Position numbers and translations under genes: made by a program. A model generated the notes under the pieces. It saw only the letters and a program-made list of their open reading frames with translations. It ran no database searches and was not told where the DNA came from. This document shows positions 1 to 56,330 of a stretch of DNA of 56,330 bases, in pieces (positions within the stretch are counted from its first letter, which is position 1; each line of letters starts with the position of its first letter). Location of the stretch: positions 1 to 56,330 of the forward strand of contig WVSO01000016.1 in NCBI GenBank assembly GCA_015689745.1, read 5' to 3'. Origin of the DNA: Rhodobacterales bacterium HKCCSP123 (lineage in GTDB: Bacteria > Pseudomonadota > Alphaproteobacteria > Rhodobacterales > Rhodobacteraceae).

Positions 1-57
1 AGCTATTTCACCGCCGAGAACCACATCCGCTATTTCGCCGAGATCGACATCGGCGGC
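1..57 (+). other. Possible fragment of a hotdog thioesterase on the other strand
   Basis: Plus-strand frame 1 reads SYFTAENHIRYFAEIDIGG, which resembles the conserved core of hotdog-fold acyl-CoA thioesterases (including the thioesterase half of carnitine dehydrogenase proteins) far better than a random antisense frame should. It ends at an octamer GCGGCCGC (53-60), after which the minus-strand oxidoreductase makes sense. This is recognition by eye only; it may be a contig-end join, a genuine rearrangement, or chance. Confidence 0.25.
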
Positions 58-390
58 CGCGCTCCCCTCTCGCGCGCGGGCAAGCGCAAGCGCGGCGTCG
101 TCGGCCAGGGGCTGCAACCGCCCGCTGCGCGCATAGCCGGGGTCTTCGCCGCCCGCCTCGGCGACCTCGGACCAGAAGGCCTCGGCCCCGTCCAGGCTCT
201 CGAACTGGACCTGCTTCTTGATGTTCCAGTTCTCCGGCACATGCGGGGCCAGGGCCCCCACCAGACCGCCGGAGGATCCGGCACCGATGCCGTTCGGGTC
301 GATCACCTCGACCGAGGCGCCGCGGCGGGCGCAGGCCCAGGCGATCGAAAGGCCGAAGATGCCCGCGCCGAAGACCCTGATGTCGGCCAT
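1..390 (-). CDS. FAD-dependent oxidoreductase, DAO family (3' end outside window)
   Basis: The frame read leftwards from the ATG at 390 stays open to base 1. It starts MADIRVFGAGIFGLSIAWA, a Rossmann dinucleotide-binding motif (GxGxxG at about residues 8-13) of the D-amino-acid oxidase fold, followed by GAGSSGGLVGALAPH, a stretch I associate with Rhodobacterales oxidoreductases next to mnmD. By analogy with the C-terminal half of E. coli MnmC it may act in tRNA mnm5(s2)U synthesis, but a general amine or amino-acid oxidase is equally possible. It is divergent from mnmD. The last 20 or so codons before the window edge (bases 1-60) do not look like the family I expect; see the separate entry on that stretch. 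Confidence 0.75.
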   Translation of the reverse strand, partial: MADIRVFGAGIFGLSIAWACARRGASVEVIDPNGIGAGSSGGLVGALAPHVPENWNIKKQVQFESLDGAEAFWSEVAEAGGEDPGYARSGRLQPLADDAALALARAREGSAAADVDLGEIADVVLGGEIA

Positions 391-484
391 TGCCAATCCC
401 CCGCGCTTGTCCCAGTGTCGCGCCTTGCCGACGGGCCGTCATGGTCGCGCCGGTGCGAGGGCAGGATTAGACGAGCCGCGCGGC

Positions 485-1153
485 ATGGACCACCCGATAC
501 ACGAGATCGACTGGCGCGCAGGCCGCGTGCCGGTCTCACGGCGCTTTGACGACCCGTTCTTCTCGCTCGAGGACGGGCTTGCCGAGACGCGGCATGTCTT
601 CCTGTCGGGCAACGACCTTCCGGCGCGCTTCGGGCCCGGCTTCCACATCGCCGAACTGGGCTTCGGCACGGGGCTGAACCTGGTGGCCGCGGCCCTTGCG
701 TGGGAGGCCGAGGGGATCGACGGCCCCCTCCGCTTCACCAGTTTCGAGGCCTTCCCCCTCTCGGGCGCGGATGCGCGCGCGGCGCTCGCCGCCTTTCCCG
801 AGGCCGCACCCCTCGCCCAGGCCATCGCGGCGGCGCTCGAGGGCGACGGGCGGATCGAGACGGACAAGCTGTTGGTCCGGATCGTGTTCGGCGACGCGCG
901 CGACACCCTGCCCGCGTGGGAGGGCACGGCGGACGCCTGGTTCCTCGACGGCTTCGCGCCTGCGCGCAACCCCGAGCTGTGGGAGCCCGCCCTGATGCAG
1001 GCGGTCGCGCGCCACACAGCACCCGGCGGCACCTGCGCGACCTATTCGGCGGCAGGCGCGGTGCGCGCGGCGCTTGCGGAGGCAGGCTTCGAGGTCACAC
1101 GCCTGCCCGGCTACGGGCGCAAGCGCCACATGGTACGGGGGCGGCTGGCATGA
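485..1153 (+). CDS. mnmD: tRNA (5-methylaminomethyl-2-thiouridine) methyltransferase MnmD
   Basis: SAM-dependent methyltransferase that methylates the aminomethyl group of nm5(s2)U at the tRNA wobble position. The 222-residue product opens MDHPIHEIDWRAGRVPVSRR. It has the family signature FDDPFFS and the SAM-binding motif ELGFGTGLN (about residues 57-65), then DAWFLDGFAPARNPELW (about 155-171), typical of the DUF752 methyltransferase. It corresponds to the N-terminal half of E. coli MnmC, so here it is a stand-alone MnmD. The ATG at 485 is chosen because the family begins just before the FDDPFFS stretch; upstream in-frame codons have no family similarity. It overlaps the next gene by 4 bases (ATGA), which implies co-translation. 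Confidence 0.9.
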   Translation: MDHPIHEIDWRAGRVPVSRRFDDPFFSLEDGLAETRHVFLSGNDLPARFGPGFHIAELGFGTGLNLVAAALAWEAEGIDGPLRFTSFEAFPLSGADARAALAAFPEAAPLAQAIAAALEGDGRIETDKLLVRIVFGDARDTLPAWEGTADAWFLDGFAPARNPELWEPALMQAVARHTAPGGTCATYSAAGAVRAALAEAGFEVTRLPGYGRKRHMVRGRLA

Positions 1154-2028
1154 GCGCGCAGAACACGCGGCTGGGGATCTGGCTGATGGTGGCGACGACC
1201 TTCGTCTTCGCCATGCAGGACGGGATCAGCCGCCACCTTGCCGGCGAATACAACGTTCTGATGGTGGTGATGATCCGCTACTGGTTCTTCGCGGCCTTCG
1301 TCATCGCGATCGCCGTGCGGCACGCGGGGGGGGTGCGCGGGGCAGTGGCGACGAAGCAACCGCTGATCCAGATCACCCGCGGCGCGCTTCTGTCGGTCGA
1401 GATCTGCGTGATGGTGGCGGGGTTCGTCCTGCTCGGCCTGGTCGAAAGCCATGCGGTCTTCACCTGCTACCCGCTGCTCGTCGCGGCCCTGTCGGGGCCG
1501 GTGCTGGGGGAAAAGGTCGGCTGGCGGCGCTGGACGGCCATCGGCGTGGGGTTCGTGGGCGTGCTGATCATCCTGCAACCCGGCTTTCGCGTCTTCCAGG
1601 TCGAGGCGCTGATCCCGCTGGCGGCGGCCCTGATGTTCGCGCTTTACGGGCTGCTCACGCGCTACGCCTCGCGGAAGGATTCGACCGCCGTCAGCTTCTT
1701 CTACACCGGCACGGTCGGGGCCATCCTGATGACCGGCGTCGGCATCTGGTCCTGGGAACCCATGAGCGCGCCCGACTGGGGGTGGATGGCGCTGCTCTGC
1801 GTGACCGGGGCGACAGGGCACTGGCTTCTGATCAAGGTCTACGAGGTGGCCGAGGCCAGCGCCGTGCAGCCCTTCGCCTACCTGCAACTGGTCTTTGCCT
1901 CGGCGCTGGGGATCACCGTCTTCGGCGAAACGCTGGAGTGGAACGTCGCCGTGGGTGCCGGCCTGGTCGTGGCGGCAGGGGTGTTCACCCTCCTGCGCGC
2001 CCGCGCGAGGGAAAAGGCGGCCCGCTAG
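1150..2028 (+). CDS. EamA/DMT-superfamily transporter
   Basis: Inner-membrane protein of 292 residues with about ten hydrophobic segments and the two-repeat EamA layout. The first repeat runs from LGIWLMVATTFVFAMQDGIS and the second begins near EALIPLAAALMFALYGLL. Family members export or import small metabolites such as amino acids or nucleobases; the substrate cannot be told from sequence. The start is the ATG overlapping the mnmD stop, and no better start is available. The 3' end faces ccoS convergently across a block of palindromes that probably forms the terminator. Confidence 0.85.
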   Translation: MSAQNTRLGIWLMVATTFVFAMQDGISRHLAGEYNVLMVVMIRYWFFAAFVIAIAVRHAGGVRGAVATKQPLIQITRGALLSVEICVMVAGFVLLGLVESHAVFTCYPLLVAALSGPVLGEKVGWRRWTAIGVGFVGVLIILQPGFRVFQVEALIPLAAALMFALYGLLTRYASRKDSTAVSFFYTGTVGAILMTGVGIWSWEPMSAPDWGWMALLCVTGATGHWLLIKVYEVAEASAVQPFAYLQLVFASALGITVFGETLEWNVAVGAGLVVAAGVFTLLRARAREKAAR

Positions 2029-2032
2029 GCGA

Positions 2033-2121
2033 AAAGGGTCTTGCAAGACCCTTTCCAGCCTTTTGCAAAAGGCTGGCCAGAGCCTTGCAAGGCTCCGGGG
2101 CAGCGTCTTGCAAGACGCTGC
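2033..2121. repeat. Array of four TTGCAA-centred palindromes
   Basis: Four perfect palindromes lie side by side: 2033-2054 (22 nt), 2055-2076 (22 nt), 2080-2095 (16 nt, GAGCCTTGCAAGGCTC) and 2100-2121 (22 nt). Each has TTGCAA at its centre but different flanking arms, so they are related by plan and not by simple duplication. Centres are 22, 22 and 23 nt apart, close to two helical turns. The array fills the gap between the convergent EamA gene and ccoS. Each unit could fold as RNA from either strand, so a two-way terminator is the plain reading; a protein-binding array is an alternative. Confidence 0.85.
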
Positions 2122-2133
2122 ATGGCATCGGGA

Positions 2134-2292
2134 TCAACTCTTCGGCCTGTCGTCGTAATCGTCGCGCAGGATGCGGTGGGCATCGCCCTCGGGGTCCTCG
2201 AACTGGCCCTTGCGCAGCATCCACCAGAAGGCCACGAGCCCGACAAGCCCCAGGAAGAGGCTGACGGGGATCAGCAGGCCGAGGATATCCAT
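2134..2292 (-). CDS. ccoS: cbb3 oxidase maturation protein CcoS
   Basis: A 52-residue protein (MDILGLLIPVSLFLGLVGLV..., ending DDYDDRPKS) with one N-terminal membrane helix (about residues 4-26), a WWMLRKGQFEDPEGDA turn and an acidic tail, which is the standard CcoS pattern. CcoS is needed for cofactor insertion into the cbb3-type cytochrome oxidase. It is the last gene of ccoGHIS and starts 7 bases after the ccoI stop. Confidence 0.92.
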   Translation of the reverse strand: MDILGLLIPVSLFLGLVGLVAFWWMLRKGQFEDPEGDAHRILRDDYDDRPKS

Positions 2293-2299
2293 GAGGCGC

Positions 2300-4483
2300 T
2301 CACTTCAGGCGGAGGGCGTTCAGCGACACGGTAATCGACGACATCGACATCGCCAAGGCCGCGATCAGCGGCGAGCAGAGCCCCGCCACCGCCAGCGGCA
2401 CGGCGAGCACGTTGTAGACGGTCGCGATGGTGAAATTCTCGCGGATGCGGGCCCGGGCAGAGACCGAGGTCCGCATTGCATCCGCGATGGGCGCAAGGCT
2501 CCGGCCCGTCAGCACCATGTCGGATGCCGTGCGCGCCGCCTCGAGCGCCGAAGCGGGCGAGATCGAGACATGGGCGGCGGCCAGCGCCGCCGTGTCGTTC
2601 AGCCCGTCGCCCACCATCAGGACCCTCGCGCCGTCTTCCGACAGCTCGGCCACCAGCGCGGCCTTTTCCTGCGGCAGCGCCTCGGCGATGACCTCGTCGA
2701 TGCCGATGCGGGCGGCGAAACGGGTGACGGCGGCTTCGGTGTCGCCCGAGATCAGGACGATGCGCTTGCCCTGCGCCTTCAGCGCCCGAACCACGTCCTC
2801 GGCGCCGTCGCGGAGCGTATCGGCGAAGGTGACGGTCGTCGGCTCGGCGGCCCCGATCCGCAGGAAGGTCGCGGTCTCGGCGGGTGCGGCGGCCCCGACC
2901 CAGGCGGCGCGACCCAGCTGGACACGCTCTCCCCGCCAGGTGCCCTCGACACCGAAGCCCGGCACCTCCCGAAGCCCCTCCACATGCGCCGGCCGCACCC
3001 CGCGTCCGGCAAGACCGCGCGCAAGGCTCTCGGCCAGCGGATGCGACGATCCCTGCGCGAGCGCCAGAGCGACGCGCGCCGCCGCTTCCGGCAAATGGTC
3101 GAGATCCGTCGGGGTGGGTGCGCCATTCGTCAGCGTCCCCGTCTTGTCGAAGACGACCGTGTCGGCCTCGGCCAGCCGCTCCAGCGCGGTGCCGTCCTTG
3201 ATCAGGAGACCCTTGCGGAACAGCCGCCCCGAGGCGGCGGTTGTCACCGCGGGCACGGCAAGCCCCAGCGCGCAGGGGCAAGTGATGATCAGGACGGCGG
3301 CCGCGATGTTCAGCGCGACGCGCAGGTCCTGTGTGTAGAGATACCAGCCCACCGCCGAGACGAAGGACAGGATATGCACCCCCGGCGCATAAAGCTTCGC
3401 TGCCTGGTCGGCGAGCGAGGTGTAGTTGTTGCGCCCGGCCTCGGCCACGGCGACTAGGTCCGCGATGCGGTGCAGTGCGGTGTCCTGCCCGGCGGCCATC
3501 ACCTCGACGGTCAGGGGCCCGGTCAGGTTCACCTCGCCCGCGCTGACCACGCTGTTCTCGCCCGCGAAGGCGGGCAGGCTTTCGCCGGTCATCAGGCTGC
3601 GGTCGATCTCGGACTGGCCCGCGATCACGCGGCCATCGACGGGGATGCGCCCGCCGGGTTTCACCCGGACGATGTCGCCCGCGCGGAGCTCGGCGACCGA
3701 AACGGTCTCTTCCCCTGCAGGGCCGACGCGCAGCGCGCGCGGCACTTCCAGCGCGGCCAGTTCCTGCGCGGCGGACCGTGCCGAGGCGCGTGTCCGATGG
3801 TCGAGGTAACGGCCGCCCAGGAGGAAGAAACACAGCATCACCGCCGCGTCGAAATAGGCATGATGCCCCGAGAGGATCGTCTCGTAGAGCGAGGTGCCCA
3901 TCGCCAGCGCGATCGCCAGCGTGATCGGCACGTCCATGTTGAGCCTGCGCGCCTTCAGCGCGCTCCAGGCCGAGACGTAGAAGGGCCGCCCCGAGAAGAT
4001 CACCGCCGGGATCGCGATCAGCGCGCTGATCCAGTGCATCATGTCGCGGGTCACGCCCTCGGCCCCCGACCAGACGGCGACGGACAGCAGCATGACGTTC
4101 ATCATCGCGAAGAACGCGACGGCCAGCCGCATCAGCAGGTCGCGGCCCTGCCGGTCGGCCTCGGTCGTGGCGAGCACGCCGGGATCGAGTTCGTGGGCCT
4201 CGTAGCCCGCGCGCTCCAGAACCTCGCAAAGATCCTCGGCGGAAACCTCCGGTCCGGCCTCGACCGCGGCGCGGCGCAGCGTCAGGTTCACGCGTGCATC
4301 GCGCACGCCCGGAACCCGCGTCAGCGCCTTCTCCACCCCCGAGATGCAGCCCGCGCAATGGATACCCGGCAGCGACAGCATCAGCGTCGCGTCCACGGGC
4401 CACGCGGCCAACTCCTCGGCCGAAGGCGCGACCGAGCAGGCCGGGCAGGCGGCGGGCCGGGAGTGTTCGAAGGTGGCGGTCAC
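2300..4483 (-). CDS. ccoI: Copper-exporting P1B-type ATPase CcoI/FixI
   Basis: A 727-residue heavy-metal ATPase that moves copper across the inner membrane for assembly of the CuB centre of cbb3 oxidase. Visible motifs: an N-terminal CPAC pair (residues 13-16), an HMA metal-binding site GIHCAGC (Cys43, Cys46), the ion-path motif CPCALGLAVPA, the phosphorylation site DKTGTLTNG, and the hinge motif GDGLNDTAALAA. The GTG at 4483 is chosen as start because a GAGGG ribosome-binding sequence sits about 9 bases upstream; it lies 10 bases past the ccoH stop. An in-frame upstream ATG at 4552 would run into ccoH and lacks family similarity. Confidence 0.95.
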   Translation of the reverse strand: MTATFEHSRPAACPACSVAPSAEELAAWPVDATLMLSLPGIHCAGCISGVEKALTRVPGVRDARVNLTLRRAAVEAGPEVSAEDLCEVLERAGYEAHELDPGVLATTEADRQGRDLLMRLAVAFFAMMNVMLLSVAVWSGAEGVTRDMMHWISALIAIPAVIFSGRPFYVSAWSALKARRLNMDVPITLAIALAMGTSLYETILSGHHAYFDAAVMLCFFLLGGRYLDHRTRASARSAAQELAALEVPRALRVGPAGEETVSVAELRAGDIVRVKPGGRIPVDGRVIAGQSEIDRSLMTGESLPAFAGENSVVSAGEVNLTGPLTVEVMAAGQDTALHRIADLVAVAEAGRNNYTSLADQAAKLYAPGVHILSFVSAVGWYLYTQDLRVALNIAAAVLIITCPCALGLAVPAVTTAASGRLFRKGLLIKDGTALERLAEADTVVFDKTGTLTNGAPTPTDLDHLPEAAARVALALAQGSSHPLAESLARGLAGRGVRPAHVEGLREVPGFGVEGTWRGERVQLGRAAWVGAAAPAETATFLRIGAAEPTTVTFADTLRDGAEDVVRALKAQGKRIVLISGDTEAAVTRFAARIGIDEVIAEALPQEKAALVAELSEDGARVLMVGDGLNDTAALAAAHVSISPASALEAARTASDMVLTGRSLAPIADAMRTSVSARARIRENFTIATVYNVLAVPLAVAGLCSPLIAALAMSMSSITVSLNALRLK

Positions 4484-4493
4484 CGCTTGGCCC

Positions 4494-4979
4494 TCAGTCG
4501 AAATGGCGGAAGGTGATGTTGTGGCGGTAGTCGGTCCCGTCGCGTGCGGCACCCGTCAGGCGCAGGCGCCACAGCCCGTTGCCGAGCGTGACCGGGGCGA
4601 CGAAGGCACCGTTCACGCGCTGCAGGACCAGCACCTGGTCCTCGGTCTGGTTCGTGGGACGGGTCAGGAGTGCCGTCAGTTCGGCAGGTGCCACCGGCGC
4701 ACCGGCATCGTCGACGAGATGCAGGACAAGCGTGCCGTCGCCGGGGATCTCGATGCTGGCGTTCCATCCCAGCGCCTCTTGCGCATAGCGGCGTTCGTCG
4801 AAGGTCTGGCTGTCGGCGTAGCTCGACGAGACCTCCATGCCGGGAAAGGTCGACACGGCGTTCCACGCCATGAAGACATTGACCCCGATGATGATGCCGA
4901 AGCCGGTCACGAAGATCGCCAGCACGTGCCAGCCGGTCAGCTTGGGCCCCGTGTCGGGCATGTTTGCCTCCGCACTCAT
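4494..4979 (-). CDS. ccoH: cbb3 oxidase maturation protein CcoH/FixH
   Basis: A 161-residue membrane-anchored protein with one N-terminal helix (WHVLAIFVTGFGIIIGVNVFM, about residues 16-36) and a periplasmic domain with the FixH-type motifs FPGMEVSSSYADSQ and YAQEALGW. It is required with CcoG and CcoI for stable assembly of cbb3 oxidase and is often found with its subunits. It overlaps the ccoG stop by 4 bases (ATGA), so the two are translationally coupled. Confidence 0.93.
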   Translation of the reverse strand: MSAEANMPDTGPKLTGWHVLAIFVTGFGIIIGVNVFMAWNAVSTFPGMEVSSSYADSQTFDERRYAQEALGWNASIEIPGDGTLVLHLVDDAGAPVAPAELTALLTRPTNQTEDQVLVLQRVNGAFVAPVTLGNGLWRLRLTGAARDGTDYRHNITFRHFD

Positions 4980-6400
4980 TCCAGATCCCTCCCGAAGAAC
5001 GTGGTGTCCGTGTAGGTTCGCGTGTTGGTGCCCAGGTCCTCGACCCAGAAGCGGAAGTCGGTACGCTCCTCGCGGGCCGGGGCGCTGTCCGCGGGCGCGG
5101 TGACATAGACCCGCTGCAGGTAGGTCGAGTCGATCGGGACGGGCACGGTGTTGCCGTCCTGGCCTTCCAGTTCGACCAGCAGGGGCGCGCCATCGGCGGC
5201 CACGGTGATCTGGAAGGTGCTCTCGTCATGGGTCATGTTGCGGATCCGAACGTCATAGGTGTTGCGGATCGAGCCGTCCGACAGGGTCACGAACTGCGGG
5301 TTGCGCACCGGCGCGACCGTCATGTCGATGTCGGAGCGGATGAAAAGCATCACCGTCAGGCCCACGCCGATGGCCGACCAGAGCACGGTGTAGATGATCG
5401 TGCGCAGGCGGAAGATGTGCTTCCAGACCGATTTCTTCGGATTGCCCGCACGTTCGTTGGCCTCGTCCGTCAGCGCCATGTAGTCGATCAGCCCGCGCGG
5501 CTTGCCGACCTTGGCCATGATGTCGTCGCAGGCGTCGATGCAGAGCGCGCAGGTGATGCATTCGAGCTGCTGGCCGTCGCGGATGTCGATGCCGACCGGG
5601 CAGACGTTGACGCAGGCGTTGCAGTCGATGCAGTCACCGAGGTTCTCGCGCGCCTTCCCCTTGCCGCGCGGTTCGCCGCGCCAGTCGCGGTAGGCCACCG
5701 TGATCGTGTCCTCGTCCATCATCGCGGCCTGGATGCGCGGCCAGGGGCACATGTAGATGCAGACCTGTTCGCGCATGAACCCGCCGAAGACGAAGGTGGT
5801 TGCGGTCAGGATGCCGACGGTCGCGTAGGCGACATAAGCGGCCTGTCCGGTCAGCAGTTGCACCAGCAGCGTCGGCGCATCGGCGAAGTAGAAGACCCAG
5901 GCGCCGCCGGTTGCGACGGCGATCAGAAGCCAAACGGCCCATTTCGTCAGGCGGAGCCGCCACTTGCGGAAATCCCACTTGGCGTTCCAAAGGCGCAGGC
6001 GCGCGTTGCGGTCACCCTCGATCCAGCGCTCGACCGTGAAGAACAGGTCGGTCCAGACGGTCTGCGGGCAGGAATACCCGCACCAGACCCGTCCCAGGGC
6101 CGAGGTGAAGAGGAAGAGGCCAAGACCGGCCATGATCAGGAGACCGGCGACGAAATAGAACTCGTGCGGCCAGATCTCGATCCAGAAGAAGAAGAAGCGC
6201 CGGTTCGCGAGATCGAGGAGAACCGCCTGATCGGGCAGTTCCGGCCCCCGGTCCCAGCGGATCCAGGGAGTGATGTAGTAGATGCCCAGTGTGACGATCA
6301 GGATGAGCCACTTGAGGTTGCGGAACCGGCCATAGACGCGCTTGGGAAAAACGGGCTCACGGGCAGCGTAGAGCTTTTGCGGCTCTTCGGTAGCACTCAT
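4976..6400 (-). CDS. ccoG: Cytochrome oxidase accessory protein CcoG/RdxA (iron-sulfur membrane protein)
   Basis: A 474-residue inner-membrane protein with several membrane helices, a CGYSCPQTVW motif, and two clusters of cysteines for 4Fe-4S centres (CIDCNACVNVCP and CITCALCIDACD), followed by an IG-like C-terminal domain. Known CcoG proteins reduce Cu(II) before loading onto cbb3 oxidase. It heads the ccoGHIS operon. An FNR-type box (6471-6484) lies about 70 bases upstream of the start codon, so it probably has its own low-oxygen promoter besides any read-through from ccoP. Confidence 0.95.
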   Translation of the reverse strand: MSATEEPQKLYAAREPVFPKRVYGRFRNLKWLILIVTLGIYYITPWIRWDRGPELPDQAVLLDLANRRFFFFWIEIWPHEFYFVAGLLIMAGLGLFLFTSALGRVWCGYSCPQTVWTDLFFTVERWIEGDRNARLRLWNAKWDFRKWRLRLTKWAVWLLIAVATGGAWVFYFADAPTLLVQLLTGQAAYVAYATVGILTATTFVFGGFMREQVCIYMCPWPRIQAAMMDEDTITVAYRDWRGEPRGKGKARENLGDCIDCNACVNVCPVGIDIRDGQQLECITCALCIDACDDIMAKVGKPRGLIDYMALTDEANERAGNPKKSVWKHIFRLRTIIYTVLWSAIGVGLTVMLFIRSDIDMTVAPVRNPQFVTLSDGSIRNTYDVRIRNMTHDESTFQITVAADGAPLLVELEGQDGNTVPVPIDSTYLQRVYVTAPADSAPAREERTDFRFWVEDLGTNTRTYTDTTFFGRDLE

Positions 6401-6470
6401 GACGATGTGACTCCTGGAATCTGGGTGGTCCTGCGCAGTCTCCTTCTAGGAAACGGGACGCACCCCCTCC

Positions 6471-6484
6471 TTGACGTGGATCAA
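6471..6484. promoter_or_regulatory. FNR-type box in front of ccoG
   Basis: TTGACGTGGATCAA matches the FNR/FnrL consensus TTGAT-N4-ATCAA at nine of ten fixed positions. It is 70 bases upstream of the ccoG start, a normal place for an activator-type site (about -41.5 from transcription start). FnrL itself is encoded nearby (11643-12386). Confidence 0.85.
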
Positions 6485-6542
6485 ACCCCTGGGCGTCAAG
6501 GAAATCGAGGCCGGCACATGATGTCGCGGCCCGCCGCCCCGA

Positions 6543-6782
6543 TCACAGGGACGCGTCACCCGAGCCCTGTGCCGCGAGGCCCGCCGAAATTCCCTCTTCG
6601 GGATGGGCGTTGGCGAGTGCGTTGCGCGTGTCTTCGGCGAGGTTCTCGATCCCCCCGGAGACGAGCGTCATCACCGCAAGCAACACGGTGAGCGCCGAGA
6701 CCGTCAGGGTCAGCCAGCCGATCGAGACAGCGCCCTCCTCGGAGCGGATGAACCGAAGCCGTGAAATCGGAAAATTGAACAT
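6543..6782 (-). CDS. Small membrane protein, Flp-pilin-like
   Basis: A 79-residue product, MFNFPISRLRFIRSEEGAVS..., with a basic N-terminus, then EEGAVSIGWLTLTVSALTVL as the start of one membrane helix and a polar tail rich in E, N and A. The layout (charged head, G-A-V, long hydrophobic run) recalls Flp/type IVb pilin-like proteins of Rhodobacterales, though the usual Glu five residues after the cleavage site is absent. It lies between ccoP and ccoG on the same strand. No clear ribosome-binding site is seen before the ATG at 6782. A 7-bp hairpin (CCCGTCG/CGACGGG, 6802-6823) lies just upstream. Confidence 0.65.
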   Translation of the reverse strand: MFNFPISRLRFIRSEEGAVSIGWLTLTVSALTVLLAVMTLVSGGIENLAEDTRNALANAHPEEGISAGLAAQGSGDASL

Positions 6783-6943
6783 TGCGACACCGATACTGTT
6801 ACCCGTCGAACTCCGTCGACGGGCACGGGTATCGACGGCAGATGCGGCGTGGGTTCGGTGGCAACATGGCGGGATGGTGACCGTCGCCAGGATGCAACAC
6901 CGCCCCGCGCGCCCTTTCCGGGGCGGCGGGGCGGGCTATGATG

Positions 6944-6992
6944 TGGCACCGGTCCCGTAGGAAACGCGCGAACAGGACCGGGACCGGTGCCA
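6944..6992 (-). terminator. Long hairpin downstream of ccoP
   Basis: Two perfectly complementary 14-base arms (6944-6957 and 6979-6992, core GGCACCGGTCCCG) enclose a 21-base loop. It lies 44 bases past the ccoP stop, in the transcript of ccoNOQP. There is no T-run after it, so it may end or stabilise the ccoNOQP mRNA and separate its level from the downstream genes. Confidence 0.55.
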
Positions 6993-7035
6993 TCCGCCAA
7001 CCGGGAGGGGCTGACGGAACCCAGACCTCGGCGGC

Positions 7036-7950
7036 TTATTCGCCGCCGCCGAGGGAGTGGACGTAGACCGCGACCGAACGGACCTCGGCTTCGGAGAGCC
7101 GGCCCGCCTCGGAGGCATCGGCCGACCAGGGCGGCATCACGCCGAACCGCGCGTGGCGAACCGTCTCCTCGATGGCCTCTTCCGACCCGCCGTAGAGCCA
7201 GATGGCGTCGGTCAGGTTCGGCGCGCCCATGAAGCGATCGCCGGTGCCGTCATCCATGTGGCAGGCGGCGCAATTGTCGAGAAAGACCGTCTCGCCCGCC
7301 GCGGCGAGGGTGGCATTCGCCTCCTGCCCCGAGATGTTGCGGACGTATTGCACGACCGAGGCGATCTCTTCGTCGGACAGGATGCCCTCGAAGGCGGTCA
7401 TCTCGGAATAGCGGGCGTCAAGATCGTCCTCGTTCCGGATGCCGTGGCTGATCGTGTAGTGGATCTCGTCGATCGTACCGCCCCAGAGCCAGTCGTCATC
7501 CAGCAGGTTCGGGTACCCCGAGGCCTGCACGCCGGCCGCGCCCGAGCCATGGCACTGGGAGCACCAGGTGGCAAAGGTCGCCGCCCCGCCCTGGATCGCG
7601 TAGTTGTAGAGATCAGGGTTCTCGTCGGGTGTGATCGCCGCCAGTTCCACCTCGGCGATGCGGGTGCGGACATCGGCGTTCATATCGTCGAAGCGCTGGA
7701 TGTCCTCGGCCACGTTGGCCCGCGTCGAGAAGCCCAGGATGCCGGGCGTCGCCCCGTTGACCAGCGGCCAGGCCGGATAGAGCACGGTATAGACCAGGCC
7801 CCAGGCGATCGTGGCGTAGAAGGTCCACAGCCACCAGCGCGGAAGCGGGTTGTTGAACTCCTTGATGCCGTCCCAGGAATGGCCGGTCGTCTCGGGGTCG
7901 CCCGCCATGAGCTGCTGCTCTTCGGGGTGCTTGTTCGTGTTGTCGGTCAT
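7036..7950 (-). CDS. ccoP: cbb3-type cytochrome c oxidase diheme subunit CcoP
   Basis: A 304-residue membrane-anchored cytochrome that passes electrons to CcoO and CcoN. It has the N-terminal CcoP motif HSWDGIKEFNNPLPRWW, a helix (about residues 41-60), and two c-heme sites, CSQCH (130-134) and CAACH (227-231). Met ligands are likely in the MTAFEG and MPPWSA stretches. It starts inside the ccoQ stop region with a 4-base overlap. Confidence 0.97.
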   Translation of the reverse strand: MTDNTNKHPEEQQLMAGDPETTGHSWDGIKEFNNPLPRWWLWTFYATIAWGLVYTVLYPAWPLVNGATPGILGFSTRANVAEDIQRFDDMNADVRTRIAEVELAAITPDENPDLYNYAIQGGAATFATWCSQCHGSGAAGVQASGYPNLLDDDWLWGGTIDEIHYTISHGIRNEDDLDARYSEMTAFEGILSDEEIASVVQYVRNISGQEANATLAAAGETVFLDNCAACHMDDGTGDRFMGAPNLTDAIWLYGGSEEAIEETVRHARFGVMPPWSADASEAGRLSEAEVRSVAVYVHSLGGGE

Positions 7951-8165
7951 TGCCGCGCCTCCTTGAACTGGCGGGACTGTGCCGGGGCGTCATCGTCGCC
8001 GAGCGGCCGGTCATCGTAACGGAAAGGGATGTTCGCGGTGTCGCGGTGCACCTGCCGGCTGCCGGGTCGCAGCGTGAACAGGATCACCCCGAGGAAGGAG
8101 AGGAGCATGAACATCATCCCCCAGCTCCCCGCGAAGACCCGCATGATGGTGTAGGTGTCTTCCAT
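7947..8165 (-). CDS. ccoQ: cbb3-type oxidase small subunit CcoQ
   Basis: A 72-residue protein with one helix (about residues 10-32, GSWGMMFMLLSFLGVILFTLR) followed by a polar tail containing ANIPFRYDD. This is the usual CcoQ pattern; the subunit stabilises the oxidase, especially in oxygen. It lies 16 bases after ccoO and overlaps ccoP. Confidence 0.93.
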   Translation of the reverse strand: MEDTYTIMRVFAGSWGMMFMLLSFLGVILFTLRPGSRQVHRDTANIPFRYDDRPLGDDDAPAQSRQFKEARQ

Positions 8166-8181
8166 CTGTCAGGCCCTCCCC

Positions 8182-8910
8182 TTACCGGCTCGCCACGGCT
8201 TCCTCGGGCGCGAAGGTCGAGAAATCGACCAGCGTCCCGAGCATCTGCATGTAGGCGATGAGCGCATCCATCTCGGTGACTTCCGGCTGCCCGTCGAAGT
8301 CGCGCTGCTGCGCGCCAGGGTAGCGTTCAACCACGCCCGGATCGCCGAAATCGGTGGCCTGCTGGATGAAATCCACCTCGGCCTCGGCGATCATCTCGTC
8401 GGTGTAGGGCACGCCCACCAGCCGGTGCGTCTCCATCAGGTCGGTGATGTAGGTCGGCCGGAGCACGTTGTCGGCAAGGAAGGCGTAGGCCGGCATCACC
8501 GACTCGGGCACAACAGACTGCGGGCTGGTGAAGTGGTCGACATGCCACTCGTCCGAGTAACGGCCGCCGACGCGGGCGAGGTCGGGCCCCGTCCGCTTCG
8601 AGCCCCACTGGAACGGGTGGTCGTACTGGCTTTCGGCCGCGAGGCTGTAATGCCCGTAGCGTTCCACCTCGTCGCGCATCGGGCGGATCATCTGCGAGTG
8701 GCAGACGTAGCAGCCCTCCCGCACGTAAATCTCCCGGCCCGCAAGCTCCAGAGGCGAGTAGGGGCGCATCCCGTCCACGTCCTCGATCGTGTTCTCGAGG
8801 TAGAAGAGCGGCGCGATCTCGACGATCCCCCCCACCGTGACGACCAGGAAGCTGAGCGTCAGAAGGAGGGTCGCGTTGGTTTCGATCTTCTTGTGACCTT
8901 CAAGTGCCAT
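8182..8910 (-). CDS. ccoO: cbb3-type cytochrome c oxidase monoheme subunit CcoO
   Basis: A 242-residue subunit with one N-terminal membrane helix (about residues 14-33) and a c-heme site CYVCH (Cys67, Cys70, His71) followed by [10 protein letters not shown], diagnostic of CcoO. It carries electrons from CcoP or a donor cytochrome to the b-type hemes of CcoN. It is 14 bases after the ccoN stop in the ccoNOQP operon. Confidence 0.97.
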
Positions 8911-8924
8911 CTGTCAGGCCCTCC

Positions 8925-10526
8925 TTATTCTGCGGGTGCCGCGACGGGGGCGTCCTTGCGGACCTCGCCCTTCTTCACGGTCATCCAGAGGTTCCAGCAC
9001 ATGATCAGCGCACCGCCGAGGAACATCACCCCGCCGAGACCCCGGACCACGTACATCGGGAATTTCGCGGCGACGGTGTCTGCGAAGGAGTTCACCAGGA
9101 ACCCTTGCGCATCGACTTCACGCCACATCAGGCCTTCCATGATGCCGGTCACCCACATCGACGCGGCGTAGAGCACGATGCCGATCGTCGCGAGCCAGTA
9201 GTGCCAGCTGACGGCGCGGACGCTGTAGAGCGAGGCGCGGCCCCAGAGCTTCGGGAAGAGGTAGTAGAGCATCCCGAAGGTGATCATGCCGTTCCAGCCG
9301 AGCGCGCCCGAATGCACGTGGCCGATCGTCCAGTCGGTGTAGTGCGACAGGCTGTTGACCGCCCGGATCGACATCATCGGACCTTCGAAGGTCGACATGC
9401 CGTAGAAGGCGACCGAGGTGACCATCATCCGCAGCACGGGGTCCGTGCGCAGCTTGTCCCACGCCCCCGAGAGGGTCATCAGGCCGTTGATCATGCCGCC
9501 CCAGCTGGGCATCCAGAGCACGACCGAGAACACCATGCCGAGCGTCGAGGCCCAGTCAGGCAGCGCGGTGTAGTGCAGGTGGTGCGGACCCGCCCAGATA
9601 TACAGGAAGATCAGCGCCCAGAAGTGGATGATCGACAGCTTGTAGGAATAGACCGGACGCTCGGCCTGCTTCGGGATGAAGTAATACATCATCCCCAGGA
9701 AGCCCGCGGTCAGGAAGAAGCCCACGGCGTTGTGGCCGTACCACCACTGCGTCATGGCGTTCTGCACGCCCGACATCACGGTGACCGAGGCCGAGCCGAA
9801 GATCGACACCGGGATCTGCAGGTTGTTGACCACGTGGAGCATGGCCACGGTGACGATGAAGCTGAGCAGGAACCAGTTGGCAACGTAGATGTGCGGTTCC
9901 TTCCGCTTCATCAGCGTGCCCATGTACATCAGCAGGAACGCGACCCAGACGATCGTCAGCCACAGGTCGGTCAGCCACTCGGGCTCGGCGTATTCCTGGC
10001 CCTGGGTCGAGCCCAGCAGGTAGCCCGTCGCCGCCATCGCGATGAAAAGCTGGTAGCCCCAGAACACGAACCATGCGAGGTTGCCGCCCCACATGCGCGC
10101 CGCCGATGTCCGCTGCACGATGTAGAACGACGCCGCCAGAAGCGCGTTGCCCCCGAAGGCGAAGATCACCGCCGAGGTATGGAGCGGGCGGAGGCGCCCG
10201 AAGTTGAGATAGCCCTGTGCCCAGTCGAAATTGAGCACCGGGAACGCCAGCTGAAAGGCGATGTAGACACCTGCAAGGAAGCCCACGACCCCCCAGAAGG
10301 CCGTGGCGATCGCCGCAGCCTTGACCGGTCCGTCCATGTATTCGTTGGCGGGCGCAGGCACTTTCGGCTCGCCCGTCTTGCGCAGCACCACCACGAACGT
10401 GATGGCGGCGGCGCCCATGATGAGCAGGGCGTGGACCAGGTAGGCCGCGTCCCGCGCGTAGTTGGCCGCGATCGCGGCACAGACCGCGACAAGGCCAAGG
10501 ATCAGAAGCTTCACATAATCAAGCAT
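8925..10526 (-). CDS. ccoN: cbb3-type cytochrome c oxidase catalytic subunit CcoN
   Basis: A 533-residue, about 12-helix heme-copper oxidase subunit that reduces oxygen to water at very low oxygen levels. Heme and copper ligands are visible in [27 protein letters not shown] and [14 protein letters not shown]; the cross-linking Tyr expected in this subtype is probably in the [11 protein letters not shown] helix. The ATG at 10526 is chosen over an in-frame start at 10634 because of the strong AAGGGA site just before it and because family members start near MLDYVKLL. The operon is transcribed away from the usp gene, with two FNR-type boxes between them. Confidence 0.97.
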
Positions 10527-10620
10527 TGATCGTCCCTTCGTGATGCCCCGGTTCCGACTCGAAAGCCGTCCGGAGCTGTTCCATCTGGACCTCACATCGC
10601 GGAAGGGCCCGGCAAGAGCC

Positions 10621-10634
10621 TTGATCCATGTCAA
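10621..10634. promoter_or_regulatory. FNR-type box proximal to ccoN
   Basis: TTGATCCATGTCAA fits TTGAT-N4-RTCAA. It lies 95 bases upstream of the ccoN start and is the nearer of two such boxes in this divergent promoter region, so it is the probable activating site for ccoNOQP. Confidence 0.85.
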
Positions 10635-10652
10635 ACGCAGCGCCTTGGCCGG

Positions 10653-10666
10653 TTGATGCAGGTCAA
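10653..10666. promoter_or_regulatory. FNR-type box between ccoN and usp
   Basis: TTGATGCAGGTCAA fits TTGAT-N4-RTCAA. Its centre is 32 bases from the centre of the other box (three helical turns), and it is 59 bases upstream of the usp start codon, so it probably serves the stress-protein gene as well as, or instead of, ccoN. Confidence 0.82.
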
Positions 10667-10724
10667 GGTGCGGCGACCTGCCTCGGCCTAAGCCGGATCA
10701 GGAGCCCAATCGAGGGAGGAAACC

Positions 10725-11564
10725 ATGGCCTACAGATCCATCCTGACCGTTCTGACCGACGCCAAGGAAGCGTCCGGCGTGCTTGATGCCGCCGTACCCT
10801 TCGCCGCCGCCTGCGGCGCGCATCTCGACGTCCTTTGCCTCGGCATCGACCGGACGCAGACGGGATACTACTTCGCCGGCGCGACCGCGCTGATGCATGA
10901 CGAGACCATCGCCCAGGCCCAGGCCGAAGCGACCGAGATCGACGCCGCCGCGCGTTCCGTTCTCGAGCGCAGCGATATCTCGTGGGGCGTTGATGCGCTG
11001 GTCGCGCAGTCGGCCTCGGTCGCGGGTCTGGTCGCCCGCCGCGCCCGCTTCGCCGACCTCGTGATCCTGCCCAAACCCTACGGCGAAGGGCAGTATGCCG
11101 ACGCGCCCGTGGTGGTCGAGGCGGCGATGTTCCAGGGCAATGCCCCGGTCGTGGTCCTCGCCGAGGGAAAGCCCGTTCCGCTCAAGCCGAAGCGGGTGGT
11201 CGTCGCATGGAACGAGTCGGCGGAGGCCATGACATCGATCCGGCGCGCGCTGCCGCTTCTGCAGGCGGCCGACGAGGTGAACATCTGCATCGTCGCGCCC
11301 GAGCGCCACAGCAGCGAGTCCACGGACCCCGGCGAGGAACTCAGCAGGATGCTGAGCCGTCACGGCGTCAGCATCGAGGTGACGATCCTGGCCCAGACCC
11401 TGCCGCGCGTCTCCGAGGTGATCGCCCGCCATGTCGCCGACCTTGACGCGGACCTCCTGGTGATGGGGGCCTACGGTCACTCCCGCTTCCGCGAGGCGAT
11501 CCTCGGCGGGGCGACGCGCAGCATGCTGGAACACGCCGCCGTTCCGGTCTTCATGGCGCATTAG
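10725..11564 (+). CDS. Universal stress protein, tandem UspA domains
   Basis: A 279-residue cytosolic protein with two Usp domains (about residues 1-140 and 150-279). The second keeps the nucleotide-binding signature GAYGHSRFREAILGGATRSML near the C-terminus (G-x2-G-x9-G-S/T type), while the first domain lacks it. Its place beside the cbb3 and fnrL genes, with an FNR-type box in its promoter, suggests induction at low oxygen. A strong GGGAGGAAA ribosome site precedes the ATG. Confidence 0.92.
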   Translation: MAYRSILTVLTDAKEASGVLDAAVPFAAACGAHLDVLCLGIDRTQTGYYFAGATALMHDETIAQAQAEATEIDAAARSVLERSDISWGVDALVAQSASVAGLVARRARFADLVILPKPYGEGQYADAPVVVEAAMFQGNAPVVVLAEGKPVPLKPKRVVVAWNESAEAMTSIRRALPLLQAADEVNICIVAPERHSSESTDPGEELSRMLSRHGVSIEVTILAQTLPRVSEVIARHVADLDADLLVMGAYGHSRFREAILGGATRSMLEHAAVPVFMAH

Positions 11565-11585
11565 GCGCCCGACCGGGAAAAGCGG

Positions 11586-11614
11586 AACGCCCCGCCAGGT
11601 GCGGGGCGTTTCTT
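11586..11614 (+). terminator. Terminator after usp
   Basis: A 10-bp GC-rich stem (AACGCCCCGC / GCGGGGCGTT, loop CAGGT) followed by TCTT, 21 bases after the usp stop. It faces the 3' end of fnrL and may act both ways. Confidence 0.8.
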
Positions 11615-11642
11615 CATGGCGGACCGGGCAAGGGGCCCCGGC

Positions 11643-12386
11643 TCAGAAAACGCCGCCGTCCGCGTCGTCGCCCGTTTCGTCCATGAGAACGTCGAAATCG
11701 GGGATGACGATGTGGCGCTTGCCTTCCAGCCGGATCACGCCGTCGCGCTTCAGGCCCGACATCTGGCGGCTGACCGTCTCGAGCGTCAGGCCCAGGTAAT
11801 CGGCCATCGCCTCGCGCGTCAGCGGCAGGTCGAAGGCCATTTCACCGGTCTTTGAATGCTGGTGGATCGTCGCATCGCGGCGGGCGATGATCGACAGGAA
11901 GCTCGCGATCTTCTCGCGCGCGGTCTTGCGCCCGAGAAGCAGCATCCATTCCCGCGCCGCGTCCAGTTCATCGAGCGTCATCTCCAGCAGGCGCTGGCTG
12001 ACATGCGGGGTCGTGTTCAGCATGTCCTGGAAGGGCGCCCGTCGGAAGCAGCACAGCTGCAGGTCGGTCGTGGCGGTCACGTCGTAGGTCGCGCGCTCCC
12101 GGTTGGGGCGGCCCAGGAAATCCGACGGCAGCAAAAGCCCCACCATCTGACGGCGACCGTCTTCCATCGTCTGCGTCAGGGCCGCGACGCCGTGCACCAC
12201 GGAGGCCACGAAATCCATCTTGTCGCCCGCCCAGACGATCGTCTGACCCGCCTCGTAATTGCGGTAGTACTTGATCGCCTCGAGGTGCTCGAGTTCGTCC
12301 GCTTCGCAGCGGGCACAGACGGCACGGTGCCTGATCGGGCAATCCGCGCAGTCCGCCTGTGGAAAGGCGAGTTGTCGCTGAGGCAT
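11643..12386 (-). CDS. fnrL: Crp/Fnr-family oxygen sensor FnrL
   Basis: A 247-residue transcription factor. The N-terminus has CADCPIRHRAVCARCE (Cys13, 16, 24, 27) and a central Cys pair (LCCFRR, 112-113), which supply ligands for the oxygen-labile 4Fe-4S cluster. A cyclic-nucleotide-type beta roll is followed by a helix-turn-helix with LTLETVSRQMS, whose E--SR residues read TTGAT half-sites. FnrL is the known activator of cbb3 oxidase and heme genes in Rhodobacter. A matching box lies 40 bases upstream, between it and hemN, so it is probably autoregulated. Confidence 0.95.
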   Translation of the reverse strand: MPQRQLAFPQADCADCPIRHRAVCARCEADELEHLEAIKYYRNYEAGQTIVWAGDKMDFVASVVHGVAALTQTMEDGRRQMVGLLLPSDFLGRPNRERATYDVTATTDLQLCCFRRAPFQDMLNTTPHVSQRLLEMTLDELDAAREWMLLLGRKTAREKIASFLSIIARRDATIHQHSKTGEMAFDLPLTREAMADYLGLTLETVSRQMSGLKRDGVIRLEGKRHIVIPDFDVLMDETGDDADGGVF

Positions 12387-12425
12387 GGTCCCTATCCCTT
12401 CCGCCTTTCGGCTGATGGGCTTCGC

Positions 12426-12439
12426 TTGATCTGGGTCAA
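12426..12439. promoter_or_regulatory. FNR-type box between fnrL and hemN
   Basis: TTGATCTGGGTCAA fits TTGAT-N4-RTCAA and lies almost midway between the divergent fnrL (start 12386) and hemN (start 12476). At 37-40 bases from both start codons it could activate one gene and repress the other by overlapping its promoter. Confidence 0.85.
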
Positions 12440-12475
12440 GGTCAAGCTGCGCGTTTCGCTTCTAAAGCTATTACA

Positions 12476-13831
12476 ATGGAACACGTCAATCAACTTCGCC
12501 GCCTGGGTCTCTTCGACGCGAAGGTCCCGCGCTATACCAGTTATCCTCCGGCCACGAAGTTCTCGAACGACGTGTCCGGACCTGTCTTTCTTGACTGGAT
12601 CGAGGCGATCCCGTCCGGGTCCCGGATATCGCTCTATCTTCATGTGCCCTTCTGCCGCAGGCTCTGCTGGTTCTGCGCCTGCCGCACGCAAGGTGTCCGC
12701 TCGGACGAGCCGGTCCAGGCCTATGTCGAAACCCTGAAGCAGGAAATCCGCGCGCTCGGTGCCGCGCTGCCCAGCGGGGTCGAGGTCGCGCGCCTGCATT
12801 GGGGCGGCGGCACGCCGACGCTTCTGTCGCCGGAGATGATGACGGCGGTCTCCCGGACGCTGAAGGAGTCGGTCGACCTCTCGGGTGACCTCGAGTTTTC
12901 CGTCGAGATCGACCCCAACGAGATCGACACGGCGCGTATCGACGCGCTTGCGTCGGCCGGGATGAACCGCGCCTCCATCGGGGTGCAGGACTTTGATCCC
13001 GACATCCAGCAGATCATCGGACGCATCCAGGGTTACGAAGTGACGCGCGCCGCCGTCGAGTCCCTGCGCGCTGCCGGCATCCGCTCGCTGAACGCCGACA
13101 TCCTCTTCGGCCTGCCCCACCAGAGCCAGCAGCGCATTTCCGAGTCGGTCCAGATGCTTCTGTCGCTCTCGCCCGACCGGGTCGCGCTCTACGGCTACGC
13201 CCATGTCCCCTGGATGGCCAAGCGCCAGGCCATGATCCCGACCGATGCCCTGCCCTCGCCCGAGGAGCGGCTGGCGCTCTTCGAGACCGCGCGCCGCCTG
13301 TTCCTCTGGGACGGTTACCAGGAGATCGGCATCGACCATTTCGCCAAGCCCGAGGACAGCATGGCCGTGGCTGCGCGATCGGGCCATCTCAGGCGCAATT
13401 TCCAGGGCTACACCGATGACACCTGCGACGTGCTGATCGGCCTCGGCGCCTCGGCCATCTCGCGCTTCCCGCAAGGCTATGCGCAGAACGCCAGTTCCAC
13501 CGCCGCCTACCAGAAGGCGGTGCGCGCAGGCGAAATGGCGACCGGGCGCGGCCATGCCTTCAAGGGCGAGGATCGGCTGCGCTCGCGCATGATCGAGATG
13601 CTGATGTGCGATTTCCGCATCGATGCGGAGGCCATCGCACGGGAATTCCGCCTCGGCCCCACGCGGCTCACCGAGTTGTTCAGCGCGGCCGCCGACCAAT
13701 TTCCCGGCATGGTGCGTATCACGCCCGAGGGCTTCGACATCCTGCCGGAAGGGCGGCCTCTGGCCCGGATGATCGCGCGCGCCTTCGACGAGTACGAAAT
13801 GCGCGCCGAAGGGCATTCCTCGGCGATCTGA
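12476..13831 (+). CDS. hemN: Oxygen-independent coproporphyrinogen III oxidase HemN
   Basis: A 451-residue radical-SAM enzyme that converts coproporphyrinogen III to protoporphyrinogen IX without oxygen. The [4Fe-4S] motif CRRLCWFC (Cys60, 64, 67) with an extra Cys69 is the HemN type. It is preceded by PRYTSYPPATKF, and WGGGTPTLL and NADILFGLPHQ are also family marks. The length fits true HemN (about 450) and not the shorter HemW. It is divergent from fnrL with a shared FNR-type box, consistent with low-oxygen heme supply. No strong ribosome site precedes the ATG. Confidence 0.95.
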   Translation: MEHVNQLRRLGLFDAKVPRYTSYPPATKFSNDVSGPVFLDWIEAIPSGSRISLYLHVPFCRRLCWFCACRTQGVRSDEPVQAYVETLKQEIRALGAALPSGVEVARLHWGGGTPTLLSPEMMTAVSRTLKESVDLSGDLEFSVEIDPNEIDTARIDALASAGMNRASIGVQDFDPDIQQIIGRIQGYEVTRAAVESLRAAGIRSLNADILFGLPHQSQQRISESVQMLLSLSPDRVALYGYAHVPWMAKRQAMIPTDALPSPEERLALFETARRLFLWDGYQEIGIDHFAKPEDSMAVAARSGHLRRNFQGYTDDTCDVLIGLGASAISRFPQGYAQNASSTAAYQKAVRAGEMATGRGHAFKGEDRLRSRMIEMLMCDFRIDAEAIAREFRLGPTRLTELFSAAADQFPGMVRITPEGFDILPEGRPLARMIARAFDEYEMRAEGHSSAI

Positions 13832-14040
13832 CGCGCCGGGCGGCCGGCCGGTGTTCCGACCGGATACCGCTCCGCGAACCAAGCCACGCACCCGCCGTCG
13901 AACCGATCGACGGTCGGGCTGCACGGCTCGGCCCGCCACGGCCATGACCATGGCAGGGTTGAAGTCATCGCGCGTCATGCAACCGATGGTTGCCGAATTG
14001 ATCACGGATTTCAACTGATGCGGCCGATAGCTTTCCCGTA
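13832..14040. other. Convergent spacer between hemN and yejF
   Basis: No gene is supported in these 209 bases. A short hairpin GCAACC-GAT-GGTTGC (13979-13993) could contribute to termination. Open frames here are shadows of high G+C content. Confidence 0.5.
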
Positions 14041-15627
14041 TCAGGCTGCTCCGACCTCGCCGAAGGCCGCCTTCATCAGGTCGCGCGTGTAATCCGAACG
14101 GGGGTTGCGGAAGAGCGCGCCCGTCTCACCCGTCTCCACCACGTCGCCGTTGCGCATCACGATCACCTTGTGGCTGAGCGCGCGCACCACCTTCAGGTCA
14201 TGGCTGATGAAGAGATAGGCGATGCCGTAGCGCCGCTGCAGACGCCGGAGCAGCTCCACGATCTGCACCTGCACCGTCATGTCGAGCGCGCTGGTCGGCT
14301 CGTCCAGCACCACCAGCTTGGGCCGCAGGATCATCGCCCGCGCGATGGCGATGCGCTGACGCTGCCCGCCGGAAAACTCGTGCGGATACCGGTCCATCAT
14401 CGCGGGGTCGAGGCCGACCTCGGCCAGGATCTCGGCCACCTGTCGCCGCCGGTCCTCGCGGCCCACGCCATGCACCGAAAGCCCCTCGGACACGATCTGC
14501 TCGACCGTCATCCGGGGGGAAAGGCTTCCGTAGGGGTCCTGGAACACGATCTGCATGTCGCGGCGGAGCGGGCGCAGCTCGCGCGAATGCAGCCCCTGCA
14601 CGTCGCGCCCCATGAAGATCACCGGCCCCTGCGAGGAAATCAGCCGCATGATCGCCAGCGCCAGCGTCGTCTTGCCCGAGCCGCTTTCGCCCACGATCCC
14701 CACCGTCTCGCCCGCGCGCACGTTGAGCGTGGCGGCGTTCACCGCCTTCACATGCCCCACGGTCCGCCGCAGGAAGCCGCGCTGGATCGGGAACCAGACG
14801 CGCAGATCGTTCGTTGAAACCACCTCAGGCGCGTCCGCCGCCACCGGGTCGGGCCCGCCCGTCGCCGAGGCCGCCAGCAGCTTCTGCGTGTAGGGATGGC
14901 TGGGGTTGGCGAAGATCTCGGCCGTGCGCCCCTGTTCCACGATCACCCCGTTCTGCATCACGCAGACCCGGTCGGCGATGCGCCGCACGATCGTCAGGTC
15001 ATGGGTGATGAACAGAAGGCTCATCCCCAGGTCTCGCTTCAGCTCTGCCAGAAGCTCGAGGATCTGCGCCTGGATCGTCACGTCAAGCGCCGTCGTCGGC
15101 TCGTCCGCGATCAGGAGCTTGGGGTTGTTCGCGAGCGCCATGGCGATCATGACGCGCTGCCGCTGCCCGCCCGACAGCTGGTGCGGATAGGCGCCCAGCC
15201 GGCTTTCGGGGTCGCGGATGCCGACCTTGTGCAGAAGCTCCACCACCCGGTCGCGCGCCGCGGCCCCGCGCAGCCCCTGGTGCAGTATCAGGCTTTCGGT
15301 GATCTGCTTTTCCAGCGTGTGCAGCGGATTGAGCGAAGTCATCGGCTCCTGGAAGATGAAGCTGATCTCGTTGCCGCGGATGTGCCTGAGCAGCCCCTCG
15401 TCCGCGCCCACCATCTCCTGCCCGTCATAGGTGACCGAGCCGGTGATCTCGGGCGCGCCGGGGATCAGGTCGACCGTCGACAAGGCCGTGACGGACTTGC
15501 CCGAGCCGCTTTCGCCCACCAGCGCGACGGTCTCGCCCTTGTCGACGTGGAACGAGACGCCGCGGACCGCATGGGTCGCCCCGAAGCGGACGGACAGGTC
15601 ATGCGCCTGGAGGATCGGTTGGGCCAT
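14041..15627 (-). CDS. yejF: Peptide ABC transporter, double ATP-binding subunit YejF
   Basis: A 528-residue protein with two complete ABC domains, each with a Walker A ([10 protein letters not shown] near residue 40 and [10 protein letters not shown] near residue 325), a signature (LSGGQRQR and FSGGQRQR) and a Walker B ([12 protein letters not shown] and [12 protein letters not shown]). It powers import of oligopeptides through YejB and YejE. The start is the ATG at 15627, which shares one base with the yejE stop (TGATG); the longer frame upstream is antisense-like and has no family similarity. Confidence 0.95.
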
Positions 15628-16904
15628 CAGTGCGCCTCCGCCGGTTTCGCGGCGTCGCCCGTGTCTTCCGCCGGGGGCGCCGAGGCGACGAAGGTCTTGC
15701 GCGGGTCGAAGGCGTCGCGGATGCCCTCGAAGATGAAGACGAGAAGCGACAGCATGATCGCGAAGGTGAAGAAGGCCGTGAAGCCCAGCCAGGGTGCCTG
15801 CAGGTTGTTCTTCGCCTGCAGCGTCATCTCGCCGAGCGACGGGGCCGAGGAGGGCAGGCCGAAGCCGAGGAAATCGAGCGAGGCCAGCCCCCCGATCGTC
15901 CCCGTCACGATGAAGGGCAGGAAGGTCAGTGTCGCCACCATCGCGTTCGGCAGGACGTGGCGGAACATGATCGTCCCGTTGCCCACGCCCAGCGCACGGG
16001 CCGCGCGGACATATTCGAAGTTGCGCGCCCGCAGGAACTCGGCCCGCACCACGCCGACAAGCCCCGTCCACCCGAACAGCACCATCAGGAAGACGAGCAG
16101 CCAGAAATCCATCACGAAGATCGCGGATATGATGATGATGATGTAAAGGCTGGGGGTCGAGTTCCAGATCTCGATCACCCGCTGGAAGATCAGGTCGAGC
16201 CAGCCGCCGTAATACCCCTGCGCCGCGCCCGCAGCGATGCCGATGACCGAGGTCAGGAAGGTCACGACCAGCGCGAAGGTCACCGACAGGCGGAAGCCGT
16301 AGATCACGCGCGCCAGCACGTCGCGCGCCGTGTCGTCGGTGCCGAGCCAGTGGTCGCCGTCCGGCGGCGAAGGGGCCGCGCGGCCGATGTCGTTGACGGT
16401 ATTGTAGCTGTAGGGGATGAGCGGCCAGAGCAGCCAGCCTTCCTGAACCTCCACACCGTCGAAACTGCCGGTCTCCTGCACCGCCTCGATCACGACCTCG
16501 GGATCGTCCCAGCAATCCTCGAGCCCCCCCGACACGATCAGGCACTGCACCTCGACGTCGCGATAGACGGCCTCGGTGCGGAAATCGCCGCCGAACTCGG
16601 TCTCGGGATAGAAATTGAAGATCGGGGTGTAGTAGCCGCCCTGGTACTGCACAAGCAGCGGGCGGTCATTGGCGATGAACTCGGCAAACAGGCTGATGCC
16701 GTAGAGAATCGCGAAGATCCAAAGCGACCAGAGCGCGCGGCGGTTCGCCTTGAAGTTCTCCCACCGTCGGCGGTTCAAGGGCGACAGGAACCCCTGCCGC
16801 GCGGGCGGCACGAGGATGGGCGGCGTCGGCCGCAGCCCCGGTTCGGGGTCGAGCCGGGGGCGGGCGGGGTCGGGGCCGCGGGGGTGATCGTCGGGCAGGG
16901 CCAT
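15627..16904 (-). CDS. yejE: Peptide ABC transporter permease YejE
   Basis: A 425-residue permease with the binding-protein-dependent transport fold; the EAA-type loop is EYVRAARALGVGNGTIMFRHVLPN. The N-terminal OppC-like segment ends in a long periplasmic insertion (about residues 60-150, with two Cys in VQCLIVSGGLEDCW), so the protein is longer than E. coli YejE (about 341). The ATG at 16904 is one base after the yejB stop; an in-frame start at 16952 inside yejB is less likely. Confidence 0.93.
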   Translation of the reverse strand: MALPDDHPRGPDPARPRLDPEPGLRPTPPILVPPARQGFLSPLNRRRWENFKANRRALWSLWIFAILYGISLFAEFIANDRPLLVQYQGGYYTPIFNFYPETEFGGDFRTEAVYRDVEVQCLIVSGGLEDCWDDPEVVIEAVQETGSFDGVEVQEGWLLWPLIPYSYNTVNDIGRAAPSPPDGDHWLGTDDTARDVLARVIYGFRLSVTFALVVTFLTSVIGIAAGAAQGYYGGWLDLIFQRVIEIWNSTPSLYIIIIISAIFVMDFWLLVFLMVLFGWTGLVGVVRAEFLRARNFEYVRAARALGVGNGTIMFRHVLPNAMVATLTFLPFIVTGTIGGLASLDFLGFGLPSSAPSLGEMTLQAKNNLQAPWLGFTAFFTFAIMLSLLVFIFEGIRDAFDPRKTFVASAPPAEDTGDAAKPAEAH

Positions 16905-16905
16905 C

Positions 16906-18057
16906 TCAGGTCTCCCGCGTCTCGAAATCGATCCTCGGGTCGATCCAGACATACATCAGGTCCGACAGGATGTTCACGACAAGGCCGATCAGCCCGAAGA
17001 CGAAGAGCGTTCCGAAGATCACCGGGTAATCACGGCTGACCGCCGCCTCGAAGGCGAGCCGCCCAAGGCCGTCGAGCGAAAAGATCGTCTCGATGATCAG
17101 CGAGCCGCCGAAGAAGACGCCGACGAAGACGGCCGGGAAGCCCGCGATCACGATCAGCATCGCGTTGCGGAAGACATGGCCATAGAGCACGCGGCTTTCG
17201 CGCAGGCCCTTGGCGCGCGCGGTCATCACGTATTGCTTCTTGATCTCGTCGAGGAAGGAATTCTTCGTCAGCAAGGTCAGCGTGGCGAAGGCCGAGATGG
17301 TCGAGGCCAGCACCGGCAGGGTGATGTGCCAGAAGTAGTCGCCGATCTGCTGGATCAGCGTCATGTCCTCCCACCCGTCCGAGGTCAGGCCGCGCAGCGG
17401 GAAGATCTGGAAATACCGCCCGCCCGCGAAGACCACGAGCAGCAGGATGGCGAACAGGAAGCCGGGGATCGCATAGGCCACGATGATGACCCCGCTCGTC
17501 CAGGTGTCGAACTTCGATCCATCCCGCGTCGCCTTCTGGATGCCGAGCGGGATCGAGACGAGATAGGCGATCAGCGTCGACCACAGCCCCAGAGAGATCG
17601 AGACCGGCATCTTTTCCAGCACCAGGTCGATCACCGAGATCGAGCGGAAATAGCTCTCTCCGAAATCGAAGCGGACGTAATCCCACATCATCAGGAAGAA
17701 GCGTTCTAGGCCCGGGATATCCTCGGCGACGCAGGCCTCGTCATCGAGGTCGGGTACGCCGGTGAACCCCGCTTCGCAGACGATCCGGGCGAAGTTGAAC
17801 TGGATGCGCAGCTCGTCGAGGAACTGGGGCGGCAGCCCGCGCGCACCCTCGTAGCCGCTGCTCTCGATCTCGGCCGCGCTCGTCTCCGACCCGCCGCCCG
17901 AGATGCCGGCAAAGACGTCGCCCTCGCCCTCGAGCTGGGCGATGACCTGTTCGATCGGTCCGCCCGGCACGAACTGCGTCAGGGCGAAATTGATCACCAT
18001 GATCCCCAGAAGCGTGGGGATCATCAGCGCCAGGCGTCTGAGGATATAGGCTCCCAT
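16906..18057 (-). CDS. yejB: Peptide ABC transporter permease YejB
   Basis: A 383-residue inner-membrane permease beginning [20 protein letters not shown], as in DppB/OppB-type subunits. The coupling loop is [24 protein letters not shown], and the C-terminus has [13 protein letters not shown], a mark of this subfamily. A periplasmic region of about 100 residues follows the first helix. It is 6 bases from the yejA stop on one side and 1 base from yejE on the other. Confidence 0.95.
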
Positions 18058-18063
18058 GCCGGG

Positions 18064-19986
18064 TTACAGCACACCCTGATCGCGCAGCGCCTGCTCGGCC
18101 TCGGGGTCGACCCACCAGAAATCGAGGAACCCGATGCCATAGGGCGGCAGCTCCTCGGGGTAGCGGTAGTGGTTGTAATAGGCGACCCAGCTCGAGTCGT
18201 TGAACCACTGCGGCACCCGGATGCGCAGGCTGCGCAGCACGCGGTCCAGCGCGCGGGTGGCGACCTCCATCTCCTCGCGGGTCTCGGCCCGGATGACCGT
18301 CTCGAGCAATTCGTCGATCACCGGATCGGCAAGCCCCGCCACGTTGAACAGGCTCTCGTCGGCGCCGATCGAGCCGAAATACTGCCGCAGGCTGGTGCCC
18401 GGCTCGTAGCTCATCGGGAAATGATCGGTCAGGATGTCGAAATCCGCGTCGCGCTGGCGCTGGTTCATCTGCGCCCCGTCCACGCGGGTCAGCCGCGCGT
18501 CGATACCGATGGCGCGCAGGTTCTCGACATAGGGGTTGATGATCCGGTCGAAGAGCGGCCCGGCGTTCAGGAACTCCACTTCCAGCGTGCGCCCCTGGGC
18601 ATTACGCAGGAGGCCGTCGTCGCCGGGCGTCCAGCCCGCCTCCTCGAGGAGCGCGGTTGCGCGCCGCGCCTGCCGGCGGTCGAAGGTCCGGTCGGGGTCC
18701 GAGGCGGGCGTGGCGAAGGGCACGTCGGTGAAGACCTCCTCGGGGATGCGTCCACGGAACGGCTCCAGCACGGCCAGCTCCTCGGGCGGGGGCAGCCCCT
18801 CGGCCTCGAGATGGGTGTTTTCCCAGAAGCTGTCGATCGGCTGGTAGAGACCGTAGAACAGGGTCTGGTTCGTCCATTCGAAGTTGAACATCAGCGCGAT
18901 GGCCTCGCGCACGCGGGGGTCCTGGAATTTCTCGCGGCGCAGGTTGAAGACGAAGCTCTGCCCGCTGGCGATCAGGCCCTGGGGGATTTCCTCGCGAATC
19001 ACGATGCCGTCGTTCAGGCGCGGGAAGTCATAGCTGTTGGCCCAGTTCTGCGACGAGTTTTCCTGCCGGAACATGTAGTTCCCGGCGGTGAAGCCCTCGA
19101 AGGCAGCGATCGAGTCGGCGTAGTACTCCACGCGGATCGACCCGAAATTGTTCCGGCCCCGGTTGATGGGCAGATCGTTGCCCCAATAGTCCTCGTCACG
19201 CACGAAGACCGTGGACCGGCCCGGATCGACCTCGCCCAGGACATAGGGACCGGACCCGACCAGCGGCTCCAGCCGGCTGTCGGCGAAATCGAGGCCGCTT
19301 GCCTCGTGGCTCGCACGGCTGAAGACGGGCAGTCCGCCCGCCGCCTCGATCCGCCCGCGCACCTGGCTGTCGGGGTTGAAGTTGAAGCGGATCCGGCGCT
19401 CGTCCAGCACCTCGGCGCTGTCGATCGTGAGCGGAATGTTGGCCCGGAACGAGGGCAGCCCCTCGTCGCGCAGGATCTCGTAGGAGAAGAGCGCATCATC
19501 GGCCGTCACCGGCGTGCCGTCCGAGAACCGCGCCCCTTCGCGAATGGTGAAGATCACGTAGGACCGATCCTCCGGATAGGCCATGGTCTCGCACAGCAGG
19601 CAGTAGCTTTCGCCGATGGTGTCGAGTGTCCCCTCCAGCATCGACTCGAAGAAGATGGTCGCAAGAACCGCCGGGTTCCCCTGGTTCGTATAGGGGTGCA
19701 TCGAGTCGAACGACCCGCCCGCGCTCGACCAGCTGAGCGACATCTCGCCCCCCTGCGGCGCATCGGGGTTCACGTAATCCAGGTGCTCGAAATCCGCCGG
19801 GTAGGTCAGGTCCTGCAGCCCGAAGGTGGCAAAGCCGTGGGTGACGGTCAGCGCCTCGTCCTGCGCCCGCACCGGGAGCGCGGCCAGCGCAAGGATCAGG
19901 GCGGCGCCAAGCGGCAGCGGCGCAAGGGCGGCACGGATGCGGGGCGCCGTGTGGGCGACGGCGAGGGCGGTGGGGCGTTCGGTCAT
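18064..19986 (-). CDS. yejA: Periplasmic peptide-binding protein YejA
   Basis: A 640-residue solute-binding protein of the SBP_bac_5 family that captures oligopeptides for YejBEF. A signal peptide ends near LAALPVRA-QDEAL (about residue 37). Family marks include HGFATFGLQDL, YTNQGNPAVLATIFFESM and RFSDGTPVTADD. The ATG at 19986 has a GGAG site 8 bases upstream; a start at 20043 would make an odd extension before the signal peptide. It heads the yejABEF operon. Confidence 0.94.
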   Translation of the reverse strand: MTERPTALAVAHTAPRIRAALAPLPLGAALILALAALPVRAQDEALTVTHGFATFGLQDLTYPADFEHLDYVNPDAPQGGEMSLSWSSAGGSFDSMHPYTNQGNPAVLATIFFESMLEGTLDTIGESYCLLCETMAYPEDRSYVIFTIREGARFSDGTPVTADDALFSYEILRDEGLPSFRANIPLTIDSAEVLDERRIRFNFNPDSQVRGRIEAAGGLPVFSRASHEASGLDFADSRLEPLVGSGPYVLGEVDPGRSTVFVRDEDYWGNDLPINRGRNNFGSIRVEYYADSIAAFEGFTAGNYMFRQENSSQNWANSYDFPRLNDGIVIREEIPQGLIASGQSFVFNLRREKFQDPRVREAIALMFNFEWTNQTLFYGLYQPIDSFWENTHLEAEGLPPPEELAVLEPFRGRIPEEVFTDVPFATPASDPDRTFDRRQARRATALLEEAGWTPGDDGLLRNAQGRTLEVEFLNAGPLFDRIINPYVENLRAIGIDARLTRVDGAQMNQRQRDADFDILTDHFPMSYEPGTSLRQYFGSIGADESLFNVAGLADPVIDELLETVIRAETREEMEVATRALDRVLRSLRIRVPQWFNDSSWVAYYNHYRYPEELPPYGIGFLDFWWVDPEAEQALRDQGVL

Positions 19987-20113
19987 GCGGATCTCCAGAC
20001 TCGTCCTCTGGGGGTCTTCCCCCCTCAAACTGTGTCGCAACACGTTAGAGACCAGCCCCGCATCGGTTCAAGTTGAGATTGCGTGATCAGCGGTGATCGG
20101 ACACCGCAGAACG

Positions 20114-20138
20114 AAAAAGGCCGCCCTAACGGGCGGCC
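20114..20138 (-). terminator. Terminator after cycM
   Basis: On the minus strand an 8-bp stem (GGGCGGCC / GGCCGCCC as read, loop of 4) is followed by five T, 25 bases beyond the cycM stop. This is a standard Rho-independent terminator. Confidence 0.88.
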
Positions 20139-20162
20139 CTCCGATCCGGTGCGGCGCCCAGG

Positions 20163-20681
20163 TTACTCGGTGGTGGTCGCCAGATAGGCGATCAGGTTCG
20201 CCCGGTCCTCGACATCGCGCATCCCGTTGTAGGCCATCGCGGTGCCCGGCGCGTATTCGCGCGGGTTCGAGATGAAGTTCGACAGGTTCTCGGGGGTCCA
20301 GTCACCCTCGAGCGACCGCAGGGCGTCCGAATAGTTGAACGCGGCGACGCTATGCTTCGCGCGCCCCACGACACCGTTCAGGTGCGGGCCGACCCCGTCA
20401 TTGCCATTGAGAGCGTGGCAGGCCGAGCACTGGCGCCACAGCCGCTCGCCCGCGGCGGCGTCGGCGGTGGCGTAGACATCGGCAAAGGCGACCTCGACGA
20501 CCTCTTCCTCGACTTCGGCCTCGCCGTGTTCCTCGACCAGGATGGCATAGCCCGGCGCATGATCGTCGCCGTGGCTCTCGATGTTGTAGAGCCCCTCGGC
20601 GGCCCAGCCGCCCAGAAGAAGCACCAGCATTGCGCCGCAGACAGAGGCGAACGCCTTGGTGATGGTCATGGTGTCGAGCAT
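20163..20681 (-). CDS. cycM: Membrane-anchored cytochrome c (CycM/cytochrome c552 type)
   Basis: A 172-residue class I cytochrome c with an uncleaved N-terminal helix (about residues 7-27), an acidic linker (EEHGEAEVEEEVVEV), a c-heme site CSACH (85-89) and a probable Met ligand in YAPGTAMAYNGM. This plan is that of CycM and cytochrome cy, which carry electrons from the bc1 complex to terminal oxidases while tethered to the membrane. The ATG at 20681 is chosen for its GGGAAGA site; the in-frame upstream codons overlap the pheA promoter. Confidence 0.92.
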   Translation of the reverse strand: MLDTMTITKAFASVCGAMLVLLLGGWAAEGLYNIESHGDDHAPGYAILVEEHGEAEVEEEVVEVAFADVYATADAAAGERLWRQCSACHALNGNDGVGPHLNGVVGRAKHSVAAFNYSDALRSLEGDWTPENLSNFISNPREYAPGTAMAYNGMRDVEDRANLIAYLATTTE

Positions 20682-20788
20682 GGTCTTCCCAATCGTATCG
20701 CGGTTTCGGGGGTATGTATGGGGTTTCACCGACCCAAGGCAAGGTGTAGGGAGCGCGACGAAACGCCCACTCGCGCCGAGGTGGAGAC

Positions 20789-21619
20789 ATGACCGCACGC
20801 ATCGCCTTCCAGGGAGAGCCCGGGGCCTATTCGCACCAGGCCTGCCATGCCGCCCGCCCGGGGCTCGAGGCCCTGCCCTGCGCCACCTTCGAGGAGGCGA
20901 TCGAGGCCGTCCGCGAAGGCCGGGCCGACCAGGCGATGCTGCCGGTCGAGAACACGACCTATGGCCGGGTCGCCGATATTCACCGCCTTCTGCCCGAATC
21001 CGGTCTGCACATCGTCGACGAGGCTTTCGTGCGCGTGCACATCAACCTGCTGGCCGTGCCCGGCGCGACGCTCGCCGACATCAAGGAGGCGCATAGCCAC
21101 CTCGTCCTGTTGCCGCAATGCGCGCGCTTCCTGCGCGAGCAGGGTATCGCGGGCCGCGTCAGCCCCGACAACGCCCGCGCCGCGCGCGACGTGGCGGCCT
21201 GGGGCGACAAGTCGAAAGCCGCGCTCGCCTCGGAACTGGCGGGCGAGATCTACGGCCTCGACGTGCTGGCCCGCCATATCGAGGATCACGACACCAATAC
21301 CACGCGCTTCCTCATCATGTCGCGTGAACCCGACCTGACGCGCCGCGGCGATCACATGATGACCACCTTCGTCTTCCGCGTCCGCAACATCCCCGCAGCC
21401 CTTTACAAGGCGATGGGCGGGTTTGCCACGAACGGGGTGAACATGACCAAGCTGGAAAGCTACATGGTCGACGGCTCCTTCACCGCGACGCAGTTCTACG
21501 CCGACATCGAGGGGCACCCCGATGACGCCAACGTCAGGCTGGCGCTGGAGGAGCTGGAGTATTTCACCAGCTACCTCAAGGTTCTGGGCACCTATCCCGC
21601 AGCCTCCGTCCGTGACTGA
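20789..21619 (+). CDS. pheA: Prephenate dehydratase
   Basis: A 276-residue enzyme that converts prephenate to phenylpyruvate in phenylalanine synthesis. It has the opening ARIAFQGEPGAYSHQA, the substrate motif LPVENTTYGRV, the conserved DTNTTRFLI (TRF), and a C-terminal ACT domain (about residues 195-270) with NMTKLESYMVDGSF for feedback by phenylalanine. It is monofunctional, with no chorismate mutase part. It is divergent from cycM and preceded by GGTGGAGA. Confidence 0.95.
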   Translation: MTARIAFQGEPGAYSHQACHAARPGLEALPCATFEEAIEAVREGRADQAMLPVENTTYGRVADIHRLLPESGLHIVDEAFVRVHINLLAVPGATLADIKEAHSHLVLLPQCARFLREQGIAGRVSPDNARAARDVAAWGDKSKAALASELAGEIYGLDVLARHIEDHDTNTTRFLIMSREPDLTRRGDHMMTTFVFRVRNIPAALYKAMGGFATNGVNMTKLESYMVDGSFTATQFYADIEGHPDDANVRLALEELEYFTSYLKVLGTYPAASVRD

Positions 21620-21624
21620 GGGGC

Positions 21625-22368
21625 TCAGCGGGGCGGTGCGGCCTCGTCGAGGTTGAAGATCACGTAGAGCCGCCGCTCGGCGACCCGCCGCATCCGCAGC
21701 TCGACCGGCTGACGCAGCCTGCCGTTTTCGAGCATCAGGCCGATCTCGAACAGGAAACGCTCCGCCGCGGCTCCGCGCCCGCCATCGCCGCGCGCCGTGG
21801 CGATGTTGCTTTCCAGGTGGATCAGCGGCGCGCTGAAGGATTGCCCGTTGCCGCATCGCAGCTCGAGAAACCCGGTCGCATCCGTCGCCCAGCGCAGCCT
21901 CAGGTAAACCTGCTGCCACTGGCCGAAGCCCGAGGGGGGCACGCAGGTGCGCCCGCGAAAACTGATGCCCCGCCGCGCATCGAGGTCGAGCGAGAACAGC
22001 TCCGGACGTCCGCCCGCGCCTTGCCACCGGGCCAGGCTCAAGCCTGCACCGCCCGCGCCGCCGGCAAGGTCTTCCGGTACGAAGACCTCGAAACTGTAGA
22101 GATACTGGTGCCCCACCCGGTAGATGCCGCCTCCGGCAAGCGCCGAGGCGCGCTCTCCCGGGCCGAGGCGAAAGGCGATCTCGCCGTCCTCCGGCTCCGG
22201 CGCGCGGTCTGATCGGGTCGAGATCGTGTAGTGCTCGGGCAGCCAGTCCGGTCGGTCCGTCCCCGCCGCCGCGATCGCCGCGGCTGGCGTCGTTTCGGGC
22301 TGGCAGGCGCCGAGAAGGGCGACCATCGCCGCCGCCACCGCGGGCTGCCACCATGCCGCGCGGCGCAC
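21625..22368 (-). CDS. Lipoprotein with polysaccharide-lyase-like domain
   Basis: A 247-residue predicted lipoprotein with lipobox LLGAC (cleavage before Cys22). The rest looks like the jelly-roll heparin-lyase-I-like domain (YLYSFEVFVPEDL, GISFRGRTCVPPSGFGQWQQVYLR...), which in the family binds or cleaves polysaccharides. Catalytic residues cannot be placed by eye. It starts with GTG right after the desaturase stop, so it is probably co-transcribed with it. Confidence 0.7.
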   Translation of the reverse strand: MRRAAWWQPAVAAAMVALLGACQPETTPAAAIAAAGTDRPDWLPEHYTISTRSDRAPEPEDGEIAFRLGPGERASALAGGGIYRVGHQYLYSFEVFVPEDLAGGAGGAGLSLARWQGAGGRPELFSLDLDARRGISFRGRTCVPPSGFGQWQQVYLRLRWATDATGFLELRCGNGQSFSAPLIHLESNIATARGDGGRGAAAERFLFEIGLMLENGRLRQPVELRMRRVAERRLYVIFNLDEAAPPR

Positions 22369-22372
22369 CCCG

Positions 22373-23365
22373 CTACTCTGCCGGGACCATACCGGCGCCC
22401 TCGCCCCGGCGTGGAAACCGGATCATCCTGCCCCGGTCCTCGTCGTAAAGCTTCCAGCGCAGGCAGCCGAGCCCCTGCCAGAATCCGATCTTTTCCGAAT
22501 CGATCAGCCCCCGTGCCTCAAGGTCGGCATGGGCCTCCTTGAGCCGGTAGCCCGGGATCATCGCGTTCAGGTGGTGCAGGTCGTGAAACGCGATATTCAG
22601 CGTCACGAGGTCGAAAAGCCGACCCCAATCCAGCACCGAGGACCCCTCCAGCGCGGCGGTCTGGAAATCCAGCTCGGGCTTGGTCCCCCAGTGGATATGT
22701 TCGAAATTGTGCACGACATAAGGGATGAGCGAGCCAAAGGCCGTCGCCATCCAGACCGTGCCGGCCCAGACCGCCAGCCCCGGCCAGCCCGCGACCCACC
22801 AGATCGTCCCGACATAGGCGGCCAGCAGCACGTTGTGCAGGACCAGGTCGCCGATGCCGGTCTTCAGCCCGTAAAGCGGCATGCGCCGCAGGATGCCGTA
22901 CAGGATGAACGGCCCCACCAGGATCAGCGTGACCGGGCTGCGATAGAGGCGGTATTGCAGCCGTTTCCATCCCGGCGCGGCCTGCCATTCCTTCAGCGTC
23001 ATCACGTAGATCTCGAACGTGTCCCGCCGGTCGAGGTCGCTCACATGGGTGTGGTGCAGCGTGTGGATGTGTTTCGTCGCCTTGTAGGGCGACATCGCGA
23101 TGGGCGAAATCAGCGTGCCCACCGTGTCATTCACCGCGCGCGAGGTGAAAAAGGACCGGTGCAGGCAATCGTGCTGGATCATGTAGATCCTGAGGCCCAT
23201 CGCCGAGGTCAGAACCATGGCCGGGAACAGGACCGCCCAATGCCCGATCGAGGCGAGCGCCAGGGACATGCCGGCCACGTAGAGCGCGAAGGTGGCAGAC
23301 AGCTCGATCCACGCCCGCCGGTCATCCGCGCCGGCGTGGCGCCGGGCGGCAGCACGAATATCCAT
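22373..23365 (-). CDS. Fatty acid desaturase (membrane, di-iron)
   Basis: A 330-residue inner-membrane protein with the three histidine boxes of acyl desaturases: HDCLH (about 84-88), HTLHHTH (about 122-128) and HDLHH (about 263-267), set between hydrophobic helices. It inserts double bonds into acyl chains or modifies a related lipid or carotenoid; the exact substrate is not clear. The ATG at 23365 has a strong GGAAAGGGG site upstream. Other possibilities are a beta-carotene hydroxylase or alkane hydroxylase relative, but the HDCLHRSFF box favours a desaturase. Confidence 0.85.
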   Translation of the reverse strand: MDIRAAARRHAGADDRRAWIELSATFALYVAGMSLALASIGHWAVLFPAMVLTSAMGLRIYMIQHDCLHRSFFTSRAVNDTVGTLISPIAMSPYKATKHIHTLHHTHVSDLDRRDTFEIYVMTLKEWQAAPGWKRLQYRLYRSPVTLILVGPFILYGILRRMPLYGLKTGIGDLVLHNVLLAAYVGTIWWVAGWPGLAVWAGTVWMATAFGSLIPYVVHNFEHIHWGTKPELDFQTAALEGSSVLDWGRLFDLVTLNIAFHDLHHLNAMIPGYRLKEAHADLEARGLIDSEKIGFWQGLGCLRWKLYDEDRGRMIRFPRRGEGAGMVPAE

Positions 23366-23561
23366 GGCCCCTTTCCCCTTCCGTGACTCTCCTCTGGGCA
23401 CTCGTGACGCTGACGTTATGACACTCAGCCTAGCAACCGCGCTTCGCACCGATCAAGCCCTGCGATTGCCACGGCCGCCGGCCCCCGGGTTTGCACCTGT
23501 TCCAATCTGGCGTAGGTTCGACCCTTTCGACTGCTCCCGAACCCGAGGACCGACCCGACCC

Positions 23562-25109
23562 ATGCCCGACCCCAAGCGCCCGACGCTCGAGATCCGCCAT
23601 GCCACCCCGGGCGACATTCCCGGCATCGTCGCGCTCTCGGCGCGGGTCTATACCGAGGAACCGCCCTATACCCGCGGGCAGGTCGCGGGCCATGTCCATG
23701 CCTTCCCCGAAGGCGTCTTCGTCGCGACCTACGACGGTCAGATCGTGGGCTACGCCGCCTCGTCCCGTATCAAGGAAGACCGCGTGATGGTGCCCCATAG
23801 CTGGGACGAGATCACCGGCGGCGGCTACGGCTCGCAGCACAACGGCAATGGCGACTGGCTCTACGGGATCGAGGTGATGGTCGACCCGGGCCGCCGTCGC
23901 CTGCGCATCGGCAAGCGGCTCTACGCCGCGCGCGAGCGGCTCTGCATCGACCTCGGCCTCAAGGGCATCGCCTTCGGCGGGCGGATGCCGGGCTATCGCC
24001 GCGCGCAAAAGGCGCATCCGACCCCCGACGCCTATCTCGACGCCGTGCGCGCGGGGCGGCTGCGCGACAGCGTGCTGTCGTTCCAGATGAAGGCCGGGTT
24101 CGAGCCCGCCCGCGCCCTGCCGCGCTATGCGCCCGAGGACAAGCCGTCCGGTGGGCACGCGGCGCTCATGCTCTGGCACAACCCTTATTTCGACGCCGAG
24201 GCAGGCACCCAGCCGATCACGCGCGCCAATCCCGACATGGTGCGCGTCGCCTCGGTCCAGCTCAACGCGCGGACGCTGAAGGACCCGGAGGAGTTCTATG
24301 AGACCGTCGATTACTTCACCAACATCGCTTCGGAATACGGGGCCGATTTCGTGGTCTTTCCCGAGCATTTCACGCTCCAGCTCCTCTCCTGCGAGGAAGA
24401 GGAACTGCCCCCGCAACGCGCCATCGAGCGCGCCACCGAGCACACGGCGGAATTCGTTTCCCGGCTGCAGAAGATGGCGCTGAGCCGCGCGATCAACATC
24501 ATCGGCGGCAGTCACGCAACGAAGATGGAGGACGGCGACATCCACAATGTCTGCCACGTCTTCCTGCGCGACGGCACCGTCCACCGTCAGGAGAAACTGC
24601 ACCCCACCCCCGACGAGCGCAGCTACTGGAACATCAGGGGCGGCGATGCGATCGACGTGATCGACACCGACTGCGGCCCGGTCGGCGTGATGATCTGCTA
24701 CGACAGCGAATTCCCCGAGGCCGCCCGACGCCTCGCCGACGAGGGTGCGCGCATCCTCTTCGTGCCCTACAACACCGACACGCGGCACGGGCATCTGCGC
24801 GTGAAATACTGCTGCCAGGCCCGCGCGGTCGAGAACCAGTGCTACGTCGTGACCAGCGGCATGGTCGGCAACCTCGACAACGTGTCGAACCTCGACATCC
24901 AGTATGCCCATTCCGCCATTCTCACGCCCTGCGATTTCCCCTTCGCCCGCGACGGCATCGCCGCCGAGGCCTCGGAGAATGTCGAGATGATCATCGTCGC
25001 CGACCTGAACCTCGCCTCGGTCCAATGGGCCCGCGCGCAAGGCTCCGTCCGCAACCTGCGCGACCGGCGCTTCGATCTTTATCGCACGCGCTGGTCGGAC
25101 GGCGGCTAG
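23562..25109 (+). CDS. GNAT acetyltransferase-nitrilase fusion protein
   Basis: A 515-residue two-domain protein. Residues about 8-190 form a GNAT N-acetyltransferase (LEIRHATPGDIPGIVALSARVY; acetyl-CoA loop near DPGRRRLRIGKRLY). Residues about 225-510 form a carbon-nitrogen hydrolase with the catalytic triad Glu (FPEHFTL, about 267), Lys (QEKLHPT, about 344) and Cys (ICYDSEFPE, about 378). The combination suggests a two-step modification or removal of an amide or amine, but no substrate can be named. It is divergent from the desaturase, and its start is the ATG just before PDPKRP. Confidence 0.88.
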   Translation: MPDPKRPTLEIRHATPGDIPGIVALSARVYTEEPPYTRGQVAGHVHAFPEGVFVATYDGQIVGYAASSRIKEDRVMVPHSWDEITGGGYGSQHNGNGDWLYGIEVMVDPGRRRLRIGKRLYAARERLCIDLGLKGIAFGGRMPGYRRAQKAHPTPDAYLDAVRAGRLRDSVLSFQMKAGFEPARALPRYAPEDKPSGGHAALMLWHNPYFDAEAGTQPITRANPDMVRVASVQLNARTLKDPEEFYETVDYFTNIASEYGADFVVFPEHFTLQLLSCEEEELPPQRAIERATEHTAEFVSRLQKMALSRAINIIGGSHATKMEDGDIHNVCHVFLRDGTVHRQEKLHPTPDERSYWNIRGGDAIDVIDTDCGPVGVMICYDSEFPEAARRLADEGARILFVPYNTDTRHGHLRVKYCCQARAVENQCYVVTSGMVGNLDNVSNLDIQYAHSAILTPCDFPFARDGIAAEASENVEMIIVADLNLASVQWARAQGSVRNLRDRRFDLYRTRWSDGG

Positions 25110-25966
25110 GGCTGCGCCGCCAGCAGCCGCTCCATCGCCGGATGCGGGAAATCCCGCGCCGCGGTGATCGCGTAGAAGGTCTCGACGATGCCGAGGTCAC
25201 CCCGCGCCTGCATCAGCGTGCCGGCCCCGATCTCGTCGGCCATGACGACCGGCGGGGCGAGCGCGACTCCCGTGTCCTGCCGCGTCAGCAGGCGGACCAT
25301 GGCCATGTCGTCCACCTCGGCGAGGATGTCGGGCGTGATCCCGTGGCGCACGCAAAGCGCGTCGAACCCCGTGCGGATCGCGCTTTGCGTGGGAAGGATC
25401 AGCGGCTGTGACGACAGGAGCGACAAGGCATCCTTGCCCGCCACCCGCCCCGGCGTGCCGATCAGCGCCACCGCCTGCGCCGACAGCCGCCGCGCGGTCA
25501 GGTCGGGGAAGGCATGGGCATCGGGCGGCTCGGTCGACAGGACCACGTCCAGCGCCAGAGCCGCCAGCCGCGGCAGAAGCACGCCGCCCGAGCCGGAAAC
25601 CAGCGCCAGCGGCACCTCGCCCAGCACGGGCGCGAGAAACCGCATCTGGAAGTTGCGCGAGAGCGTGGACAGCGCGCCCACGCGCAGCGGCCGCGCGCCG
25701 CCCGCCGTGCCCAGCGCCGCGATCAGTTCCTCGCCCGTGCCGAAGATGCGGTCGGCATGATCCAGCGCGATGCGCCCCGCCTCGGTCAGGATCAACTGCC
25801 GCCCCTTGCGCTCGAACAGCGGGCGGCCCAGCCGCTCCTCCAGCTGCCGGATCTGCGCCGAGAGCGCCGATTGCGACAGGTTCAGCCGCTCGGCGGCGCG
25901 GGTCAGGTGCCCCTCGCGCGCGACCTCGCGGAAATAGCGCAGGTGGTGGTAGTTGAGACGGTCCAT
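25106..25966 (-). CDS. LysR-family transcriptional regulator
   Basis: A 286-residue regulator with an N-terminal winged helix (YFREVAREGHLTRAAERLNLSQSALSAQIRQLEERLG, read in two parts: residues 11-30 and 31-47) and a substrate-binding-like effector domain. It resembles the NhaR subgroup in its MDRLNYHHLRYF opening. It lies 76 bases downstream of the SbtA-type permease gene on the same strand and probably controls it. Its 3' end overlaps the GNAT-nitrilase stop by 4 bases. Confidence 0.88.
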   Translation of the reverse strand: MDRLNYHHLRYFREVAREGHLTRAAERLNLSQSALSAQIRQLEERLGRPLFERKGRQLILTEAGRIALDHADRIFGTGEELIAALGTAGGARPLRVGALSTLSRNFQMRFLAPVLGEVPLALVSGSGGVLLPRLAALALDVVLSTEPPDAHAFPDLTARRLSAQAVALIGTPGRVAGKDALSLLSSQPLILPTQSAIRTGFDALCVRHGITPDILAEVDDMAMVRLLTRQDTGVALAPPVVMADEIGAGTLMQARGDLGIVETFYAITAARDFPHPAMERLLAAQP

Positions 25967-26004
25967 CTTCGGGATAATAGAACGTATTGCGCGGTAACAT
26001 ACAG

Positions 26005-26034
26005 AAAAAGCGCGCCACGGGTCCCGCGGCGCGC
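26005..26034 (-). terminator. Terminator after the SbtA-type permease gene
   Basis: On the minus strand a 7-bp stem GGCGCGC / GCGCGCC, extended by four more pairs after one mismatch, is followed by TTTTT. It sits 8 bases past the permease stop, so the LysR gene must have its own promoter or depend on read-through. Confidence 0.8.
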
Positions 26035-26042
26035 CCTCTGCC

Positions 26043-27095
26043 TCAGACCCCGATCACCAGGTCGGCCAGCGCGATCCAGAGCGGGATCGACAGGATCGCC
26101 ACCGGCGTGCCCAGCCCCGTCGAGGTGCCGACATAGGCCGAGGGGTTCGCCTCGGGCAGTGCGCCGCGCAGCGTCGGCGGGCCCGAGATGTCGGAACTGG
26201 AGGCCGCCATCACCGCCAGCAGCACCACGCCCCCCGCCGAGAACCCGGTCAGCTCATGCGCCACCAGCCCCGCGCCGAAGCCCAGCAGCCCGTGCAGCAG
26301 CGGCGCGGCGATGCCATAGGCGACATAGGCATGCGCCACCTTGCGCATTTCTCCCAACCGCTGCCACGCCTCGATCCCCATGATCAGCATCAGGATCGAC
26401 AGAAGGCCCCGGAACAGCGGCTCGTAGAAGCTGTCGTAAACGCTCTCGGGCCGCGCCAGCAGGCCGATGCCCAGCCCCAGAAGCAGCGCCGAAATGGCGG
26501 GGCTTTTCAGCGTGTCGGTCAGGATGCCCTTGACCATCGCGCCCTCGCCGCCCGTGCCGCTGCCCATGGTCACGGTCGCCACACCGCCCCCCGTGGGGGC
26601 CGCCGCCAGCCTCCGCGCGGCGCTCATCCGCGCCAGCAGGATCGCGGTCACCAGCGCCGCGATGTCCATGAACGGGTAAAGCGCGCCGATGAACCCCTCG
26701 TAGGCGATCCCCTCGGCATCCAGCATCACCATCCCCGCCGCCAGGGTCGAGGCCGAGACCGCCCCGAACAGCCCCGCCGTCGCCATCGCGTCCATCCGGT
26801 TCACGCCCCGGAAGGCCGCCAGCGCCCGCCCGCCGATCAGCACGATGGCCACGCCCAGCAGCGCCGCCAGCAGCGCGGGCACCGCCAGCGCCCAAAGGTC
26901 CGCCTCGCGCACGGAAATCCCGGCGCTCATCCCCACCTTCAGCAGCAGCACCAGCACGATGAACCTGTAGACCGGTTCCGGCACCTCCAGCTTGCTGCCC
27001 ATCGCGGCGATCACCATGCCTCCGATCAGGAAGGCCAGCGTCGGTTTCTGAACCTGAGCGACCAGCGTCGCGGCGATCTCCAAAGCCATGTCCAT
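26043..27095 (-). CDS. Sodium-dependent bicarbonate permease, SbtA family (DUF897)
   Basis: A 350-residue inner-membrane protein with about ten helices in two inverted halves. The end contains MAASSSDISGPPTLRGALPE and PSAYVGTSTGLGTPVAIL, the best-conserved stretch of the SbtA family of sodium/bicarbonate symporters. The probable start is the ATG at 27095 with GAGGGG 9 bases upstream. The next gene is a LysR regulator, and no SbtB (PII-like) partner is present in the window. Function as a bicarbonate importer is by family only. Confidence 0.83.
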   Translation of the reverse strand: MDMALEIAATLVAQVQKPTLAFLIGGMVIAAMGSKLEVPEPVYRFIVLVLLLKVGMSAGISVREADLWALAVPALLAALLGVAIVLIGGRALAAFRGVNRMDAMATAGLFGAVSASTLAAGMVMLDAEGIAYEGFIGALYPFMDIAALVTAILLARMSAARRLAAAPTGGGVATVTMGSGTGGEGAMVKGILTDTLKSPAISALLLGLGIGLLARPESVYDSFYEPLFRGLLSILMLIMGIEAWQRLGEMRKVAHAYVAYGIAAPLLHGLLGFGAGLVAHELTGFSAGGVVLLAVMAASSSDISGPPTLRGALPEANPSAYVGTSTGLGTPVAILSIPLWIALADLVIGV

Positions 27096-27178
27096 ATCGC
27101 GCATCCCCTCGGCATGTTGCGGTTGGGGGGCGATATGCGGCGGTGTGTGGAGAATGAAAAATATATGTTTGCGTGGTT

Positions 27179-27199
27179 TCGTTCTGCAAAAAAGAACGA
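27179..27199 (-). terminator. Possible weak terminator after azlD
   Basis: A 7-bp stem TCGTTCT / AGAACGA with a T-rich loop lies directly after the azlD stop on the minus strand. There is no T-tail. The surrounding 27140-27190 is AT-rich and more likely holds the promoter of the permease gene. Confidence 0.3.
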
Positions 27200-27529
27200 T
27201 CAGCCCAGAAGCGCGCCCAAGGCCCAGAAGCTTCCCATCCCCGACACGATCGCCCAGATCGCGTTCTTCGTCCAAAGCCCGACGCCAAGCCCCACCACCG
27301 CCGACGCCACCCGCACCGGGTCGAGCGTGCCGCCCGTCGCCTCGGGCCACAGGACCAGCGGCGTCACCATCGCGGGCAGGATGCCCACCGCGGTGTAGCG
27401 CAGGTGGCGCAGAAGCCACGGGGGAAGCTCCCGGTTGCCGAGGATGCCGAGAAACGAGAACCGGATCAGGAAGGTTCCCACCCCGAGGGCGAGGATGATC
27501 ACCCAGAGCTGCGCGTCGGAATAGCTCAT
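27200..27529 (-). CDS. azlD: Branched-chain amino acid exporter small subunit AzlD
   Basis: A 109-residue membrane protein with three to four helices (MSYSDAQLWVIILALGVGTF..., FLIRFSFLGILGNRELPPWL). It matches the AzlD family that works with AzlC to export branched-chain amino acids or analogues. It overlaps the azlC stop by 4 bases. Confidence 0.9.
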   Translation of the reverse strand: MSYSDAQLWVIILALGVGTFLIRFSFLGILGNRELPPWLLRHLRYTAVGILPAMVTPLVLWPEATGGTLDPVRVASAVVGLGVGLWTKNAIWAIVSGMGSFWALGALLG

Positions 27530-28233
27530 CGCCGCGCCTCCATCCGGCGCTCGACCTCGGCGCCCACGATCATCGCGGCCAGCCCCGCCGCCAAGAGCCA
27601 CAGGTTCCACGGCAGGAAGCCCAGAAGGATCGCCATCACGACCGAGGTCACGGCGGCGGCCACATGCGCCAGCGTCCTGAGCGCGGGCGCGATCAGCGCG
27701 ATGAAGGTGATCGGCACCGCGAAATCGAGGCCGAGCGCAGGCGGCAGCGCCGCACCCACCCAGATGCCCACCGCCGTCGCGCCGACCCAGACCGGGATGA
27801 TCGGCGTCGCCGTCCCGAAGAAGAAGGCCATCCGCTCGGGTGCCGTCGTCGCGGGGCGCGCCTCGTATTCCGCATGGGCCAGCGCATAGGTCTGGTCGAC
27901 GTTCATATAGGCGGCCAGCGCCCGCTGCCAGAAAGGCGCCTGTCCCAGGTAGGGCGCGAGCGAGGCGGAATACATCGCCATCCGCAGGTTCACCGCCAGT
28001 GCCGAGGCCACGACGATCAGCGTGGGCGCGCCATCGGCCATCAGCTGCAGCGCCGTGAACTGCGACGCGCCCGCGATCACCAGGACGGTGAAGCCCATCA
28101 CCTGCGCGATATCGAGCCCCGCCTCGGTTCCCACCACCCCGAAGAGCAGCCCGAAGGGCGCCACGACGATCACGAAGGGCAGCGCGGCGCTGACACCGCG
28201 GCGATAGGCGGCTCGGGGGCTGGATGCGGACAT
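27526..28233 (-). CDS. azlC: Branched-chain amino acid exporter large subunit AzlC
   Basis: A 235-residue membrane protein with the AzlC marks ALPFVIVVAPFGLLFG, AGASQFTALQLMADG and ALAVNLRMAMYSASLAP, and five to seven helices. It forms the export permease with AzlD. It is the first gene of the azlCD pair and is divergent from mobA. Confidence 0.92.
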   Translation of the reverse strand: MSASSPRAAYRRGVSAALPFVIVVAPFGLLFGVVGTEAGLDIAQVMGFTVLVIAGASQFTALQLMADGAPTLIVVASALAVNLRMAMYSASLAPYLGQAPFWQRALAAYMNVDQTYALAHAEYEARPATTAPERMAFFFGTATPIIPVWVGATAVGIWVGAALPPALGLDFAVPITFIALIAPALRTLAHVAAAVTSVVMAILLGFLPWNLWLLAAGLAAMIVGAEVERRMEARR

Positions 28234-28332
28234 GGGGGCGGGATAGCCTCGGACAGGAGTTCGGCGCAGGCTTAGGCCAGCACCGCGGGGGATGCAATTC
28301 AGGCCGCGTGAGACGCGGCATCAGGAGGGGTG

Positions 28333-28923
28333 ATGGACCAGCGCGCAGCCGTGGGCGTGATCCTCGCGGGGGGCGGAGGGCGGCGGATCGGCGGCGACAA
28401 GCCCTTCGTCGCGCTGGCCGGGCGGCCGCTGGTGGCGCATGTCGTGGCACGCCTCGCCCCGCAATGCCGCGCACTGGCGGTGAACGCGGCCCCCGACCCG
28501 CGCCTCGCGGCGCTCGGTCTTCCGGTCATTCCCGACGGGGACGCGGGCGGGCTGGGCCCGCTCTCGGGCATCCTCGCCGCGATGGACTGGGCCGCGTCAC
28601 AGGGCGCCTCCCGCGTCCTGACCGCCCCGGTGGATACGCCCTTTCTGCCCGGCGACCTCGCGGCGGGTCTGTCGTCTCTCGACGCGCCCATCGTGCTCGC
28701 TCGCACGGCGGACGGGCTGCAGGGCACCTGCGGCCTTTGGTCCGTCAGCCTGCGTGACGCGCTGTCCGCGGCGCTGGCGGCGGGCACCCGCAAGGTGACC
28801 GAGTTCACCGCCGCGCAGGGCGCGGAGAGCGTCCTCTTCCCCGAGGGCGACCCGCCCGCCTTCCTCAACGTGAACCGGCCCGGGGATCTTGCCCGCGCCG
28901 AGGCCTGCCTGGGGGGATCATGA
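28333..28923 (+). CDS. mobA: Molybdenum cofactor guanylyltransferase
   Basis: A 196-residue cytosolic enzyme that attaches GMP to molybdopterin to make the MGD cofactor of the DMSO-reductase family. It has the nucleotide-binding start GVILAGGGGRRIGGDKPF and the metal motif APVDTPFLP. An AGGAGGGG site overlaps an in-frame GTG at 28330 directly before the ATG; either could start translation. It overlaps the next gene by 4 bases (ATGA). Confidence 0.93.
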   Translation: MDQRAAVGVILAGGGGRRIGGDKPFVALAGRPLVAHVVARLAPQCRALAVNAAPDPRLAALGLPVIPDGDAGGLGPLSGILAAMDWAASQGASRVLTAPVDTPFLPGDLAAGLSSLDAPIVLARTADGLQGTCGLWSVSLRDALSAALAAGTRKVTEFTAAQGAESVLFPEGDPPAFLNVNRPGDLARAEACLGGS

Positions 28924-29777
28924 CCTCGACGGAGGTGATCATCATGGTCGACTGGTCGGCACGCTCGGCCCGCTCGCCTGCGAAACGCACCAAGGACGCG
29001 ATCTTCATCGCCGAAACCGGCCCGGCAGGCCGCTTCGTCACCTATTGCAGGACCCGCGCCGAGGCGCAGGCGCATCTCGCCGCCCGCTTCGACACCGCCC
29101 TTGCGCAAGGTTGGCAGGTGACAGCGGGTTTCGATTTCCCCTTCGGCTACCCAAGCGGCTTCGCCCGCGCCGTGACCGGATCGGACGACCCCTTCGCGCT
29201 CTGGGCCTGGCTGGCGGAGGCGATCGAAGACGACGAGCGAAACGGGAACAACCGCCTCGAGGTCGCCGACCGGATCAACGCGAAGCTGCCCGGCGGCGGC
29301 CCGTTCTGGTCGCACCCGAAAGGCCAAACGCCTGCCCATGTGCCGTTCCGCAAGCCGCCGCACGAGGGCCACCCCTTCGCCGAACGGCGCAGGGTCGAGA
29401 CCATCGCAACCGGGGCCAGCACCTGCTTCCAGCTCTACGGAAACGGCGCCGTCGCCAGCCAGACCCTCGTCGGTCTGCCCCGCCTGCAGGCGCTCCGCCG
29501 CCGCTACGGCGACGCTCTCGCCGTGCGCCCCTTCGAGGACCATGATGCGCCGATCCTGCTGGCCGAGGTCTATCCCTCGCTCCTGAACGCCGAGGTCCGC
29601 GCGCGGCAGCGCCCCGCCGAGATCCTCGACGCCGCACAGGTGCGCGTGCTGGCCGCGGCCTTCGCCGGGCTGCCGCCGGACCGCCGCGACGCGATACTGC
29701 GCGAGGGCGACCGCGAAGAAGGCTGGATCGCGGGCCTCGGCCACGAGGCCGAGTTGATCGCCGCGCTCGCGGCGTGA
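28920..29777 (+). CDS. Protein of unknown function coupled to mobA, possibly RNase H-like fold
   Basis: A 285-residue soluble protein. I do not recognise its function. It begins IIMVDWSARSARSPAKRTKD and has GFDFPFGYPSGFAR (about residues 75-88) and LLAEVYPSLL (about 214-223). Acidic residues at the ends of these predicted strands are spaced as in RNase H-fold proteins of the DUF429 kind, which is an inference by eye. The 4-base overlap with mobA shows co-translation, so a role linked to molybdenum cofactor use is possible. Confidence 0.8.
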   Translation: MTSTEVIIMVDWSARSARSPAKRTKDAIFIAETGPAGRFVTYCRTRAEAQAHLAARFDTALAQGWQVTAGFDFPFGYPSGFARAVTGSDDPFALWAWLAEAIEDDERNGNNRLEVADRINAKLPGGGPFWSHPKGQTPAHVPFRKPPHEGHPFAERRRVETIATGASTCFQLYGNGAVASQTLVGLPRLQALRRRYGDALAVRPFEDHDAPILLAEVYPSLLNAEVRARQRPAEILDAAQVRVLAAAFAGLPPDRRDAILREGDREEGWIAGLGHEAELIAALAA

Positions 29778-29783
29778 CGCGGG

Positions 29784-29848
29784 CGTTTTCCTGCAGGAAA
29801 ACGAAACCGGAAAACTGCAGTTTTCCGCGGTGTCCGCGCGAACACCGC
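29784..29848. repeat. Array of three palindromes, two centred on CTGCAG
   Basis: In the convergent gap between 29777 and 29856 lie two perfect 20-nt palindromes, CGTTTTCCTGCAGGAAAACG (29784-29803) and CGGAAAACTGCAGTTTTCCG (29808-29827), then a 22-nt one with a single mismatched pair (29827-29848). Centres are 24 and 20 nt apart. It probably acts as a two-way terminator, with the same plan as the array at 2033-2121. Confidence 0.8.
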
Positions 29849-29855
29849 CCGCGCC

Positions 29856-30878
29856 TCAGTCGAAGGTGCCCGCCACGCGGCCGATCAGCATGAAGGCCCG
29901 CGCCGTGCGCGTGCCCGCCAGCGCCACGATCTCGGCATCGCTGGCGTTCTTCTCGAACTCCATGAAGGTCCGGTCGAAATGGCGCAGGAAGTGATGCGCT
30001 GCGTCCCGGAAGACCGGGTCCTTCTTCATCCGTCCCGCCGCCAGCACGAGGCTGGACCGATCATGGATGCCACCCAGCGCGGCGATGGCCCGACCGCGCT
30101 CGCCCTGCGCGAAGCGGCGCCAGACCTCGGGCCGGGCACGGTCGGGGCGAAGGTCGTCCATGTAGATGCCGTCCTGGCTGAGCAGCGTCAGCACGTCCTG
30201 GCTTGCGCGGATCAGCCGCTCGGTGGCGTGATCCTCGAGCGCGCGGCGCAGCGTGCGAAAGCCTTCCTTGTCGTGCTCGTTCTCGGGGAAGTTCATTGCC
30301 TTGATGAAATCGGCGACCGAGATCGGGTCCTTCTGCGCCGGGGTGGCCAGCGCAAGCCCCGGCTGCGGGGCCTCGGGGCTGGTCGCGGCCTGCACGACGG
30401 CCGCGCGCTCCTCGGCGGGCGGCAGGGCGCGCAGGGACGAGAAGATGACCGGTGCGCCGCCAGCACCCGCCGCGGCCTGGCGCTGCCCCTCGATCAGTTC
30501 CTCGAGCTTCTCGACGACGCCCGGTTTCAGGTCCAGCGCCGCACGCTGCTGCTGGTCGACATAGGCCGCGCGCATCGCGTCGATCGAGGCCTGAAGCCGC
30601 GCGGCCTCTTCCCGCAACCCCCGGGCGGTGCGCGCCGCGGTCGCCGCGACCCAGATCAGCGCGATGGGCATGAGGATGGCGAGGCCGGTCAGCACGCCGT
30701 CGGCGAAGCCGCCGCCGGTCTCGCCCTCGGCGCCGCCCCGGTTGAAGGCGAAGACCGCGCCGATCCACATGAGGGTCAGGGCGATGGCCGCCACCTCGAT
30801 CCCCGTGATGCGCCGCGACGGCTCTTCCCGGGCATAGAGGCCCAGTTCGAGGGTCGAGGGCTTACGGTCGTCGGGCAT
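29856..30878 (-). CDS. Conserved membrane protein of unknown function
   Basis: A 340-residue protein with two helices near the N-terminus (ITGIEVAAIALTLMWIGAVF, about 27-46, and VLTGLAILMPIALIWVAATA, about 62-81). A coiled-coil stretch follows (LREEAARLQASIDAMRAAY), then a soluble C-terminal domain with HHFLRHFDRTFMEFEKNAS. I know no function for it; the position beside greA is common in Rhodobacterales as far as I recall. An alternative TTG start at 30914 overlaps the greA stop (TTGA); the ATG at 30878 has a GAAAG site. Both fit translation coupled to greA. Confidence 0.8.
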   Translation of the reverse strand: MPDDRKPSTLELGLYAREEPSRRITGIEVAAIALTLMWIGAVFAFNRGGAEGETGGGFADGVLTGLAILMPIALIWVAATAARTARGLREEAARLQASIDAMRAAYVDQQQRAALDLKPGVVEKLEELIEGQRQAAAGAGGAPVIFSSLRALPPAEERAAVVQAATSPEAPQPGLALATPAQKDPISVADFIKAMNFPENEHDKEGFRTLRRALEDHATERLIRASQDVLTLLSQDGIYMDDLRPDRARPEVWRRFAQGERGRAIAALGGIHDRSSLVLAAGRMKKDPVFRDAAHHFLRHFDRTFMEFEKNASDAEIVALAGTRTARAFMLIGRVAGTFD

Positions 30879-30910
30879 GCGCGGAGGCTTTCCGGGCGAA
30901 GGTACGGTAC

Positions 30911-31378
30911 TCAAACGTAGGAGACGGACAGGATCTCGTAATCCTTGTCGCCGCCGGGTGTCTTCACCTCGACGCTATCGCCCTCATCCTTGCCGATCAA
31001 GGCGCGGGCGAGGGGCGAGTTGATGTTGAGAAGGCCCTTCTCGATGTTCGCCTCGGACTCGCCGACGATCTGGTAGGTCTTCTCGACATCGTCCTCGTCC
31101 ACGAGCACCACGGTCGCGCCGAACTTGATCGGGCCCGACAGCGTCTTGGGGTCGATGACATTGGCGCGCCCGATCAGCCCCTCGAGCTCCTTGATGCGGC
31201 CCTCGATGAAGGACTGCTTCTCCTTTGCCGAATGGTATTCCGCGTTCTCCGACAGGTCGCCGTGCTCGCGCGCCTCGGCGATGGCCTGGATGATCGCCGG
31301 GCGTTCGACGGACTTGAACTGCTTCAACTCCTCGTTCAGGGCCTTGTAGCCCGCGGGGGTCATCGGGATCTTGTCCAT
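30911..31378 (-). CDS. greA: Transcription elongation factor GreA
   Basis: A 155-residue factor that rescues backtracked RNA polymerase by stimulating transcript cleavage. The N-terminal coiled coil has the acidic tip [13 protein letters not shown] (Asp and Glu at about 41-44), and the C-terminal domain ends [20 protein letters not shown] with the usual PGG-x-Y-EI tail. Length and motifs fit GreA fully. Confidence 0.97.
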
Positions 31379-31487
31379 GGAACTACGCCTCGGGTGACTG
31401 GTGCTCGGTAGGAGTGTCGAGCGCCCGAGGTTAGGGCCGAACGCTCAGGTGTTCAACGGGGGTCTTGGGCGGCACAGGACGCCGGGG

Positions 31488-31640
31488 CTAGAGTGTGCCC
31501 GCGACGCCCACACTGACGCTGCCGCTGACCGTGACGCCGGCGGCGGGCCGGGGGTCGGGGCGCTCGGGGGCGCCATCGGCACCGCAAGCCGCAAGCAGGC
31601 CGAGGGCGAGGGTCGCGGCGATCAGTCGAAGGGTCGTCAT
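31488..31640 (-). CDS. Very small lipoprotein coupled to argH
   Basis: A 50-residue product with a signal sequence [19 protein letters not shown] (lipobox LAAC, Cys19) and a short mature part rich in P, G, S and V ending VSVGVAGTL. The ATG overlaps the argH stop (ATGA), so it is translated with argH. It resembles the LptM/YifL type of minimal lipoprotein that in E. coli assists the LPS transport machine; this is a suggestion only. Confidence 0.8.
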
Positions 31641-33028
31641 GGGAGCTGCTCCTTCCAGCGGGCGATCTGGGCACGCACCTGCGCCGGCGCGGTGCCGCCG
31701 TAGGACATGCGCGAGGCGACCGAATTGTGCACGCCCAGCACCTCGAAGATATCAGCCGTGATGCCCGGATGAACAGAGCGCATCTGCTCGAGGGTCAGGT
31801 CGGGCAGATCGACACCACCGGCTTCGGCCATGGCGACAAGGCTGCCGGTGACGTGATGCGCCTCCCGGAAGGGCAGGCCCAGAACGCGCACCAGCCAGTC
31901 GGCGAGATCGGTCGCGGTGGAAAAGCCCGAGCCAGCCGCGGCCTCGAGCGCCTCGCGGTTGGCGGACATGTCGCGCACCATCCCCTCCATCGCCGCAAGC
32001 GCCAGCATGAGGGTGTCGGCCGCGTCGAAGACCTGTTCCTTGTCTTCCTGCATGTCCTTTGAGTAGGCGAGCGGCAGCCCCTTCATCACCGTCATCAGCG
32101 CGACATTCGCGCCGAAGATGCGCCCGATCTTGGCGCGGATCAGCTCCGCCGCATCGGGGTTCTTCTTCTGGGGCATGATCGAGGAGCCGGTCGAGAACCG
32201 GTCGCTGAGCCGCACGAAGCGGAACTGCGCCGAGGACCAGATCACCAGCTCTTCCGCGAAGCGGCTCAGGTGCATCGCGCAGATCGAGGCCGCGGCGAGG
32301 AACTCGAGCGCGAAATCGCGGTCCGAGACGGCATCGAGAGAATTGGCCGCGGGCCGGTCGAAGCCAAGCGCCCGCGCCGTCATCTCGCGGTCGATCGGGA
32401 AGGAGGTGCCGGCCAGCGCCGCCGCCCCCAGCGGGCATTCGTTCATCCGCGTGCGCGCATCGGAAAAGCGCGAGCGGTCGCGGGCGAACATCTCGACATA
32501 GGCCATCATGTGATGACCCCAGGTGACGGGCTGCGCGGTCTGCAGATGGGTGAAGCCGGGCATGACCCAATCCGCGCCCGCCTCGGCCTGCACGAGCAGC
32601 GCGCGCATCAGCGCCTCGAGCCCCGCGATGGCGGCATCGACCTGGTCGCGCACCCAGAGCCTGAAATCGGTCGCCACCTGGTCGTTGCGCGACCGGCCGG
32701 TGTGAAGCCGCCCGGCGGGTTCGCCGATCACTTCCTTCAGGCGGGCCTCCACGTTCATGTGGATGTCTTCCAGCGCGGTCGAGAACCGGAATGTGCCCGC
32801 TTCGATCTCTGACAAGACCGTGAGCAACCCTTCCCGGATGGCCTCGGCGTCGCTATCACTCAGGATGCCGGTGGCCGCCAGCATCGCCGCATGGGCGCGG
32901 GAACCTTCGATGTCCTGCTTCGCCAGTCGCTTGTCGAACCCGATCGAGGCGTTGATCGCCTCCATGATCGCGTCGGGTCCCGCGGCGAAGCGCCCGCCCC
33001 ACATGGCGTTGGTCGTGGTCTCGGTCAT
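31637..33028 (-). CDS. argH: Argininosuccinate lyase
   Basis: A 463-residue enzyme that splits argininosuccinate into arginine and fumarate, the last step of arginine synthesis. It has the opening [11 protein letters not shown], the substrate motif [14 protein letters not shown], and the signature [12 protein letters not shown] with the catalytic Ser. It is divergent from tlpA with only 28 bases between start codons. Confidence 0.97.
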
Positions 33029-33056
33029 CGGTTCCGGCCCCTGAAGAGGAATTCAC

Positions 33057-33623
33057 ATGATCCGCGTTCTGCGTTCCGCCGCCCTTTATATCGGCGCAGC
33101 CCTCTGTGCAAACCTCGGGGCACAGTCCGCCGTGGCCCAGGACCTGTCGGCCTACCTGACGGGAGAGATGCGCGGGCTGGTGATCCACGCCGAACCGGTG
33201 GCGGCGTCGAGCCTGCCCTTCGTCCGGGCGGACGAGACCGAGGGGGCGCTGGCCGATTACGCGGGGCAATACGTGGTGCTGAACTTCTGGGCGACATGGT
33301 GCGCGCCGTGCCGCGAGGAGATGCCCTCGCTGCAGACGTTGCAGACCACGCTCGGCGGTGACGGGTTTTCCGTGGTGACGCTCGCAACGGGCCGCAACCC
33401 GCCGCAGGCGATCCGCCGTTTCTTCGAGGAGATCGGGGTGGATGCCCTGCCGCAGCACCGCGACATCAACCAGCAGATCGCACGCGAGATGGGGGTCTTC
33501 GGCCTGCCGATCACGGTGATCCTGAACCCCGAGGGTCAGGAGATCGCGCGGCTGAGGGGCGATGCGCATTGGGACAGCCCCGAGGCGATCGCGCTGATCG
33601 AGGCGCTGCTCGCGGGAAGCTGA
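33057..33623 (+). CDS. tlpA: TlpA-family thiol-disulfide oxidoreductase
   Basis: A 188-residue secreted thioredoxin-like protein with an N-terminal signal or anchor (about residues 1-27, ending AQSAVA-QD) and the active site WATWCAPCREE (Cys82, Cys85). A cis-Pro loop GLPITVIL follows. Proteins of this type reduce apocytochrome c or copper-binding partners in the periplasm, which suits a genome rich in c-type cytochromes. A GAGGAA site precedes the ATG. Confidence 0.92.
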   Translation: MIRVLRSAALYIGAALCANLGAQSAVAQDLSAYLTGEMRGLVIHAEPVAASSLPFVRADETEGALADYAGQYVVLNFWATWCAPCREEMPSLQTLQTTLGGDGFSVVTLATGRNPPQAIRRFFEEIGVDALPQHRDINQQIAREMGVFGLPITVILNPEGQEIARLRGDAHWDSPEAIALIEALLAGS

Positions 33624-33678
33624 GGGGATTTCGCCCGCTGGCGCGGCCGACCCGCGCGCCGCTGGCGCGGCGCGGATG

Positions 33679-33740
33679 CGAATTTTCGTACGAAAATTCG
33701 GGGGGCTCTGCCCCCGTCCTTCGGACTCCCCCGGGATATT
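33679..33740. repeat. Palindrome and hairpin cluster between tlpA and tag
   Basis: A perfect 22-nt palindrome centred on CGTACG (33679-33700) is followed by a hairpin GGGGGC-TCT-GCCCCC (33701-33715), a small hairpin GTCC-TTC-GGAC (33716-33726) and CCCCCGGGATATTT. I recall this kind of tail (CTCTGCCCCC...GGATATTT) as frequent at gene ends in Rhodobacterales genomes. It is probably a two-way terminator in this convergent gap. Confidence 0.75.
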
Positions 33741-33768
33741 TGTGAAACGGAGAAGCGCGGGGCGGGCG

Positions 33769-34335
33769 TCAGGTGAGGTCGGCGTGGCGGAAGCAGCCCG
33801 TGACGTGGTCGTTCACCAGGCCCGTCGCCTGCATCCAGGCATAGGTGATCGTCGGGCCGCAGAAGCGGAACCCCTTGCGCTTCAGGTCCTTCGACACCTG
33901 TTCGCTGAGGGGGGTGAAGGCAGGCACGTCCGCCATCGTCGCCCGGCAGGGCTGCAGGGGCGCGCCGTCGACGTAGCCCCACATGAGATCGGCGAAGGTC
34001 TCCGGCCCGCCGAGATCGAGGAAGGCCTGCGCGTTGGTGATCGTCGCCTCGATCTTGCCGCGGTGGCGCACGATGCCGGGGTCGACCAGCAGGCGCGCGA
34101 CCTCCGCCTCGCCCCAACGGGCGATCACCTCCGGGTCGAAGCCCTTGAACGCCGCTCGGAAGGCCTCGCGCTTCCTGAGGATGGTGATCCAGGCAAGCCC
34201 GGCCTGGAACCCGTCGAGGATCAGCTTCTCCCAGAGCGCGCGGCCACAGCGTTCCGGCACGCCCCATTCGGTGTCGTGGTAGGCGACATAGAGCGGATCG
34301 TCGCCGCACCATTCGCAGCGCCCGGCCTGAACCAT
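33769..34335 (-). CDS. tag: DNA-3-methyladenine glycosylase I
   Basis: A 188-residue base-excision repair enzyme that removes 3-methyladenine. It has the zinc-site residues near the ends (CEWCG at about 7-11, HVTGC near the C-terminus), YHDTEWGVP, and LILDGFQAGLAWITIL, all Tag marks. An in-frame ATG at 34377 with an AAGGAA site would add 14 residues; the 34335 start gives a length like E. coli Tag (187), so I prefer it, but the choice is open. Confidence 0.93.
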   Translation of the reverse strand: MVQAGRCEWCGDDPLYVAYHDTEWGVPERCGRALWEKLILDGFQAGLAWITILRKREAFRAAFKGFDPEVIARWGEAEVARLLVDPGIVRHRGKIEATITNAQAFLDLGGPETFADLMWGYVDGAPLQPCRATMADVPAFTPLSEQVSKDLKRKGFRFCGPTITYAWMQATGLVNDHVTGCFRHADLT

Positions 34336-34435
34336 CTCGGAAACCTCGTAGAATGAGCGCAAAATGCCGAATTTCATGCTTCCTTAAGGGGCGGGGTGGC
34401 ATGACCGCAAGGACTTTGCAGGCGGAGAGACCGGG

Positions 34436-35275
34436 ATGGGCCACATGCGGGGAAAGCTTGTCGACGCGGGGCTGGGCAGCCCGCTCGACGTGGCGATCAC
34501 CCAACGCGACCGCGGCACGCTTGCCATGGTGCGCCAGGCGCTGGAACGGGGCGATGCGCTGCTCGCCTACCAGCCGGTGATGCGCGCCGATGGCGCCGGC
34601 GTCGCCTTCTGGGAGGGGCTGATCCGCCTGCTGGACGAAACCGGCCGCGTGATCCCCGCCCGCGATTTCATCGGCGTGGTCGAGGAGCAGGACCTCGGCC
34701 GGCAGATCGATTGCGCAGCCCTCAGGATGGGGCTGTCGGCCTTGGCGGCGCATCCGTCGCTCAGGCTGGCCGTCAACATGTCGGCGCGCTCCGTCGGCTA
34801 CCCCGGCTGGATGCAGATCCTGCGGCGTGCGTTGAAACGCAGGCCGGATGTCGGGCAGCGGCTGATCCTGGAAATCACCGAAACCTCCGCCATGCAGATG
34901 CCCGAGATCGTGCAGGTCTTCATGGAGGAGTTGCAGGACAAGGGCGTGACCTTCGCGCTCGATGATTTCGGCGCGGGCTACACCGCCTTCCGGCACCTGA
35001 GGCATTTCTGCTTCGACATCCTGAAGATCGACGGGCAGTTCGCCCGCAACGTGGACGGCGACGCCGACAACCAGGTCCTGTGCGAGGCGCTGATCTCGCT
35101 CGGCCACCACTTCGACATGGTCGTCGTCGCCGAGGCCGTCGAAACCGACGCGGAGGCGCGCTGGCTTGGCGCGGCCGGTGTGGACTGCCTGCAGGGCTAT
35201 CACTTCGGCGCGCCGAGCATGACGCCGCCATGGGCGCCACCCGCCCGGCCGGCGCATGGAGCGCCCCGCGGCTGA
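34436..35275 (+). CDS. EAL-domain protein (cyclic-di-GMP phosphodiesterase or receptor)
   Basis: A 279-residue soluble protein made of a single EAL domain with no GGDEF or sensor domain. Metal and substrate residues are mostly present: EGL (60-62, in place of EAL), [34 protein letters not shown] and LQGYHF. The change from EAL to EGL is unusual, but the Glu is kept, so activity is possible. It may lower cyclic-di-GMP levels or bind it. The last 15 or so residues are Pro- and Ala-rich. Confidence 0.9.
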
Positions 35276-35387
35276 GACACCGTGTCAGGTGTCACGCGCC
35301 CCGCGCCGCGTTTACCAAGTCCCCCGAGAGATGAACCCGCCATGGCGGCTGCAACCGCTCGTGGCGCACTCCATGAAAGGGATTTCC

Positions 35388-36563
35388 ATGACCAATGTCG
35401 TCATCGCCTCGGCCGCGCGCACCGCCGTGGGCAGCTTCCTCGGCTCCTTCGCCAACACGCCCGCGCATGAGCTGGGCCGCGTGGTGATCGAGGCCGTCGT
35501 CGAGCGTGCGGGCATCGACAAGTCCGAGGTCTCGGAAACGATCCTCGGCCAGGTGCTGACGGCCGCGCAGGGCCAGAACCCGGCGCGCCAGGCGCATATC
35601 AACGCGGGTCTTCCCAAGGAATCGGCCGCCTGGGGCATCAACCAGGTCTGCGGCTCGGGCCTGCGCGCCGTCGCGCTCGGCGCGCAGCACATCATGCTGG
35701 GCGATGCGTCGATCGTCGTGGCCGGCGGCCAGGAAAACATGTCGATGTCGCCCCATGCCGCCGCGCTCCGCCAGGGGCAGAAGATGGGCGACATGTCCTA
35801 CATCGACACGATGATCCGCGACGGCCTCTGGGACGCGTTCAACGGCTACCACATGGGCCAGACCGCCGAGAACGTCGCCCAGCAGTGGCAGATCAGCCGC
35901 GAGATGCAGGACGAATTCGCCGTGGGCTCCCAGAACAAGGCCGAGGCCGCGCAGAAGGCCGGCAAGTTCGCCGACGAGATCGCGGCCGTGACGATCAAGA
36001 CCCGCAAGGGCGACATCGTGATGGAGAGCGACGAGTACATCCGCCACGGCGCCACGATGGAGGCGATGGCCAAGTTGCGCCCGGCCTTCACCAAGGACGG
36101 CAGCGTGACGGCTGCGAACGCCTCGGGCCTGAACGACGGCGCGGCGGCGACGCTGCTGATGTCGGCCGACGAAGCCGAGCGCCGCGGGATCGAGCCGCTG
36201 GCGCGGATCGCCTCCTACGCGACCGCGGGCCTCGACCCGTCGATCATGGGCGTGGGCCCGATCTACGCGTCGCGCAAGGCGTTGGAAAAGGCGGGCTGGT
36301 CCGTCGGCGATCTCGACCTGGTCGAGGCGAACGAGGCCTTCGCGGCGCAGGCCTGCGCGGTCAACAAGGACATGGGCTGGGACCCGGCCATCGTGAACGT
36401 GAACGGCGGCGCCATCGCCATCGGCCACCCGATCGGCGCCTCGGGCTGCCGGGTGCTGAACACGCTTCTGTTCGAGATGAAGCGCCGCGACGCGAAGAAG
36501 GGCCTCGCCACGCTCTGCATCGGCGGCGGCATGGGCGTCGCGCTCTGCGTCGAGCGGCCCTGA
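35388..36563 (+). CDS. phaA: Acetyl-CoA acetyltransferase (beta-ketothiolase)
   Basis: A 391-residue thiolase that joins two acetyl-CoA into acetoacetyl-CoA, the first step of polyhydroxybutyrate synthesis. The active Cys is in [15 protein letters not shown] (about 89), His in GHPIGASG, and the second Cys in [10 protein letters not shown]. The start is the ATG before [16 protein letters not shown] with AAAGGGA upstream. phaB follows after a terminator, so the two genes may be transcribed separately. Confidence 0.96.
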
Positions 36564-36573
36564 CCCATCGGAA

Positions 36574-36595
36574 AAGGGCGCCTTCGGGCGCCCTT
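36574..36595 (+). terminator. Terminator after phaA
   Basis: A 9-bp stem AAGGGCGCC / GGCGCCCTT with a stable TTCG tetraloop, starting 10 bases after the phaA stop. It would lower read-through from phaA to phaB. Confidence 0.8.
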
Positions 36596-36696
36596 CCTAC
36601 CGCGCCTCGCAGGAATTCATGAGTAACTTTATTGCGCCGTATGAGCGTAGCGCGTAACACCATTACCAATAACTTGTGCCAGACTGGAGGAGACCC

Positions 36697-37419
36697 ATGG
36701 CAAGAGTAGCGCTCGTCACCGGCGGCAGCCGCGGCATCGGTGAGGCCATTTCGAAGGCGCTGAAGGCGGAAGGCTACGAGGTCGCCGCCACCTACGCCGG
36801 CAACGACGAGAAGGCCGCGGCCTTCACGGCGGAAACCGGGATCAAGACCTACAAGTGGAACGTGGCCGATTACGACTCGTCCAAGGCCGGCATCGCGCAG
36901 GTCGAGGCCGATCTCGGCCCCATCGACGTGGTCGTCGCCAACGCGGGCATCACCCGCGACGCGATGTTCCACCGCATGACGCCCGAGCAGTGGAAAGAGG
37001 TGATCGACACCAACCTGACGGGTGTCTTCAACACCGTCCACCCGGTCTGGCCGGGCATGCGCGACCGCCAGTTCGGGCGCGTGATCGTGATCTCCTCGAT
37101 CAACGGCCAGAAGGGTCAGGCAGGGCAGGTGAACTATGCCGCGACCAAGGCGGGCGATCTGGGGATCGTGAAGAGCCTTGCGCAGGAAGGCGCGAAGTTC
37201 GGCATCACCGCCAATGCGATCTGCCCCGGCTACATCGCGACCGAGATGGTGATGGCGATCGACGAGTCCGTGCGCGAGAAGATCATCAAGGGCATCCCGG
37301 CGGGCCGCCTGGGCGAGCCCGAGGAGATTGCGCGCTGCGTGGTGTTCCTCGCCTCCGAGGACTCGGGCTTCATCAACGGCTCGACGATCTCGGCCAACGG
37401 GGCGCAGTTCTTCGTCTGA
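36697..37419 (+). CDS. phaB: Acetoacetyl-CoA reductase (NADPH)
   Basis: A 240-residue short-chain dehydrogenase that reduces acetoacetyl-CoA to (R)-3-hydroxybutyryl-CoA for polyhydroxybutyrate. It has the cofactor motif VTGGSRGIGEA, NAGITRDAMFHRM, and the catalytic Y-x3-K in NYAATKAG (about 149-153). The ATG at 36697 follows a perfect GGAGGAG site; AT-rich DNA at 36615-36675 probably holds its own promoter. Confidence 0.96.
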   Translation: MARVALVTGGSRGIGEAISKALKAEGYEVAATYAGNDEKAAAFTAETGIKTYKWNVADYDSSKAGIAQVEADLGPIDVVVANAGITRDAMFHRMTPEQWKEVIDTNLTGVFNTVHPVWPGMRDRQFGRVIVISSINGQKGQAGQVNYAATKAGDLGIVKSLAQEGAKFGITANAICPGYIATEMVMAIDESVREKIIKGIPAGRLGEPEEIARCVVFLASEDSGFINGSTISANGAQFFV

Positions 37420-37439
37420 CGCCCGATAACGGAAACGAC

Positions 37440-37469
37440 AAAGGCCGGGGCAGCACCCCGGCCTTTTTT
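37440..37469 (+). terminator. Strong terminator after phaB
   Basis: An 11-bp GC-rich stem (AAAGGCCGGGG / CCCCGGCCTTT, loop CAGCA) ending in six T. It lies 20 bases past phaB, and its A/T-flanked form could also end the small gene on the other strand. Confidence 0.93.
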
Positions 37470-37489
37470 CATTCCCGAACCTGCCGCGC

Positions 37490-37600
37490 TCAGCGACGGC
37501 TGAAGATCGAGGCGACGCCACGCCAGAAGTAGCTGGCGCATTCCTGCCGCGCGGCCACGATCCGGGCGCGCATCTCGGGGGTATGTGCGAAGGTTTCCAT
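37490..37600 (-). CDS. 36-residue conserved-looking small protein
   Basis: The product METFAHTPEMRARIVAARQE... (36 residues) ends FWRGVASIFSRR. It is a probable amphipathic or membrane-edge peptide with a basic tail, similar in style to the short DUF1127-like proteins of Rhodobacterales. Support for a real gene: an AAAGGACG site about 8 bases upstream, a terminator just after its stop, and an operator-like inverted repeat in front. Function unknown. Confidence 0.6.
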   Translation of the reverse strand: METFAHTPEMRARIVAARQECASYFWRGVASIFSRR

Positions 37601-37615
37601 CTGTCTCGTCCTTTC

Positions 37616-37668
37616 AGGTCAATGTCTTGACCTCCCTTGAGACGAGATATGGGTCAGTATTCGTGACC
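37616..37668. promoter_or_regulatory. Inverted repeats of GGTCA upstream of the 36-residue gene
   Basis: A perfect inverted repeat AGGTCAA-N4-TTGACCT (37616-37633) is followed by GGTCA-N7-TGACC (37652-37668), giving four GGTCA half-sites in 53 bases. They lie 16-68 bases upstream of the 37600 start. A dimeric regulator site is the likely reading; the regulator is unknown. Confidence 0.55.
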
Positions 37669-37814
37669 TTACCACTGCCAGAACCGAAACCCCGGGTTTC
37701 GCGAATTGCAGGGCTGTGGATGGGTCAGTCGGGCGTGTGCCGCGCCGTGGCGGTCCATCCGGCCGTCGAAGAGAGGCCGCGGCCCCGTCGCCGGGGCGCG
37801 GCCCCAGGCATGGC

Positions 37815-37979
37815 TCAGCTGTCGAGCCGGGTGATCTCTTCCTTCAGTCGGAGTTTTTCCTTCTTCAGCTCCCGGATCGCGAGATCGTCGATCCCCGGGC
37901 TGCGCTGCGCTTCTTCCACCTTTGCCGAGAGACTGGCGTGCTTCTTCTTGAGTTCCTGCAGGTGAGCGCCAAGCGACAT
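37815..37979 (-). CDS. YdcH/DUF465-family small coiled-coil protein
   Basis: A 54-residue, highly charged helical protein (MSLGAHLQELKKKHASLSAK..., ending KEEITRLDS). LKKKHASLSAKVEEA and the central PGIDDLAIRELKKEKLRLKEEI pattern (read as PGIDDLAI then RELKKEKLRLKEEI) are marks of DUF465. Function is unknown in the family. A good GGAGGA-type site precedes the ATG. A hairpin GCCCCG/CGGGGC (37782-37797) downstream may terminate it. Confidence 0.85.
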   Translation of the reverse strand: MSLGAHLQELKKKHASLSAKVEEAQRSPGIDDLAIRELKKEKLRLKEEITRLDS

Positions 37980-38087
37980 GGGAGTCCTCCTCTCATTGAT
38001 GTCAGTCGTGTGACGAGTGCATCACGGAACCCGAGTCGTGTCACGCAAAACAACCGGGAGAATACCTAGAATGCGATCGACCGCCGG

Positions 38088-38834
38088 TCAGTCGAAGGGC
38101 AAGGGGGCGCCGGCCCGCAGCACCGCCTCGGCCAGGTCGGTGTAATCCGGCGCATCCGCGCCATGCTCCGATCCGGCGTGGATCGTCACCGGCGCCAGCA
38201 GCCGAAAGGGCGCCTTCGCCCCTTTCCGCGCCCGGATCACCACGCGCCCGGCGGGTCGCCCCGCGCGCGGCTGCAGGGGCAGCACGGCGACCGCACCGAA
38301 GCCGTCCAGCGCCGACAGGCAATCGGGCAGACGCTCGGCAAGGTGGATCAGCGTGAGCCAACCCCCCGGCTTCAGCCGCGCCCGCGCGGTGGCGATCCAG
38401 GTGGCCAGGGGCGTCTCTTCGCGGTTTGCCGCCTCGCGCCCGGCATCGCGCGCGGATGTCCCGTCGCCCGCAGCGAAGTAGGGCGGATTGGCAATCACGT
38501 GGTCGAAGCTTCGTGAACGCAGCTCGGCGGGAAGATGCGCCAGATCGGCCTCGATCACCTCCATCTCCACCGCGGCGGCGGCCGCATTGGACCGTGCCAG
38601 CGCGGCGTAACCCGCCTGTCGCTCCACCCCTGCAAGGCGCGCACCCGGCACCCGTGCCGCCAGGCAAAGCGCCGCCGTGCCCACGCCGCAGCCCAGCTCC
38701 AGCACGCTCTCGCCCGCCCGCGCCGGGCAAGCGGCGGCCAGGAACACCGGGTCGGTCGCGGCGCGGTAGCCGTCGCGGGGCTGCTCGATCACCAGCCGCC
38801 CGCCGAGAAAGGCGTCGCGGGTCGTCGCGCTCAC
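38088..38834 (-). CDS. tRNA1(Val) adenine-37 N6-methyltransferase-like protein
   Basis: A 248-residue SAM methyltransferase with motif I VLELGCGVGTAALCLAARV (about residues 45-63), the N6-adenine motif NPPYF, and the opening DAFLGGRLVIEQPRDGYRA, which is typical of the YfiC/TrmN6 family and its alphaproteobacterial relatives. It begins with GTG overlapping the stop of the DUF2007 gene (GTGA). The exact RNA target is not certain. Confidence 0.85.
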   Translation of the reverse strand: MSATTRDAFLGGRLVIEQPRDGYRAATDPVFLAAACPARAGESVLELGCGVGTAALCLAARVPGARLAGVERQAGYAALARSNAAAAAVEMEVIEADLAHLPAELRSRSFDHVIANPPYFAAGDGTSARDAGREAANREETPLATWIATARARLKPGGWLTLIHLAERLPDCLSALDGFGAVAVLPLQPRAGRPAGRVVIRARKGAKAPFRLLAPVTIHAGSEHGADAPDYTDLAEAVLRAGAPLPFD

Positions 38835-39046
38835 TCGCTCACCGGAAGCGCATTGTCGCGCAGGATGATCCGCGCGCGATACGCGTCGCAGCGCCGGACC
38901 AGCAGGCGACGCGGCAATATGCCGATGGAGCCTTCCAGCACGCTCATGTGGACGTCCATCTCGAACACCTCTATATCCTCGCCGGACAAAAGCGCCGAGG
39001 CGAAGGCGATCTCGGTCGGGTCGGTGCTGCGCATGATCTCGAGCAT
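38831..39046 (-). CDS. DUF2007 small protein
   Basis: A 71-residue protein (MLEIMRSTDPTEIAFASALL...) with the DUF2007 pattern: an N-terminal strand with ...RSTDPTEIAFASALLSGEDI, a central GSIGILPRRLLV and a C-terminal ARIILRD. Family members are called putative signal-transducing or PII-like proteins, but function is unproven. An in-frame ATG at 39055 would add three residues. It is translationally coupled to the methyltransferase and divergent from the polyprenyl synthase gene. Confidence 0.85.
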   Translation of the reverse strand: MLEIMRSTDPTEIAFASALLSGEDIEVFEMDVHMSVLEGSIGILPRRLLVRRCDAYRARIILRDNALPVSE

Positions 39047-39110
39047 GGCAGCCATGTAAGCAGCCCCGGGCCCCATGTCGAGCCGGGGACCGTTGAAGGG
39101 GGAGAGGCGG

Positions 39111-40112
39111 ATGAGCCTCGACGATGCAGCCACCAAGCCGCATGAGCGGATGCAGACCGCGCTGGACGCGGACCTTGCGGCCGTCAACACGCTGATCCGC
39201 GAACGCATGGCGTCGAAACACGCCCCCCGCATCCCCGAGGTGACCGCCCACCTGGTCGAGGCCGGCGGCAAGCGCGTGCGCCCGATGCTGACGCTCGCCG
39301 CGGCCCGGCTCTGCGGCTACGAGGGCGACGCGCACCAGAAACTCGCGGCCACGGTCGAATTCATCCACACCGCGACGCTGCTCCATGACGACGTGGTCGA
39401 TGAAAGCCAGAAGCGGCGCGGCCGGCCCACCGCCAACCTGCTCTGGGACAACAAGTCGAGCGTTCTGGTGGGCGACTACCTCTTCGCGCGCGCCTTTCAG
39501 CTGATGGTGGAGACCGGGAACCTGCGGGTTCTGAACATCCTGTCCAACGCCGCCGCCGTCATCGCCGAGGGCGAGGTGCTGCAGCTGACCGCCGCCATGA
39601 ACCTCGCCACGACCGAGGATATCTACCTCCAGGTGATCCGCGGCAAGACCGCCGCCCTGTTCGAGGCGGCCTGCGAGGTCGGCGGCGTCATCGCGGGCAA
39701 GCCCGATGACGTGGTGCAGGCGCTCGCGACCTATGGCGACGGGCTTGGCATCGCCTTCCAGATGGCCGACGACCTGCTCGACTGGGGCGGCAGCACCGGC
39801 GAGATCGGCAAGAACACCGGCGACGATTTCCGCGAACGCAAGCTGACCCTGCCGGTGATCCGCGCGGTGGCCCGCGCCGACGAGGCCGAGCGCGCCTTCT
39901 GGGTGCGCACCATCGAGAAGGGCGACCAGCGCGACGGCGACCTCGAGCAGGCGATGGCGCTTCTCCAGCGCCACGGCACGCTCGAGGAAACGCGGGACGA
40001 GGCCTTCGCCTGGACCGCCCGCGCGCAACAGGCGCTCACCGCCCTGCCAGAGCATCCGCTGCGCGACATGATGAACGACCTGGCGGATTACGTCGTCGCA
40101 AGGCTGAACTGA
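39111..40112 (+). CDS. ispB: Polyprenyl diphosphate synthase (ubiquinone side chain)
   Basis: A 333-residue trans-prenyltransferase with two Asp-rich motifs, LLHDDVVDES (about 95-104) and MADDLLDW (about 221-228), and GGKRVRPML. It makes the long isoprenoid tail of ubiquinone, probably decaprenyl in this group. The ATG at 39111 has a GGGGAGAGG site; an in-frame start at 39075 lacks one. It is followed 21 bases later by convergent ispE. Confidence 0.93.
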   Translation: MSLDDAATKPHERMQTALDADLAAVNTLIRERMASKHAPRIPEVTAHLVEAGGKRVRPMLTLAAARLCGYEGDAHQKLAATVEFIHTATLLHDDVVDESQKRRGRPTANLLWDNKSSVLVGDYLFARAFQLMVETGNLRVLNILSNAAAVIAEGEVLQLTAAMNLATTEDIYLQVIRGKTAALFEAACEVGGVIAGKPDDVVQALATYGDGLGIAFQMADDLLDWGGSTGEIGKNTGDDFRERKLTLPVIRAVARADEAERAFWVRTIEKGDQRDGDLEQAMALLQRHGTLEETRDEAFAWTARAQQALTALPEHPLRDMMNDLADYVVARLN

Positions 40113-40133
40113 CGATCCTGCAGAAGAAGCGGA

Positions 40134-40970
40134 TCAGCCGAGGACCGGCGCCGCCTCGACCCACCATCCGGGTTCCGCCGCGGCGATCTGCTGCGCCGCG
40201 GCCTGCGCTGCGACCTCCTCGGCGAACAGGCCGAAACAGGTCCCGCCCGAGCCCGACATCCGCGCGAGCAGGCAACCGGGCCGCGTGTCCAGCCGGTCGA
40301 GGACCTCGCCGATCACGGGCACGGTCGCACGGGCCGGCGGCTCCAGATCGTTGCGCGCGCCGCACAGCCAGCCGGCAAACCCCGCCGCATCGGGCCAGCC
40401 CTCGGCGGGCGGGGGCGGAAGCGGCGGGTTCTCGCGCCGCTCCAGCGCCGAGAAGACCGCGCCGGTCGGCACCTCGACGCCCGCGTTGACCAGCACCAGC
40501 CACAGCGGCGGCAGGGGTGGCAGGGGGTCCAGCACCTCGCCGATCCCCGACATGCGCATCGGCCGCCCCGCCGCGCAGACCGGCACGTCGGCGCCCAGCG
40601 ACAGCACCGCCCCGGCGTCCGGCATCGGAACCTGCCAGAGGTCCGACAGGCCGCGCAGCGCCGCCGCGGCATCCGCCGATCCGCCGCCGATCCCGCCCGC
40701 GTGGGGAAGGTGCTTCTCCAGCGTGATCGCCGCCCCGTGGCCCGGCGGGAAAAGCTCGGCCGCGCGCCACACGAGGTTGCGCCGGTCCACCGGCACACCG
40801 GCCGACCGCGGCCCCGTGACCGTCAGCGACAGGGCCGGGTCGGCCTCGATCGTCAGCCAGTCGCCCACGCCCGCGAAGACCACGACCGAGTCGAGCAGGT
40901 GATAGCCGTCATCCCGCCGCCCGGTAACGTGCAGCGCAAGGTTGACCTTGGCCGGCGCGAACAGCCTCAC
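40134..40970 (-). CDS. ispE: 4-diphosphocytidyl-2-C-methyl-D-erythritol kinase
   Basis: A 278-residue GHMP kinase of the MEP isoprenoid pathway. It has [21 protein letters not shown] at the N-terminus (read as [12 protein letters not shown] then TGRRDDGYH), the ATP motif [17 protein letters not shown] (about 90-106) and [12 protein letters not shown] near the end. It starts with GTG overlapping the upstream stop (GTGA), so it is co-translated with the TPR protein gene. Convergent with the polyprenyl synthase, so two isoprenoid genes sit side by side. Confidence 0.95.
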
Positions 40971-42667
40971 TGGCCTTCGCCCACCCCGCCCTCTTCCTCG
41001 AGCACCCGGTCGAGGCCGATGTCGAGCTTGCGGCGGATGCGGTCGGCGTCTTCCTCGGTCGGATCGAAGCTCAGGGCGCGCTCCCACTGAAAGCGGGCTT
41101 CACGCTGGCGGCCCACCATCCAGTAGACGTCGCCGAGATGGTCGTTGACGATCGGATCGTTGGGAAGAAGCTCGATGGCGCGCTCCATCGGCGCGACCGC
41201 CTCCTCGAAGCGGCCGAGGCGGTAGAACACCCAGCCGAGGCTGTCGACGATGTAACCCGAGTCCGGCCTGAGCGCGACGGCGCGCTCGATCATGCCAAGC
41301 GCCTCGTCCAGGTTGCGACGCCGTTCCACCAGCGAATAACCGAGGTTGTTCAACACCTGCGGCTGCTCGGGGTTCAGCACCAGCGCCTGCCGGAAGTCGG
41401 CCTCCGAGGCGACATCGTCGCCCATCTGCTCGTGGCAGATGCCGCGCGTGAAATAGAGAACCCAGTAGCGGGACTGCGTGATGTCCACGAGGTCCAGCGC
41501 CGCCGTGTAGGCCTCGATCGCCGCGTCGCATTGATCGGTCCGGCGCAGCGCGTCGCCCAGCGACGCCTGCACCGTGGCAAAGGTTCCGTAGGCCCCGGCC
41601 AGCTCGCGCAGGGTCGAGACCGCGGCGGTCCCGCGGTCATCCTCGAGATAGGCTTCGCCGCGGCCGAGCTGCGCCTCGATGTACTGGGGATCGCCCGGCG
41701 GCACTTCGGCGAAGGCGTCGGCGGCGAGGCTGTACTGACCCGACTCGAACAGCAGCCGGCCCGCGTACAGCAACGCCTCGGTATGACCGGGGTCGATGCC
41801 GTGGGCGGCGCGCGTGTAAAGAAGCGACCGCGTGCTCGATGCCCCCTCGGCGCCCAGCGCGCGGGCGATGGTGTAGAACACCTCGGCCAGGCCTTCCTGG
41901 GGCGTGGTGATGAAGCTGTAGGGCGGGGTCGTCTCCAGCGCCTCGATCTCGGCCTGGAGGCTCAGGAGGGCGGGGTCGGGGACAGATGACGTGAAGCGGT
42001 CCAGAAGCGCCAGAGCATCCGCGCGACGGTCAAGCTGGACAAGGATCTCGGCATGGGCGCGGACCGTGCGTTCGCTCTGCGCGACGGGGCCGAATTCCTG
42101 GCCCGACAGGATGGCGTCGGCCCCCTCGAAATCGCCGACCGCGGCACGGGCAAGCGCCAGGTGGACATGGGCCATGTCTGCAAGCCCGCCTTCGACGGCG
42201 GCCGCCTCGAAGGTCTCGGTCGCGCGGCGCATGTCGCCCTCGCCGAGGTAGATCCACCCCAGCGCCAGGTCGTCGATGAAGGGGCCCGCGCCCTGTCCGG
42301 CCTCGATCGCCGCGCGCGCGCCGACGAGGTCGCCCGCGCCAAGGCCCTGCACCATCCGCACGAGGTACACGATCTCCTGCGTTTGGTCGCCCTCCGGCAG
42401 CATGTCGGCGATGTCCGAGGCGCGGCCCCACTGACCGAGGGCGGCATTCACGAACATCGCGTTGCCGATCAGCATCGGGTTGCCGGGGTCCGCGGCCAGC
42501 GCGTTCTCGAAGTAGATGGCCGCGGCGCGGTGATTGCCGTCGATGATCGCCGTGCGTGCCGCGAGGTACGGCCCGGCAAGGCCCGGGCCCGTCTCCTGTG
42601 CCGATGCTGGAGTGCCCAGCGCGAGGGCGAGGGCAAACGGCAGGATGGGCAGGAAGCGGTGCGGCAT
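40967..42667 (-). CDS. Secreted tetratricopeptide-repeat protein
   Basis: A 566-residue protein with a signal peptide ending [11 protein letters not shown] (about residue 22), followed by at least ten TPR-like helical pairs; the clearest are near the C-terminus ([20 protein letters not shown]..., [40 protein letters not shown]). It probably acts as a protein-protein scaffold in the periplasm or on the membrane. The ATG at 42667 has a GGGAGA site; a longer frame to 42757 is not supported. Confidence 0.9.
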
Positions 42668-42753
42668 CGGTGGTCTCCCGGTGTTCGACGGGGAGACTAG
42701 GGCCCGGGCGGGGCGAGGGCAATGCGCCCCCGGCCCAGCCCGGAAAAATCCGA

Positions 42754-44409
42754 TCACATGTTCGGGTAGTTCGGCCCGTCACCGCCCTGCGGCACGGTCC
42801 AGTGGATGTTCTGCGACGGATCCTTGATGTCGCAGGTCTTGCAATGGACGCAATTCTGGAAGTTGATCACGAAGCGCGCGTCCTTGCCCTCTTCCTCGAC
42901 CACCTCGTAGACCCCCGCAGGGCAGTAACGCTGCGCGGGTTCCGCGTATTCGGGCCAATTGACCGCGATCGGCACGCTCGCGTCCTTCAGCGTCAGGTGG
43001 GCGGGCTGGCTTTCCTCGTGGTTGGTCATCGAGTAGCTGACATTGGTCAGCCGGTCGAAGCTGAGAACGCCGTCGGGCTTGGGATAGTCGATCGGCTTGA
43101 AGCCCTTGGCCTTCCCGGTCGCCTCGGCGTCCGACTTGCCGTGGCGGATCGTTCCAAAGACCGAGACCCCGAACAGGCTGTTCGTCCACATGTCGAACCC
43201 GCCAAGACCAAGACCGCCCAGAAGCCCGTACTTCGACCAGAGCGGCTTCACGTTCCGCACGGGCTTCAGGTCGCGGGCGATCGGCCCGTCCTTGTGGAGG
43301 AAATCGTCATAGGCGGTCAGCTCGTCGCCCGCCCGGCCCGCGGCGATGGCCGCCGCCGCGGCCTCGGCCGCCTCGATCCCCGAGAGCATCGCGTTGTGGT
43401 TGCCCTTGATCCGCGGCACGTTCACCAGCCCCACGCCGCAGCCCAGGATCGCCACGCCCGGCGCAACCGCCTTGGGCATCGACTGCCAGCCGCCCTCGCT
43501 GATCGCGCGCGCGCCGTAGGCGATGCGCTTTCCGCCCTTCAGAAGCTCGGCCACCATCGGGTGATGCTTGAAGCGCTGGAACTCCATGTAGGGGTAGAGA
43601 TACGGGTTCTCGTAATTCAGGTGGACGACGAAGCCCACGTAGACCTGGTTGTTGTCGAGGTGGTAGATGAACGACCCGCCGCCGGCTTGCCTGCCCAGGG
43701 GCCAGCCCATCGTGTGAACGACCTTGCCCTCCTGGTGCTTCGCGGGGTCGATCTCCCAGATCTCCTTCATCCCGAGACCGAATTTCTGCGGGTCCTTGCC
43801 GGCCTGAAGCTCGTATTTCGCCAGCACCTCCTTGGTCAGCGAGCCGCGCACGCCCTCGCCCAGCAGCACGTATTTGCCGTGCAGCTCCATCCCCGGCTCG
43901 TAGCCGTCGCCCGGCGTGCCGTCGGGATTCTTGCCGAACTCGCCCGCGACCACGCCCTTCACTTCGCCGTTTTCGCCATAGACGATCTCGGAGCAGGACA
44001 TGCCGGGGAAGATCTCGACGCCCAGCGCCTCGGCCTGTTCGGCAAGCCAGCGGCAGACGTTCCCCATCGAGACGATGTAGTTGCCGTGGTTGTTCATCAG
44101 GCCCGGCATGATCGCGTTGGGGATGCGCAGCTGCCCGGCCTCGCCCAGCATGTAGAAGCTGTCGCTGCGAACCGGCACGGTGACCGGCGCGCCCTTGGCC
44201 TTCCAGTCGGGGATCAGCCGGTTCAGGCCCACCGGGTCCAGCACCGCGCCCGACAGGATGTGCGCCCCCACCTCCGAGCCCTTCTCGAGGACCACGACAT
44301 TCAGATCGGCATCGATCTGCTTCAGCCGGATCGCGGCCGACAGGCCCGCAGGCCCCGCACCGACGATGACGACATCGTATTCCATGCTCTCGCGTTCGAT
44401 CTCGGACAT
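42754..44409 (-). CDS. Electron transfer flavoprotein-ubiquinone oxidoreductase
   Basis: A 551-residue inner-membrane-associated enzyme that passes electrons from ETF (beta-oxidation, amino-acid and choline breakdown) to ubiquinone. It has the FAD motif YDVVIVGAGPAGLSAAIRL near residue 10, a ubiquinone-binding middle part (GWPLGRQAGGGSFIYHL region), and a C-terminal 4Fe-4S motif NCVHCKTCDIKDP with an upstream Cys in YCPAGVYE. Ends in the common GGDGPNYPNM. The ATG at 44409 follows an AAGGGA site. Confidence 0.96.
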   Translation of the reverse strand: MSEIERESMEYDVVIVGAGPAGLSAAIRLKQIDADLNVVVLEKGSEVGAHILSGAVLDPVGLNRLIPDWKAKGAPVTVPVRSDSFYMLGEAGQLRIPNAIMPGLMNNHGNYIVSMGNVCRWLAEQAEALGVEIFPGMSCSEIVYGENGEVKGVVAGEFGKNPDGTPGDGYEPGMELHGKYVLLGEGVRGSLTKEVLAKYELQAGKDPQKFGLGMKEIWEIDPAKHQEGKVVHTMGWPLGRQAGGGSFIYHLDNNQVYVGFVVHLNYENPYLYPYMEFQRFKHHPMVAELLKGGKRIAYGARAISEGGWQSMPKAVAPGVAILGCGVGLVNVPRIKGNHNAMLSGIEAAEAAAAAIAAGRAGDELTAYDDFLHKDGPIARDLKPVRNVKPLWSKYGLLGGLGLGGFDMWTNSLFGVSVFGTIRHGKSDAEATGKAKGFKPIDYPKPDGVLSFDRLTNVSYSMTNHEESQPAHLTLKDASVPIAVNWPEYAEPAQRYCPAGVYEVVEEEGKDARFVINFQNCVHCKTCDIKDPSQNIHWTVPQGGDGPNYPNM

Positions 44410-44541
44410 TCCCTTACCCCTGGCTGACGTCAGGGCCGCGTTTTGCGGCGGCTCACGCAATAATGTTTCGCGACTGCGTAGGGAAACCTGGCCCGCGGGT
44501 CAATCGTGACGCGGCATCACGGTGTCGCAGGAGGGGGGCAG

Positions 44542-44580
44542 TTGACTTGCGAGAGGCCTGTATATACAAACGGATATACA
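44542..44580 (+). promoter_or_regulatory. AT-rich promoter and operator of the brnTA pair
   Basis: A TTGACT -35-like hexamer (44542-44547) is followed by TATACA (44563-44568) at a spacing of 15. Over it lies an inverted repeat TGTATAT-N8-ATATACA (44559-44580). BrnA antitoxins are known to repress their own promoter, so this is the likely BrnA/BrnT operator. It stands out sharply from the GC-rich surroundings. Confidence 0.65.
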
Positions 44581-44653
44581 AATTTTGCGTTCGGCCAGAA
44601 ATGAAAAATTAAGGAAATTAGCCGACAGACCTTCCCGGAGGAGGGCGCGGCTT

Positions 44654-44926
44654 GTGTGGTTCGAATGGTCCGAGGAAAAGCGACGTGCCAACCTGTCTAA
44701 GCATGGCGTGGACTTTGAATGGGCTGCGTTGGTTTTCGCGGGTCCGCTTCTTGTCGTGGAGGATGTCCGGCAGGATTACGGCGAACAAAGGTTCCGGGCA
44801 CTCGGGGAAGTGGATGGAGAGGTCTTTGTCGTCATCTACACGCAGCGCAGGGACCGGACGAGACTGATTTCGGCGTGGAAGGCAGGAAGGAAAGACCGTG
44901 AGCGATATCAGGACCGCAACGCTTGA
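44654..44926 (+). CDS. brnT: BrnT-family ribonuclease toxin
   Basis: A 90-residue type II toxin with a RelE-like fold. The opening VWFEWSEEKRRANLSKHGVD (first residue is the start codon GTG) and the end VVIYTQRRDRTRLISAWKAG are the standard BrnT pattern; the K-H-G-V-D/F-x-W block is diagnostic. A strong GGAGGAGGG site 8 bases before the GTG supports this start over the in-frame TTG at 44585. It overlaps brnA by 29 bases. Base composition is lower in G+C than its neighbours, suggesting acquisition. Confidence 0.92.
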   Translation: MWFEWSEEKRRANLSKHGVDFEWAALVFAGPLLVVEDVRQDYGEQRFRALGEVDGEVFVVIYTQRRDRTRLISAWKAGRKDRERYQDRNA

Positions 44927-45185
44927 AGAGCTGCTCGAGAAGAAACGGCGCGGCGAGATCACCCCTCCCGCGCCCGACGCGCCGGAATACGACCTGCCCG
45001 ATGAATTCTGGGAACGGGCCGAGGTCGTCTACCCCGAGCGCAAGACCCCCGTTTCCCTCCGCGTCGAGGCCGAGGTGCTGGAGTGGTTCAAGGCCCAGGG
45101 CCCCGGCCACCTCACCCGGATGCAGGCCGTCCTGCGCGCCTATGTCGAAGCGAAGCGCAAGCAGGAAGACAGCTCCAAGGGCTAA
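44898..45185 (+). CDS. brnA: BrnA-family antitoxin
   Basis: A 95-residue antitoxin with a disordered N-terminus (LEELLEKKRRGEITPPAPDA) and a C-terminal ribbon-helix-helix-like part (TPVSLRVEAEVLEWFKAQGP, then THLQ-like region reading LTRMQAVLRAYVEAKR). It neutralises BrnT and represses the pair. GTG start with AGGAAGGA upstream. Overlap with brnT ensures linked translation. Confidence 0.92.
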   Translation: MSDIRTATLEELLEKKRRGEITPPAPDAPEYDLPDEFWERAEVVYPERKTPVSLRVEAEVLEWFKAQGPGHLTRMQAVLRAYVEAKRKQEDSSKG

Positions 45186-45246
45186 GGGGCTAGAACCACC
45201 CTCCGCCGCGGCATAGGTCTGGGGAAACCCCTTCGGAGTGACCCCC

Positions 45247-45558
45247 ATGCCCCTGAGCCTCGTCTACCTCGCCCTCGTCATCGTCGGCGCGATCCTGCCC
45301 TGGACGTATTTCTACGCCTGGTTCGATGCGAACGGCTGGTCGCTCTCGGCCATGATCGACGCGTGGTACGTGAACGACGCCACCACCGCGCTGGTCTACG
45401 ACCTGACCATCGCCGCCATCGCGCTGACGATCTGGGCGCTGGTGGAAGCCGTCCGCGGCAACCGCTGGTTCCTGCTGGTCATCCCCGCCACCTTCGGCAT
45501 CGGGGTCAGCTGCGGCCTGCCGCTGGCGCTGTTCCTGAAGGCGCGCGAAACGGCCTAG
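45247..45558 (+). CDS. DUF2834 membrane protein
   Basis: A 103-residue protein with three membrane helices (SLVYLALVIVGAILPWTYFY, ALVYDLTIAAIALTIWALVE, FLLVIPATFGIGVSCGLPLA). It matches the small DUF2834 family, whose role is unknown. The ATG at 47 in this block (45247) is preferred to an in-frame GTG nine bases earlier. Its stop overlaps convergently with the DUF1674 gene by 4 bases. Confidence 0.82.
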   Translation: MPLSLVYLALVIVGAILPWTYFYAWFDANGWSLSAMIDAWYVNDATTALVYDLTIAAIALTIWALVEAVRGNRWFLLVIPATFGIGVSCGLPLALFLKARETA

Positions 45559-45746
45559 AAGTCGATGGCGAGGCCCTTCTTCTCCCAATCGCCGTAGCGC
45601 ACCGGTTCCGGGCCGTCACGGCCGCCCAACTCGGTCGGCAAGGCCACGTCCTTCGCCGCCTTGCGGCGCGCCTCGGCCTCGGCCAGCGCGCGCTGTGCGG
45701 CGGGGGGCAGGTGCGAGATGTCGCGGGTATCAGGCTGATCGCTCAT
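45555..45746 (-). CDS. DUF1674 protein (SDHAF4-type succinate dehydrogenase assembly factor)
   Basis: A 63-residue protein ending in the family signature ELGGRDGPEPVRYGDWEKKG-LAIDF. In mitochondria the relative Sdh8/SDHAF4 binds the flavinylated SdhA subunit before complex assembly; in alphaproteobacteria the same role is likely but inferred. It is divergent from rsmB (68 bases between starts). Confidence 0.9.
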   Translation of the reverse strand: MSDQPDTRDISHLPPAAQRALAEAEARRKAAKDVALPTELGGRDGPEPVRYGDWEKKGLAIDF

Positions 45747-45814
45747 CGCCGGGGTCCTTGTCGTCCTGTCCCCCGTGATATACGCGGCGGGGCTTCTGGA
45801 ACAAGGGTTCGGAC

Positions 45815-47065
45815 ATGGCGCTGGAGGCACGCAAGGCCGCACTGAAGGCACTGGACTGGGTGCTGCGCGAGCGTCGGATGCTCGCCCATCTGCCCGCCGA
45901 CACGCGGCTTGCGCCCGCAGATGCGGCGGGCGCGGCGCGGCTGGCCTCGCTCGTCCTGCGCAACCTCGAGCCGCTCGATGCCTGCCTCGCCCCCTATCTC
46001 GACCGCAAGCCGCCGCTTCCCGCGCTCCTCATCCTGCGGCTGGCCGCCGCCGAGCTTCTGATCGCGGGCGAGGACGCCCATGGCGTCGTCGACAGTGCCG
46101 TGACCCTGGCCAAGCGCGGCAAGAAGACCGCCCGGATGGGCGGCATGGTCAACGCCGTCCTGCGCAAGGTGGCCGCCGAAGGGCCGGAGCGGTTTGCAGC
46201 CGCCCCGCCGCAGCGCCTGCCGGGCTGGATCGGCGGGCCGGTCAAGAAACGCTGGGGCGCCGAGGTGCTGCGCGCCATCGAGGTCGCGCATGTCGCCCTT
46301 CCGCCCATCGACGTGACCGTGAAGCCCGGCGCGACAGTCGATATCCCCGAGGCCACGCGCCTGCCCACCGGCAGCCTGCGGATGCCGCCCGGCACGCAGG
46401 TCACCGCGCTGCCGGGCTACGCCGAGGGCGCGCTCTGGGTGCAGGACGCCGCCGCGGCCTTGCCCGTCCGCCTTCTGGGCGAGGTCAGGGGCAAGCGCGT
46501 CCTCGACCTTTGCGCAGCGCCGGGCGGCAAGACGATGCAACTGGCCGCCATGGGCGCCGAGGTGACGGCGCTCGACCTCTCCGAGCCGCGCATGGGCCGC
46601 GTGCGCGAGAACCTCGCCCGGACGGGCCTGACGGCCGAGCTGGTCATCGGCGACGCGCTTGAGCACGCCGCCGGGCCATACGACGCGATCCTCCTCGACG
46701 CGCCCTGCACCGCCTCGGGCACCATCCGCCGTCACCCCGACCTGCCGCATGTGAAAAGCTGGACCGAGGTCGAGCCACTGACGCGCCTTCAGATGCGCCT
46801 CCTCGATCATGCGCTGACGCTGCTGAATCCCGGCGGCACGCTGGTCTACTGCACCTGTTCCCTGCTTCCGGTCGAAGGGGAATTCCAGGTCACCGCCGCG
46901 CTGAAACGTCACGATGGGCTCAGCGTCATCCCCGCCAATGCGCGCGCGCTGGGCGGCGACGAAACCTGGCAGAGCGCCGAGGGCGGGCTGCGGCTGCGGC
47001 CCGATCTCTGGCCCGGTATCGGCGGGATCGACGGGTTTTACATGGCCGCCCTCACCCGACAGTGA
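45815..47065 (+). CDS. rsmB: 16S rRNA (cytosine-967 C5)-methyltransferase
   Basis: A 416-residue RNA methyltransferase: an N-terminal NusB-like helical domain (about 1-130) and a C-terminal Rossmann methyltransferase domain. Motifs are LDLCAAPGGKTMQLAAMG (SAM binding), LLDAPCTASGTIRRHPDL and YCTCSLLPVEGE, with the two catalytic Cys of m5C methyltransferases. It is the first gene of a conserved rsmB-heparinase-purH run. Confidence 0.94.
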   Translation: MALEARKAALKALDWVLRERRMLAHLPADTRLAPADAAGAARLASLVLRNLEPLDACLAPYLDRKPPLPALLILRLAAAELLIAGEDAHGVVDSAVTLAKRGKKTARMGGMVNAVLRKVAAEGPERFAAAPPQRLPGWIGGPVKKRWGAEVLRAIEVAHVALPPIDVTVKPGATVDIPEATRLPTGSLRMPPGTQVTALPGYAEGALWVQDAAAALPVRLLGEVRGKRVLDLCAAPGGKTMQLAAMGAEVTALDLSEPRMGRVRENLARTGLTAELVIGDALEHAAGPYDAILLDAPCTASGTIRRHPDLPHVKSWTEVEPLTRLQMRLLDHALTLLNPGGTLVYCTCSLLPVEGEFQVTAALKRHDGLSVIPANARALGGDETWQSAEGGLRLRPDLWPGIGGIDGFYMAALTRQ

Positions 47066-47127
47066 CACCGCGCGGAGCGGCGCGTATCCTGCCCCGCAAG
47101 AGACCCGGATCGAGCAGAAGCCCAGAA

Positions 47128-48885
47128 ATGGCCGACCCAGACGAGACCGAGACCACAGCGCCCCCGGCCGGGGGCGACGTGCGCCTGTCCGACCGCTGGG
47201 CGGCCTGGCGCGCGGGCCTGTCGGGGCCGCGGGTGCGCGGCTTCACCTGGCAGCCGGAACCGAGCTTCGCAGGGTCCGAGGCCCGGGGGCGGCAGCTGAT
47301 GGCGGGCAACCTCGTGCTCGGTGGTCGGCTCGTCGAGGCGCAGGGACGCCTGCCCTGGGACATCCCGCCTCCGAACGAGGCCTTCCTCGAGGCGCTGCAC
47401 GGCTTCAACTGGCTCGACGACCTGGCAACTGTGCCGGGGGGGGCGGGGCGCAAGACGGCGCAGGCCTGGCTATCGGGCTGGCTGAAGCGATACGGCGGCG
47501 CGCGCGGGCCAGGCTGGACGCCCGATCTGACCGGGCGGCGGCAGATGCGGTGGATCACCCATGCGATGTTCCTGATGAACGGCCAGACCCCCGAAGACCG
47601 CCGCCGCTTCTTCGCCACGCTCGGGCGGCAGGGGGGGCTCTTGCAGGCGCGCTGGCGCAACGCGCGCCGCGGGTTGCCGCGGTTCGAGGCGCTGACCGGT
47701 CTCGCCTATTCCGCCTGCGCGCTGACGGGGATGGAGACGCTCCTCAAACCCGCGCTGACGGCGCTGGCCCAGGAATGTGCGCAGGACATCGACGCGAGCG
47801 GCGGCATCGTCACCCGCAACCCGGAGGAGCTTCTGGAGGTCTTCCACCTGCTCACCTGGGTCTCGTCGATCCTAAGGGATATCGGCAAGCCCGCCGATCC
47901 CGCCATCGACACCGCGATCCTGCGCATCGCGCCGACCCTGCGCAGCCTGCGCCACGCCGACGGCACGCTCGTGCGGATGCATGGCGGCGGGCAGGGCGCA
48001 CCGGGGCGGCTCGATGCGGCGCTGGCGCGCTCGAACGTGCGCCCCGCCCGCGTGAAGGGGCTGGCGATGGGCTATGCGCGCCTTGGCGGGCGTCGCGTAT
48101 CGCTGATCGTGGATGCCGCGCCGCCGATGCTGGGGCCGGGCAGCTTCGACGCCCATGCCTCGACCCTTGCCTTCGAGCTGGTCTCGGGCCGGCAGCCCGT
48201 CGTCGTCTCGGCGGGCTCGGGGCGCCGCTTCGGCGCAGCCTGGCGGCGGGCGGGACGGGCCACGGCCAGCCACTCGACCCTGTCGCTGATGGGCTATGCC
48301 AGCGCGCGGCTGGCGCGCGGCGGCGACCGCAACCCACCCGAGAAACAGGATTTCGTGCAGGGCCCCGCAACGGTCGAGGTGCAGCAGGCCGAGATGAAGA
48401 CGGCCGACGGCCTTGCCCTGTCGCATGACGGGTGGCGCAAGACCCACGGGCTCGTCCACCTGCGCTCGCTCCAGCTCGACCGCGACGGCAGCCTGTTGCG
48501 CGGCGAGGACGGCCTCGCGGCGATGACCGAACGCGACCGCGCCACGCTCGACCGCGTCCTCGCGCGGCTTCCCGCCGACATCGGCCTGCGCTACGCGGTG
48601 CGCTTCCACCTCCACCCCGACGCCAGCGCCGAGATCGACATGGGCGGCACCGCGGTGTCGATCCAGCTTCCGGGGCGCGAGACATGGGTCTTCCGCTACG
48701 GCGGCGACGCGAAGCTGACGCTGGAGCCCTCGGTCTATCTCGACGGCGGGCGGGTGAAGCCGCGCGCGACAAAACAGATCGTTCTCACCGGCGCGCTCAC
48801 CGGGTATGGCAGCGCCGTGAGCTGGACGCTCGCGCGCCCCGTGGGCCTTCTGGCCGCGCCGGGCGCGGATGAGCAAGACGACTGA
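47128..48885 (+). CDS. Heparinase II/III-family protein
   Basis: A 585-residue protein with an N-terminal alpha-helical toroid domain (RLSDRWAAWRAG... to about 270) and a C-terminal beta-sandwich of the Hepar_II_III type (from about 310, with ASHSTLSLMGYASARL and RFHLHPDASAEIDM). Family enzymes are polysaccharide lyases; here it sits in housekeeping neighbourhood, so its role may be in envelope glycan handling. No signal peptide is evident. A GTG at 47062 overlapping the rsmB stop would add 22 residues; the ATG at 47128 is preferred, with moderate certainty. Confidence 0.85.
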   Translation: MADPDETETTAPPAGGDVRLSDRWAAWRAGLSGPRVRGFTWQPEPSFAGSEARGRQLMAGNLVLGGRLVEAQGRLPWDIPPPNEAFLEALHGFNWLDDLATVPGGAGRKTAQAWLSGWLKRYGGARGPGWTPDLTGRRQMRWITHAMFLMNGQTPEDRRRFFATLGRQGGLLQARWRNARRGLPRFEALTGLAYSACALTGMETLLKPALTALAQECAQDIDASGGIVTRNPEELLEVFHLLTWVSSILRDIGKPADPAIDTAILRIAPTLRSLRHADGTLVRMHGGGQGAPGRLDAALARSNVRPARVKGLAMGYARLGGRRVSLIVDAAPPMLGPGSFDAHASTLAFELVSGRQPVVVSAGSGRRFGAAWRRAGRATASHSTLSLMGYASARLARGGDRNPPEKQDFVQGPATVEVQQAEMKTADGLALSHDGWRKTHGLVHLRSLQLDRDGSLLRGEDGLAAMTERDRATLDRVLARLPADIGLRYAVRFHLHPDASAEIDMGGTAVSIQLPGRETWVFRYGGDAKLTLEPSVYLDGGRVKPRATKQIVLTGALTGYGSAVSWTLARPVGLLAAPGADEQDD

Positions 48886-48900
48886 AAAGGACATCCCCCC

Positions 48901-50484
48901 ATGACCACCGTGCCCCTGCGCCGCGCGCTGATTTCCGTGTCCGAAAAGACCGGGCTGATCGAGTTTGCCACCGCGCTGGACGCCGCGGGGGTCGAGCTGC
49001 TCTCGACCGGGGGCACCGCGCGCAGCTTGCGCGACGCGGGCCTGCCGGTGCGCGACGTGGCCGAGGTGACGGGCTTTCCCGAGATGATGGACGGCCGCGT
49101 GAAAACACTGCACCCGATGGTGCATGGCGGGCTTCTGGCGCTGCGCGACAATGCCGAGCATCTGGCGGCGATGGAGGCGCACGGGATCGGTGCGATCGAC
49201 CTTCTGGTCGTGAACCTCTATCCGTTCGAGGCGACCGTCGCCTCGGGCGCGGATTACGACACCTGCATCGAGAACATCGACATCGGCGGCCCCGCGATGA
49301 TCCGCGCCGCGGCCAAGAACCACGCCTTTGTCGGCGTGGTGGTCGATACCGAGGATTACGCCGACGTTCTGGCCGAACTGGCCGCCCAGGGCGGCACCAC
49401 GCTTGCCTTCCGCCAGCGCCTCGCGCGCACCGCCTATGCGCGGACGGCGGCCTATGACGCGGCTGTTTCCAGCTGGATGGCGGGTGCCCATGGCGATGCC
49501 ACCCCGCGCCGCCGCGCCTTTGCCGGGACGCTGAAGCAGACGATGCGCTACGGCGAGAACCCGCACCAGGCGGCGGCCTTCTACACCGACGGCTCGAACC
49601 GCCCCGGCGTCGCCACCGCCGTGCAGCACCAGGGCAAGGAGCTGAGCTACAACAACATCAACGACACCGACGCGGCCTTTGAACTGGTGGCGGAATTCGC
49701 GCCCGAGGACGGCCCGGCTTGCGCGATCATCAAGCACGCCAACCCCTGCGGCGTGGCCCGCGGCGCGACGCTGGCCGAGGCCTATCAGAAGGCCTTCGAC
49801 TGCGACCGCACCAGTGCGTTTGGCGGCATCGTCGCGCTGAACGGCACGCTCGACGGGGCCACGGCCGAGGAGATCGTCAAGATCTTCACCGAGGTCGTCA
49901 TCGCGCCGGACGCCGACGAGGAGGCCCGCGCGATCTTCGCCGCGAAAAAGAACCTGCGGCTTCTGACCACGGGCGCGCTGCCCGATCCGCGCGCGGCCGT
50001 GACCGCGTGGAAACAGGTCGCGGGCGGGCTTCTGGTGCAGGACAAGGATACCGGTTTCGTGGCCGAGGCCGACCTGAAGGTGGTGACGAAGCGCGCGCCT
50101 TCGGCTTCCGAGATGGCCGACCTGCGCTTTGCCTGGACGGTGGCCAAGCATGTGAAGTCCAACGCCATCGTCTACGTGAAGGACGGGGCGACCGTGGGTG
50201 TCGGCGCGGGCCAGATGAGCCGCGTGGACAGCTCGACCATCGCCGCCCTCAAGGCGGGCCGCATGGGCGCGGAGCTGGGCCTGCCCGAGACGCCCGCCAA
50301 GGGCTCGGTCGTGGCCTCGGATGCGTTCTTCCCCTTCGCCGATGGCCTGATGGCCGCGGCCGAGGCGGGGGCCACGGCGATCATCCAGCCCGGCGGGTCG
50401 ATGCGCGACGAGGAGGTCATCGCGGCCGCGGACGCGGCGGGCCTTGCGATGGTCTTCACGGGGATGCGCCACTTCCGCCACTGA
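48901..50484 (+). CDS. purH: Bifunctional AICAR transformylase / IMP cyclohydrolase
   Basis: A 527-residue enzyme for the last two steps of IMP synthesis. The N-terminal MGS-like cyclohydrolase domain (about 1-200) has [17 protein letters not shown] and [15 protein letters not shown]; the transformylase domain carries [17 protein letters not shown], the catalytic KHANPCG (Lys-His) and [17 protein letters not shown] precedes the ATG. Full length and motifs intact. Confidence 0.97.
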
Positions 50485-50720
50485 GCACGCGGGTCCGTCC
50501 CGCCCGACGCCCCCGTTGCCCGCGCAGCGCAAGACGGATGCGGGCGCTTGACGGTCCGGACGAAGGGGGCTGCGCCTTGTCGCGGAGCGGCACCAGCGCC
50601 ACGGCGGGCGCTTTCTTGCCCGCCGGGACCCATCCCGCATGCCGACCCGTCATTCCTGCCGTATGATAGGACGTGGTGCCCGGTCTTCGGGCGGGCCACG
50701 ACAGGACAAGGGATAACCGC
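50485..50720. other. Spacer between purH and the PhnB-like gene
   Basis: No gene is supported in these 236 bases. A hairpin built on GCCCG-GTCTT-CGGGC (about 50678-50692) lies just before the next gene. Short minus-strand frames here lack start signals and look like high-G+C shadows. Confidence 0.45.
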
Positions 50721-51206
50721 ATGACACCGCTTGCCAAGGTCCGCACCTGCATCTGGATCGAGACCGACGCCGCCGGGGCGGCGCAGCTCTACACGGCGCT
50801 TCTGCCGGGCTCGCGCATCCTCGACCGGCAGGCGTTCGAGCACATGCTGACCCATGAACCCGAGGGCGTCCGGGTGATCGAGATCGAACTTGCCGGAACC
50901 CCCTACACCCTGCTCGAGGCCGGGCCACACCACCCGCCGACCGACCGCTTGTCGATCTCGATCGCAACCGATGACCAGGCCGAGACCGACCGGCTCTGGG
51001 ACGCGCTCACCGCCGACGGCGGGCAGGAGATGCCCTGCGGATGGCTGCGCGATCGATGGGGCGTGGCGTGGCAGATCACGCCGCGCCGCGTGACCGAGAT
51101 GGCCGCGAGCGGCGCGCCGGCGCGCGTCTCGGCGATGATGCGCGCGATGATGGGGATGACCCGGCTGGACCTTGCCGCACTCGAGGCCGCCTTTGACGCG
51201 GGCTGA
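50721..51206 (+). CDS. VOC-superfamily PhnB-like protein
   Basis: A 161-residue protein with the PhnB/3-demethylubiquinone-methyltransferase-like fold: [26 protein letters not shown], then a second half with [20 protein letters not shown] and the end motif [15 protein letters not shown]. The family is of the glyoxalase/bleomycin-resistance superfamily with no agreed function. A -AAGGGAT- site is upstream of the ATG. Confidence 0.88.
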
Positions 51207-51275
51207 TGCCGCGCGTACTGGCCATTGCCACCGGCTTGGCCTATCCCGGCGAAAATGCCAGCCACGGAACGACCG

Positions 51276-51758
51276 ATGCGCCTCGTCCTGATCTCCGCCG
51301 CGATCTGGTTCGCCCTCGACCAGGGCTCCAAATACGCCGTGGTTCACGCCATGGGCCTGATCGAGCGCGGCGTGATCGAGGTCTTCCCGCCACTCCTCAC
51401 CTTCAGGATGGGCTGGAACACCGGCATCAATTTCGGCCTCTTCTCCGGCGGCCCCGAAACGACGCGCTGGGTGCTCATCGGAATCGCCGTCGCGATCACG
51501 GCCTGGCTGCTGTGGTGGTCGAGGAACGGCCTGACCCGGCCCATCGCGCTGATCTCGGCGGGCGCGGTGGTCGGCGGTGCGCTGGGAAACACCCTCGACC
51601 GGCTGATTTACGGGGCCGTCGCGGATTTCCTGAACATGTCCTGCTGTGGCATAGACAACCCGTTTGCCTTCAACGTTGCCGATATCGGCATCTTCGCGGG
51701 CGCCTTCGGGTTGCTGATCTTCGCCAATGACAGCAAGATGCCCCGTGACGACGCCTGA
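51276..51758 (+). CDS. lspA: Lipoprotein signal peptidase (signal peptidase II)
   Basis: A 160-residue inner-membrane aspartyl protease with four helices that removes the signal peptide of prolipoproteins. The conserved boxes are NTGINFGLF (48-56), [10 protein letters not shown] (104-113), VADF with catalytic Asp117, and FNVADIGIF with catalytic Asp136. An upstream in-frame ATG (51255) is possible, but the 51276 start fits the family's first helix. It heads a run of lipoprotein and protease genes. Confidence 0.93.
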
Positions 51759-51803
51759 GATTTGCGATAGACCCCGGGCTCAAGGATGACGAAGGACCAC
51801 CGG

Positions 51804-52322
51804 ATGCCGCGCCTGATCAAGACACTCACGCTTGGTGCCGCGCTTGTTGCGCTGGCCGCCTGCGGCGGGGCGGGCGACCCGAGGCTGATGAACCTGCGCA
51901 ACACCGAATCCGGTCCTGACGAGTTCTCGGTGCTTCCGACCGAACCGATCGAGATGCCCCAGAACCTGCGCGAACTTCCGCCGCCGACGCCCGGTGGCAT
52001 GAACCGCACCGATCCCGACCCCGAGGGCGACGCGATCCGTGCGCTGGGCGGCAACCCCGAGCGCGCCGCGCGCGCGTCGGGCGACGTGATTTCCTATGCC
52101 TCGCGCTTCGGCGTCGCGCCCGACATCCGTGGCACGCTTGCCGCGGAGGACCTTGAGTATCGTCGCAGCAACGATGGCCGGCTCCTCGAGCGCATCTTCA
52201 ACGTCAACGTCTATTTCCGCGCGTATCGCCCCATGGCGCTGGACCGCTATGCCGAGCTCGAGCGCCTGCGCAGGGCAGGGATCCGCACGCCCGCGGCCCC
52301 GCCGCAGGAACTGTTCGAGTGA
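51804..52322 (+). CDS. DUF3035 lipoprotein
   Basis: A 172-residue predicted lipoprotein with lipobox LAAC (VALAAC-GGAGD, Cys at about 20). The mature part has LMNLRNTESGPDEFSVLPTEPIEMPQNLRELPPPTPGG in sequence (P-rich), diagnostic of DUF3035, followed by a helical tail ending PPQELFE. Function unknown; the place between lspA and the M16 pair is conserved in the group. A GAAGGA site supports the ATG at 51804; an in-frame ATG at 51786 is weaker. Confidence 0.88.
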   Translation: MPRLIKTLTLGAALVALAACGGAGDPRLMNLRNTESGPDEFSVLPTEPIEMPQNLRELPPPTPGGMNRTDPDPEGDAIRALGGNPERAARASGDVISYASRFGVAPDIRGTLAAEDLEYRRSNDGRLLERIFNVNVYFRAYRPMALDRYAELERLRRAGIRTPAAPPQELFE

Positions 52323-52400
52323 TCGCTCACAGCCGCGTCAACGCCGGTTGATGCCGGCAACGCAACGCATATCTTCCCAGAAACACCCGCAATCCGGAGG

Positions 52401-53771
52401 ATGCGCATGCTGCGTCGCCTTGCGCTGGCCCTTGGGCTGACACTGACCCCCTTCGTGGCGCAGGCCGCGGGCGAGGTCGCCGAGTTCATGCTCGACAACG
52501 GCATGCAGGTCGTCGTGATCGAGGATCATCGCACCCCTGCGGTCACCCACATGGTTTGGTACCGCACCGGCGCCGCCGACGAGCCGCCCGGCCAGTCGGG
52601 CATCGCCCATTTCGTCGAGCACCTGATGTTCAAGGCCACCGACGATCTGGCCTCGGGAGAGTTCTCGGCCACGGTCGAGGCGAATGGCGGGTCGGACAAT
52701 GCCTTCACCAGCTGGGATTACACCGGCTACATCCAGCGCGTCGCCGCAGACCGTCTTGGCCTGATGATGCAGATGGAAGCCGACCGGATGCGGGACCTCG
52801 TCTTTGACCCGGTGGAAGTGGCGACCGAGCGGAGCGTCATCATCGAGGAGCGCGCGCAGCGCACCGACAGCTCGCCCGGCGCCCTCTTCAACGAGCAGAT
52901 GGCCGCGGCCTTCTATCTCAACCATCCCTACGGCATCCCGATCGTCGGATGGCGCCACGAGATCGAGGCGCTGACGCTCGAGAACGCGCGCGCCTTCTAC
53001 GACACCTGGTACCACCCCAACAACGCGATCCTGATCGTCGCGGGCGACGTCACCCCCGAGGAGGTGCTGACGCTCGCGCAGGAGCATTACGGCCCGATCC
53101 CGGCCTCGGACAACCTGCCGCCGCGCATGCGCCCGACAGAACCGCCCCACATCGCCGACCGGCGCATCCATTTCGAGGACGAGCGCGTCGCGACCCCCTA
53201 CGTCTCGATCCGCATGCTCGCCCCCGTGCGCGAGCCCGGCGACCAGGCCGAGGCAGCGGCACTGGTCTATCTCTCCGAGCTCCTGGGCGGAAGCGGCCAG
53301 ACCTCGCTGATGGGGCGCAGGCTCCAGATCGAGGAAGAACGCTCGCTCTTCGTGGGCACCTTCTACGATGCGACCAGCGTTGATCCCTCGGGCTTCTCGA
53401 TGGTCAACGCGCCGGTGCCCGGCGTCTCGCTGGAAGAGGCCGAGGACGATCTCTGGCGCATGGTCGAGACCTTCCTCGAGGAAGGCATCGACCCCGGGCA
53501 TTTCGCCCGCATCCAGTTCCAGATCGAGGCCGGCGAGATCTACGAGGAAGACGACACGCAGGGCCTTGCCCGCAGTTATGGCATGCAACTGACCACGGGC
53601 CTGAGCGTCGCCGATGCCGAGGCCTGGACCGAGGTTCTGGCCGCGGTGACGCCCGAGGACGTGATGGCGGCCGCCCGGCGGCTCTTCGACGATCCTTCGA
53701 CCGTCACCGGCTACCTGATGCGCCCGCCCGAACCCGACACCGAAGCGGACACCACGGAGGTGAGCCAATGA
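52401..53771 (+). CDS. M16 zinc peptidase, catalytic partner
   Basis: A 456-residue secreted peptidase (signal peptide to about residue 22, FVAQA-AGE). The inverted zinc motif HFVEH (His70, Glu73, His74) and the distal Glu in SVIIEERAQRT make it catalytically competent. It overlaps the next gene, a second M16 protein without the zinc site, by 4 bases; such pairs usually form a heterodimer, as in the mitochondrial processing peptidase. Substrates are probably periplasmic peptides. Confidence 0.94.
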   Translation: MRMLRRLALALGLTLTPFVAQAAGEVAEFMLDNGMQVVVIEDHRTPAVTHMVWYRTGAADEPPGQSGIAHFVEHLMFKATDDLASGEFSATVEANGGSDNAFTSWDYTGYIQRVAADRLGLMMQMEADRMRDLVFDPVEVATERSVIIEERAQRTDSSPGALFNEQMAAAFYLNHPYGIPIVGWRHEIEALTLENARAFYDTWYHPNNAILIVAGDVTPEEVLTLAQEHYGPIPASDNLPPRMRPTEPPHIADRRIHFEDERVATPYVSIRMLAPVREPGDQAEAAALVYLSELLGGSGQTSLMGRRLQIEEERSLFVGTFYDATSVDPSGFSMVNAPVPGVSLEEAEDDLWRMVETFLEEGIDPGHFARIQFQIEAGEIYEEDDTQGLARSYGMQLTTGLSVADAEAWTEVLAAVTPEDVMAAARRLFDDPSTVTGYLMRPPEPDTEADTTEVSQ

Positions 53772-55081
53772 TCGCCCGCATCGCCGCCGCGCTTGTCGCC
53801 TGTGTCCTCGCCCTCCCGGCGTCGGCCGATATCGAGATCGAGGAAGTGACCTCTCCCGGCGGGATCGAGGCATGGCTCGTCGAGGACGCGTCGATCCCCT
53901 TCGTGGCGCTGGAGTTCTGGTTCCTCGGCGGCAGTGCCCTCGACCCCGCGGAGAGCCGCGGCGCGACCTACCTGATGACCGGCCTGCTCGAGGAAGGCTC
54001 CGCCGACATGGACGCGCAGGGCTTCGCGGCGGCACTCGAGGGACTGGCCGCGAGCTTCGACTTCGACAGCTACCGCGATGCCGTGGTCATCAGCGCGCAG
54101 ATGCTGACGCAGAACCGCGATGCGGCCGCCGACCTGCTGCGTGCCGCCCTGACCCAACCGCGCTTCGACGAGACCGCGATCGAGCGGGTGCGCGGGCAGG
54201 TCCTTTCGATCATCGAGAGCAACGCCCGCGATCCGGGCGAGATCGCGTCCACGACATTCAGCGCGCTGGCCTACGGAGATCATCCCTATGGCTCCGCGCA
54301 GGAGGGCTCGGCCGAGACGGTCGGCGCGCTGACCCGCGACGACATCCTGGCCGCCCATCGCGCGGCCCTGACACGCGAACGGGTGGTCGTGGGGGCCGCC
54401 GGCGACATCTCGCCCGAGGAGCTTGGCCTCCTGATCGACCGCATCCTCGGCGACCTGCCGGCCGAGGCCCCGCCGCGTCCCGGCCTGGCCGAGTTCGGCC
54501 TCGACGGCGGCACCACGGTGGTCGATTTCCCGAGCCCCCAGTCCGTCGCCTATTTCGGTCATCGCGGGATCGAGCGTGACGACCCCGACTTCTTCGCCGC
54601 CTTCGTGCTGAACCAGGTGCTCGGCGGCGGCGGCTTCCGCTCGCGCCTGATGGAGGAGGTCCGCGTCGAGCGCGGCCTGACCTACGGCATCAGCACCTTC
54701 CTGTCGCTCGCCGACCTGTCGCCCGCGCTTCTCGGCCAGTTCTCGTCCTCGAACGATCTCGTGGGCGAGGCAATCGAGGTGGTGCGCGACCAGTGGGCCG
54801 ACATCGCCGCGAACGGCATAACTCAGGAAGAGCTGGACGCCGCCATCCGCTACATGACCGGCGAATACCCGCTGCGCTTCGACGGCAACGCGCGGATCGC
54901 CGGCATTCTCGCCGCGATGCAGTCGGACCAGATGCCCGTCGATTACATCGTGAACCGCAACGACTACGTCCGCGCCGTGACGCTTGACGACGTCAACCGC
55001 GTCGCGGCCGAACTGCTGCAACCCGAAGGGCTGCATTTCGTGGTGGTGGGCCGGCCCGAAGGGTTATCCCCCGGAAACTGA
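53768..55081 (+). CDS. M16 family protein, non-catalytic partner
   Basis: A 437-residue secreted protein (signal peptide to about residue 20, LPASA-DIE). Where the zinc motif should be it has ATYLMTGLLEEGS (His to Tyr68, Glu to Thr71, His to Gly72), so it cannot bind catalytic zinc. The C-terminal substrate-binding R...Y pair (FRSRLMEEVRVERGLTYG) is kept. It is probably the regulatory or substrate-holding half of a heterodimer with the preceding gene. Confidence 0.93.
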   Translation: MIARIAAALVACVLALPASADIEIEEVTSPGGIEAWLVEDASIPFVALEFWFLGGSALDPAESRGATYLMTGLLEEGSADMDAQGFAAALEGLAASFDFDSYRDAVVISAQMLTQNRDAAADLLRAALTQPRFDETAIERVRGQVLSIIESNARDPGEIASTTFSALAYGDHPYGSAQEGSAETVGALTRDDILAAHRAALTRERVVVGAAGDISPEELGLLIDRILGDLPAEAPPRPGLAEFGLDGGTTVVDFPSPQSVAYFGHRGIERDDPDFFAAFVLNQVLGGGGFRSRLMEEVRVERGLTYGISTFLSLADLSPALLGQFSSSNDLVGEAIEVVRDQWADIAANGITQEELDAAIRYMTGEYPLRFDGNARIAGILAAMQSDQMPVDYIVNRNDYVRAVTLDDVNRVAAELLQPEGLHFVVVGRPEGLSPGN

Positions 55082-55129
55082 CCGCGCGGGCCTTGGCCCG
55101 ATGGGCGGGGGCATGCTAGGTTTTGCGGC

Positions 55130-56330
55130 ATGTCCCTCGATGACCCCAAGATACGCCAAGAGTCGGGCCGTCCGGTCATCCGGCAGCTGGACGAGACCGC
55201 GATCAACCGGATCGCGGCGGGCGAGGTCGTGGAGCGCCCCGCCTCGGCCGTGAAGGAGCTGGTCGAGAACGCGCTCGATGCGGGCGCGCGCCGGGTTCTG
55301 ATCGAGGTGGCCCATGGCGGCAAGTCGCTGATCCGCGTCACCGATGACGGGTGCGGCATGGGTCCCGAGGACCTGCCGCTGGCCCTCAGCCGGCACGCGA
55401 CCTCCAAGATCGACGGCAGCGATCTGATGAACATCCGGAGTTTCGGCTTTCGTGGCGAGGCGCTTCCATCCCTCGGCGCGGTCGGCCGCCTGAGGATCGT
55501 CAGCCGCGCCGCGGGCGGCGAGGCGCACGAGATCAGCGTGACCGGGGGCGCGATGTCCGCCGTCCGCCCCGCGGCGCTTACCCGCGGTACGGTGGTGGAG
55601 CTGCGCGACCTGTTCTACGCCACGCCCGCGCGGCTGAAGTTCCTGCGCAGTGACCGCGCCGAGACACAGGCGATCTCGGACGTGGTGAAGCGTCTGGCGA
55701 TGGCCGAGCCGGGCGTGGGCTTCACGCTGAAGGACATGACCGAGGCCGAGCGCGTGCTGTTGCGTGCGGACCCGGAAACCGGCGACCTGTTCGACGCCTT
55801 GGCAGGCCGGCTGCGCGGGCTGGTCGGGCGCGACTTCGTCGAGAACGCGCTGAAGATCGAGGCCGAGCGCGAGGGGCTGCGCCTGACCGGCTATGCCGCG
55901 TTGCCGACCTATTCGCGCGGTGCCGCCGTCGCGCAGTTCTTCTTCGTCAACGGCCGCCCCGTGCGCGACAGGCAGCTCTACGGCGCGCTGCGCGCGGGTT
56001 ACATGGACGTGCTCGCGCGCGACCGCCACCCTGCGGTGGCGCTGTTCCTCGACTGCCCTCCGTCGCTGGTGGACGTGAACGTCCATCCCGCGAAATCCGA
56101 GGTGCGCTTCCGCGATCCGGGCCTTGCGCGCGGCCTGGTCGTCTCGGCCCTGCGCCACGCGCTGACAGGGGCCGGGCACCGGGCGTCCTCCACCGTGGGC
56201 GCGGCGACGCTCGGGGCGTTCCGGGCCGAACCCGCCGCGCCGGACGCACCGCCCCGCGTCTACCAGATGGACCGCCCCTCGCAGGCGAGCCTGATCCGCG
56301 CGCGCGACTGGCAGGCCCCCGGCGTGGCCG
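55130..56330 (+). CDS. mutL: DNA mismatch repair protein MutL (3' end outside window)
   Basis: The first 400 residues of MutL, a GHKL ATPase that links MutS recognition to downstream repair. ATPase motifs are AINRIAAGEVVERPASAVKE, LVENALDAGA, DDGCGMGPEDL and SFGFRGEALPSLGA; the transducer part has VNVHPAKSEVRF. The reading frame runs off the right edge. It starts 48 bases after the M16 gene. Confidence 0.96.
   Translation, partial: MSLDDPKIRQESGRPVIRQLDETAINRIAAGEVVERPASAVKELVENALDAGARRVLIEVAHGGKSLIRVTDDGCGMGPEDLPLALSRHATSKIDGSDLMNIRSFGFRGEALPSLGAVGRLRIVSRAAGGEAHEISVTGGAMSAVRPAALTRGTVVELRDLFYATPARLKFLRSDRAETQAISDVVKRLAMAEPGVGFTLKDMTEAERVLLRADPETGDLFDALAGRLRGLVGRDFVENALKIEAEREGLRLTGYAALPTYSRGAAVAQFFFVNGRPVRDRQLYGALRAGYMDVLARDRHPAVALFLDCPPSLVDVNVHPAKSEVRFRDPGLARGLVVSALRHALTGAGHRASSTVGAATLGAFRAEPAAPDAPPRVYQMDRPSQASLIRARDWQAPGVA

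Follow-up and report, generated by a model that had tools for sequence, protein, structure and literature searches.

A row of four hairpins behind the stop codon: an interspersed palindromic element of Rhodobacteraceae as a candidate gene-end signal

Between the stop codons of a gene for an EamA-family transporter and of ccoS, the gene for a cbb3 oxidase maturation protein, lies a spacer of 105 nt which is filled by four TTGCAA-centred palindromes (22, 22, 16 and 22 nt). The locus raises the question of what such a row is, and whether it acts as RNA, as DNA or is simply a repeat that has come to rest there. An earlier note on the window, by which we mean the whole analysed stretch of 56,330 nt, had reported the four palindromes at 2033-2121 with these lengths and with steps of 22, 22 and 23 nt between their centres, and all of this was recovered exactly.

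The array at the EamA/ccoS junction

The features of the junction are as follows.

1111..2028, + strand: EamA-family transporter gene (Pfam PF00892, E 8.9e-22), its stop codon (2026-2028) adjoining the array; the start codon is uncertain, 1111 or 1150, and the gene caller gave 1150-2028
2033..2054: unit 1 (outer), perfect palindrome AAAGGGTC-TTGCAA-GACCCTTT of 22 nt, beginning 4 nt past the EamA stop
2055..2076: unit 2 (inner), perfect palindrome CCAGCCTT-TTGCAA-AAGGCTGG of 22 nt, with no gap to unit 1
2077..2098: unit 3 (inner), CCAGAGCC-TTGCAA-GGCTCCGG, perfect over 2080-2095 (16 nt) with one mismatched pair beyond
2100..2121: unit 4 (outer), perfect palindrome GCAGCGTC-TTGCAA-GACGCTGC of 22 nt, ending 12 nt short of the ccoS stop
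2134..2292, - strand: ccoS/fixS, cbb3 oxidase maturation protein (Pfam PF03597, E 3.4e-23), convergent with the EamA gene, stop codon at 2134-2136
2300..4552, - strand: metal-type P-type ATPase gene (Pfam PF00122, PF00702, PF00403) upstream of ccoS, presumably ccoI/fixI, a name taken from the gene order

The third palindrome had been described as a 16-mer, which is correct for its perfect core, but the unit is really a 22-mer with a single mismatched pair; its orthologue in the related genome G010 is perfect over 22 nt. TTGCAA occurs five times in the window, four of these within the array. Palindromes of at least 16, 18, 20 and 22 nt number 12, 7, 6 and 4, compared to means of 3.3, 0.95, 0.2 and 0.05 in a control of 20 first-order Markov sequences for the whole window. 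RNA folding of the spacer gave z values of -4.75 for the plus and -5.87 for the minus strand, with none of 200 shuffles equally good, and the same four hairpins are formed by either strand. At the EamA end of the array the minus strand reads CTTTTCGC, in which a run of four T residues is located partly within the stem, and a consensus terminator scanner found no terminator at the array. Rfam yielded no match in the whole window; a search restricted to 1980-2180 returned 27 matches up to E 5, all of them far under the gathering cut-off (the best, mir-3130, at 32 vs. 95 bits), and a known RNA family was accordingly rejected.

Architecture and paired evolution of the arrays

In the whole genome of the window (G000), TTGCAA pairs 12-28 nt apart are found 64 times and the reversed pattern not once. 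The excess over shuffled sequence on which the earlier note had staked its proposal is thus large, both for palindromes against Markov sequences and for TTGCAA pairs genome-wide. Such pairs are abundant in four of 13 genomes from the genus (64, 66, 68 and 86) and few (2-8) in the other nine. We aligned 17 arrays, namely 15 from G000 and the orthologues of the window array in G010 and G011, and built from them a covariance model, R1; a second model, R2, was built on arrays of G053 and G063, which represent two other genera. In the 17-array alignment, 98.9% of 526 pair cells are standard, with one G-U cell, and double changes are present in 26 of 31 pairs; on either the pairing or the double-change measure, 0 of 500 shuffles were as high, and further pair types were not above the shuffles (45 vs. 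47.6). Of the 15 rows from G053 and G063 one was dropped as out of register, and in the remaining 14 arrays, one of them off by one in unit 3, 98.9% of 448 cells pair, with double changes in 16 of 32 pairs. Orthologous units of G000 and G011 comprise 371 pair cells (two non-alignable units being set aside), of which 304 are the same, 54 have undergone double compensatory changes and 13 are broken on one side. For the closer pair, G000 and G010, the 427 cells divide into 401 identical, 11 double, 14 one-sided and one broken in both, so that here one-sided changes are no rarer than double ones, which weighs against the gene-end reading. Thus, the suggestion that core and pairing are kept while the arms vary was borne out in the aligned arrays as well as in orthologous units.

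For a wider comparison, arrays of at least three units were catalogued from the stretches fetched for five genomes, using a home-made gene caller and requiring of each unit a TTNNAA core with no more than one mismatch among the six core-adjacent pairs. Arrays identical from core to core were entered once, by which at least one distinct G063 copy was dropped. The catalogue holds 92 arrays (20 from G000, 21 from G010, 28 from G011, 16 from G053 and 7 from G063). Four units are present in 73 of them, three in 15 and five in 4, a distribution to be read in view of the stretches of G010, G011, G053 and G063 having been obtained largely via R1, which is itself a four-unit model; in G000, where stretches were picked by TTGCAA pairs or randomly, four units occur in 17 of 20 arrays. 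Neighbouring units in the Roseicyclus group (G000, G010 and G011) are mostly spaced by 22-23 nt and those in G053 and G063 by 23-25 nt, with a mean step of 22.5 bp in the window's own genome and of 23.7 and 24.2 bp in the two other genera. At 10.5 bp per turn this amounts to an angle of 41-109 degrees per step over the five genomes. The proposed helical phasing, with all cores on one face of the DNA, therefore had to be abandoned, and with it a phased cooperative operator array.

The 6-nt core is conserved, the arms are not. Nearly all cores in the Roseicyclus group are TTGCAA. The four-unit arrays of G053 read exactly TTCGAA-TTGCAA-TTGCAA-TTCGAA in 11 of 15 cases, and all seven of G063 have TTCGAA outside and TTGCAA, TTCCAA or TTGGAA inside. 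In all three Roseicyclus genomes the inner arms are higher in G+C than the outer ones (P 0.00035 or less), the genomes not being independent as many orthologous arrays are shared. Core order and inner-arm G+C together indicate that the row is symmetric, outer-inner-inner-outer. The 77 units of G000 have 40 different arms, some of which recur (AGAGCC eight times); in G063, arms recur by position, and near-identical hairpins are present in many copies. There, the majority share is 0.93 for arms and 0.97 for cores, compared to 0.71 for linkers and 0.62 for flanks (n = 7). An arm is repeated within an array in 0/20, 0/21 and 1/28 cases, where permutation gives 3.4, 3.5 and 5.1; we nevertheless do not claim distinctness of the arms within an array as a guard against cross-pairing, since with separate outer and inner pools P for four-unit arrays was only 0.03, 0.12 and 0.09.

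Spread, inheritance and placement at gene ends

R1 places, defined by an E value of 1e-4 or better with both strands counted once, number 28 in G000, 27 in G010, 31-32 in G011, 20 in G063 and 36 in G053, the weaker ones not all being four-unit TTGCAA arrays. In a family sample of 295 genomes, each of another genus, R1 found matches (E 0.001 or better) in 38 and R2 in 29, the union being 43. Matching loci that were inspected carry two to four hairpins with TTGCAA, TTCGAA, TTCCAA, TTTGAA and similar loops (in two displays the hairpins fell outside the stretch shown), so that these 43 genomes are to be regarded as having relatives of the element and not strict four-unit arrays. In a class sample, R1 matched 2 of 289 genomes, both from the family of the window. 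A pattern scan of named genomes gave at least 115 loci. A looser test, in which two or more TTNNAA palindromes suffice and each may have one mismatch, is passed by 20 chains among the matches listed, 17 of which are from Rhodobacteraceae, two from one horse-gut Bacteroidaceae MAG and one from a Melainabacteria MAG. In searches of the open-licence full text of PubMed Central, no description of such an element was recognised. The arrays apparently form a hitherto undescribed kind of gene-end signal, and we class them as a new family of 3'-end elements that are palindromic, extragenic and interspersed.

Two observations may be added on the margins of this distribution. In the horse-gut MAG (JAKSLM01; L145 and L205), which belongs to an unrelated phylum, CTTGCAAG repeats every 22 nt as imperfect palindromes, and several contigs fit the array pattern among the matches listed. 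An array in the window's own genome that is matched by R2 (L440, G000:C119:11638-11734) has the cores TTCGAA, TTCGAA, TTTCAA and TTCGAA with steps of 24, 23 and 24 nt, and in this resembles the type that prevails in other genera.

The arrays sit at gene ends. Of the 92, 50 are located between convergent and 40 between co-directional genes, none between divergent ones, and two are undetermined. The predicted placement at convergent gene ends thus holds with respect to gene ends and for the convergent 50, but extends to the co-directional junctions. If 20% of junctions are divergent and the arrays are independent, the absence of divergent cases among 90 has a P of 2e-9. The gene end is at most 16 nt from the array in 114 of 141 cases (median 9), and 37 of 41 neighbouring gene starts are at least 25 nt away; distances of up to 3,000 nt indicate genes missed by the caller, so single contexts may be wrong. 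Hairpins in general, whether in arrays or not, are abundant in convergent and scarce in divergent spacers. Besides ccoS and EamA, 20 neighbours were scanned, among them SSB, transketolase, glutamine synthetase-like, penicillin amidase, 3-hydroxyacyl-CoA dehydrogenase and DUF3422 proteins, and no functional theme appeared among them. The excess, the conservation of the core and the placement at gene ends together support the view that these are special arrays and more than simple terminators.

Array sites are inherited within the Roseicyclus group. An array lies beside an orthologous neighbour for 16 of the 20 G000 arrays in G010 and for 15 of 20 in G011 (both neighbours are orthologous in 12 pairs each), and the order of the units is mostly kept at such sites. 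When the Roseicyclus genomes are compared with G053 or G063, of which 16 and 7 arrays were available, at most one array has an orthologous neighbour. Relatives devoid of arrays have something else, or next to nothing, at the same junctions. At the ccoS/EamA junction, the spacers of nine relatives without the array range from about 9 to 76 nt and contain other hairpin repeats, direct repeats or almost nothing. At a second junction (J2, AMP-binding enzyme/DUF3422), found in seven array-free relatives, the spacer measures 91-133 nt and differs in sequence from the array; six of the seven have a hairpin of 8 bp or longer there. In four array-bearing genomes this other sequence is gone and the array alone is present. 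As nothing else is left there, the array takes up the whole spacer from stop to stop. At a third (J3, acyltransferase/3-hydroxyacyl-CoA dehydrogenase), the nine array-free relatives fall into six with 12-30 nt that hold no hairpin of 7 bp or more and three with 101-115 nt. At the ccoS/EamA junction and J3, several close relatives manage with spacers of about 9-30 nt that lack hairpins of the array kind, and the element is dispensable there. Phylogenies of the flanking genes do not agree on the history. ccoI alone and concatenations of three and six proteins group G011 with the array-free G001 (support 1.000), whereas the trees of eamA (0.952), J2L (0.923) and J2R (0.629) place it beside G000/G010, and two J3 protein trees put it elsewhere; given this conflict, the trees would accommodate either loss in G001 or a single later gain.

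Some array-free spacers have features of their own. At the ccoS/EamA junction, a GTAGGGTGGGCAATCTGCCCACC hairpin repeat is found in G005 and G002 (L077, L078) instead of the array, and in G004 (L076) the 3' end of ccoS carries direct repeats of CTTGGGCCCCTCAGGA, each about 17 nt long, in tandem. The array-free J2 spacers (L399-L405) contain a G-rich block, several of them with a GGGGGCAGACAGCCCCC-type hairpin resembling another repeated gene-end element.

Possible roles of the element

The placement argues for a function at transcript ends. Because each unit is palindromic, both strands yield the same four RNA hairpins, so that one element could serve transcripts from either side. At least four T residues within the first 8 nt were present at only one of the 141 exits from arrays; 38 T-tailed hairpins occur in those stretches of the same genomes that were folded, mostly with other loops. 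Downstream of co-directional arrays C outnumbers G in 27 of 31 cases, compared to 129 of 245 control spacers (G000 8/9, G010 4/6, G011 7/7, G053 6/7, G063 2/2), a count in which some orthologous arrays recur and which is weak in G010. C-rich sequence has the look of a Rho loading region, and 3'-5' exonuclease trimming halts at stem-loops. With middling confidence, we consider that the array belongs to an interspersed Rhodobacteraceae element of four hairpins, of which it is one copy, and that the element serves at the 3' end of one flanking gene or of both, most likely as a two-way RNA barrier operating together with Rho-type termination; we infer that the hairpins act as RNA and that Rho takes part. 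Transcription would pass through the element and stop beyond it, most likely by Rho, as the arrays are without U-tracts and the sequence downstream is C-rich and G-poor. 3'-5' exonucleases would then trim the RNA back to the row of hairpins, which would protect the mRNA and set its end, and the four units might provide redundancy against the exonuclease. According to PMC7815308, 3'-5' exonucleases process the 3' ends left by Rho termination.

Similar arrangements are known from E. coli. The 3' hairpins that guard Rho-terminated transcripts are likewise strong hairpins after an ORF, with no U-tract and C-rich sequence beyond, but each is a single arbitrary hairpin, whereas the arrays have four with a family signature. 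Gene-end inverted repeats with cruciform potential are also concentrated after stop codons, but most of these, according to excerpts of PMC6060812, belong to intrinsic terminators, whereas the arrays have no U-tracts. REP/BIME elements are described in parts of PMC3733652 as interspersed palindromic units, often clustered, downstream of coding regions and mainly in gaps between convergent or co-directional genes. Sections of PMC12306157, citing an earlier study, place many E. coli REPs 1-20 nt from the end of an ORF and report that REPs within 15 nt of the stop codon stall ribosomes. Our arrays resemble them in lying between convergent (50 of 92) or co-directional (40) genes and never between divergent ones. 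They differ in that, in the Roseicyclus group, cores are conserved and arms are not, whereas REPs are a conserved palindrome sequence repeated genome-wide, and in that an array usually consists of four near-perfect palindromes at narrow spacing. The GTAG/CTAC tag is present at none of 357 unit ends and anywhere in 3 of 92 arrays; CGTC/GACG occurs anywhere in 45 of 92, and some arms read ACGTCC. In its way of working the element is comparable to a BIME/REP cluster or to a protective hairpin at the 3' end, yet it lacks those defining REP traits that were tested, the GTAG tag, the conserved palindrome sequence and RAYT, as well as the U-tract of an intrinsic terminator.

The pairing itself bears on whether RNA alone is involved. 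In co-directional arrays, 650 of 654 pair cells are Watson-Crick, one is G-U, one A-C and two are other, as counted in a catalogue that admits at most one mismatch in these six pairs per unit. Counting inner pairs, array hairpins have G-U in 8 of 840, whereas T-tailed terminators have it in 8 of 266 and the remaining stable 3' hairpins, a class still including some unflagged TTGCAA hairpins, in 71 of 1218. A role solely in sense RNA would tolerate G-U, and its near absence even at co-directional junctions counts against such a restricted role. The scarcity fits a constraint at the DNA level, maintenance by template switching, or strong selection for stability on two strands. Accordingly, the near-strict Watson-Crick symmetry, one-way junctions included, may reflect a role of the DNA. 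It might tentatively be speculated that the element is an undescribed, family-wide and strand-symmetric gene-end device in which a dedicated factor reads the TTGCAA/TTCGAA cores while the hairpins are maintained at the DNA level.

A device acting purely on DNA appears unlikely. It would have a protein or cruciform extrusion act on the palindromes in duplex or single-stranded DNA, the cores being read and the arms merely symmetric, and proposed roles are an insulator between colliding transcription units or the control of supercoiling or replication. In line with this are the conserved cores, their symmetric order in G053 and G063, the higher G+C of inner arms in three genomes and the fact that both strands keep Watson-Crick symmetry almost perfectly, co-directional junctions included. 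However, the steps are unphased and differ between genera, the arms vary freely, which operators do not, and the absence from divergent (promoter) regions together with the strict position after stop codons points to transcripts.

We likewise think it improbable that the arrays are a selfish or neutral dispersed repeat, MITE-like or REP-like, which is least harmful after stops and whose palindromy is restored by template switching during replication and not by selection. The near-identical hairpins in many copies in G063 speak for it, as do the different placement between genera and the same junctions being empty or different in relatives, and quasipalindrome template switching is known in E. 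coli, as reported in portions of PMC7202029. Plain copying would not predict, however, that linkers and flanks in G063 are less conserved than arms and cores (n = 7). Arrays are kept at orthologous sites in G000 and G011, and drift alone would probably keep neither the usual four units nor fixed cores. A Y1/RAYT transposase (PF01797) had no match in G000 and was not associated with R1 across 295 genera (5 of 38 R1-positive genera vs. 25 of 257 others; Fisher P 0.56). The palindrome-inserting element of the REP/RAYT type considered in the earlier note was rejected on these grounds and for want of GTAG tags.

Very unlikely, finally, is a chance row of ordinary bidirectional intrinsic terminators: GC-rich hairpins right after stop codons, the frequent convergent junctions, a mean array folding energy of -49.9 kcal/mol and the T4 run at one side of the window array recall such terminators, tandem ones included, but 140 of 141 exits are without a U-tract, that T4 run is partly in the stem, T-tailed hairpins coexist in the same genomes mostly with other loops, and the shared core in the loop, the usual four units and the narrow spacing would be left unexplained, so that the canonical form was rejected.

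How transcripts end without U-tracts in high-G+C bacteria is a live question. The element is discrete, countable and computationally detectable; its architecture is narrow, its covariation strong and its placement clear, and two covariance models are at hand to find it. Its presence or absence at the same junctions in sister species offers natural comparisons of the effects of gene-end hairpins, and it provides a natural setting in which selection on RNA, selection on DNA and template-switch mutation can be compared as ways of maintaining palindromes.

Two further junctions of the window had been said to follow the same plan. Both are indeed convergent and have paired hairpins or palindromes, but neither is a TTGCAA array. 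The first (29784-29848) has two 20-nt CTGCAG-centred palindromes 24 nt apart (29784-29827) and a third hairpin; arrays with CTGCAG, CTCGAG or CCCGGG cores at a spacing of about 23 nt are also found elsewhere in G000 (L069:9649-9715) and in G011 (L294, L297 and L298). In the second (33655-33700), a hairpin with the loop CTGG precedes a CGTACG palindrome of 22 nt, the two centres being 25 nt apart, and a similar CTGGCG/CGTACG pair is located at L060:10601-10675.
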